Origin: a virus
Virus record (IMG/VR): IMGVR_UViG_3300032223_001026
Location: 1-34,625 of that record
DNA length: 34,625 nucleotides
Reading direction: 5' to 3' (one strand)
Positions within the stretch are counted from its first letter, which is position 1. Every line of letters begins with the position of its first letter. The notes beneath the pieces are model-generated. The model had not been told where the DNA came from, did not search any database, and saw nothing but the letters and a program-made list of their open reading frames with translations. The position numbers and the translations under genes were made by a program. Shown here one piece after another: positions 1-34,625 of this stretch.

Positions 1-123
1 GAAGCCCCCAAAGCAATAAAGGTATGGATTATTTGGCTTTGGTTCTCATCAACCCTCTTTTTGTAATAAGTCATTTGTTTTTTCTATAAGTTGCTCACAA
101 CTGATGCCCCAGTATTTTTCAAA
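1..123. repeat. Terminal direct repeat, left copy
   Basis: These 123 bases recur without mismatch at 34503-34625. The copy contains the 3' end of the HNH nuclease gene and the first 25 codons or so of the VRR-NUC gene, so the two ends join into continuous coding sequence. The simplest reading is the overlap left at the ends of a circular assembly. A true short virion terminal repeat is possible but less likely, because the repeat lies inside coding sequence. Confidence 0.95.
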
Positions 124-339
124 GGCCTTGACTCCAAGAGAATGGTAACTGCTGTCCCCAAGCCGATGATGATAAGCACAAAGGCCAATCACAGGCGAAA
201 GACTTCTTTTACCACCAAACCGCCTCAAATGGTGCATTTCCACAGGGGTATCAGTTGTATTTATGCCATGCTGTTTACATAATATGCAACCAATCCTGGC
301 TAATTTTTCATATAGCTCTTTCTCTGCTTTAGTAGGCAT
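49..339 (-). CDS. Ref-like HNH endonuclease
   Basis: A 96-residue protein with an HNH/zinc-binding pattern: Cys18 and Cys21, then EMHHLR with His36-His37, then Cys54 with His57-His58, then LGDSSYH and a closing FEKYWG. This matches the core of phage P1 Ref-type RecA-dependent nucleases, which are often small stand-alone phage proteins. It probably cuts DNA during recombination or replication of the phage genome. It is in the leftward early unit; its last bases overlap the start of the VRR-NUC gene, which is reached across the circular joint. No strong ribosome binding site is visible, so coupling to the upstream gene is likely. The fold is clear; RecA dependence is inferred from the family. 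Confidence 0.8.
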   Translation of the reverse strand: MPTKAEKELYEKLARIGCILCKQHGINTTDTPVEMHHLRRFGGKRSLSPVIGLCAYHHRLGDSSYHSLGVKAFEKYWGISCEQLIEKTNDLLQKEG

Positions 340-421
340 AGGCTATATCTTCTAGCTTTAAAGATGCTTCAACAATTTCATTGGCAATTTGAGCTGCTTT
401 ATCTTTATCCTGAGAAATCAT
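329..421 (-). CDS. Possible 30-residue overlapping gene
   Basis: A short frame starting MISQDKDKAAQ and ending LEDIAYAY fills the gap between the PD-(D/E)XK-like gene and the HNH gene. It overlaps the former by 17 bases and the latter by 11. The product would be a charged alpha-helical peptide with no recognised family. Support is positional only: it closes the single gap in an otherwise tightly overlapping operon and could carry ribosomes to the HNH start, which lacks its own clear Shine-Dalgarno site. It may be chance. Confidence 0.35.
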   Translation of the reverse strand: MISQDKDKAAQIANEIVEASLKLEDIAYAY

Positions 422-935
422 CGCTGAGTAATACTGGTCTAATAGCTTTTTTAGGGTCAAGTATGGCAAGCTGAAGTCTTTCATGGCGATTCCTTATGTT
501 TAAATTTCTATAAATAACCCCATCAGGCCATTGCTGGTCTTGGGCTTTGTTATACAACTCTACAATTTCACTTGGTTTTACCCAAATTGGGCCTTGTTTT
601 TCTTTAAAGCAAAAAGCATAAATTAATGGGGCTTCATCAGAACCAAAAGCCTCTACCATTCTTGGCATCAAATCAATCTCTTTTTGCTTGAAATTATCTG
701 ATCCTTTTACTGCAACTGCATAAGTTTTACCTTTTTTATTGGTAATAACATAATCTGGAAGATTTCTCAGGATAGGATTAATTCTCCAAAAATTAGGTAC
801 ATTGTCATTTTTTTGGTCAAATCCAAGCCTTTGAAATTTGCAATCATTTATCTGACAATAGTTTTCAAACATATCCTCCCCATTAGGGCCAGATATTGAA
901 ACCCTTTCCCAATAGGTTTTTGAGCCTTGACTCAT
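405..935 (-). CDS. PD-(D/E)XK nuclease-like protein with altered active site
   Basis: A 176-residue protein of unknown exact role. The middle looks like a PD-(D/E)XK nuclease core: an acidic N-terminal segment near Glu20, then LPDYVI (Pro60-Asp61), a KKGK turn, and a strand ending VAVKG with Lys77. In active relatives the residue two before that lysine is Glu or Asp; here it is Ala75. The protein may therefore be catalytically weak, use another residue, or serve as a DNA-binding remnant. It overlaps its upstream neighbour by four bases (ATGA) and sits with two other nuclease genes, which suits a role in DNA metabolism. The fold assignment is moderate, the function unknown. Confidence 0.55.
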   Translation of the reverse strand: MSQGSKTYWERVSISGPNGEDMFENYCQINDCKFQRLGFDQKNDNVPNFWRINPILRNLPDYVITNKKGKTYAVAVKGSDNFKQKEIDLMPRMVEAFGSDEAPLIYAFCFKEKQGPIWVKPSEIVELYNKAQDQQWPDGVIYRNLNIRNRHERLQLAILDPKKAIRPVLLSDDFSG

Positions 936-1267
936 CCAATATTTCCTTGTCTGCGATTGCTAGATAAAGTGCGCCAAATATCAATAATTCTTTGCTCATG
1001 TTGCCTTTCATTGTCTATTTTTTTAAATTGGACATAAGCTTTGGTATGGGCTTGAACTGCTTGGTCATATTTATCGCTTGCTACAGCCTTTGCTTCTCTT
1101 TCAGCTACTGTCCCATCAGCCAGCAAAAATGCATGAGCCTTGGCTTGTTTAATGCCTTCTGCAAGGTAATTTACCTGTCCAGACCATGCAGCATGATCCT
1201 CATTGGTTTCAGCAAGCTTCATAAGGGCCATTTCTACCCTGTTTTCATCCAATTTATCTAAATTCAT
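932..1267 (-). CDS. Conserved hypothetical helical phage protein
   Basis: A protein of about 111 residues, mostly predicted helix, rich in Ala, Glu, Lys and Gln. A central GTVAEREAKA segment and a C-terminal DIWRTLSSNRRQGN segment resemble small helical proteins seen near recombination genes in many phages. No catalytic motif is visible. I chose the ATG at 1267 because it forms an ATGA overlap with the upstream stop and lies seven bases after GGAG; an ATG at 1273 is also open. Its position between a DUF7696-like protein and a nuclease-like protein suggests an accessory role in DNA processing (inference). Confidence 0.6.
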   Translation of the reverse strand: MNLDKLDENRVEMALMKLAETNEDHAAWSGQVNYLAEGIKQAKAHAFLLADGTVAEREAKAVASDKYDQAVQAHTKAYVQFKKIDNERQHEQRIIDIWRTLSSNRRQGNIG

Positions 1268-1470
1268 TTCCATTCTCCATATTCATCAGCTCTATTTTTC
1301 TTCAACCATTGATCCTCAAAATCCCTTACCAACTGCCACTCCAACTTATGCTTTCGCATATATTCCCTAAATTGTGCCAATCCCCATTGCTTGCGCCACA
1401 TAATGAGCTGGCGAACAGCGCATTGATGACGATATTTTTCAGAATAATTTGAGCTGTCCTTTGATTTCAT
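1264..1470 (-). CDS. DUF7696-like small protein
   Basis: A small protein of about 68 residues with the pattern YRHQCAVRQLIMWRKQWGLAQ followed by a helical basic region. This resembles the DUF7696 group of phage proteins, whose function is unknown. The frame is open to a TTG at 1503, but the ATG at 1470 follows GGGG at workable spacing and cuts the overlap with the methyltransferase gene to 32 bases. High Lys/Arg/Trp content suggests nucleic-acid or protein binding. The family call rests on pattern resemblance. Confidence 0.55.
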   Translation of the reverse strand: MKSKDSSNYSEKYRHQCAVRQLIMWRKQWGLAQFREYMRKHKLEWQLVRDFEDQWLKKNRADEYGEWK

Positions 1471-2062
1471 CATTTCCCCATTGGTCAGCCATAGCATCTG
1501 CAATTCCTTGAAAAGTTTTGTTCCTCATTTTTTCTCTTTCTTTTGGTGGCAAACAACTGCTGTCGTAATACCATTGGCTCATTCTTTTTCCACTTTTAGC
1601 TACCCAAACATCACCTTTATCAACAATATTTGTTGGTTTTAGCAAAGGAAGCCCTTTAAGCCAAAGACAAGTTGCTTTTGTAGCCCTATGCCCATATTCC
1701 CAAGGGTTTACTATTTGGTCAGGTTTTCTCCATAAATTGCTCATAATTCCTATTGGATTTTCTATTGCATATTTAGGAATATTGCAATTAGCCAATGCCA
1801 TAAAAAAATCAATGCCTTGCTGTTGCCGACCATCAGCTTGTTTTTTGGCAAAATGCCTAGCTCCACTTACTGCTAGATGAGTGCAGGGAGGATGAGCAAT
1901 CATTAAATCCCAGCCATCATTGATTATGTCCAATACATTTCCTTGATAGTGAGGCCCAGGTACTGCAGTAGGCTCTAAATCGCAGCTCATGGCTTCATGC
2001 CCCCCCCCAATAAAGGCATCACGAACTGTTCCACTAAATTCACAAGCAATAAGCACCTTCAT
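1439..2062 (-). CDS. DNA cytosine methyltransferase-like protein
   Basis: A 207-residue protein with the start typical of small phage proteins annotated as cytosine methyltransferases: MKVLIACEFSGTVRDAF (SAM-binding motif I region), GGHEAMSCDLEP (motif II), HPPCTHLA near residues 57-64 (the Pro-Cys catalytic motif) and YAIENPIG near residue 100, equivalent to the ENV motif. It is shorter than full C5 methyltransferases and has no obvious target-recognition domain, but the length is usual for this phage subfamily. It may mark phage DNA against restriction. It starts in an ATGA overlap with the DUF1376 gene. Codons 19-21 are a run of nine G. Activity is inferred. Confidence 0.7.
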   Translation of the reverse strand: MKVLIACEFSGTVRDAFIGGGHEAMSCDLEPTAVPGPHYQGNVLDIINDGWDLMIAHPPCTHLAVSGARHFAKKQADGRQQQGIDFFMALANCNIPKYAIENPIGIMSNLWRKPDQIVNPWEYGHRATKATCLWLKGLPLLKPTNIVDKGDVWVAKSGKRMSQWYYDSSCLPPKEREKMRNKTFQGIADAMADQWGNDEIKGQLKLF

Positions 2063-2823
2063 GCCCTTTTCTTATCCCTAAAATCCAAAATAAATTTCTT
2101 CATTTCAAAATAACTGTTAAATCGAGCTTTGGAGGGATCTCCACCACATTCGACCCTGTATGCCTCCTCAATCTGTTTATCGCTTCCTAGGGGCATTTCT
2201 GAGGCTTTTAGAGCTATTTGCTGAATCCATGAAGCATCGAATGACCTCCAGCCCTTAAAAATGATTGTTTCAAGCACTTGGTCTAATGGCATTTTGGCTA
2301 ATTCAGCTTCTTTGATAAGTCTTGCAAGAACTCTGTCAGTAACTGGTGCTTTGAGCCTTTTCCTATAAACCAAAAAATCAGACCATAAATCATCACTAAC
2401 TCCGATAGGAGTTGCGACTTTAGGAGCAGTAGTTTTTATATGGTTCTTGGTTAATGGTTCTTGGTTCTTGGTTGGCATTAGGGGGTGATTAGGGAGGGCA
2501 ATAGGGGGGCTATCGCTACCCTTATGCCACCTTATTGATGCCCCTTTGCGACCCCCATCTTTCATAGCTTTGTATTTAGCTATTTCTTCATCAGCTCGCT
2601 TTAAATGCCAGGCATTGTCCTGATAAATAAAAAACTCAGAAAGAATTGAACCAACAATTTCAAAACTAGACCTGACCTTCCGAGCCAGTTTTGATGTATC
2701 GGTAAAAGGTTCTTCAGTCTGGTAATAAAGGTCGATCATGCGCCTATAAGCCAAATCTTCCTCATCAGTAAGATGGCTTGTATGGCTTAGATAATCCCCT
2801 ATATGGAAAGGGTAAAAATTCAT
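2059..2823 (-). CDS. DUF1376 replication protein
   Basis: A 254-residue protein whose first 85 or so residues match DUF1376 (YdaU-like): YPFHIGDYLSHTSHLTDEED followed by YRRMIDLYYQTEEPF. This domain is found in phage replication initiators that occupy the place of lambda O. A low-complexity linker follows (residues 105-140), then a helical C-terminal domain that may bind origin DNA or a helicase loader. AAGGA stands just before the ATG. It follows the YdaS-like regulator by two bases. With no phage helicase or polymerase in the genome, it is the best candidate for recruiting the host replisome; that role is inferred. Confidence 0.75.
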   Translation of the reverse strand: MNFYPFHIGDYLSHTSHLTDEEDLAYRRMIDLYYQTEEPFTDTSKLARKVRSSFEIVGSILSEFFIYQDNAWHLKRADEEIAKYKAMKDGGRKGASIRWHKGSDSPPIALPNHPLMPTKNQEPLTKNHIKTTAPKVATPIGVSDDLWSDFLVYRKRLKAPVTDRVLARLIKEAELAKMPLDQVLETIIFKGWRSFDASWIQQIALKASEMPLGSDKQIEEAYRVECGGDPSKARFNSYFEMKKFILDFRDKKRA

Positions 2824-2825
2824 TT

Positions 2826-3023
2826 TCAGTCCTTTTTGAACAGGTCTGGTCTAAGCATTTCTCTGGTCAATCGGTACTCTGAAAGCTCCTCAATATCCTT
2901 AATCCACTTAAAAGGGATGTTGGTTTTATTCCATTGATAAACAGTATTAGCAGGTATATCAAGCTTACTGGCTAAGGCTTCTAGGGTTCTAAACTCAATT
3001 CTGAGTAAATCCATTGGGTGCAT
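2826..3023 (-). CDS. YdaS/Cro-like helix-turn-helix regulator
   Basis: A 65-residue protein with a helix-turn-helix: FRTLEALASKLDIPANTVYQ followed by a WNKTNIPFKWIKDIEE recognition and capping region. The layout matches the YdaS/Cro group of small DNA-binding proteins. It is the first gene of the leftward unit, next to the divergent control region, where Cro-type proteins bind. AAGGAA lies just upstream of the ATG. It probably represses its own promoter and perhaps the rightward one. No partner CI-type repressor is visible, so it is likely a timing regulator rather than part of an immunity switch. Confidence 0.75.
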   Translation of the reverse strand: MHPMDLLRIEFRTLEALASKLDIPANTVYQWNKTNIPFKWIKDIEELSEYRLTREMLRPDLFKKD

Positions 3024-3044
3024 AAAATTCCTTTCTTTTGTGAA

Positions 3045-3074
3045 ACAATACCATAATTCTAGTCTAAATCTTAA
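3045..3074 (-). promoter_or_regulatory. Candidate leftward early promoter
   Basis: Read leftward, TTAAGA (3074-3069) and an extended -10, TGG plus TATTGT (3053-3045), are separated by 18 bases. Transcription would start about 15 bases before the YdaS-like gene. Both boxes are imperfect sigma-70 matches, but the location is what the divergent layout requires. Confidence 0.35.
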
Positions 3075-3086
3075 AAAAGTGTTGTA

Positions 3087-3107
3087 TTAGGGTATGTCCT
3101 AGGTATA
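3087..3107. promoter_or_regulatory. Possible operator: repeated TAGG(G)TAT
   Basis: Two related motifs, TTAGGGTAT (3087-3095) and CCTAGGTATA (3098-3107), lie between the two candidate early promoters; the second contains the palindrome CCTAGG. Spacing of about one helical turn would suit two regulator subunits on one face of DNA. The YdaS-like protein is the obvious candidate ligand. This is inference from position and symmetry. Confidence 0.3.
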
Positions 3108-3110
3108 AAT

Positions 3111-3139
3111 TTGTTGCAAAGTGAATTTTTGTGTATACT
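3111..3139 (+). promoter_or_regulatory. Candidate rightward early promoter
   Basis: TTGTTG (3111-3116) and TATACT (3134-3139) are 17 bases apart. The -10 box is good, the -35 weak. A start near 3146 would give a leader of about 30 bases to the first rightward gene at 3175. Confidence 0.5.
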
Positions 3140-3174
3140 GAAGGCTCTTAAACAAGTGATGAAGGGAAATAAAA

Positions 3175-3372
3175 ATGAAACTAGGAATCAGCAAAGAAGG
3201 TTATGCAGACTATGTTTGGACTACTCAAGATGGTTACGAAATTACCCAATCTCAAGTAGAAGATATTAGAAGTATTGTTAAAGATGCTACTGGTACAGAT
3301 ATGCCATTTAAAGATGTTTTAAGAATGGTTGATTTATTTAAATCTTTTGCAACCGATGATTTTCGAGTTTAA
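3175..3372 (+). CDS. Hypothetical early protein
   Basis: A 65-residue acidic protein, first in the rightward early unit. It reads as a short beta segment (KEGYADYVWTTQDGYEIT) followed by two helices, with no recognised motif. GAAGGGA lies upstream of the ATG. First genes of early units often encode host-takeover or regulatory proteins, but nothing in this sequence proves that. Confidence 0.6.
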   Translation: MKLGISKEGYADYVWTTQDGYEITQSQVEDIRSIVKDATGTDMPFKDVLRMVDLFKSFATDDFRV

Positions 3373-3382
3373 GGAGTAAGTG

Positions 3383-3463
3383 ATGAAAACTACATTATTA
3401 GATTGGCTTGGTGTTGTGATTCTTGGTGTTGTATTGGCTGCCATTTTTGTAGGAGGTATCTAA
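3383..3463 (+). CDS. Single-pass membrane microprotein (26 aa)
   Basis: A very short gene with a strong AAGGAG site seven bases before the ATG. The product starts MKTTLLDWLG and continues as one hydrophobic helix of Val, Ile, Leu, Ala and Phe to the end (IFVGGI). It fits a one-pass inner-membrane peptide with a short cytoplasmic or periplasmic head. It fills the gap between its neighbours exactly, and the next gene's AGGAGG site lies inside its last codons. Function unknown; superinfection exclusion or membrane modulation are possibilities. Confidence 0.6.
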   Translation: MKTTLLDWLGVVILGVVLAAIFVGGI

Positions 3464-3465
3464 TC

Positions 3466-3759
3466 ATGGGAATGTCTAGACACGATGCTTACTATGAGCC
3501 TGATGACTATGATGATCGCACCGATGAAATCGAGGCGAGAGCCTGGGAACTAATGAAAGTTGGTGGCAAATTTGATTACAGAACTTCAGGAGCTATATCT
3601 GAAGCTCTTGGTGACATGGGAGTAAAAGATTCTGAAGATTTACAAGCTGTGATTGATTCAGGTGACCATGAGGCCTTGGGTCGAAAACTAATATCAATGG
3701 CTTGTGAATACATGGAAGGCCATGCCAAATCTGTAGCAGAATTTGAAATTATTGATTGA
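3466..3759 (+). CDS. Hypothetical acidic early protein
   Basis: A 97-residue acidic protein starting MGMSRHDAYYEPDDYDD. I chose the ATG at 3466 because AGGAGGT stands eight bases before it; the frame stays open upstream but that part overlaps the microprotein. The rest looks helical, with a segment AISEALGDMGVKDSEDLQAV resembling a small helical bundle. No known family is recognised. The highly negative N-terminus could mimic DNA or bind basic surfaces, which is speculation. Confidence 0.6.
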   Translation: MGMSRHDAYYEPDDYDDRTDEIEARAWELMKVGGKFDYRTSGAISEALGDMGVKDSEDLQAVIDSGDHEALGRKLISMACEYMEGHAKSVAEFEIID

Positions 3760-3769
3760 GGAGAAAGTG

Positions 3770-3997
3770 ATGACTACAAAACCTACAAAACCAGCAGCAA
3801 TAGATTACAAAGAAGATGCAATTTGGAATAGATTTAATAAAGATGAGGCCCTGATTTCTCAGCTAATCATTCTTAAAAAATATCTTGAAGGTGAAGATTC
3901 CATCAAAGGCCATGCAGTATCAATGCTTGATGGCCTAGTCGATAAGTTAATTTGTGACCAAATCGACATGATTTCTGAAGCAAAAATCCCATATTAA
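3770..3997 (+). CDS. Hypothetical early protein
   Basis: A 75-residue mostly helical protein starting MTTKPTKPAAIDYKEDAIW. The ATG at 3770 follows GAGGAGAAAGTG, a strong ribosome site; an upstream start at 3743 would overlap the previous gene and is less likely. No domain is recognised. Its place just before the annealing protein suggests it belongs to the early recombination unit. Confidence 0.6.
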   Translation: MTTKPTKPAAIDYKEDAIWNRFNKDEALISQLIILKKYLEGEDSIKGHAVSMLDGLVDKLICDQIDMISEAKIPY

Positions 3998-4007
3998 GGA
4001 ATAAGTG

Positions 4008-4544
4008 ATGAAAACTTTTAATGAATTAAGACTTATTAATGTCAATGAGCATACAGAAAGAAAAGGTAAATTTACTTATCTTTCCTGGACTTGGGCAGTA
4101 GACCAGCTTCTACAAAATGACCCAACAGCAACTTGGACTTTTGGTGACCCTGTTTATTTCAATGAATCAGTAATGGTTTTTTGCACAGTAACCGCTATGG
4201 GTAAATCTATGACTTGCCAAATGCCTGTTATTAATAATATGAATAAAGCTATTGCCAACCCTAATGCAATGGATGTAAATACCGCTATGATGCGATGCTT
4301 GGTTAAATGCATCAGTTTGTTTGGTATAGGCTTATATATTTATGCTGGTGAGGATTTGCCTGATGAAGAACCAGTAGATTTATCAGGTCAATCTGATACA
4401 TGGTGCTTGGCTATTAATACCGCAAAGGATATAGATGAACTCAAAGTCATATATGGTAATGCTTATCACCAACTCTCAAAAGATAAATCAGCAGTTGCTA
4501 AGATTTCAGCAGCAAAAGATGCTAAGAAAGCAGAGTTAGCATGA
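4008..4544 (+). CDS. Sak3-like single-strand annealing protein (DUF1071)
   Basis: A protein of about 178 residues matching the DUF1071/Sak3 family of phage recombinases: an N-terminal helix, then RKGKFTYLSWTWAVDQLL, a beta-rich core, and VNTAMMRCLVKCISLFGIGL near residues 90-110. Such proteins anneal complementary single strands during phage recombination. The C-terminus is a Lys/Ala-rich helix (KISAAKDAKKAELA). AAGGA lies seven bases before the ATG; a GTG one codon earlier is possible. It overlaps the YqaJ exonuclease gene by four bases, the usual pairing of annealase and exonuclease, as with lambda Beta and Exo. Confidence 0.82.
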   Translation: MKTFNELRLINVNEHTERKGKFTYLSWTWAVDQLLQNDPTATWTFGDPVYFNESVMVFCTVTAMGKSMTCQMPVINNMNKAIANPNAMDVNTAMMRCLVKCISLFGIGLYIYAGEDLPDEEPVDLSGQSDTWCLAINTAKDIDELKVIYGNAYHQLSKDKSAVAKISAAKDAKKAELA

Positions 4545-5179
4545 CCACATTTACAACTGAAGATAGGGTAGCTGTGGAGCAAGGCAGTCCAGAATGGTTT
4601 CAGATGCGCTTGGGCAAGGTTACAGCTTCTAGAGTAGCCGACATATTGGCTAAGACTAAAACAGGGCCATCTGCTTCTAGACAGAACTACCTTATTGAAT
4701 TAGCCTTACAGAGAACAACAGGCATCATCCAAGAATCTTACTCCAACTCTGCAATGGAATGGGGTACTCAAACCGAACCTCAAGCAAGGGTAGCTTATGA
4801 AGTCGATACCAATAATTTTGTCGATCAAGTCGCTTTCATCGACCATCCTAGTATTAAGTGGTTTGGTTGTAGCCCTGATGGTCTTGTTTCTGATAGGGGT
4901 CTTGTGGAGATTAAATGTCCTAATAGCTCTACTCATTGGGAGTATTTTAAATATAACAGACCACCTCAAAAGTATGTTATCCAGATGCAAGCTCAAATAG
5001 CTGTAACTGGTAGGGATTGGTGCGACTTTGTTTCTTTTGACCCTAGGATGCCTGAAAGAAGCCAGTTGCTAGTTGTTAGAGTTGATAGGGATGAAGCTTT
5101 TATTGCTGAAATGGAAGCTGAAATTAAAAAGTTTTTGGATGAAGTGGAAGTGGAAGTAAATTTAATGAAAGGGATGTAA
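4541..5179 (+). CDS. YqaJ-family (lambda Exo-like) exonuclease
   Basis: A 212-residue protein with all main motifs of the YqaJ viral recombinase family: GSPEWFQMRLGKVTASRVAD at residues 15-34, the glutamate in MEWGTQTE near 79, the PD-(D/E)XK core GCSPDGLV (Asp113) and LVEIKCP (Glu123, Lys125), then YVIQMQAQ near 145-152. The enzyme is expected to digest one strand from double-stranded ends, producing single strands for the neighbouring annealing protein. Start and stop overlaps tie it to both neighbours. Length is normal for the family and all catalytic residues are present, so it should be active. Confidence 0.9.
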   Translation: MTTFTTEDRVAVEQGSPEWFQMRLGKVTASRVADILAKTKTGPSASRQNYLIELALQRTTGIIQESYSNSAMEWGTQTEPQARVAYEVDTNNFVDQVAFIDHPSIKWFGCSPDGLVSDRGLVEIKCPNSSTHWEYFKYNRPPQKYVIQMQAQIAVTGRDWCDFVSFDPRMPERSQLLVVRVDRDEAFIAEMEAEIKKFLDEVEVEVNLMKGM

Positions 5180-5437
5180 ATGGCTATCAAATGGTATGTA
5201 AAAGCTCCAGTTTCTGAATATGTAGCTCAGGATGGAACTAGCAAAAAAAGGTATCAAACTGTAGGCATAGTGACTGAAACCAAAAAAGGTGACTTAATGC
5301 TTAAGCTTGAAATGATTCCACTTTTAGGTCTTAAGGAAGGTTCTTTTTGGGCCTATCTAAATGTTCCAGAAGATAAAGCTGAAGGACAAAAGCCAACAGC
5401 TAATCTAGCAACTTTAGAAGATGATCCACCATTTTAA
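5180..5437 (+). CDS. SSB-like single-stranded DNA binding protein
   Basis: An 85-residue protein that begins with a beta-rich region compatible with a small OB fold (IKWYVKAPVSEYV, RYQTVGIVTETKKG, LMLKLEMIPLL, SFWAYLNVPE) and ends in an acidic tip, LEDDPPF. Bacterial SSB proteins end in DDDIPF-like tails that dock repair and replication enzymes. Together with its place directly after the annealase and exonuclease, this supports an SSB role. It is shorter than host SSB and does not resemble it closely in the fold region. The tail is direct evidence; the OB fold is inferred. Confidence 0.7.
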   Translation: MAIKWYVKAPVSEYVAQDGTSKKRYQTVGIVTETKKGDLMLKLEMIPLLGLKEGSFWAYLNVPEDKAEGQKPTANLATLEDDPPF

Positions 5438-5446
5438 GGAGGCATT

Positions 5447-5650
5447 ATGAATGACCATATTTGGACAGCATCAGGAACAGATATTACAATTCGATGGAAG
5501 CTCAATGGCTGGATTGCTCCTTCTGAGCAACAGGAATATAGAGATAAATGGAAATATTATCAAAACCTTCCTTTGCGAAATTTGGATGACCAAGCCAAAG
5601 AACAATATGAACAAATAATGCGAAAAGCTAAAGTGCTAAGGATTAAATAA
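5447..5650 (+). CDS. Hypothetical early protein
   Basis: A 67-residue protein, aromatic and charged, starting MNDHIWTASGTDITIRW and ending in a basic helix (EQIMRKAKVLRIK). A very strong AAGGAGG site precedes the ATG. Its stop overlaps the next gene's start (TAATG). No family is recognised. Confidence 0.6.
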   Translation: MNDHIWTASGTDITIRWKLNGWIAPSEQQEYRDKWKYYQNLPLRNLDDQAKEQYEQIMRKAKVLRIK

Positions 5651-5931
5651 TGGCAACTAAATTAAAGGTACTTGTACCAGCGATTAAAGAAAAGTCTGGC
5701 AAAGTTATTGTGGCTAAGTCAAAAGCTTATAGTCATGATGAACTTAAAAAGATGGCAGGAAAAGAGGCCAAAGGTGCAAAGCATGAATTTGAGCTTTCTA
5801 ATGGTCGAATTGTTACCAGAAAAGTGGCTGCCAAAGTTGCTGAAAAAGCTGGTGAAGTACCCAAATCAGTTGGAAAAAAATTACATAGTCATGATCTAAG
5901 AAGGGCAGAAGGGATTAAAAAGAAAAAATGA
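5650..5931 (+). CDS. Lys-rich hypothetical early protein
   Basis: A 93-residue strongly basic protein. Lysine is spread along the whole length and the C-terminus is EGIKKKK; a central AKHEFELSNGRIVTRKV strand-turn-strand is the only structured-looking part. The charge suggests nucleic-acid binding. It overlaps both neighbours by one to four bases. No known family is recognised. Confidence 0.6.
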   Translation: MATKLKVLVPAIKEKSGKVIVAKSKAYSHDELKKMAGKEAKGAKHEFELSNGRIVTRKVAAKVAEKAGEVPKSVGKKLHSHDLRRAEGIKKKK

Positions 5932-6116
5932 CAGAAGAAAAAATACCTTTTGGTGGCAATGTAAAAGTGCCATCTGATGATTGTGAAGAAGCTTTTTTTG
6001 CTCTCTACCCAGACTTTTTTTATGAAGGCTCTACAGCTTTAAATTTATGGACTCAAGCCTGGTTTAATGCTTTGGATTGGGTTGAAGATAATAAAAAGTT
6101 AATTCAGCTTTTATGA
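5928..6116 (+). CDS. Hypothetical acidic early protein
   Basis: A 62-residue acidic protein rich in Phe, Tyr and Trp (DDCEEAFFALYPDFFYEGS, WTQAWFNALDWVEDNKK). It starts in an ATGA overlap with the Lys-rich gene and ends in another ATGA overlap with the next, so translation is coupled. No motif is recognised. An acidic partner next to a basic protein might form a pair; this is speculation. Confidence 0.6.
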   Translation: MTEEKIPFGGNVKVPSDDCEEAFFALYPDFFYEGSTALNLWTQAWFNALDWVEDNKKLIQLL

Positions 6117-6286
6117 GAAAAAAGCAGATTCGAGTTACTTATGAAACTAGGTACAAAGAATTGTTGAAAGAATATCAAAGTGCTTTAGATAGAATGGGTA
6201 AACAAACTGTCAGAATTATTGAACTACAGAAACTGGTAAGAGAGGCCCATGAGATTATGGTTAAGCATATGGATTTTAAAGAATAA
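6113..6286 (+). CDS. Small coiled-coil protein, last early gene
   Basis: A 57-residue protein starting MRKKQIRVTYETRYKELL and ending HEIMVKHMDFKE. It is an uninterrupted charged helix with heptad-like leucines, typical of a short coiled coil. The ATGA overlap with the previous gene supports it as real. It ends the rightward unit just before the convergent gap. Function unknown. Confidence 0.6.
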   Translation: MRKKQIRVTYETRYKELLKEYQSALDRMGKQTVRIIELQKLVREAHEIMVKHMDFKE

Positions 6287-6294
6287 TCCTCTTA

Positions 6295-6392
6295 AGGGCA
6301 GTTAAGCCTACATTCAAGGATGCAACAAGTAAGGGTTTTTTAGGCTTTCCACCTTACAAGTAACAGTTGCCAAATTGATGCCCTATTTTTTT
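6295..6392. terminator. Structured convergent terminator region
   Basis: The gap between the rightward early unit and the leftward late unit is 104 bases and packed with inverted repeats. An outer stem AGGGCA (6295-6300) with TGCCCT (6379-6384) is followed by A and seven T, giving a rightward terminator shape. Inside are AAGCCTA/TAGGCTT (6304-6310, 6341-6347) and GTAAGG/CCTTAC (6329-6334, 6352-6357), which cannot all form together. It probably stops one or both transcripts; the long loop is unusual for a simple intrinsic terminator. Confidence 0.45.
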
Positions 6393-6987
6393 AAGACTCT
6401 AAAATATCCATTGCTTTATGGATTTTATTAATTCGATCATCTAAGCCTACCAAACCGCCATTAATGCGCTTAGTCATGGTTTCCCATTGCTCATCATCAG
6501 CTAATGAATTTAAACCCTTTTTGTTCCAAAACCATCCTGCCGACATACAAGCCCACATAGGTTCTAAAAGAAGCTCAGGATGCTCTGCAAAAGGTTGTCC
6601 TAGGGCATTGCCACAAGTAGTTACATTAGACCGCCCAGTAAGCTGAAAAATGCCTCTGCCATGAAATTTAAACCCATCGCCATCTTCAGTATTGCCAAGA
6701 TCAGCTCTACCGCCATAAACCTTATTGGCTAGTTTTTCAGAATTATTCGCATATTGATTAGCCACATCCAGACTAGGAAATCTACTGGGCCAAACAGCCA
6801 TAAGTCGATTAGCTGAGTAGGAAAGTCCTTCTTCAAGGGTTTTAAAGTTGCCTGACTCATGTTGTGCTTGTCCTATAAATGCAGCCTGTCTTTTTGGAGT
6901 GTCTATGCCATATTTGGCAAAAGTATCATTTAAAGGTTGTAGCCACTTAGCATCAATACCAAGGGCTTGTAATTGCTCATTTGTCAT
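6391..6987 (-). CDS. GH19 endolysin
   Basis: A 198-residue glycoside hydrolase family 19 (chitinase-like) lysozyme. It carries QAQHESGNFKTLEEGLSYSA with the expected catalytic glutamates Glu44 and Glu53, then KVYGGRADLGN and FHGRGIFQLTGRSN, the substrate-cleft signature. There is no signal peptide or cell-wall-binding domain, so it needs a holin to reach peptidoglycan. It is last in the lysis cassette and overlaps the secreted protein gene by four bases. Length and motifs are normal for Gram-negative phage GH19 endolysins, so it should cut the peptidoglycan sugar backbone at the end of infection. Confidence 0.92.
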   Translation of the reverse strand: MTNEQLQALGIDAKWLQPLNDTFAKYGIDTPKRQAAFIGQAQHESGNFKTLEEGLSYSANRLMAVWPSRFPSLDVANQYANNSEKLANKVYGGRADLGNTEDGDGFKFHGRGIFQLTGRSNVTTCGNALGQPFAEHPELLLEPMWACMSAGWFWNKKGLNSLADDEQWETMTKRINGGLVGLDDRINKIHKAMDILES

Positions 6988-7526
6988 TTACTAATGTTTC
7001 CACCTACAGGATAAATTGCCCCTGCTGGAGCTTGAGTAAATGCTGTTTCACCTGGCTTTACATGGTCAGCATTCCAAGGGCTTTCCATAATTGGGCCATA
7101 ACAAGAAGCCAATTTTGTACCATTGACTTTTTGCGCTTGAATATCACAAGGAAAACTCCACATATTGCTCATGCCTGTTGTAGGTGTTGTGCCTACAGTA
7201 AATGACCTAAATTGAGCTGCTGTAGGTGTCCAATTAGGGGCTTGTGGGTAATTAGTTACAGGAGGAACACCGAATAATGACCAGACTTTGCCAGGCTTGC
7301 TTTTACAAGAATCATTCATTAAATCCATATTAGCAATAGCAGCCCCATTAAGAATAGGGCAAACTGCCATGCCTTCTTTAAATACTTTGCCATTGACTGT
7401 CATAGTTTTGCCTGTTGGGGTAGTAGGACTAGCAGCGCATAAAGCATATTCCCCATGACAAATTGCTAAGGTATGAGCTTGGGTATTGAAAGTAAATAAA
7501 GCTAATAAAAATAATAGTTTTTTCAT
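6984..7526 (-). CDS. Secreted six-cysteine protein in lysis cassette
   Basis: A 180-residue protein with a clear signal peptide (MKKLLFLLALFTFNTQAHT), probably cut after Ala17. The mature part has six cysteines (in CHGEYALCAA, MAVCPI, DSCK, FPCDI, ASCYG), enough for three disulfides, and ends PVGGNISK. It would act in the periplasm or outside the cell. It lies between holin and endolysin genes, overlapping both. I know similar uncharacterised phage proteins but no function. It might aid outer-membrane disruption or block superinfection; both ideas are inferred from location. Confidence 0.6.
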   Translation of the reverse strand: MKKLLFLLALFTFNTQAHTLAICHGEYALCAASPTTPTGKTMTVNGKVFKEGMAVCPILNGAAIANMDLMNDSCKSKPGKVWSLFGVPPVTNYPQAPNWTPTAAQFRSFTVGTTPTTGMSNMWSFPCDIQAQKVNGTKLASCYGPIMESPWNADHVKPGETAFTQAPAGAIYPVGGNISK

Positions 7527-7927
7527 TCTTTTGCCTTAGATTTCATGTCCATAATCTTTTCTAGGGTTCTGCCACCGAAATAAGCAGACATAACCAACAT
7601 ACCCCATTGACCTAATAACTCTACATAATTTGATGAAATCTTATAACCAGCACCATCAGCTACTGCAAAACCAACATAAGCACAAAGAATAGCTATAAGG
7701 GTCATAGGTCTAATGTTTTTAGCTAGTGCGCTATCACTTTGGGCATCAGCAGTCCATCGAGCAGAAATATTGTTTTGTTCGCTTACATCTGCATTTAATT
7801 GTGCAAGCTGCCCATTTTGTTGCATTTCAAGAAGTTTAAGCTTGGCTTCTGCTGCCTGGTTAGCATCAGGAAAAAAATGGTCGATTAGTTTATTGCCAAT
7901 TCCAAGTAAAGCATCTAATGGAAACAT
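7523..7927 (-). CDS. 3TM-type holin (GTA holin family)
   Basis: A 134-residue membrane protein. The N-terminal region (GNKLIDHFFPDANQAAEAKL, then MQQNGQLAQLN) and IRPMTLIAILCAYVGFAV match the three-transmembrane holin family first named for gene-transfer-agent release. Hydrophobic segments lie near residues 72-92 and 104-122, with an amphipathic N-terminus, and the tail is basic (KSKAKE). It is expected to form the inner-membrane holes that release the endolysin. It overlaps the secreted protein gene by about four bases. Confidence in the family is good. Confidence 0.8.
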   Translation of the reverse strand: MFPLDALLGIGNKLIDHFFPDANQAAEAKLKLLEMQQNGQLAQLNADVSEQNNISARWTADAQSDSALAKNIRPMTLIAILCAYVGFAVADGAGYKISSNYVELLGQWGMLVMSAYFGGRTLEKIMDMKSKAKE

Positions 7928-8286
7928 TATTTTCTTCCTACAGTAGTTTCATTTTCGCCTTTGCGAACAGTAACTTTGTCACCTTCTACCTGAACTGACA
8001 TAGGGTCACGATCAGCCATGCCATCAAGACGAGAAATTAATTCTTTCATAATTTCAAATTCAGGCTTTTCTTGTTTAGGATTAGCACCAGCTACATTGTT
8101 AAGCATAGAAATGAGGGCTGTTAAAGATGCGCCCAATAAACCCATAACAGCAGCCATTTTGCCTTCATCTAATACAATAGATGCGCCTACACCCATTGCT
8201 ACAATAATAGTAATGTAAATAAGTCCATGTCTGCCAATAGCTTTGCCAGCCACTTCTTTTGCAGTTTCAATATAAGGCTGTTCCAT
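7927..8286 (-). CDS. Two-TM lysis-associated membrane protein
   Basis: A 119-residue protein with two hydrophobic helices, GLIYITIIVAMGVGASIV (about 21-38) and a second near 44-64 (AAVMGLLGASLTALISML), followed by a charged cytoplasmic-type domain. It shares a base with the start of the 3TM holin gene. The topology fits a second holin or an antiholin. The C-terminal beta-like stretch (VQVEGDKVTVRKGENETTV) is unusual for a holin. No family is assigned firmly. Confidence 0.6.
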   Translation of the reverse strand: MEQPYIETAKEVAGKAIGRHGLIYITIIVAMGVGASIVLDEGKMAAVMGLLGASLTALISMLNNVAGANPKQEKPEFEIMKELISRLDGMADRDPMSVQVEGDKVTVRKGENETTVGRK

Positions 8287-8287
8287 A

Positions 8288-8515
8288 TTATTTCACCAAA
8301 TAATGTTTAACTAAATCAATAATAAATTCTTTGCCAAAAAGAACAGAAAAAATAATGATATAAAGCATATATTCAATTTTTTGCATTCTTTGAATGCCTT
8401 TAGCAAAAGATTCTTGAATACCTTCATATCTTTGAGCACAAATTGCCTCATGCACAGACAACCTTTTATCGGTGTCATGCACCTGATCTTCTATGGTTTC
8501 CATTACAAAGTCCAT
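8288..8515 (-). CDS. XhlA-like tail-anchored membrane protein
   Basis: A 75-residue protein: a soluble helical N-terminus (METIEDQVHDTDKRLSVHEA), a basic connector, and one C-terminal transmembrane segment (YMLYIIIFSVLFG) followed by a short charged tail. This is the layout of XhlA-type hemolysin/holin accessory proteins. It opens the lysis cassette and starts in a TAATG overlap with the collar fibre gene; the ATG at 8503 is an alternative start. The role as a holin partner is inferred from topology and position. Confidence 0.6.
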   Translation of the reverse strand: MDFVMETIEDQVHDTDKRLSVHEAICAQRYEGIQESFAKGIQRMQKIEYMLYIIIFSVLFGKEFIIDLVKHYLVK

Positions 8516-9264
8516 TAAGTTTTCATAATGTATGCAAGAGCATAGTATGGAGGCATATTAGCATTAGTGCCACTTGTTCCAGCAGAAGCATTGGTTGTTG
8601 CAGTTGCAACAGTTATACCAGTTGTAGCAGTTGTTACAGACTGATTTTGACCGCCAGGATTATTTATATTTAATGAACCACCAGGATTTCCACCGCCACC
8701 ATAAGCGCCATAAGTATTATGGAAATGTCCTGGGTCTGTAACAGTTGAAGTTGAAGTTGCTGTATGAGTATGAGAAACAACAATAGCATCAGTTGAGCCA
8801 CCTGTTTGACCTACTGTGTAGTTATTACCAGCTCCCAAAACAAATGAATTTCTAAGGTCAGGAGTGCCATTAGAACCATCACAAATTACAAATCCGCTAG
8901 GAATAGAACCTGTAGAGCCTGACCAAATAATAATACAGCCAGCAGGTAAAGTTGCATTAGATGTTGGAACTGTAGTCAAAATACCTGCAATATTGTCATA
9001 AGTATTAATGACTACATTGCTTGCATCTTGTAAAACAAATTTGTAAGAATAGCCAGCCTGTAACCACATTTCACTAGGAAGTTTGCCAGTAGAACCCAAA
9101 ATTACAGGATTAGAATTAGCAATATTTCCGCTAGAGGTTGTATAGGTTGTTAAAGGGGTTGAGCTACCAGCTTGGTAACAATAAATTTGACCACCTGCTA
9201 ATGGCAAAGCGCCATTAAACATGGTTTGACCATTAAATAAAGGGGATAAATTTACTGTTGCCAT
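8515..9264 (-). CDS. Tail fibre with phage collar domain
   Basis: A 249-residue structural protein. The N-terminus (NLSPLFNGQTMFNGALPLAG, then IYCYQAGSSTPLTTY) is a common virion-attachment segment. From about residue 105 a phage tail collar domain follows: AGCIIIWSGSTGSIPSGFVI, CDGSNGTPDLRNSFVLGAG, then VSHTHTATS and PGHFHNTYG histidine motifs that bind metal in trimeric fibres. It ends with PPYYALAYIMKT. Probably a receptor-binding or collar fibre. It overlaps the transglycosylase gene by one base. Confidence 0.8.
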   Translation of the reverse strand: MATVNLSPLFNGQTMFNGALPLAGGQIYCYQAGSSTPLTTYTTSSGNIANSNPVILGSTGKLPSEMWLQAGYSYKFVLQDASNVVINTYDNIAGILTTVPTSNATLPAGCIIIWSGSTGSIPSGFVICDGSNGTPDLRNSFVLGAGNNYTVGQTGGSTDAIVVSHTHTATSTSTVTDPGHFHNTYGAYGGGGNPGGSLNINNPGGQNQSVTTATTGITVATATTNASAGTSGTNANMPPYYALAYIMKT

Positions 9265-11231
9265 TATTGTCCTTGAGGTGTTGGTTGTCCAGACAATAGC
9301 CCTCTAAGGGTTGTAACTGGAATATTTTTAGCTCTAGATTCAAATTTTGGCATTTCACCAAGTCGCATCATGTCTGCAAGTTTAGCTACTGCATTGTTTT
9401 TATTAACATTAGCAACTTGTTTAGCGCCAAAAGTAGTACCAGATAATAAAGCTGAAGAAAGGTTTCCGCTAAGTGCATGAGTTCCTACTGTGCTTAAAAC
9501 ACCCATGACAGTATCAGGAGCAAATTTAGATAATAAGTCTAAAGTTTTTTGAGTTGCGCTGCCTTTTGCAACTTCTCTAATTGCATCTTGTTCAGCAGGA
9601 GAAAAAATCCTCATGCGCTTATCATTTTTTGCCAAGCTATTCATTTGATTTTTCAAAGATTGAGATAGACTTTGATTAGTAAACTGAGCATCAGTTACCA
9701 TGTCATCAAATATTTCAGCTTTTTTCAATCTAGAATATTGAATTCTTGCATCTTTCCATGCTTGAGCACCTTGAGGGCTGCCAGCAGTTAAATGCTGGTC
9801 TGGAGCATTGAGAACATAATCATCAAACTCATCTTTTAGTTTTCCAGCCAACATTCTGACTTTAGGATTAGCAGATACTTGCTCGCCAGCGATAATTTCT
9901 CTTAAAGCTTGAAGTTCTAAATAATCCTTTGGCCTGGATGTATTCTTCAATTCATCCAATGCAGCTTTAATTCCTGAGTAAGTGCTTGAATTTTCAGCAT
10001 ATCCAAACTGTCTTAAATCTTTACCAACTTGATCCATATGCGCTGCAAACTTATCAGGAGCAAATTGAATTCCTGAAGTTTCTGCTTGTTTGTATAGATT
10101 TTTTGCAATTGCAGCAAGTTCTTCTTGAGAAGGAGCATTTAAAGACCTTTGCTTTAATGAAACTCCAAAAGGCATACCTGCTATAGCACCAGCACCCATA
10201 GCCAAGTAAGGATTACCAGTTTTTTCATAAACAGCTTGTCCTGCCACAGCAGAAGGAACAGTAGCAGCAACTTGTCTAACAGGAGCAGCAGCAGCAGACT
10301 CAGCAACTCCTCTTACAAAAGGAGAAGCTGCTGTAGTTGCTAATCTAGTGACAGCAGGTAATTCAGCAGCAGTTCCGCCCATTGCTCCACCAACAGTTTC
10401 AATCATTCTTTCTGGGCCTGTTTGTGCAACAGGAAGCCCAGCTTGAGTCATATATTGCTGTGCAACATTACTTGGCATTTGAAGTTTAGGAATATTAGTA
10501 CCAGCAAAGCGATTAATACCACCTGTAACAGCATTAATGCCAGTATTTAATACATCGCCAACAGGAAGCGCAACAGAACCTACAAGAGCTCCTGGAGGCC
10601 CTGCTAAAGTTCCACCAATAGCAGCACCAGTTACAGCAGGAGTAGCACCCCTGGCAAACAATCCAGCAGCTCTAGGTAAAGTTAAATTAGGTTTTGATTG
10701 AAGTTCTGATTCAGGAATATTGGTGCTTCCTGGCAAAGATTCTGGATTTATAAAAAGCTTATTATTCTCAGCAAGGTCTACACCTTCTAAAACTTTATCA
10801 AGATACTTTTCTGGGTCTTTAGTTTTAAATCCACCATAAGCTTTCATGGCCTTCACATAATTCCCACCATGCTCTTTATGCAGTTGGCTAATGTAATAAT
10901 CCATTGCAGCTCTGGCTTCATCTTTATTAAAGGGATTAAATTCCACTCCTTGTTTATGAAGCATCGCTACTGTTTCAGGCATAAATTGGCCTACACCCAT
11001 AGCACCAGAAGTAGGATTTACAGCAAGAGGATTACCAGAACTTTCAGCTTGAATGACATTTTCTAAAAGTTTTATTGGAGTACCATAACTTTTTTTAGTA
11101 TCAAATTTAGTTGATTCTGGAGGTGTATATCCAGAAACCTGAACATTAGGCTTACCAGTTCCAGTTTTACCAGAACCAGGCAAAAGTTCAGGTGTTGTTA
11201 ATAAATCTGGGTCTACAAAATCTAAAGCCAT
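9264..11231 (-). CDS. Ejection protein with lytic transglycosylase domain
   Basis: A 655-residue internal virion protein. Residues about 53-145 form an SLT-type transglycosylase domain: LLENVIQAESSGNPLAVNPT with catalytic Glu63, then SGAMGVGQFMPET and YVKAMKAYGGF. The rest is long, helical and Ala/Gly-rich, with a hydrophobic stretch at about 190-240 (TPAVTGAAIGGTLAGPPGAL) that may enter membranes. It is expected to be injected with the DNA and to open the peptidoglycan locally. It occupies the P22 gp16 position in the ejection-protein order. Ends overlap both neighbours by one base, indicating coupled translation. Confidence 0.82.
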   Translation of the reverse strand: MALDFVDPDLLTTPELLPGSGKTGTGKPNVQVSGYTPPESTKFDTKKSYGTPIKLLENVIQAESSGNPLAVNPTSGAMGVGQFMPETVAMLHKQGVEFNPFNKDEARAAMDYYISQLHKEHGGNYVKAMKAYGGFKTKDPEKYLDKVLEGVDLAENNKLFINPESLPGSTNIPESELQSKPNLTLPRAAGLFARGATPAVTGAAIGGTLAGPPGALVGSVALPVGDVLNTGINAVTGGINRFAGTNIPKLQMPSNVAQQYMTQAGLPVAQTGPERMIETVGGAMGGTAAELPAVTRLATTAASPFVRGVAESAAAAPVRQVAATVPSAVAGQAVYEKTGNPYLAMGAGAIAGMPFGVSLKQRSLNAPSQEELAAIAKNLYKQAETSGIQFAPDKFAAHMDQVGKDLRQFGYAENSSTYSGIKAALDELKNTSRPKDYLELQALREIIAGEQVSANPKVRMLAGKLKDEFDDYVLNAPDQHLTAGSPQGAQAWKDARIQYSRLKKAEIFDDMVTDAQFTNQSLSQSLKNQMNSLAKNDKRMRIFSPAEQDAIREVAKGSATQKTLDLLSKFAPDTVMGVLSTVGTHALSGNLSSALLSGTTFGAKQVANVNKNNAVAKLADMMRLGEMPKFESRAKNIPVTTLRGLLSGQPTPQGQ

Positions 11232-12688
11232 TATTTGCCCCTAGTAGCAAGACCATTAATAATTCGCAAATCTTCTTGAGCCTTTTTATATCTTTGTGAC
11301 TTTTCTCCACCAAGCTCTTTAGTAATTTGAGTCAATCCTTGTGGGTCTATACCAGCATTTCTTTTAGCATCAGCTAATCGAATAGAGTCTAAGTTTAAAT
11401 TAGAGTTCCATTTTTGCTGATATTCATTAGCATAAAGACTATTTCCATTGCTAATTGTTTGAGATTGATCTACACCATGATTGAACATTTGAACACCATA
11501 AGCCAATGCTCTGTTATATCTTGAAGTATATTGAATAGCTTCTGGATTCCAAGTGGTTTTACCTGCTGTCTGAACAGCTTGCTCAATTTGTTTACCAGTA
11601 CCACCGCCACCAGTTCCACCCATTTTTCCTGCTCCATATGCAGGGTTTTGCGCCAATAAATTAGTTTCATTAGTTAATACATGACCTAAAATATCAAAGT
11701 TAGCTGCTGGATTTTTTGGATTAAATTCAGGAATCCCTACATAATTACCTTTAAGCGCATTCCATAATTGAGCACCTTGTCCAGTATCAGTAACCTGTGA
11801 TAATTGAATAGCTTGGTTTGCAGCAGATTCAATTTGAACAGCTTTACCAGCTTGTTCTCTTGATGTATTAACCAAATTATTACCAATTTCAAGATTGGTT
11901 TCAGTTTGAGGGGATAGTTTAGAAACAGCAGGTCTTTGTTGATTTGCAGGTTTATTCATTTGGTCAGGTGTAACACCGCCTTGACCGCCTACAGCAGAAC
12001 CGCCAACTTGACCGCCGCCTACCAAATATTTTGTACCTGGAGGCAAACCAGAATTATCTCCTGGTTGAGCAACTAACTCTGTACCTGGTGTTAAGCCTAA
12101 TGCAGTTGCTGGGCCAGCTTGAACTCCTGGAGCTTGACCAGTAAGTAAAGGATTTCCTGTAGTAAGAGGAGCAGTAGTACCACCAAGATTTGTTTGGGTT
12201 GGCTTTGGATATAGTGCATCTAATTGGCCTTGAGCATTTAATGATCTAGCCATACTTTGTGCAAGCCAAGCTTTTAATTGAGATGGGTTTCCACTTGCAG
12301 GAAGCCCTGCTAAAGCTTGTTGAACAGCAGCATCAGGAGTTCCTGCATTTTTAGCATGAAGTTTTACAGAATCAATAATATCTTGAGCTGTTAAATCAGG
12401 CTTGTTTATAAGTCTTTGCTGATCTTGAATGGTATTGGTTAAATGAGCTTGAAAATTTTGCAACTGAGCAGTATTGGCTTCAGCAGTTGCTTTTTGAGCT
12501 TGTGCTTGACCAGTTTCAATTTCAGAAGGCAATAATGCTTTTTTCTTTTGAAATTCAACACTTTTATTAGAAATATCAAGCATATCTGCCAAAGTAGTAG
12601 GCTTAGGCGCATTTTGGCTACCATAAATACTAGGGTCTACATTTTGACCTAATTGTGGAACTGAAACTCCGCTTGTAGAAATTGGCAT
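11231..12688 (-). CDS. Internal virion/ejection protein
   Basis: A 485-residue protein rich in Gln, Ala, Asn and Thr. Residues 40-180 are predicted coiled helix (PSEIETGQAQAQKATAEANT), the middle is Pro/Gly-rich and flexible (about 165-245), and the C-terminus is helical again. No enzymatic motif is seen. Composition, size and place between a gp7-like and a gp16-like protein suggest the gp20-like ejection protein of podoviruses. The assignment rests on synteny more than on sequence. Confidence 0.6.
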   Translation of the reverse strand: MPISTSGVSVPQLGQNVDPSIYGSQNAPKPTTLADMLDISNKSVEFQKKKALLPSEIETGQAQAQKATAEANTAQLQNFQAHLTNTIQDQQRLINKPDLTAQDIIDSVKLHAKNAGTPDAAVQQALAGLPASGNPSQLKAWLAQSMARSLNAQGQLDALYPKPTQTNLGGTTAPLTTGNPLLTGQAPGVQAGPATALGLTPGTELVAQPGDNSGLPPGTKYLVGGGQVGGSAVGGQGGVTPDQMNKPANQQRPAVSKLSPQTETNLEIGNNLVNTSREQAGKAVQIESAANQAIQLSQVTDTGQGAQLWNALKGNYVGIPEFNPKNPAANFDILGHVLTNETNLLAQNPAYGAGKMGGTGGGGTGKQIEQAVQTAGKTTWNPEAIQYTSRYNRALAYGVQMFNHGVDQSQTISNGNSLYANEYQQKWNSNLNLDSIRLADAKRNAGIDPQGLTQITKELGGEKSQRYKKAQEDLRIINGLATRGK

Positions 12689-12697
12689 AATTATTCC

Positions 12698-13444
12698 TTA
12701 AGCTGGATTAATAATGAATGAATTGCCTGCTGTTGGAGTAAATGCTCCACCAGGACTTGCTCCAGCAGCGATTGCATCAGCATTCATAGGTTGATTCATA
12801 TTATTTAACATTGAATAACCAGCCAGATTGCCTGCTGTATTTGCAACTCCTCCCCAAGTATTGCCTTGAGCAATTTGACTTGCTGCTTGAGCATTAGCAG
12901 CTCCAAGGCCAATATTTGCAACATTGGTTGCTGTTCCTAGTTGAGCATTAGCTTTACCAGTTGCGCCTGATAATCCCAAAGTAGCATTAGCCAAGTCAAT
13001 TCCAGCAATAGAATTTTTCTGATTTGTGTAATTAGTAAATGCATTTTGATAAGCATTTTGTGCATAATTTTGACTGTAATCAGACAATGATTTAAGTGTA
13101 TTACCTCCTACAACACCTCCTGTAGCATTGTTTGCCATTAAATTTGATCTTTGACCAATATCTAAACCAAAAGCAAAATTAGGTGCTAAATTGGTATTTA
13201 AGTCGGTATTGCTAAATTGACGATTAAAATAGTCATTATTCGCTGTTAAGCTAGATAAAGGAGTTGTTCCATAAGTTGCATAAGGAGCAAATTCTTGGGA
13301 AGCAGTTTGTCCAGCAGCAAGTAAATTTTGTTGATTAGCTCTTGCAGCATCAGCTTGAGTTTGAGCAGCATTTTGCTGGCCTTGGCTTGTTATATAAGCC
13401 CCTGCTACCGAACCTACAACTACTGCTGTTGCGACTCCTGACAT
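12698..13444 (-). CDS. DNA transfer (ejection) protein, gp7-like
   Basis: A 248-residue protein. It starts with a hydrophobic segment (VATAVVVGSVAGAYITSQ), then a Gln/Ala-rich coiled region (QGQQNAAQTQADAARANQQN) and a motif LLAAGQTASQEFAPYATYGT typical of proteins annotated as phage DNA transfer proteins. The rest is an Asn/Ala/Gly-rich helical repeat region. Proteins of this type line the ejection conduit with the two neighbouring larger proteins. The TAAGGAAT site at its downstream end serves the next gene. Confidence 0.7.
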   Translation of the reverse strand: MSGVATAVVVGSVAGAYITSQGQQNAAQTQADAARANQQNLLAAGQTASQEFAPYATYGTTPLSSLTANNDYFNRQFSNTDLNTNLAPNFAFGLDIGQRSNLMANNATGGVVGGNTLKSLSDYSQNYAQNAYQNAFTNYTNQKNSIAGIDLANATLGLSGATGKANAQLGTATNVANIGLGAANAQAASQIAQGNTWGGVANTAGNLAGYSMLNNMNQPMNADAIAAGASPGGAFTPTAGNSFIINPA

Positions 13445-14278
13445 TTAATTTCTCCTTGTTGCAAGGCTTAAGGCTTGCCGATAATCAATAGTAATTTCTT
13501 CACCCAAATTACCGCCTTGGCATCCATTTATAGCCTTATTTGCTATCAAATCAATATTGTTATTATCTCTCAAAACCATAATTCCATTGGCATTTTTTGC
13601 ATGATTTGTATATCTTCCTACAGGGGTTCTTTTTCCATCAATGCGAGCTGGAGCAATTACTTCTCCTTGGGCTATATTTCCTGTGGCAAATACTCCTTTG
13701 CCATCAATTCTTGAATTGGCAATCATCATTTTGTAATTACCAAAAGGCATAGGAATTTGGTCATCCATGTTTTCTGTTTGTTTTCTGACAGTTTCATGGT
13801 CAAAACCATATTCAGCAATAGCCAAATAATAATCAGCTACATCGCTAGAATGGTCTAAAGTAAGCAACAAATTTTGAGCTTTTTGGTTTTCTTGCCATGT
13901 TATGCTTTTTTCAAGAAACATTGATTCAAGCTTTTCTACATCAGTTTCTAAAGTTGAATAAACATTTTGCCAAATCATTTTTTCATGAATATAGCCAATT
14001 TTTCGACCTGGTTTAGATACAAAAACTTGAGGTGCTACTAATTCAGTTTTTGAACCATCATCATTGACCATTGTTACTCTACCAGCAATCATAATATTTA
14101 AATGCTCGGTTTTTTGATAATGCCCTATAGACAATGTTCCAGCAGGAATAGTCACCTCTCTAATATAAATATTAGGGCCAAAGCGATGCACAACAGGACA
14201 ATCTACTTGTTCATGTTTTAAAAATTCAGCTTCTAATTGCTGAACTTTTTTTTCAGTTATAACTTGTAAATTAGACAT
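13445..14278 (-). CDS. Cupin-SET domain fusion protein
   Basis: A 277-residue two-domain protein. Residues 35-110 read as a cupin: GHYQKTEHLNIMIAGR (His53, Glu58, His59) and PGRKIGYIHEKMIWQN (His98, Asn105). Residues 185-268 carry the three SET methyltransferase signatures: SRIDGKGVFATGNIAQGEVI, GRYTNHAKNANG (the Asn-His of the SAM knot) and GEEITIDY. SET enzymes methylate protein lysines with SAM. No zinc-binding pre- or post-SET cysteines are present. The start at 14278 gives an 8-base overlap with the upstream gene; an earlier in-frame start at 14308 is possible. It sits among tail and ejection genes, so a virion protein is a plausible substrate, but that is inference. Confidence 0.75.
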   Translation of the reverse strand: MSNLQVITEKKVQQLEAEFLKHEQVDCPVVHRFGPNIYIREVTIPAGTLSIGHYQKTEHLNIMIAGRVTMVNDDGSKTELVAPQVFVSKPGRKIGYIHEKMIWQNVYSTLETDVEKLESMFLEKSITWQENQKAQNLLLTLDHSSDVADYYLAIAEYGFDHETVRKQTENMDDQIPMPFGNYKMMIANSRIDGKGVFATGNIAQGEVIAPARIDGKRTPVGRYTNHAKNANGIMVLRDNNNIDLIANKAINGCQGGNLGEEITIDYRQALSLATRRN

Positions 14279-14510
14279 TGTAATAAGGCACTTTATAGGG
14301 TTTACCATTAACTGTAATATTAATAAATCCTACAGGATTAGTTGGCAAAGTTGCAGACCCTTTTGTTGCATTAGTAGCGGAGCTAAAATTTACCAAATTA
14401 AGCAAATACTGTTGCCAAGACCTAGTTGGCATTTTGGTAGTGTCATCTAAAAAAGGTGTCTGAGGATAAGGATTTTGTTGAGTTGATCCCCAAATACTAT
14501 TATTAGCCAT
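14271..14510 (-). CDS. Small tail protein at the needle-gene position
   Basis: A 79-residue protein starting MANNSIWGSTQQNPYPQTPF and containing a WQQYLLNLVNF helix, the kind of segment that opens many podovirus fibre or needle proteins. It ends with a beta stretch, FINITVNGKPYKVPYYNV. It follows the gp10-like gene directly (one-base overlap), where P22 has the long gp26 needle. It is far shorter than gp26 and may be a plug or adaptor. The role is inferred from position. Confidence 0.6.
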   Translation of the reverse strand: MANNSIWGSTQQNPYPQTPFLDDTTKMPTRSWQQYLLNLVNFSSATNATKGSATLPTNPVGFINITVNGKPYKVPYYNV

Positions 14511-16699
14511 TAGTTTTCTCCCTCAGAAGCTTTTAAATTAGCAGAAACAATTACACATTTAATAGGGTCAGTTACTGTAACTTCAAAAATTCTATCCCTA
14601 GACCATCCCAATCTGCGCCAAATAATACGACTTTGATATTTTCCTTGTAATCCAATACTTGACCAATATTCATTAGACCAAGTAGAACCGCCATCATTTG
14701 ACCATTTAAGCATGGCTTGGGGATTTACACCTATAGTAATTATGCTTGAAGTTCCAGCTACAGCAATACCAGATATACCTATTCCTGCTATACCATTAGT
14801 AGGAGCATAAGAGGTTGAAGTTAATCCAGATAATCCAACACCAGGCTGAAATTGAATTTGAAATTCATCAAAATATTGTCTTTGAAGGTCTGTAACTAAA
14901 TGAGGTGCTCTGCGAACTCTTTTAATGGTATCGCCATTGTCGGTGTAATTTGTAGGGTCTAACTGATAAATTTGACCATTTTGCCAATCTCCAACCAAAA
15001 CAAGCCCTTGGAAAAAAGCAGAACAATTAGACCGATGGCGATGATAAGCATCCAAATTATCTACCCATAACCATTTGTGCCAAAGCTGAGTTGCAATATC
15101 ATAAGCCCAAGTTAAATCAAGAGTTGGGAATGAAATGACATAAGTTTCATGACCTTCTAGCTGATAGGTATAAGCTACAGCATCTCCAATATATTGATCT
15201 ACAAGAGTATTTTCTACAGCATGGGTACTAATTCTTTGCGGAAAATAGCCATTCATCATGACAATTTCAGCTTGACCTCGATTATTTTTAGCTAAATAAG
15301 CAAAAGAATTTCCTAATCTGGCTACAGAAAATGGAGCAGAAATGCCATGTTCGCTTGAAGAACCAGGGATTCTTTGAAAAGGAAATGGGAAAGTTCCTAC
15401 ATCAGCCCAAACTTCGGAGGTTCTTTCTCCTAATAAATAGACTTGACCATGATCGCAAACTAAAGAAATTAGATTGTCAGGCCCTGTAAATTTACTCGCA
15501 TAGCTTAATCCATAAGTAATAGGGCTAAGAACATTAGATGCTGCCCATAGCTGGGTATTTGGGTCATTGTAAACAAAGTAATTATCTACAATATCGACTA
15601 CTGTACCACCAGAAAAAGCACCATCTGAACTTGGTAAAACACTAAAATTAAGTGCATACATAGTTCTTGAGGTCACAGTTTGAGAACCGCTAACTACATA
15701 ATTTCCTGTATTTCCTGTACCTGTTCCAAATGTCAAATTAAGGGTTAATCCTGTGCCTGATCCTGTAGTTGATGTAGAAACAGGGTTTTGAGGCAAAGAA
15801 GTATATGCCCCTGAAAAGGTTAAGGTAAGGGTTGTAACAGCTCCAGAGCCTCCTATTCCTGTTACTGTAAAGGTAGCAGGGTTATTGCCATAAACACCGC
15901 CTAAAACTGTTATGGTGTCATTTACAGCATATCCTGTGCCAGCAGTAGCGATTGTTGCACTTAATACTGTTCCAGAGCCTAAAGCAGTAATAATGGTATT
16001 TCCTGCTACTGTAGAACCTTGTATTGTTTGACCAGGATATAAAGTTCCGCTTGTAACTGCTGTAACTGTCAAAATTGATGTAGCGATACTGGCTGTAATG
16101 ACTGCTGCTACTGCTGACGAGTTCATCTGGATAGTAGTTGGAATGCTAGCAGTATTGTTTATAGTCCAAGTTGATCCAGAACCACTAACAATGACAGTTT
16201 CATTAGGAATACCAATACCAAACAATGCTTGATTTGCTGTAATTGTTCCGCTAATTACCCTACTAACTGTTAAGGTTGTTCCTGAAATTGTTCCTTGAAA
16301 TACTGCCGAACTAGGCTGTGAAATTCGCCATGTATAGCGATAAGTGCCATCTACTATATAGACATTAATGCCATTGTCTGAAATTCCTACTCTACCTGAA
16401 CTGCTATTTAATTGACCAATAATAGTAGGTGTAAAAGTGGAATTTAAAACATATACATAAGAACCACAAACAGCGACCATATATTGACCGCCTGATAATG
16501 TCCTCATTCCCCTTACTTCAGCTTGAGGAGAAAGAGCACATATAGATGTAAGCCCTGGAGTTGGATATAAAGCAACAACCCCTCTAGAGCCTTGTGCTTT
16601 AGTGGGGTCTATTTCAGGAAACCAATTTATGCATTCCTGAGCATCTTGATAAATAGATGGGGCTTCATAAGATGCGCCAACAAATCCAAAATCTGCCAT
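14510..16699 (-). CDS. gp10-like tail stabilisation protein with inserted modules
   Basis: A 729-residue protein of the P22 gp10 family (packaged-DNA stabilisation, tail tube/hub). The N-terminus has the family pattern: QDAQECINWFPEIDPTKAQG and VALYPTPGLTSI. The C-terminal half holds conserved hub segments (GERTSEVWADVGTFPFPFQR, ISTHAVENTLVDQ, WHKWLWVDNLDAYHRHRSNC). P22 gp10 has about 470 residues; this one is longer mainly because of a Thr/Ser/Gly-rich beta insert at about 130-345 with at least two copies of a module also present in the gp4-like protein. It should close the portal channel with that protein. Confidence 0.82.
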   Translation of the reverse strand: MADFGFVGASYEAPSIYQDAQECINWFPEIDPTKAQGSRGVVALYPTPGLTSICALSPQAEVRGMRTLSGGQYMVAVCGSYVYVLNSTFTPTIIGQLNSSSGRVGISDNGINVYIVDGTYRYTWRISQPSSAVFQGTISGTTLTVSRVISGTITANQALFGIGIPNETVIVSGSGSTWTINNTASIPTTIQMNSSAVAAVITASIATSILTVTAVTSGTLYPGQTIQGSTVAGNTIITALGSGTVLSATIATAGTGYAVNDTITVLGGVYGNNPATFTVTGIGGSGAVTTLTLTFSGAYTSLPQNPVSTSTTGSGTGLTLNLTFGTGTGNTGNYVVSGSQTVTSRTMYALNFSVLPSSDGAFSGGTVVDIVDNYFVYNDPNTQLWAASNVLSPITYGLSYASKFTGPDNLISLVCDHGQVYLLGERTSEVWADVGTFPFPFQRIPGSSSEHGISAPFSVARLGNSFAYLAKNNRGQAEIVMMNGYFPQRISTHAVENTLVDQYIGDAVAYTYQLEGHETYVISFPTLDLTWAYDIATQLWHKWLWVDNLDAYHRHRSNCSAFFQGLVLVGDWQNGQIYQLDPTNYTDNGDTIKRVRRAPHLVTDLQRQYFDEFQIQFQPGVGLSGLTSTSYAPTNGIAGIGISGIAVAGTSSIITIGVNPQAMLKWSNDGGSTWSNEYWSSIGLQGKYQSRIIWRRLGWSRDRIFEVTVTDPIKCVIVSANLKASEGEN

Positions 16700-16708
16700 T
16701 TTGAATCC

Positions 16709-17011
16709 TTATGGAGTGCCATAGGCAGTTACATTAGCCAATGCAATAAAATTACCGCTTGAATCTAATGATGCAATATTTGAACCATTATATTTAAAAT
16801 ATATTTTAGAACCACTTTGAGTAATTGAAAAATTACTTGGTAAATTTATAGAAGTAGCAGTTAAATTAGTAATGGTTGAATTAGTAGCATTTAAATTTGT
16901 GATTACTATGCTGCCATTTGGAAAAGTGCCACTATAAACAGCAGCATTTACATCATTTAGCCAAGTGGCATAAATAACTGTTTGTCCATCTATGAATGTT
17001 GTTGATGACAT
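16709..17011 (-). CDS. Small fibre-like structural protein
   Basis: A 100-residue protein starting MSSTTFIDGQTVIYATWLND, a segment common at the start of podovirus tail fibres, followed by short beta repeats (NATNSTITNLTATSINLPS) and SKIYFKYNGSNIASL. It lies between the gp4- and gp10-like genes, so it is probably part of the tail hub. Unlike most proteins with this N-terminus it lacks a long fibre shaft, so it may be an adaptor or the base of a fibre. Confidence 0.6.
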   Translation of the reverse strand: MSSTTFIDGQTVIYATWLNDVNAAVYSGTFPNGSIVITNLNATNSTITNLTATSINLPSNFSITQSGSKIYFKYNGSNIASLDSSGNFIALANVTAYGTP

Positions 17012-17020
17012 TTTTAATCC

Positions 17021-18010
17021 TTATCTAAAGAAACCACCGCTTAAAATCCATCCAGCATCTTTAGCTCTACCCACAAGCATTGAATCTGGATAGCCAGCAG
17101 CAGCGATTGGTCGCATATTGTTGCGCTTAATGGTCGATTTAGACTGGGCTGCATAAGCATTTATCATGCCAATCTGAGTAGTAGATGCTTTTCCATACAT
17201 AGGCATTAATCTTTCAGCCAAATTCCATCTAAGAGCCATTGAATAGCCTTGCGGAAGAACTATGTTGTCATACAAAGTTTCATAATTGCTAAAAATAGTA
17301 GATGAGAACATATGCATCTCACCTTGACTAGGATTAGGCCATACAAAAATATTGCCAGTTTCAGCATTAGGGTTGTAATACAAGGCTTTAGGCCAAGGGC
17401 CATTTAAAGTTTTTAGACCAATTTGATTGTAATTTTCAAGTGACAAAACAGCTACTTGGTAATCTAAACCGCCATTTGGCACAGCTTGTCCATTAGACTG
17501 AGTGTTTACCCTTACATAAGCTTGGTCAATAAATAAAGGTTTTTGATAGTAAGCAGTAATTAAAGTTGATGCAACAGAACTTGGGTAAGTAATGTTTAGC
17601 TCATAAGTACCAGTTTCATTAACTTGACCACCTGCGCCTGTCAAAAACTGAACAATTTTAGTGCCAGGCAATATTCCTGTGCCTTTAAGGGTTTGCCCTT
17701 GGGCTACTGCACCTGTAGTTAATGAAGTTACAGTAAGTATTTTTCCTGAAATTGATCCTGTAAAGGAAGCCCCAACATAATTTGCAGTCGATGGGGTAGG
17801 GCCAATAGTGTATTGAACCTGACCAGAAATCAAAGGAAAAATGATTTCTGTGGTGTTATAAACCATCATATCTTCATTAGACCATTGGTCTATAAGGTCA
17901 TTGAGCATATCAAAAGCATCTTGAGCAGCTTCTGGAGTTGGTGTTTCCCCAGCTTCTAATGCGCCAATATCTTTTAAAGCTCTGCTAATAATATCAATAG
18001 GCTGTGTCAT
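17021..18010 (-). CDS. gp4-like head-to-tail adaptor
   Basis: A 329-residue protein of the P22 gp4 tail accessory factor family: the N-terminal helix pair IDIISRALKDIGALEAGETP, DAFDMLNDLIDQWSNEDMMV, and later IDQAYVRVN, DYQVAVLSLENYNQIGLKTL and PQGYSMALRWNLAERLMP match the family. P22 gp4 is about half this length; a good part of the extra is a beta module at about 80-145 (ASFTGSISGKILTVTSLTTG, GQTLKGTGILPGTKI) that recurs in the gp10-like protein. It should bind beneath the portal ring and extend the channel after packaging. Confidence 0.82.
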   Translation of the reverse strand: MTQPIDIISRALKDIGALEAGETPTPEAAQDAFDMLNDLIDQWSNEDMMVYNTTEIIFPLISGQVQYTIGPTPSTANYVGASFTGSISGKILTVTSLTTGAVAQGQTLKGTGILPGTKIVQFLTGAGGQVNETGTYELNITYPSSVASTLITAYYQKPLFIDQAYVRVNTQSNGQAVPNGGLDYQVAVLSLENYNQIGLKTLNGPWPKALYYNPNAETGNIFVWPNPSQGEMHMFSSTIFSNYETLYDNIVLPQGYSMALRWNLAERLMPMYGKASTTQIGMINAYAAQSKSTIKRNNMRPIAAAGYPDSMLVGRAKDAGWILSGGFFR

Positions 18011-18337
18011 TTAATTGCTCCAAGGCAAAGGAGGGGTAACAATAACTGGTCTTTCTTGCTGGTAAACCATATTTGTCACTTGATTTTCAAAATTTGCAAC
18101 CAAATCTGCTCCCATTGCACCCAAGACCCAAGCAATAATTTGTGGCTCAGTTAGGTCATCATAGGGGGTAAATGGGCTTCCTGGCACATAAATAAGGCTT
18201 TGAGTGCCTTGGATGTTTGATTGATAAACACCATCAGTACCATTTAAATTCCAATAGGCAACACAGACTACATCAGTTTCACCTTGGGCTTGCTGATATA
18301 CATCTAATTTTGTAATAGTCCAAGTAGTTGTTACCAT
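18011..18337 (-). CDS. DUF7936-like structural protein
   Basis: A 108-residue protein starting MVTTTWTITKLDVYQQAQGE and ending TPPLPWSN. The pattern WxI near the start, a beta-rich middle with YWNLNGTDG, and FTPYDDLTEPQIIAWVLGAM resembles the DUF7936 group of phage proteins, often found beside fibre genes. Function unknown; chaperone or accessory fibre roles are possible. The next gene looks like a distant relative, suggesting an old duplication. Confidence 0.6.
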   Translation of the reverse strand: MVTTTWTITKLDVYQQAQGETDVVCVAYWNLNGTDGVYQSNIQGTQSLIYVPGSPFTPYDDLTEPQIIAWVLGAMGADLVANFENQVTNMVYQQERPVIVTPPLPWSN

Positions 18338-18347
18338 GATTGCCCTA

Positions 18348-18650
18348 TTAATTTGGTGTAAAAGTATCAGCTAACCAAGGAAAACTTACTTTTTGGCCAT
18401 TTTCCAATGCTTTTAATTGTTTCTCTAAATTCAATTTTATGACATTTACATCATTTTGAATAGTATCTTTTTCTAACCAATCTATCAAATTTGCCTCTTT
18501 AATTTGGTCAAAAGCTAGATTAACAATTCCATCGGAAAATGTATGATTTCCCTCAGTTTCAACAGAATTTTTTTCATCTGTTAATTTAAGCAAATATCTA
18601 ACAGATTTGGCTTCGGCAAAAAGTTCTAATATTTTCCATGTAAAGTTCAT
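18348..18650 (-). CDS. Diverged DUF7936-like protein
   Basis: A 100-residue protein starting MNFTWKILELFAEAKSVRYL and ending KVSFPWLADTFTPN. It shares with its neighbour the opening WKI/WTI, a WL helix near residue 58 and a final P-W motif, at similar length. It is more AT-rich and more charged. It overlaps the downstream partner of the AT-rich island by four bases. No function is known. Confidence 0.55.
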   Translation of the reverse strand: MNFTWKILELFAEAKSVRYLLKLTDEKNSVETEGNHTFSDGIVNLAFDQIKEANLIDWLEKDTIQNDVNVIKLNLEKQLKALENGQKVSFPWLADTFTPN

Positions 18651-18880
18651 TTTTCACTCACAATCGCAGTTGATGTTTCTCTATCAAAAGTTAATACCCC
18701 ATAACAAACCACATTCCAATCTTCAGAATTGGCTTCTCTTTCGCTTGTAGAAGGAACATTAATTTTAAAATTTTTAACCAAATATTCCTTATTGCCTTCA
18801 AAAACTCTCCAAACATGGTCAATAGTTCCACGACCTTCTTGTCCTCTAAATTTATTGAATCGAATGCGATATTTATTCAT
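18647..18880 (-). CDS. Conserved hypothetical protein (cyanophage-like)
   Basis: A 77-residue protein starting MNKYRIRFNKFRGQEGRGTI, followed by DHVWRVFEGNKEYLVKNFKI, then SEDWNVVCYGVLTFDRETST. I recognise this as a small protein common in marine and freshwater cyanophages and relatives, always uncharacterised. It is mainly beta strand. It overlaps both neighbours by four bases, so it is translated with them. Presence with a 2OG oxygenase and a DUF6065-like gene suggests a shared transfer history. Confidence 0.6.
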   Translation of the reverse strand: MNKYRIRFNKFRGQEGRGTIDHVWRVFEGNKEYLVKNFKINVPSTSEREANSEDWNVVCYGVLTFDRETSTAIVSEK

Positions 18881-19605
18881 TTTGTATGATTCTTAAAAGG
18901 GCAAGAAGAAAACTTTTGTGTCTGTTTTATTATTTTTTTATAAACATTTGTAAATGCTATATTAGTTCTTTTTTGATTTTGAAATTCTTTTTCATCAATA
19001 AGATGCCTGACAATTTCTATTTTTTTGTCAGTTAAAGGTGTAAGCAACACCAATGGAGTGCCTTGTTTTAATAAAATTGTTTTATCTTCATCACTTCTAA
19101 ATAAAAAATTTATGTTAGTTTTTATTTGATGTTTGAAATTTATTATTGCATTTGGAATAACAATATCTGGATATTGACTAAAATTATAAAAAGGTGTATT
19201 CCACATCCAATTTATATCTTTTTTACATTTAAAATTCCAAGGAGAAATTATTTTTAAATGAGAATAATTGCTTGGTAAAAATCCATTAGCTTGTTTTTGT
19301 ATATTATGATTTCCAACATTTGTTTTTTTATCAGAAAATTGCCATTCAAATTGATTGTTATTTGTGTGTAAAGCAAAATCAGACCATAGCGGAATAGCAA
19401 TAGAATATCCATATAAATCATTCATTCCAGCACAATTTTTCATAGTTGGTCTGGAAAAAAAACCATCTACATATTCTGAAGGTAAATTTTTCCACCATTC
19501 AGGAAAATGTTTTGTAGCAAAATCAACTGGTGCAGTTTTAATAATTGTTTCATTAGTAGTAAAACAATCTAATGTAATTTTTGATTTTGGAAATTTAAAT
19601 ATCAT
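18877..19605 (-). CDS. DUF6065-like hypothetical protein
   Basis: A 242-residue protein with KHFPEWWKNLPSEYVDGFFS, PTMKNCAGMNDLYGYSIAIP and PLWSDFALHTNN. These segments resemble an uncharacterised family found in cyanophages and cyanobacteria (DUF6065 as I recall it), which often neighbours 2OG oxygenase genes. The gene is extremely AT-rich: sample 60-base lines here are about 17-22% GC against about 50% in a line of the coat gene. It directly follows the oxygenase gene. Function unknown; the family name is tentative. Confidence 0.5.
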   Translation of the reverse strand: MIFKFPKSKITLDCFTTNETIIKTAPVDFATKHFPEWWKNLPSEYVDGFFSRPTMKNCAGMNDLYGYSIAIPLWSDFALHTNNNQFEWQFSDKKTNVGNHNIQKQANGFLPSNYSHLKIISPWNFKCKKDINWMWNTPFYNFSQYPDIVIPNAIINFKHQIKTNINFLFRSDEDKTILLKQGTPLVLLTPLTDKKIEIVRHLIDEKEFQNQKRTNIAFTNVYKKIIKQTQKFSSCPFKNHTK

Positions 19606-20244
19606 TTAAATTATTTCTACATTATTTTGTTTTAAAGGCATTACCCCAATATTGAAATGAATAAATCGTATTGGTTCTTTAGATAAATTTTTTGTAAAAG
19701 AATGTGGAAGCCAAGAATTAGTAAAAAATAATGCGCCTTCGGTTGGTTCAAAATTAATGATATTGCTGGCATGAGTTATTTCAGATATATCCTTTTCAGG
19801 CAAATTTGTAATAACTTTTGAATCCCTTGGATCATAAAATAAAACTCTACTTGAATCTTTTGGAACATCTAAAAAATAAAATCCTGTCATAACTGAACCA
19901 TTGCCATGAATATGTCTTTCCATTGATGACATAGTATGGTGTTCTTGCGCCCACATTTCTTTAAAATAAGTCGTAAACTCATTCATTGCATAGCCTTGTA
20001 AATCTAAAATATTCCATGCAGTTTGAGCTACAAAATTAGCAAATTCTAGCATTTCAGGATCATAATTAATGTTTTCAGTCATGTAGACTGGATAATTAGG
20101 ATTTAATTCAGATTGTTCTTTTCTTTGATTAATAAATTTATTTGAAATTTTTTTAGTAATTTCTAAAAATTCAGGTTTATCAATTTGATATATTGGCGCA
20201 GAAAAAACTGAAGTTGCATTTAAATGCTGAAATTGTCCATTCAT
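19606..20244 (-). CDS. 2OG-Fe(II) oxygenase
   Basis: A protein of about 212 residues of the phage 2-oxoglutarate/iron oxygenase group. It has the metal-site region RHIHGNGSVMTGFYFLDVP (His111/His113), VLFYDPRDS, then EGALFFTNSWLPHSFTKN with His181 and RFIHFNI with Arg193 for 2-oxoglutarate. The double-stranded beta-helix pattern is complete. Such enzymes hydroxylate proteins, nucleic acids or small molecules; the substrate here is unknown, with tail or fibre proteins a possibility given the location. The ATG at 20244 makes an ATGA overlap with the upstream gene; a start at 20262 is also open. Confidence 0.8.
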   Translation of the reverse strand: MNGQFQHLNATSVFSAPIYQIDKPEFLEITKKISNKFINQRKEQSELNPNYPVYMTENINYDPEMLEFANFVAQTAWNILDLQGYAMNEFTTYFKEMWAQEHHTMSSMERHIHGNGSVMTGFYFLDVPKDSSRVLFYDPRDSKVITNLPEKDISEITHASNIINFEPTEGALFFTNSWLPHSFTKNLSKEPIRFIHFNIGVMPLKQNNVEII

Positions 20245-20696
20245 TGTGGTGGTGGATTCCATTCTGTTTTTTCAATGTATTTATCCATGCCAGTAAATAC
20301 TAAATATTCTTGTTGAATTTGTGCAAATACAGTTTTTGCCGCATCAAGCCCTGTTGCTGGTTCATGTAATCCATCGGTGGGATCATATACAAAATATTGT
20401 CTATCAGTATTTTCAGGTTCAGTATTTAAATCTACAAGTGTCCATACAACACCACCTTCTACTGCAGTTTGCAAATTTACATTAAATAATTCTGATTGTT
20501 GTGCTAACCATGCAGATTGATTTGATGCAAGTTTATTGTCTGCATCGGTTTGAGTACCAACACTACATTGACTTGCTGGAATATATGGTTGTCCAGTTTT
20601 TGGATCTATTGGTCTAGAATCAATAGTTGCTTGGGAATCACAAATATATGTAGATATTTTGCTAACTAGATTTGGAATAACATAAATAGTAGTCAT
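20241..20696 (-). CDS. Hypothetical fibre-associated protein
   Basis: A 151-residue protein starting MTTIYVIPNLVSKISTYICD, with a middle region QSELFNVNLQTAVEGG and the end KTEWNPPPQ. It has one predicted helix pair and beta segments but no recognised motif. AAGGA precedes the ATG. It lies between the glycine-rich adhesin and the oxygenase. It could be a fibre chaperone or attachment factor; there is no direct evidence. Confidence 0.5.
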   Translation of the reverse strand: MTTIYVIPNLVSKISTYICDSQATIDSRPIDPKTGQPYIPASQCSVGTQTDADNKLASNQSAWLAQQSELFNVNLQTAVEGGVVWTLVDLNTEPENTDRQYFVYDPTDGLHEPATGLDAAKTVFAQIQQEYLVFTGMDKYIEKTEWNPPPQ

Positions 20697-20705
20697 TGAA
20701 TATCC

Positions 20706-21602
20706 TTAACTTACCGAACCATAACGAGTACCTGTTGCAGTCCAAGTAATATATGTACCAGCACCACAAGTTGCTTTTCCGCCGCTTCCACCTGATCCTG
20801 AATAGCCAGTAGATTGCCAATAACCACGACAACAACAGCATAAAACAACACCAGCAGTTCCAACAGCACCCCAAGTGCCACCAGCACCACCATATACACG
20901 ACTGAAACCAGCATAACCACCACTACCAGCGGAAGAAGAAGTGCCAGCACCGCCAGCAGAACCGCCAGCAAAACCACTTCCACCGCTAGAATTTGTTAAG
21001 CCAGTTCTACCGCCGCCACCACCACCGCCTTTAAGGTCATTATATGAACAACAACCAAAATTTTGATGTTGATATGAACTACCGCCACCACCACCGCCAC
21101 CACCACCAATAATGTTGTTATTGGTAACATTTAGAGCAGTAGAAACTAAAAGTGCAGTTCCACCACCGCTACCATTGCCAGCTTGTCCATATCCACCAGC
21201 ACCGCCCATTCCAAGAATTGTTCCATTATTAATTAATGAAACACCACCTGGGAATGATCCATTTACTGTTAAACCTGGAGTTCCAGTAGAAGTAGAATAT
21301 ACATAAACACCTGAATTAATTGTTGCAACAACCTTAGATGATGCATTCCAACCAGCAGTAACAGCCAATGATCTTAAATTAGCATTAGATGTATTAGATG
21401 AAATAGTAAAGCTGAATTGATTTGCCTTACCATAAAAGTTGGTAGGCATTATAATTGCACCGCTTGGCACTCCAGCTAATGATCTAACAGCGGTATCGTT
21501 AAGACTAATCATGGTTGTGCCATTACCACCATTTTCTATTTCAATAGAAACACCAGCAGTTGTACCAGCCAAACTAATTGGGCCACTAGAGTTCATTGTC
21601 AT
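20706..21602 (-). CDS. Glycine-rich adhesin with cysteine clusters
   Basis: A 298-residue protein. The N-terminus (MNSSGPISLAGTTAGVSIEI, SLNDTAVRSLAGVPSGAIIM, TNFYGKA) is a common attachment segment of podovirus and cyanophage tail proteins. From about residue 125 it turns into polyglycine blocks (NNNIIGGGGGGGGGSS, LKGGGGGGGRTG, GGSGFAGGSAGGAGTS), as in tip adhesins built from packed polyglycine-II helices. Unusual cysteines interrupt them: FGCCSYND and VVLCCCCRGYW. The loops between glycine runs would form the receptor surface. It starts in an ATGA overlap with the next gene upstream. Confidence 0.75.
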   Translation of the reverse strand: MTMNSSGPISLAGTTAGVSIEIENGGNGTTMISLNDTAVRSLAGVPSGAIIMPTNFYGKANQFSFTISSNTSNANLRSLAVTAGWNASSKVVATINSGVYVYSTSTGTPGLTVNGSFPGGVSLINNGTILGMGGAGGYGQAGNGSGGGTALLVSTALNVTNNNIIGGGGGGGGGSSYQHQNFGCCSYNDLKGGGGGGGRTGLTNSSGGSGFAGGSAGGAGTSSSAGSGGYAGFSRVYGGAGGTWGAVGTAGVVLCCCCRGYWQSTGYSGSGGSGGKATCGAGTYITWTATGTRYGSVS

Positions 21603-21979
21603 ATGATTGTCGCCTCTTTAGAATAAAACCAAGGATCAATTTTAATTTTATTTTTTAATGGAATTGTTGCTTTTGCGGCATTTTTTACAAGCTCCAATTC
21701 TTTAGGGTCATTTCTTTTTGCATCAATAACAGCAATTAATAAATGGCCTAAAAACATTTCAAATTCTTTTTCGCCTTTTAACTTAACATTAGCGAATTTT
21801 CCAGGGATTTGAAATAACTTATATTCAAATACAAAAGTATTTTTACCTTCATTTGGAGCAAAAACAGAACCACCAAATTCTAAAATGGTGTCTGCATATT
21901 CCCCAGTTAATATTTGTACCCTAGTTTTAAGATGATTTAAATCAGAATATTCATAAATAAAATCTATGCCATTTTTCAT
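21599..21979 (-). CDS. Hypothetical fibre-linked protein
   Basis: A 126-residue protein, beta-rich at the N-terminus (NHLKTRVQILTGEYADTILE, FVFEYKLFQIPGKF) and helical later (FEMFLGHLLIAVIDAKRND). It lies between the S74 fibre and the glycine-rich adhesin, overlapping both by four bases. Genes in this position often encode fibre assembly helpers. No motif is recognised. Confidence 0.55.
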   Translation of the reverse strand: MKNGIDFIYEYSDLNHLKTRVQILTGEYADTILEFGGSVFAPNEGKNTFVFEYKLFQIPGKFANVKLKGEKEFEMFLGHLLIAVIDAKRNDPKELELVKNAAKATIPLKNKIKIDPWFYSKEATII

Positions 21980-24369
21980 TTTGATTTTAATTCCTCAATT
22001 TCAGATTTTAATTCTGCAATAGCAGCAAAAGCCAAAGAAACTAATTTTTGATAATCTACAGCCAAAGTTCCATCTTCTCTTGTTCTAACTGCTTCAGGTA
22101 AAACAGCTTGCACATCCTGAGCAATTACACCAATGTCATTTTTTCTAACAAAATAGCCATCTGCGCCACCTTTGTTAGCAATGTATTCAGCAGTCCAATC
22201 AAAGTATTTTCCACCAATAGAAATTGCTTTTTGAGTCGCATTGTCAATTTGTCTTACATTTTCTTTGAATTTTGCATCAGAAGAATAATAAGCTGTCACA
22301 TTGTTTGTGGCTCGAATTTCACCAGTTGTGCCTGAAGCAGCAGTACCAACTCCTAATGAAGTAATTTGTGAATTGGTAAAGTTTCCAGCAGCAGCAGCAG
22401 TAGTTCCAATCGAAGGTGGTGAAGCTAAATAAGTGCTAAATCCTGTTCCTGATACTGTTGAAGATGCAGAAAGAGTTGTAAATGCACCAGTAGAAGCAGT
22501 TGTTGCGCCAACTGAACCATTTAATGCGCCAGCAAAGCCAGTTGCAGTCAATATTCCAGTAGAAGGAACAAAACTCATTTTTGTAGATGAAGTTTTTTGA
22601 GGCAAGTTACCAGTAGTTGTTGTTACCCAAGTTGGATAAACAGAAGTAGCAGTTGTAGTGTCATCAGTAATTGCTGTATTAGTAGCATTAGTAGCTGTAG
22701 TTGCTGTTGTTGCGCTTGTTGCAGTTGCAGCATTACCGCCAATGGAAAGACTTGAAGCTGTACCTGTTAAACCAGTTCCTGCACCAGTAAAGCTAGTAGC
22801 AGATAAAACACCTGTAGAAGGAACAAAATTAAGAGCAGCAGTAGTTGTAAGAGCTTGATTTCCAGAGGTATTTGAACCTACAAAACCTAAGTAAAAAGTG
22901 CTTGCAGAACTAGATGCGCCTGTTGTTGCAATATTTGTAGCATTGGTAGCATTAGTAGCATTAGTTACAGCAGTTGAACCGATAACCGAAACCACTTGTG
23001 CAGCAGTCGCTGCTGTAAATGCGCTAGTACCATTGCCATAAGCAATTCCAGAAAGAGTTGCAACTCCAGTACCACCATTTCCAACTACTAAAGTGCCAGA
23101 TAAAGTAACTGCACCAGTTGTGGCTGTGCTAGGTGTAAACCCTGTAGTACCTGCGCTAAATGATGAAACATTAGAGGCAGGAGTAGCCCAAGATGCAGTT
23201 GTGCCATTGCTTGTTAATACTTGACCATTTGTGCCAATTCCTAATCTTCCTGCTGCATTAACTCCAGTACCAAGAATTAAGTCACCAGTTGAAGTAATTG
23301 GGCTAAGTGCATTAAATGCAGCAGAAGCTGTTGTTTGACCTGTGCCACCATTTCCAATCGGCAAAGTACCTGTGACACCAGTTGTTAAAGGCAAGCCTGT
23401 AGCATTGGTTAAAACACCGCTTGCAGGAGTTCCTAAAGCTGGGGTAATAAAGGTAGGGCTTGTAGCAAAAACAAGAGCTCCTGAGCCTGTTTCATCGGTC
23501 ACAGTTGATGCTAAATTTGCAGAAGTAGGGGTCTGCAAGAAAGCCAACATATTTGTGCCAAGACCAGTTACATTTCCAATCGCAGGAGTAATAGTGGTAT
23601 TGGTAACAGAAGTAATCTGGCCTTGAGCATTTACCGCAAATACAGGGGTTGCAGTTGCAGACCCATAAGTTGATGCAGCAACCCCAGTATTAGTAATACT
23701 AAATTGATACCCAGTAAGAGTTAATCCAGTACCAGCAGTATAGTTAGCTGCTGTGCTGAAATTGCTCCAATTCATTGCAGTAGTGCCTAATGTACCACCT
23801 GGTTGTGCTGTGCAATACCAAGCAGAACCTTGTTGTGATCCATATTCAACAAACACTAATGCGCTTACATATTGCGACCAAGTTGTGCATCCTGTGGCAT
23901 AAGTCCAAGCACCAGTATTTACTTGATAAATGCCATTTTGTGCGCTATTTGATTGATTTTTTACTAAAACAGTATTACCAGCTACAAGAGATACTCCATC
24001 AACAGTTTGTAAACCTGACAAGGTAATATTTGTTAAAGTTGCAGCAGTTACAGGAGCTTTCCAACTAATTCCTACAGCATAAGACTGCAAAGCCAGTAAA
24101 TTAACAATGTCTGTTGCGCCTACTGGTTGATTTGCAATAGTTCCAGTTGTAGTGCTGATATTGGTGAATGCGCCAGTAGAAGGAACAGATGCCCCAATAG
24201 TTGTGCTATTTATGGTGCTATTGGTAATTGTTAAACCAGATTGAATTGGGCTTATGGTAGCAAAAAAAGGCTTGCCCTGACCAATAAAAGTTTGAAAATT
24301 ACCATATACATCAAAATAAGCCTGAACTGGCAGTAGATTTTGGTCTACTGTTGAATTGGGAGCACCCAT
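21976..24369 (-). CDS. Tail fibre with S74 intramolecular chaperone
   Basis: A 797-residue tail fibre. The N-terminus (NLLPVQAYFDVYGNFQTFIG) is a virion-binding segment. A long Thr/Ser/Ala/Gly shaft follows, with collagen-like and NAT-type repeats (residues about 300-680). The last 105 or so residues are a peptidase S74 chaperone of endosialidase: YYSSDAKFKENVRQIDNAT, IGVIAQDVQAVLPEAV, GTLAVDYQKLVSLAFAAIAE and a closing coiled coil. The SD...K pair is present, so self-cleavage after trimerisation is expected. It is probably the main receptor-binding fibre. AAGGAT precedes the ATG. Confidence 0.88.
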   Translation of the reverse strand: MGAPNSTVDQNLLPVQAYFDVYGNFQTFIGQGKPFFATISPIQSGLTITNSTINSTTIGASVPSTGAFTNISTTTGTIANQPVGATDIVNLLALQSYAVGISWKAPVTAATLTNITLSGLQTVDGVSLVAGNTVLVKNQSNSAQNGIYQVNTGAWTYATGCTTWSQYVSALVFVEYGSQQGSAWYCTAQPGGTLGTTAMNWSNFSTAANYTAGTGLTLTGYQFSITNTGVAASTYGSATATPVFAVNAQGQITSVTNTTITPAIGNVTGLGTNMLAFLQTPTSANLASTVTDETGSGALVFATSPTFITPALGTPASGVLTNATGLPLTTGVTGTLPIGNGGTGQTTASAAFNALSPITSTGDLILGTGVNAAGRLGIGTNGQVLTSNGTTASWATPASNVSSFSAGTTGFTPSTATTGAVTLSGTLVVGNGGTGVATLSGIAYGNGTSAFTAATAAQVVSVIGSTAVTNATNATNATNIATTGASSSASTFYLGFVGSNTSGNQALTTTAALNFVPSTGVLSATSFTGAGTGLTGTASSLSIGGNAATATSATTATTATNATNTAITDDTTTATSVYPTWVTTTTGNLPQKTSSTKMSFVPSTGILTATGFAGALNGSVGATTASTGAFTTLSASSTVSGTGFSTYLASPPSIGTTAAAAGNFTNSQITSLGVGTAASGTTGEIRATNNVTAYYSSDAKFKENVRQIDNATQKAISIGGKYFDWTAEYIANKGGADGYFVRKNDIGVIAQDVQAVLPEAVRTREDGTLAVDYQKLVSLAFAAIAELKSEIEELKSK
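22938..22964. repeat. 9-base tandem repeat in fibre shaft
   Basis: GTAGCATT plus one base is repeated three times, encoding Asn-Ala-Thr triplets in the fibre shaft on the minus strand. Similar GTAG/GTTG runs lie at about 22677-22735. Such in-frame repeats can change shaft length by slippage. Confidence 0.7.
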
Positions 24370-24382
24370 ATTTAATCCTTAA

Positions 24383-24712
24383 TTAAGCAATACCTTCACC
24401 AGGTGTTATTTCAACAGATGCTGCGCTTGCAATAAACCATGCATTAGGTGGAATACCGCTAAAAACACCTACAGCATTAGCAGGTAATGTTAGGACATTA
24501 GCTGTTCCAGTAGCAGTTGGAGTTGTAGCTGCTGGGGTAACAGTAGCATCAGATGGCTCTTGAGGTTGCCATCCAACTCTAATTAAACTACCTGTCAAAT
24601 TGATAATGCGATACCCAGAAGGATATACATTGTTGCTCGATTTGACTTGAACAGCCGATAATCCGACTAAATAAGTCGGCCCAAAGGGGGCAAAAGCTGA
24701 ATCATAAGCCAT
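24383..24712 (-). CDS. Small structural protein
   Basis: A 109-residue protein starting MAYDSAFAPFGPTYLVGLSA. It is beta-rich, with RIINLTGSLIRVGWQPQEPS and a Thr/Ala/Pro linker, resembling small head or collar proteins encoded between coat and fibre genes. It may be a decoration protein. No firm family assignment. Confidence 0.6.
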   Translation of the reverse strand: MAYDSAFAPFGPTYLVGLSAVQVKSSNNVYPSGYRIINLTGSLIRVGWQPQEPSDATVTPAATTPTATGTANVLTLPANAVGVFSGIPPNAWFIASAASVEITPGEGIA

Positions 24713-24723
24713 TATTTAGCTCC

Positions 24724-25053
24724 TTATACTGCTGTTGTAGGTAAAGGCAAATTTTCGCAACGAGTCACACAAAATACATAAGTACCAGCAGCAGGAACTA
24801 CTGCGCCTGAAGTGCTATTTAAAAATGCAACAGTTAGAACACCAGGGGTTAAAACATCACATTCTGCGCCAGTAACACCAGCAGTTTGATTACCAGATAA
24901 ACCGACATACTGAACAATATCAGTAGTTTGCAAACCAGCAATATTAAATGTTTGAGCAGCAGTTGTATAAGCAGCTACAGAAACAGGGGTCAATGATGGG
25001 CCAATGTAAATTTGAGATAAAACATTTCCACGAGATAGAGTGGTAGATGGCAT
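24724..25053 (-). CDS. Head decoration-like protein
   Basis: A 109-residue beta-rich protein starting MPSTTLSRGNVLSQIYIGPS. The length and the even Thr/Val/Ala/Gly composition suit a capsid decoration or collar protein. AAGGAAAAAA lies upstream of its ATG. It is the first gene after the second terminator hairpin in the transcription direction. Function is inferred from position and composition. Confidence 0.6.
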   Translation of the reverse strand: MPSTTLSRGNVLSQIYIGPSLTPVSVAAYTTAAQTFNIAGLQTTDIVQYVGLSGNQTAGVTGAECDVLTPGVLTVAFLNSTSGAVVPAAGTYVFCVTRCENLPLPTTAV

Positions 25054-25101
25054 GGTTTTTTTCCTTTAAATAAGGTAAATCAATTATAGGGTATTGAAGA
25101 A

Positions 25102-25132
25102 AAAAAGCCACACTTTTTGGGCATGGCTTTTT
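25102..25132 (-). terminator. Intrinsic terminator after decoration gene
   Basis: Leftward reading gives AAAAAGCCA, a loop of 13 bases, TGGCTTTTTTT. The stem is flanked by A and T runs on both sides, so it could act in both directions. It separates the coat/decoration genes from the tail fibre genes. Confidence 0.75.
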
Positions 25133-25153
25133 CCTTTTACATCGCTTGGTTAC

Positions 25154-25597
25154 TTAGTTTGAAACACTAAAGTCATAGCCATAAACATAAACATCAAAAG
25201 TTGCGCCAGCTACTGCTGTAGACAATGGAGCTGTGACATTTAAATAAAGGTTTTGAACTGTGGTAGCAGTTGTTTGTGCAGTTGGAGCAACTAAAGAAGC
25301 ACCGACTGTTGTGCTTAAATTAGCTGCTGTGATTGCACCATACAAGCTAGAACCACCAGAAGTGGTAGCTACACCTAATGCTAAACCAGTAGGAGTTACA
25401 GAAGCTCCTGCATTGTTTAGATTAGTAACAATTAGACTCTGTGGCAAAAATACAGAGCTATTGGTTACTTGCATTGGATAATTTGCGATTGCATTAGCAT
25501 TTACATTCTTAATGGTAGCGATCACTCGCAACGACTGATTAGTCGTTACATTTGAGGGATGGCTTGAGGTTGTTACTGCTGGGCCTGGATTACTCAT
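25154..25597 (-). CDS. Capsid decoration-like protein
   Basis: A 147-residue protein starting MSNPGPAVTTSSHPSNVTTN and rich in Ser, Thr, Val and Ala. The strand pattern (SLRVIATIKNVNANAIANYP, then TVQNLYLNVTAPL) is that of an Ig-like capsid decoration or head-fibre domain. It lies directly after the coat gene and is bracketed by two terminator hairpins. A P22-like phage with a decoration protein at this site is plausible; the role is inferred. Confidence 0.6.
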   Translation of the reverse strand: MSNPGPAVTTSSHPSNVTTNQSLRVIATIKNVNANAIANYPMQVTNSSVFLPQSLIVTNLNNAGASVTPTGLALGVATTSGGSSLYGAITAANLSTTVGASLVAPTAQTTATTVQNLYLNVTAPLSTAVAGATFDVYVYGYDFSVSN

Positions 25598-25621
25598 GAT
25601 TTTATTTCCTTAAATATGTTT

Positions 25622-25646
25622 AAAAAGGAAGGGTTTTACCCCTTCC
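25622..25646 (-). terminator. Intrinsic terminator after coat gene
   Basis: Leftward reading gives GGAAGGG, loop GTAAAA, CCCTTCC and then TTTTT: a perfect 7-base stem with a U-tract immediately after the coat stop codon. It should end most coat transcripts, leaving readthrough for the genes beyond. Confidence 0.85.
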
Positions 25647-25651
25647 GATTA

Positions 25652-26926
25652 TTAGGCTGCTACTCGGCAAGCCAACTCTGGGTAGAGTGGGGCCCAACCA
25701 TAGAGCACATCGACACGAGTTGGAATCGAGTCATTGTTGATGGTGTATTGGCGGACAACTCTCATGGACAGACCAATTTCTTTGTCTGATGCACGACCAG
25801 CGAAATGAACACCTTCAGGCAATTCCAAGTCAGCCATAGCCATTGTGTAAGCATTGCGATGCATAACAATATTCTGTGGGCTTACTACACCATTACCGCT
25901 TGCATTGTATTGTGATGCAAAGAAGGTAACAGCAGCAGTAGAGCTAGTAGAAGGAATTGACACATTCTGGAACTGACCGCCTGAAATAACAGCAGGGGAA
26001 ACAGTTACAGAAACAGATGAGCCAGAAGCTACAGAAACAGCAGATTTCACAACAAAGCTACGAAGCTTATTTGTGCCATAAGCTTGACGATTCTGTGGGT
26101 TCACAGCATATACACCTGCGATTTGGAATGTATCACCAGCATTCAAGTTGATTGTGCCAGTATTAGCAGCAGTCAAAGTGATTGTGGACTGTGAAGCCCA
26201 ACCAGAGGTTAAGAAACCAGTTGCAGTTGTTGTGTTTACAGAAGCAGTAACAGTAGAGCTAGAGAAATTACCAAAAGTTTGACTAATAATATTTTGATCA
26301 AGTTTCCAGTTCATACCACCAGAATCACGACCCATCAAGCCCTTCTCATACTGCATACCAATCTTGTCATTAGGAACAAACAATCCTTTCAAGCTATCAA
26401 CAATAGTAGCTGAAGTGAATGGCTCAACGATACAGCTTCTGCGACCATCACGAGGAGCACCTTCAGAATCGAGGTAAGCCTGAGCTGACAAGTATGTATA
26501 CAAGCCAGTTGGAGGAGTACCAGCAGTTCCTACGATGTTAGCTGTGTTCAGAGCTGCTGTAGTTGTACCATCAAAGTCAATTTTGTTGGCAATAGCTGCA
26601 ACTGCTGGCTTCAGAATACGATCAGAGAACATATCCAAAGACAAAGCTAAGTCTTGAGTTGTAAATTGTGTATCCACATGGAACTGGGTAGACAAAGTTA
26701 CAGGTACTGAAGTTTCATTTAAATCTTCCACATTCAATGCTGGGCCAGTTGTACCGATAAAGCGACCTGGTCTGCGGACATTGACTGTTGCGCCAATTTT
26801 TGCACCAACTACTGCAAATTGGTCATCATAGTTACGATCTACTTCTGAGGTAAATGTTAGTTCATTTTCCAAGACCATCAATGCTTCATTGGTGATCTTG
26901 CTGATAGTTAGCAAGGTATTTGCCAT
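25652..26926 (-). CDS. P22-type major capsid protein
   Basis: A 424-residue coat protein of the P22 family (HK97 fold with inserted I-domain). The N-terminus is typical: TISKITNEALMVLENELTF, DDQFAVVGAKIGATVNVRRP and LSTQFHVDTQFTTQDLALSL. The central region (about 215-340) is Thr/Ser/Val-rich and corresponds to the I-domain. The C-terminus (NDSIPTRVDVLYGWAPLYPE) is strongly conserved. P22 coat has 430 residues, so this is full length. It follows the scaffold gene and is followed by its own strong terminator. Its higher GC is consistent with high expression. Confidence 0.92.
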   Translation of the reverse strand: MANTLLTISKITNEALMVLENELTFTSEVDRNYDDQFAVVGAKIGATVNVRRPGRFIGTTGPALNVEDLNETSVPVTLSTQFHVDTQFTTQDLALSLDMFSDRILKPAVAAIANKIDFDGTTTAALNTANIVGTAGTPPTGLYTYLSAQAYLDSEGAPRDGRRSCIVEPFTSATIVDSLKGLFVPNDKIGMQYEKGLMGRDSGGMNWKLDQNIISQTFGNFSSSTVTASVNTTTATGFLTSGWASQSTITLTAANTGTINLNAGDTFQIAGVYAVNPQNRQAYGTNKLRSFVVKSAVSVASGSSVSVTVSPAVISGGQFQNVSIPSTSSTAAVTFFASQYNASGNGVVSPQNIVMHRNAYTMAMADLELPEGVHFAGRASDKEIGLSMRVVRQYTINNDSIPTRVDVLYGWAPLYPELACRVAA

Positions 26927-26950
26927 TTTAATTCTCCAAAAAAATTAGGT

Positions 26951-27862
26951 TTATCTAACCTTACCAGCCATTCTTGCAGCTTTCCATTGAGCATAAGTAC
27001 CATGAAATTCACCATTGGTGTCAATCATTACATCTGCGCCAACTTTTCCACCACTTAAAGGCCTGATAGGATCAGGTGCTTTACTTCCTGAAACAATCGC
27101 CTTTTGTTTATCAGCTTTGGGTTTTTCTTCCTTAGCTTCAAATTTAGCCTCAAGTTTGCCAATTTCTTTCAGAGCTTTAACAGAGTCCATTTCTGTTAAT
27201 TTTCTTGCAAAATCTTCATCAGATGCTAGTGCATATAGAACCTGTGGCCCTACATCACTTTCAAGAATTGCCTTTTTGATTTCATCACTAACGACTACAT
27301 CGCTAGATTGAACAATTCGATCAAAATCTGGCATTTCTTCTTTCGCTTTCTCAAGTTTCTTATTCCAAGATTCCATCTTCTTGGCTTCAGCTTCTTGAGC
27401 TTTGCGACTAGCTTCCTCTGCATCCCTTCGCAATAAAGCTTGTTCAGCCGACCATTCTGCTAATGCCTCTGCATATTCATAAGCATCATTAAATTGGTCT
27501 GCTCTGGGCTTACCTTCTACAACAGGTTTTTGTTCCTGTTGCTGAGGGTTTACCCTACCAGCTTCATAACTCTTTAGCTTTTCTCTAAGCTCTTGAGCTT
27601 CAGCTTCCGCTTGTTTAGCTCTTTGAGTTACCTTATCGAATCGCTTATTTAGCTTATCTTTTGACTTTTCAGGGTCTTGTTTCTTAGCTTCTTCCTTTGC
27701 TTCTGGTTCACTCTGTTCTTCGCTTTGCTCTGGCTCTGTATTTTCTACAGCCTCAGTTGGCTCTGCTTGGTCAGCTAAACCTAATCTTTCTGCATAAAAG
27801 GTTGTTGCATTGTCACTTGTTACTACACTACTTGCTTCTCTTACAACTTCTTGTTCGGCCAT
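26951..27862 (-). CDS. Scaffolding protein
   Basis: A 303-residue highly charged protein, Glu/Lys/Ala/Gln-rich and mostly helical (RVNPQQQEQKPVVEGKPRAD, EASRKAQEAEAKKMESWNKK). The acidic N-terminal tract is followed by a basic coiled region (KLNKRFDKVTQRAKQAEAEA) and the C-terminus is basic (KAARMAGKVR), which in P22 scaffold binds coat. Size equals P22 gp8 (303 residues) and the position, between portal and coat, is the same. It guides capsid assembly and leaves before or during packaging. Confidence 0.85.
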   Translation of the reverse strand: MAEQEVVREASSVVTSDNATTFYAERLGLADQAEPTEAVENTEPEQSEEQSEPEAKEEAKKQDPEKSKDKLNKRFDKVTQRAKQAEAEAQELREKLKSYEAGRVNPQQQEQKPVVEGKPRADQFNDAYEYAEALAEWSAEQALLRRDAEEASRKAQEAEAKKMESWNKKLEKAKEEMPDFDRIVQSSDVVVSDEIKKAILESDVGPQVLYALASDEDFARKLTEMDSVKALKEIGKLEAKFEAKEEKPKADKQKAIVSGSKAPDPIRPLSGGKVGADVMIDTNGEFHGTYAQWKAARMAGKVR

Positions 27863-27888
27863 GATTTCTCAAGCTCCAATTTAAGTTA

Positions 27889-27917
27889 AAAATACTACTA
27901 AAAATAATTCTTGTCTA
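27889..27917 (-). promoter_or_regulatory. Candidate scaffold/coat promoter
   Basis: Read leftward, TAGACA (27917-27912) and TATTTT (27894-27889) lie 17 bases apart in an AT-rich gap. Transcription would start about 20 bases before the scaffold ATG, which has a GGAGC site. It would boost scaffold and coat and fits the strong terminator after coat. Confidence 0.4.
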
Positions 27918-27918
27918 T

Positions 27919-28107
27919 TTATTCCTTAGCATCAGGCTCTGCTACTTTTAAAGCTTCTTTTAGCATTGCCTTTTGTTCTTTAAGTTGAGTCTTGCTCATA
28001 CCCTCAAATGGATTGGATTTTGCTTGTGGCTCAGGCTTTTTACCTGATCTACGAGCCATTTCTTCCATCATCCATCTTGCTCTATTCGCACTTGTAATTA
28101 CTGGCAT
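27919..28107 (-). CDS. Small basic hypothetical protein
   Basis: A 62-residue basic helical protein starting MPVITSANRARWMMEEMARR and continuing with a Lys/Pro linker and GMSKTQLKEQKAMLKEALKV. It lies between the portal-side gene and scaffold. No family is recognised; small head assembly factors occur here in relatives. Confidence 0.55.
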   Translation of the reverse strand: MPVITSANRARWMMEEMARRSGKKPEPQAKSNPFEGMSKTQLKEQKAMLKEALKVAEPDAKE

Positions 28108-28131
28108 ATTTTTCTCCGATTAAAAGTAATG

Positions 28132-28437
28132 TTATTCACCAAGTTCTTCACGATGTTTGGCTTCCCAATGACTAGCAGCTTGTTTACGATGCTCTGTAGG
28201 GAACATTTTGTGCCAAGGATGGGAAGATTCACCAAATTCTTTATGGTAAGACTGAGCTGCTCGGTCTGCATGATAACCCCATAATTTACGAGCTTTGCCT
28301 TCATCATATTTACCTTTTGCCATTTTTTTAGACAAATTTTTCATAATTGGTTCATGGCTTGAACGATACATATGCTCACTATTGTCACCATGAAGGACTA
28401 ATTCACGAGCCTCATCGGATAAATCTTCATATTTCAT
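28132..28437 (-). CDS. Hypothetical protein beside portal
   Basis: A 101-residue protein with many His, Lys and Glu residues: MKYEDLSDEARELVLHGDNS, KARKLWGYHADRAAQSYHKE, HPWHKMFPTEHRKQAASHWE. It is helical and has at least eight histidines, so metal or nucleic-acid binding is possible. It starts one base after the portal stop. No family is known to me. Confidence 0.55.
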   Translation of the reverse strand: MKYEDLSDEARELVLHGDNSEHMYRSSHEPIMKNLSKKMAKGKYDEGKARKLWGYHADRAAQSYHKEFGESSHPWHKMFPTEHRKQAASHWEAKHREELGE

Positions 28438-30543
28438 TTAAATGCCCCTTTCGATTGCTTCATCAAGTGCTGCTCTTTCGGTTCTTAAATCTAATTGTGC
28501 CATGACTAAAGCCAGTTGTGCCTTCATTTGTTCTATTTCTAGCTGAGTCTGAGTTTTAATGACTGTGTCATGAGCCTGAGTATCAGTTCGCATTCTAGTA
28601 TCTTCTCTGCGAACTTCCATTTCCATTTGAGCTTTTTGCAACATAGCTTTGTCTTTTTGCTCTGCAACAGAAGCACCATATTTCATATCCAAGGTCATTT
28701 GCTGAATCTGCTGTTGCAACTGCTGAATAACCATCTGTGACTGCTTGAGTTGCATCTGAACTTGAGGTGGAATATCGGCTTTTTCATCGACTTGAGCTAA
28801 TGGATTAGCAGCAGCCAATCGGTCAGCAATAATGTCAGCACCAGGGAAGTCCATATTTCTAAAGACTAAATCTCCTGCTGTTTGCATCAAATTAGGATCA
28901 GCAGTTAATAAAGTCATCATGGAATCTACAGCTTCTTGTCGCTTGGAAGCATAGCCAGGGCCTGTTTCCATCACAATGTCATATTCGCCTGTAGTTACAT
29001 CATTAAGAACTCGGTCTACACCTTCTGCATCTTGAGTTTTTTGGTTAATGTTTACTAATTCGCCTTTACCATCTGCGCCAATGATTCGCATGACTCTTTC
29101 ATTTGAGTAAATATGAGGAATAAGGTCTAAACAGATGCGACCAGATTGCCTAATCGACCTTGTAAGGTTGTCATAGTAGTGGAAGTTGGTCATGTCGGTC
29201 TGCTGTTGCTGACCATTTAATGCCTTTCCAGACTGCATACCTTGTGGCAACTGAGCTGGGTCATAAATACCAACAACAGCCATCAAGTCTGAATTTAAGC
29301 CTTGTAGAGCTGTAACCATTCCAGTAGGAGGAGGTTCTGGCTGAATTCTTGTAGGAACTGGAGCAATTCTGCCTTCTGAATCTGTTTGCTTATAGCGCAA
29401 TACAGGCATCGACTTGATGTTAGCTGTATTCCACTCCATTTCATGACCTTCATCCTGACCTTCTGCAAGTAGGAATTTAGCCTTTGGAGCAAGGGCAACT
29501 GATTCTGTAAGAGCTGTAGACCAGAAGTTATACATTCTCTGTGGGTCTTTTGCCATGCGAGTAAGACCAAATTTCTTCTTCTTACTATCGACAATGAGCT
29601 GCTGACCATAAACAGGCACAACTGGAATATATCTACCAGGCCAATCTCTTTGTTCTAAGACTTGCATACCTGTTAGCTTGCACCATTTAATCTGCTTTTT
29701 AATGGTTTCTCGCTTAGAAACTACATAAACTCCTGCATCTTGCATCATGACTTCTGATGGCTTTTCATCCTCAAAGCAGGTAGTGCCATCAGACAAAAGA
29801 TAAAGCTTGGTGCGAATATGCTCGGTATAGAAGTATTCAGCGATGCGAATATCTTCTTTAGTAATCCATTCTGACTGACTATCACCTGTGCCTCTTGGAT
29901 TAAAACCACCTCCATCATCTGCACCAGGGTACATTTTGCGAAATGATTCTTTAGAAATAACCTCAGTAATTAAGCATTTCTCTGCATCTGAGCCATCAGG
30001 TTCATTGCTATTAGGGTCAAAATAGACCATAAAAGGGTTTTCAATGCGCTTGACATAAATTTCCTGCTCCATTGAATCAGGTCTTGGGAAGTCATAAAGG
30101 ATGCGCCAATAGCCCCATCCCATGCGAACTGCGAACTCAAAGGCATTGTCATAGGCTGCATCGGCATCTGATTGGTTTTCAATATGTCTAAGAATGCCAG
30201 TAATGACTTCAGCTACTTTTTCATCAGACTCGGTGTTCATGCCATGAGCCACCATCCGAGGTCTTTGCTGTCTTTGCTGATTGGCAATCTGTCGGCAATA
30301 GGCATCAATCTTGTTGATGGTCAAATAAGGTCTAGACTCAAGCAATCGGCTATTTTGAATTTCTACAGGCCATTGATCCCCACCTGCAAATTTAAGGTCA
30401 TCTAATGCCTCGACTCGATTATTGGAGTCATTTTCAGCGCAAAAGCGGAGGAACTCTTTGGCCTCCTCAATTACTCCTGATTCATAGTCATCGCCATATT
30501 CGGTGGAATAGACACCACCATTGCTTGCAACATTCATTACCAT
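28438..30543 (-). CDS. P22-like portal protein
   Basis: A 701-residue portal of the P22 gp1 family. Characteristic parts: EEAKEFLRFCAENDSNNRVE, DLKFAGGDQWPVEIQNSRL, SRPYLTINKIDAYCRQIANQ near residues 65-90, the wing and stem region, GMVTALQGLNSDLMAVVGIY near 405-425, and a long C-terminal coiled barrel region (QVQMQLKQSQMVIQQLQQQI). P22 portal has 725 residues, so this is full length. Twelve copies form the DNA entry ring and dock the terminase. AGGA sits seven bases before the ATG. Confidence 0.9.
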   Translation of the reverse strand: MVMNVASNGGVYSTEYGDDYESGVIEEAKEFLRFCAENDSNNRVEALDDLKFAGGDQWPVEIQNSRLLESRPYLTINKIDAYCRQIANQQRQQRPRMVAHGMNTESDEKVAEVITGILRHIENQSDADAAYDNAFEFAVRMGWGYWRILYDFPRPDSMEQEIYVKRIENPFMVYFDPNSNEPDGSDAEKCLITEVISKESFRKMYPGADDGGGFNPRGTGDSQSEWITKEDIRIAEYFYTEHIRTKLYLLSDGTTCFEDEKPSEVMMQDAGVYVVSKRETIKKQIKWCKLTGMQVLEQRDWPGRYIPVVPVYGQQLIVDSKKKKFGLTRMAKDPQRMYNFWSTALTESVALAPKAKFLLAEGQDEGHEMEWNTANIKSMPVLRYKQTDSEGRIAPVPTRIQPEPPPTGMVTALQGLNSDLMAVVGIYDPAQLPQGMQSGKALNGQQQQTDMTNFHYYDNLTRSIRQSGRICLDLIPHIYSNERVMRIIGADGKGELVNINQKTQDAEGVDRVLNDVTTGEYDIVMETGPGYASKRQEAVDSMMTLLTADPNLMQTAGDLVFRNMDFPGADIIADRLAAANPLAQVDEKADIPPQVQMQLKQSQMVIQQLQQQIQQMTLDMKYGASVAEQKDKAMLQKAQMEMEVRREDTRMRTDTQAHDTVIKTQTQLEIEQMKAQLALVMAQLDLRTERAALDEAIERGI

Positions 30544-30555
30544 AATGTTTTCCTA

Positions 30556-31848
30556 TTAGCTCATCCAGCTTGTAACATCATAATTCATGGGCTTTCTTTT
30601 GACTACTTTCTTTTCTTGAATCATAAGCCCAATATATCTAAATGCATCAGCTCCATGCGAATAATTGTCATGAACTGGTGTTTTACTAAATTGCTTAGTA
30701 TCTGGGTCTACATCATACCGATAATGGCGCAGACAGTCTAATCCAGGGCCACAATTATTTTTGTCAAAGTAGCAAGCATTAAAAATAGTTCTTGCAGCAT
30801 TAATTGAATCAGCAATAGGAACTCGATCAATGATTCTGACATTGTATCCAGCAGCTCTTACTATTTCCTCTATGCTTCTGCCATTAGATGCCAAGGTTCT
30901 ATTTTGAGCATCATGGGGCAAATACAAGGTTTCATAGGTATAGCCAAAGGTTTGCATCTTGCCAAGTATTTCGCTAATAGTCGTTTGAGTGGTTTCATAG
31001 TACCTAAGTAGCCTGGTTTCCATGCCCACAAACTGCCCTATCCACACAGCAGTTGCATCGGCCCACCCAATATCGAAGCAAGCAAACACTCCCTTAGTTG
31101 CATCGTAAGGCACATTACAAATTCGACCATCTTGCTCTGCCCTTTGCATTTCTTTAGCAAAGACAGCTCCATCAATGGTAGACCTTGTAAAGCCTTCCCA
31201 TACATTTTGATAAGCCTCAAAATCCCTGGTTTTTAATGATTCTCTTTCAAGGTCTAATACAGCAGGAAACCAAGGATTGTCATTCCAGTTTACTTTTTGC
31301 ACTACAGCATTATCAGGAGGGTTCAGAATGAATCGCTTATAGGTTTCATCTGTAGGCAGCTCTGGGTTAAAAGTAACCCATATTTCAGAGTTTTCTTTTC
31401 GGATAGTAGGAATAAGAATATCCCAGGAAAGCTTTGTAACATTATTTGCTTCCTCTACCCAGCAATAGTCTATGCCCTCGATTGACTTTAGACCATTGAT
31501 ATTGTTCTTAATACCAGCGAATATGAACTCTGTGCCATTCTTACCCCTGATAGTGCTCTGAGTCACTTCATAATGGGCTTCTAGCTTCATGTCATAGATT
31601 TGATCTACTAATAGCTTGTGGACAGAATCTTTAATGGAAGTCTGAAACTCCCTGGCACATAAAACTCTAATGGTATTGAGCACTCCCTTGCATAGCAGCA
31701 TGCGGGCCACACTATGCGATTTTCCGCCCCCTCTACCGCCAAAGAGTATTCTGTACCGACTGTGTTCTGGCTCAACTAAGCATTTAAGCTTTTTAGGGAA
31801 TTTAGGCCAAATAAAGCCTGTTGTATCAGGCTGGCTTGTCATTGCCAT
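30556..31848 (-). CDS. Terminase large subunit (PBSX type)
   Basis: A protein of about 430 residues with both terminase domains. ATPase: Walker A FGGRGGGKSHS near residues 36-46, adenine and coupling motifs, Walker B GIDYCWVEEANN near 126-137. Nuclease: FACFDIGWADATAVW and HDNYSHGADAFRYIGL supply the RNase H-like aspartates. The family is the PBSX/Terminase_3 group. It cuts and packages the genome through the portal. I chose the ATG at 31848; another at 31842 and a TTG at 31854 are possible. It overlaps the small subunit by 23 bases. Confidence 0.92.
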   Translation of the reverse strand: MAMTSQPDTTGFIWPKFPKKLKCLVEPEHSRYRILFGGRGGGKSHSVARMLLCKGVLNTIRVLCAREFQTSIKDSVHKLLVDQIYDMKLEAHYEVTQSTIRGKNGTEFIFAGIKNNINGLKSIEGIDYCWVEEANNVTKLSWDILIPTIRKENSEIWVTFNPELPTDETYKRFILNPPDNAVVQKVNWNDNPWFPAVLDLERESLKTRDFEAYQNVWEGFTRSTIDGAVFAKEMQRAEQDGRICNVPYDATKGVFACFDIGWADATAVWIGQFVGMETRLLRYYETTQTTISEILGKMQTFGYTYETLYLPHDAQNRTLASNGRSIEEIVRAAGYNVRIIDRVPIADSINAARTIFNACYFDKNNCGPGLDCLRHYRYDVDPDTKQFSKTPVHDNYSHGADAFRYIGLMIQEKKVVKRKPMNYDVTSWMS

Positions 31849-32176
31849 CAACAAACATAAAGCCTATGCCTTTGACGAACTCTGCTCCATCAGCTCCAGT
31901 AATCTCAGTTTGCTGAATAGCTTTTCCATCCATTCTGTCCATGATTTCTTTGATAGCCCAAGATTCACCTTTTTCTGCTGCCTCAACAAACTTTTCTGTA
32001 ATCTTTCTTAGCTTGTAATGGTCATTCTGCACAAGAACTCTCCTCAACTGCTCATAAAAAAGTTTGCCCTTTCTAGCATTTTGATTGCCTTCAGGAGCTC
32101 CTCCCTTGTCTACAGTTGATTCAACCTGTAAATCTTTGGATTCATTGAGGTTTTCGGTGGTTACTTGTGTTTCCAT
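31826..32176 (-). CDS. Terminase small subunit
   Basis: A 116-residue protein with the KGGAPEGNQNARKGKLFYEQ segment typical of a terminase small-subunit family, a helical DNA-binding region (LRKITEKFVEAAEKGESWAI) and the closing pattern MDRMDGKAIQQTEITGADGA. It selects phage DNA and recruits the large subunit, whose gene overlaps its end. The family hallmark is clear. Confidence 0.8.
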   Translation of the reverse strand: METQVTTENLNESKDLQVESTVDKGGAPEGNQNARKGKLFYEQLRRVLVQNDHYKLRKITEKFVEAAEKGESWAIKEIMDRMDGKAIQQTEITGADGAEFVKGIGFMFVDGNDKPA

Positions 32177-32188
32177 GACTAAATGCTA

Positions 32189-32389
32189 TCACTCATTGTC
32201 CATACTGTCACTATTAGCCTCTGCTTGATCTATATCAGCTTGAGTTGTAGGGCTGTTTACCAAGTTCTTGTATTGGTCTTGCAGCTCTTGTGGAACTTCA
32301 GGCTGATAGATGATGGCATCCATATCCGCTTGCACTTCTTCAATGCTTTGCGGATAAGGGTAAGGAATATATACATTAGGGGCTGTCAT
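32189..32389 (-). CDS. Acidic hypothetical protein
   Basis: A 66-residue acidic protein starting MTAPNVYIPYPYPQSIEEVQ, Pro/Tyr-rich at first and Gln/Asp/Glu-rich after. It shares one base with the upstream gene (TAATG-type junction). No family is recognised. Confidence 0.55.
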   Translation of the reverse strand: MTAPNVYIPYPYPQSIEEVQADMDAIIYQPEVPQELQDQYKNLVNSPTTQADIDQAEANSDSMDNE

Positions 32390-32580
32390 TATTCGGCTTC
32401 TTTAGGTTCTGCTTCTTGAGCTGTTTGTGTTTGGGCTGTTACTTGAGCATTAGCACTTCCATGCAGTTTTGCATATAGCTCCATTGCCACTTCCATTGGA
32501 AGCTTTTTAAGACCAGCTAATAAGATTTCCATTTCTTGCACAGAATGGGTAAATTCTAGTTTGATGTCATTTAGGTTCAT
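32389..32580 (-). CDS. Small helical hypothetical protein
   Basis: A 63-residue protein starting MNLNDIKLEFTHSVQEMEIL, with an amphipathic helix (LAGLKKLPMEVAMELYAKLH) and an acidic tail of Gln, Ala and Glu. The first part resembles short phage proteins encoded just before terminase genes. It starts in an ATGA overlap with the DUF6496-like gene. Function unknown. Confidence 0.6.
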   Translation of the reverse strand: MNLNDIKLEFTHSVQEMEILLAGLKKLPMEVAMELYAKLHGSANAQVTAQTQTAQEAEPKEAE

Positions 32581-32729
32581 TTTTTTCCTTTCTTTGCTGC
32601 TACTTTCTTAGCTGCACGAGCTTCTGAGTAAGCAATCGCTACAGCCTGTTTAACTGGCTTGCCTTCCTTCACAGAAGTAGAGATATTCTTTTTAAATGCT
32701 GCTGGTTTAGCTGATTTAATCAATGGCAT
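32577..32729 (-). CDS. DUF6496-like basic microprotein (50 aa)
   Basis: A 50-residue protein starting MPLIKSAKPAAFKKNISTSV and continuing KEGKPVKQAVAIAYSEARAA with a Lys-rich end. The pattern K.A.F..N......GKP.KQAVAIAYS is that of the DUF6496-type phage and bacterial microproteins. GGAAAA lies just upstream and the stop overlaps the next start by four bases, so it is almost surely a real gene. It may bind nucleic acid. Confidence 0.75.
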   Translation of the reverse strand: MPLIKSAKPAAFKKNISTSVKEGKPVKQAVAIAYSEARAAKKVAAKKGKK

Positions 32730-32738
32730 GGTTTTTCC

Positions 32739-33017
32739 TTAACAGTTCCAGTTTTTCAGGGATGCTTTGGCTCTTTCTGCTGGGCCTTTAGCTTTCTTTA
32801 CTACACCTTCCATACGAGCACAAAATGAAGCTTTTCTGCCCTCATCTTTCTTTGTCTTAGGATTTGGAGCTGGAGCTTTTAGATTAGAGCCATTTTTGGC
32901 ATTGTATTCAGCTCTGCCTTTAGCTGTCATCCCTGCGCCTTTTTCGGTAGGGTTGTAAGTCTTTCCCTTGCCTGTAGTCTTATGAGGGATAGGCTTGTCA
33001 TGTTTTTTAGTAGCCAT
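32739..33017 (-). CDS. DUF6321-like basic protein
   Basis: A 92-residue basic protein with the strongly conserved pattern NPTEKGAGMTAKGRAEYNAK, NGSNLKAPAPNPKTKKD, GRKASFCARMEGVV and KGPAERAKASLKNWNC. I recognise it as the DUF6321 group, widespread in phages near packaging genes and uncharacterised. The two conserved cysteines (SFCARM and the last residue) could pair. It may package with DNA or act in the head. Confidence 0.75.
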   Translation of the reverse strand: MATKKHDKPIPHKTTGKGKTYNPTEKGAGMTAKGRAEYNAKNGSNLKAPAPNPKTKKDEGRKASFCARMEGVVKKAKGPAERAKASLKNWNC

Positions 33018-33019
33018 GA

Positions 33020-33187
33020 TTATTTCTTCTTTGCAGTCTTAGCAGATTGTTTGAAAGCATCAGCAGTAGGAGCGCCTTTACTTCCAGGCTTTCGCATCTT
33101 TTCTACTGGTTTACCCTCAGCCTTTTCTTTTTCAATCCTAGCTTGTTTTTTATGGATATTGGCATATAAGCCAGGTTTAGTTGCCAT
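33020..33187 (-). CDS. Nested short form: KPGLYANIH protein
   Basis: An in-frame internal gene of 55 residues, MATKPGLYANIHKKQARIEK to AKTAKKK. AAGGAG at 33200-33195 lies seven bases before its ATG, stronger than the site of the long form. The sequence matches the small stand-alone phage protein with KMRKPGSKGAPTADAFKQSA. It is probably the main product, with the long form as readthrough from the upstream start. The function of the family is unknown. Confidence 0.65.
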   Translation of the reverse strand: MATKPGLYANIHKKQARIEKEKAEGKPVEKMRKPGSKGAPTADAFKQSAKTAKKK

Positions 33188-33364
33188 AGTTTTGCTCCTT
33201 TTGGTTGGTGCTTGTTTATCTAGCGCCTTCTTAACATCATCTGCTTTAAAGTCTTTGTCCCATATTGATGATTTTGGTTCATTCTGAAAGTCTGCCCATG
33301 ACTTTAGTATTTCTTCAGGGGTCATCGACTTGGTTTTAAATAGAGATTTGAGCCATTTAAGCAT
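33020..33364 (-). CDS. Two-part basic protein with internal start
   Basis: A protein of about 114 residues. The first half (MLKWLKSLFKTKSMTPEEIL, WADFQNEPKSSIWDKDFKAD) has an amphipathic N-terminal helix; the second half, from MATKPGLYANIHKKQARIE to the Lys-rich end, is a known small phage protein that is usually separate (about 55 residues). AGGA lies eight bases before the ATG at 33364; a TTG at 33379 and an ATG at 33370 are also in frame. It overlaps the GroES-like gene end by eight bases. The junction of the two halves has a perfect ribosome site, so both the long and short forms may be made. Confidence 0.6.
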   Translation of the reverse strand: MLKWLKSLFKTKSMTPEEILKSWADFQNEPKSSIWDKDFKADDVKKALDKQAPTKRSKTMATKPGLYANIHKKQARIEKEKAEGKPVEKMRKPGSKGAPTADAFKQSAKTAKKK

Positions 33365-33668
33365 TTGCATCTTCCTCAAAGCAAATATCTTGCCAACTCA
33401 TGACAAGGTATTTAACTCCATCTTCATAATAAGGAAAGTATTTAAGGTATTCTTCGCCTCGGTCATCATTCATAGTACCAAAGCGAACTCTAGCTCCTAC
33501 TTGGATAGGCATATCTTCTCTGCGACCACTTGATGATTTCTTGCCTGGGCCAACTGCAACTACAGTACCCATGTTTTCTACTTCTTTGTTATCAACAATA
33601 ATGATTGAAGATAGCTCTCTAACATCAGGCTTTACTACAATTTTGTCTGCTAAAGGTTTGAGTTTCAT
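33357..33668 (-). CDS. GroES-like co-chaperonin (Cpn10)
   Basis: A 103-residue Cpn10-fold protein. It starts MKLKPLADKIVVKPDVRELS, has a hydrophobic mobile-loop tripeptide (III at residues 22-24) that would bind GroEL, then GTVVAVGPGKK, MPIQVGARVRFG and YLVMSWQDI, the roof and closing strands of the family. The loop is a few residues shorter than in host GroES. Like T4 gp31 it could replace host GroES so GroEL can fold the capsid protein; that role is inferred. It lies upstream of the terminase genes. Confidence 0.82.
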   Translation of the reverse strand: MKLKPLADKIVVKPDVRELSSIIIVDNKEVENMGTVVAVGPGKKSSSGRREDMPIQVGARVRFGTMNDDRGEEYLKYFPYYEDGVKYLVMSWQDICFEEDANA

Positions 33669-33898
33669 GACTTTTTAGGCCTTCCTGGTTTCTTTTTTAC
33701 TTCAGGTTCAACAAATTTAATGTCTATCCCAGTAACCATTGACTCTATTACTTGATTTTTCAAGGGTTGCCATTCCCCACACCAATCCAAATTGGATTTA
33801 TTGACAGATTGAGGGTATCTATTGCAAATACCCATGCGATCTCCAAAAGAAAAAAATCGACACAAATTGCAAGTGTCTTTATGCTCTTTTATAGCCAT
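33665..33898 (-). CDS. Four-cysteine zinc-binding-like protein
   Basis: A 77-residue protein with Cys10, Cys13, Cys25 and Cys40 in DTCNLCRFFSFGDRMGICNR and LDWCGEWQP, a likely zinc site, and a basic KKKPGRPKKS tail resembling an AT-hook. Small phage proteins with this DWCGE motif are common and uncharacterised. It starts after CGGAGA and overlaps the GroES-like gene by four bases. DNA or RNA binding is plausible. Confidence 0.65.
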   Translation of the reverse strand: MAIKEHKDTCNLCRFFSFGDRMGICNRYPQSVNKSNLDWCGEWQPLKNQVIESMVTGIDIKFVEPEVKKKPGRPKKS

Positions 33899-33929
33899 CT
33901 AGTTCTCCGATTACTATTTGGTTAGAAAG

Positions 33930-33955
33930 CCCCTAGTAACCTTCACGACTAGGGG
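33930..33955. terminator. Hairpin between small late genes
   Basis: CCCCTAGT (33930-33937) pairs with ACTAGGGG (33948-33955) across a 10-base loop. T runs are present on the rightward side (TTTT) and weakly on the leftward side (CTTTC). It may attenuate leftward transcription or punctuate the mRNA. Confidence 0.6.
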
Positions 33956-33966
33956 TTTTCGCTTTA

Positions 33967-34227
33967 TTACATCCGATCTTTTTCGAACTTATCTTCCATC
34001 GCATAAGAATTGCGCTTATGCTCATAGCAGACACCAGAAGTACGACCAGTATTGAACTCTTTGTCAGAGCCAATCGCATCTTCTTTACCCATCGCTACAC
34101 CACCACGATGAGATTTTTCGGTTCTTTCGCCAGACATATCTGCCTTGCCAGCACCTTGAGGAACTACAACACCTTTGGCTGGGATGCCTTTAGTGCTATT
34201 TGGATCAGTTGTTTTGCCCATTTTCAT
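33967..34227 (-). CDS. Hypothetical charged protein
   Basis: An 86-residue protein starting MKMGKTTDPNSTKGIPAKGV, Gly/Lys-rich, with EFNTGRTSGVCYEHKRNSYA near the end. It looks disordered and may be a minor virion or DNA-associated protein. AAAGGAAAATAGCA precedes the ATG. It opens the late leftward region after the early-unit terminator. No family is recognised. Confidence 0.55.
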   Translation of the reverse strand: MKMGKTTDPNSTKGIPAKGVVVPQGAGKADMSGERTEKSHRGGVAMGKEDAIGSDKEFNTGRTSGVCYEHKRNSYAMEDKFEKDRM

Positions 34228-34249
34228 TGCTATTTTCCTTTTGCAAAAG

Positions 34250-34269
34250 AAGCTGCAATATCGCAGCTT
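34250..34269 (-). terminator. Terminator of leftward early unit
   Basis: AAGCTGC (34250-34256) and GCAGCTT (34263-34269) form a perfect 7-base stem with a 6-base loop; leftward reading continues CTTTTG. It lies directly after the VRR-NUC stop, so it should end the early leftward transcript. The rest of the 55-base gap holds only the next gene's ribosome site. Confidence 0.65.
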
Positions 34270-34282
34270 TGCTTATTTTGCC

Positions 34283-34576
34283 TTATTCATTACCCATGTC
34301 AAGCATTTTAATTAAGCGAATAGCAGCATCAACTGAATCAATTCGGCTAACTGCGCCACCTCTCCAATTTTGCATAAACTTAACCTGGCTCTCGGTATAT
34401 GGTGATTTGTCACTTCTTTTAATTTCACAAAGAACACTATGTTTTTTGTAACCAATCAAAATATCTGGGCAGCCTTCTCCAACTCTTGAAAGATTAAGGA
34501 CAGAAGCCCCCAAAGCAATAAAGGTATGGATTATTTGGCTTTGGTTCTCATCAACCCTCTTTTTGTAATAAGTCAT
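34283..34576 (-). CDS. VRR-NUC nuclease
   Basis: A 97-residue stand-alone VRR-NUC domain: EGCPDILIGY (Asp38), then VLCEIKRSD with Glu51 and Lys53, and QVKFMQNWRGG with Gln64. These are the full catalytic residues of the PD-(D/E)XK family. Small phage VRR-NUC proteins cut branched or flapped DNA. It is the last gene of the leftward early unit. Its start codon is inside the terminal repeat and overlaps the HNH gene's end by 26 bases, so the gene crosses the circular joint intact. Confidence 0.88.
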   Translation of the reverse strand: MTYYKKRVDENQSQIIHTFIALGASVLNLSRVGEGCPDILIGYKKHSVLCEIKRSDKSPYTESQVKFMQNWRGGAVSRIDSVDAAIRLIKMLDMGNE

Positions 34577-34625
34577 TTGTTTTTTCTATAAGTTGCTCAC
34601 AACTGATGCCCCAGTATTTTTCAAA
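34503..34625. repeat. Terminal direct repeat, right copy
   Basis: Exact second copy of bases 1-123. It includes the VRR-NUC start and a truncated copy of the HNH gene's 3' end; the complete HNH gene is at 49-339. Confidence 0.95.

Follow-up and report, generated by a model that had tools for sequence, protein, structure and literature searches.

A conserved cupin-SET fusion gene in the ejection operon of aquatic podophages, encoding a putative late protein-modifying enzyme

The window analyzed here is a whole virus record of 34,625 bases from a freshwater phage with a short tail. Between its gp10-like head-closure gene and its ejection genes lies a gene whose product joins an N-terminal cupin to a C-terminal SET domain. 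The fold of this protein, its invariant catalytic motifs, purifying selection, a conserved genomic position and a tight coupling to the ejection operon are shown by the present analysis. Our best explanation, taken as a whole, is that the cupin docks the protein while an active SET domain methylates a late protein; we put it just short of an even chance.

The cupin-SET gene

The cupin-SET open reading frame (13445..14278) lies on the minus strand, where it runs from its ATG at 14278 to a stop at 13445 and encodes 277 amino acids. An upstream in-frame ATG at 14308 would give a protein of 287 amino acids; the start at 14278 is preferred in this prediction because it is common to the relatives. 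A reading of the same interval on the plus strand is ruled out by stop codons. The three SET signatures that the first-pass annotation had picked out, GKGVF, TNHAKNAN and GEEITIDY, are all present (Table 1), and the protein matches phrog_34170 (E 3.5e-93), whose function is listed as unknown in PHROG.

Table 1. Features of the cupin-SET gene and its neighbors in the window, and of related loci elsewhere
Feature	Location	Strand	Remarks
P22 gp10-like head-closure gene (Hc3)	14510..16699	-	phrog_578, E 1.8e-91
79-aa ORF	14271..14510	-	upstream; 8-base overlap with cupin-SET start; conserved in near relatives
Cupin (RmlC-like jelly-roll) domain	13919..14209	-	residues ~24-120; AF2 model and VIA-align; phrog_12032/24280
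Helical linker	13751..13918	-	residues ~121-176; AF2 model
Compact SET domain	13466..13750	-	residues ~177-271; Pfam, AF2, VIA-align
SET motif GKGVF (GxG; SAM-binding loop in known SET enzymes)	13688..13702	-	residues 193-197; Gly pair invariant 66/66
RTPVGR, in place of most of the SET-I insert	13613..13630	-	RTPxG signature also in standalone phage mini-SETs
SET motif TNHAKNAN (NHxxxPN type)	13586..13609	-	residues 224-231; N225, H226, N231 66/66
SET motif GEEITIDY, catalytic-type Tyr266	13481..13504	-	residues 259-266; E261, Y266 66/66
P22 gp7-like DNA ejection gene	12698..13444	-	phrog_598, E 1.7e-20; only 3 Lys
gp20-position ejection gene	11231..12688	-	by synteny; 27 Lys
gp16-position ejection gene, SLT transglycosylase domain	9264..11231	-	PF01464, E 8e-9; 44 Lys
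Satellite-like element, ~15.3 kb	L120:7602 to ~L121:3942 (G001:C12)		Paraburkholderia MAG
Satellite-like element, ~10.3 kb	L122:8052-18396		Paraburkholderia MAG
Third element	L124, beside tmRNA		P. ferrariae; has cupin and SET genes but no ejection genes
Standalone mini-SET gene, P-RSM6	L203:4995-5294		marine phage
Standalone mini-SET gene, P-SSM7	L204:4998-5297		marine phage
Standalone mini-SET gene, Kolga	L112:5965-6273		marine phage

Fold and family membership

That the gene is a real fusion of two domains, as had been proposed from the letters, is borne out by the AlphaFold2 model, by structural alignments to both folds and by Pfam matches of the family. The model (pLDDT 90.7, pTM 0.86) consists of a cupin barrel (residues 24-120), helices (114-169) and a SET block (177-271) with pLDDT mostly above 90. 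In VIA-align comparisons, the C-terminal half is SET-like: residues 177-267 align with the MLL1 SET domain over 80 residues (Z 10.6, rmsd 2.0), and the corresponding figures are Z 9.7, rmsd 2.0, 30% identity and 80 residues for PBCV-1 vSET and Z 9.2 and 32% identity for SETD8; with EZH2 included, all four align at Z 9-10.6. An aligned range that extends to residue 267-271 would imply the C-terminal pseudoknot threading, as read from that range alone. The N-terminal half is cupin-like, residues 24-110 aligning with cupins at Z ~9-9.9 (HP0902 ~9.9, ectoine synthase 9.8).

By sequence, the window protein alone scores 19.9 bits against Pfam SET, just under the cut-off of 22.4 (E ~1e-3), and two distant relatives exceed it, with 38.0 and 35.2 bits. 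PF00856 matches every one of the 66 sequences in the family alignment (best 1.2e-7), and Cupin_2 matches 24 of them. A PDB search with the family profile gave MLL-type SET enzymes at E 3e-4 and vSET at 0.009. The C-terminal region might instead have proved to be a known non-enzymatic tail domain, but its model resembles SET domains; the families named for tail parts, phrog_12032 ("short tail fiber protein") and phrog_24280 ("tail fiber adhesin"), are matched by the N-terminal cupin half instead.

Within the fused family (n = 66), the cupin residues H53 (66/66), H59 and E99 (65/66 each) and Q55 (51/66) are conserved and K93 is nearly invariant. Where the fused clade has H53/Q55, cupin-only relatives have Lys or Ala/His, so no conserved ligand or metal site is evident across the cupin family, and the earlier suggestion that the cupin may sense a ligand finds little support. 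The second half of the linker, DYxxAIxxxGFxxxxVxxQxxNxxDQ, goes with the SET domain and is also found in phage PH1 and in a separate SET gene of Paraburkholderia ferrariae.

Conservation and predicted catalysis

The 66 aligned relatives span 47-96% identity to the window protein, and G193, G195, N225, H226, N231, E261 and Y266 are identical in every one of them. For the five catalytic or SAM positions (G193, G195, N225, H226 and Y266), such invariance has p = 0.0007 relative to random SET-domain positions. Median dN/dS values are 0.09 for the cupin, 0.07 for the linker and 0.10 for the SET domain. At the sequence level, the invariant motifs and low dN/dS argue for a working SAM enzyme, and it is likely that the SET module is an active SAM-dependent catalyst.

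This prediction carries a reservation because the SET-I insert, which forms much of the substrate groove in known SET enzymes, is very short. In family-profile/PDB alignments the GxG-to-NH spacing is ~30 residues in the phage SET domain versus ~52 in vSET and ~64 in MLL1; most of the substrate-lysine wall of the known enzymes is therefore missing, and a nearly invariant RTPxGR occupies the usual SET-I position. RTPxG and the same SET-I reduction are also present in standalone proteins of ~100 amino acids encoded by Pelagibacter phage Kolga and cyanophages P-RSM6 and P-SSM7. The reduction is thus shared with standalone phage SET proteins and marks a phage mini-SET type rather than a damaged copy. 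One of the marine standalone genes adjoins gp25-like and baseplate wedge genes.

Alternatively, the SET domain could be catalytically dead or vestigial, a beta-clip module with a purely structural part in a minor virion protein such as a tail fiber or decoration. The short SET-I would agree with this, as would the fiber and adhesin names of the families matched by the N-terminal half and the many relatives that have no SET domain. Structure alone, however, would not demand that SAM-contact and catalytic positions be invariant in 66 divergent sequences, and the split P. ferrariae SET gene retains every motif even though it is unfused. A dead SET domain is accordingly thought unlikely.

Position in the late operon

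Read from right to left, the window's late genes are gp4-position, gp10-like, the 79-aa ORF, cupin-SET, gp7-like, gp20-position and gp16-position, with the gp7-like gene beginning one base past the cupin-SET stop. The P22 order (genes 4, 10, 26, 14, 7, 20 and 16) matches this, the cupin-SET gene standing in the place of gene 14. The placement between a gp10-like gene and ejection genes that had been read from the letters thus holds (phrog_578 upstream and phrog_598 downstream, followed by the gp20- and gp16-position genes). Its description as the place of gp14 in P22 is correct for the slot, which is immediately upstream of gp7, but the protein is a different one, gp14 being a DUF2824/phrog_651 protein. 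As a candidate gp14 homolog, cupin-SET found no match by Pfam, PHROGs or PDB sequence search, and gp14 itself matches only DUF2824/phrog_651.

The same fusion is present at the same position in other genomes; most viral loci that cover these genes have the order gp10-like, cupin-SET, gp7-like, and the ejection gene mostly starts at most 4 bases from the cupin or cupin-SET stop. In several lineages (L062, L089-L095) a gene with a tail-collar-like domain lies between gp10 and cupin-SET, as in phage VvAW1.

A cupin without SET occupies this slot in Thalassomonas phage BA3, in Vibrio phages VvAW1, 234P9, FGH, VPMS1 and 1.067.O, and in Shewanella phage ZP9. In the T7-superfamily phages Sphaerotilus R1 and Variovorax VAC_51, a cupin gene takes the place of T7 gp13, flanked by the genes for tail tube B and the first internal virion protein. 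Cupin-only genes therefore fill the slot in both P22-like and T7-superfamily phages, which indicates that the slot and its cupin belong to assembly or ejection. The SET domain is not essential to the slot, since many related podophages do without it.

Other phages have other proteins here. The epsilon15 slot gene, gp13 (L128:6123-6587), is GNAT-like according to its depositors' HHpred analysis and weakly matches the T7 gp13 family; T7 gp13 (L126:1308-1724) has weak acetyltransferase matches of its own (E 0.39). A GNAT nature of P22 gp14, considered as a possibility, was supported by no match in the searches made. The slot thus appears to be one for factors serving the ejection proteins, with the cupin as one of several alternative occupants, and it may generally be home to protein-modifying or chaperone-like factors. 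Farther along the window, a 2OG-Fe(II) oxygenase gene (19606-20262; PF13759, phrog_81) and a phrog_7084 gene (18877-19605) lie among the structural genes; the oxygenase is possibly another protein-modifying enzyme of the late region.

Distribution

The first-pass annotation considered that a phage methylating virion or host proteins late in infection would be unusual. The cupin-SET gene is not rare: relatives lie on more than 400 viral contigs. They were confirmed for 461 among the viral-contig candidates and for 405 by a SET-side pattern, both counts depending on the short scanning patterns used, and the gene is common in freshwater podophages. The many weak matches of a profile scan probably represent ordinary SET proteins of hosts; the profile does not separate cupin from SET, and its counts of sequences with both were left out. 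Among cultivated or complete phage genomes, the members are gp30 of Rhodoferax phage P26218 (annotated as hypothetical), Pseudoalteromonas phage PH1 and phage zth2-2, and protein UOF81456 of ct1fd225 bears the automatic label "pbcV-1 histone H3-lys 27 methyltransferase structure." At one locus (L159:566-838 and 835-1158) cupin and SET are encoded in separate reading frames that overlap, the result of a frameshift or a split gene.

In the genome paper of P26218 (PMC4657236) there is no mention of a SET domain, a cupin or a methyltransferase. Our literature search found no publication on the cupin-SET gene, no virion proteomics for any member and no paper that pairs a SET domain with a podovirus, a phage cupin or tail, or phage auxiliary metabolic genes; for PHA00672 it returned only the VvAW1 genome paper.

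Evolutionary history and satellite-like elements

When the label "fused" is mapped on a tree built from the cupin part, well supported branches force three changes. The fused proteins form a main clade of 28 rows; outside it, PH1 lies beside the cupin-only BA3 protein, and a single satellite protein is nested in an otherwise cupin-only group. In the SET tree, the SET domain of that satellite protein and the separate SET of P. ferrariae, where cupin and SET are two overlapping genes, are sisters (99/94) and lie near the main clade. Judging from these trees, one and the same kind of cupin has gained or lost SET on several occasions. Since SET is repeatedly paired with different cupin lineages, and also as overlapping split genes, the pairing itself seems to be under selection and so functional.

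Two of the elements in Table 1 are integrated in a Paraburkholderia MAG, which also has a prophage with the cupin alone. The ~15.3 and ~10.3 kb elements have at their ends repeats of 14 and 13 bases, which start in the 3' ends of tRNA-Ser and tRNA-Leu genes, respectively. Both carry an integrase, replication genes, a DUF5681 gene (which in one of them weakly matches a terminase small subunit), cupin-SET and a gp7-like gene, and one also has a gp16-like gene; no capsid, portal or gp10 gene was recognized in either. The third element likewise has integrase, replication and DUF5681 genes and no recognized capsid gene. These integrated elements resemble phage satellites equipped with an ejection module of their own, and such carriage fits a particle-tied role of cupin-SET.

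This bears on a second alternative, an active SET enzyme whose targets are host proteins, acting in late take-over or superinfection control, with its late-operon place merely a matter of timing. In intracellular bacteria, SET enzymes have host proteins as their targets, and some RTPxG mini-SET genes lie outside structural operons (that of P-SSM7 adjoins nrdB and that of Kolga adjoins an AAA protein gene). But here SET is fused to a domain that elsewhere resides in the ejection operon and is coupled to an ejection gene, and two of the three satellite-like elements keep cupin-SET beside ejection genes, so host targeting appears improbable.

Proposed function and candidate substrates

We propose that cupin-SET is a late, assembly-associated protein-modifying enzyme. 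The cupin would be the resident domain of a "pre-ejectosome" slot, which extends from the last tail-tube or head-closure gene to the first ejection gene, and would probably dock on tail and ejection proteins during their synthesis and assembly; for docking on these proteins the balance is even. The C-terminal domain would be a reduced (short SET-I) lysine methyltransferase acting on a late protein. That virion or ejection proteins are its substrate is tentatively suggested, at somewhat less than even likelihood.

A tail-fiber adhesin whose cupin binds a host receptor is very unlikely. It draws on the names of phrog_12032 and phrog_24280, but these are annotation only (VPMS1 has "short tail fiber adhesin" and VvAW1 "PHA00672 superfamily"), the gene lies away from host-range genes, a separate collar-type gene is present elsewhere or just upstream, and the cupin is kept across phages of very different hosts. 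Least likely of all is methylation of lysines in the adjacent gp7-like ejection protein, in spite of adjacency, coupling and co-carriage in the satellite-like elements, because six SET-bearing loci with intact motifs (L102, L170, L173, L181, L182 and L186) have gp7-like proteins without any lysine, so that gp7 lysines cannot be the universal substrate and only an alpha-amine or non-lysine target could rescue this reading. These six proteins are 219-239 amino acids long and have only 3-4 arginines.

The gp20- and gp16-position proteins, which have 41-68 lysines in the loci inspected, cupin-SET itself and host proteins are the remaining candidate substrates. Under the proposal of a late assembly enzyme, the likeliest targets would be the lysine-rich gp20-position or gp16-position protein or cupin-SET itself, rather than the lysine-poor gp7-like neighbor. 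In its fullest form, this would mean that a widespread class of podophages and some satellite-like elements use a cupin-anchored minimal SET lysine methyltransferase to modify ejection or tail proteins during assembly, with programmed methylation of virion proteins encoded in a slot that other podophages give to a different assembly factor; we advance this more tentatively still. Methylation of protein lysines by tailed phages has hardly been explored. If active, the protein would give hundreds of aquatic phages an enzyme encoded within their morphogenesis operon. It would also represent a minimal kind of SET enzyme and point to a slot, common to P22- and T7-type phages, whose factors make the ejection proteins ready.

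Relationship to known systems

The gene combines known kinds, a SET domain and a phage cupin, rather than representing a new kind. phrog_34170, P26218 gp30 and ct1fd225 UOF81456 are the same full-length fusion (45-52% identical). PBCV-1 vSET (1n3j, 3kma), which is also small and virus-encoded, shares the fold and the GxG, NHxxxN and GEExxxxY motifs, but the phage SET domain has a much shorter SET-I, is fused to a cupin and belongs to a virus of bacteria, which have no histones. The standalone mini-SETs of P-RSM6, P-SSM7 and Kolga (gp27) resemble it in RTPxGG(F)xNHSxxPN, in GEELxxKY and in a similarly reduced SET-I; they lack the cupin and linker and lie in other genomic contexts. The cupins of phrog_12032, phrog_24280 and PHA00672 share the N-terminal half and the genomic slot upstream of the first ejection gene, but at ~140-190 amino acids they are without the linker-SET module. 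P22 gp14 (DUF2824), T7 gp13 (PF11090) and epsilon15 gp13 are likewise encoded in this slot, immediately before the first ejection protein, and no sequence similarity of cupin-SET to any of these three was detected; in position, cupin-SET is their counterpart.
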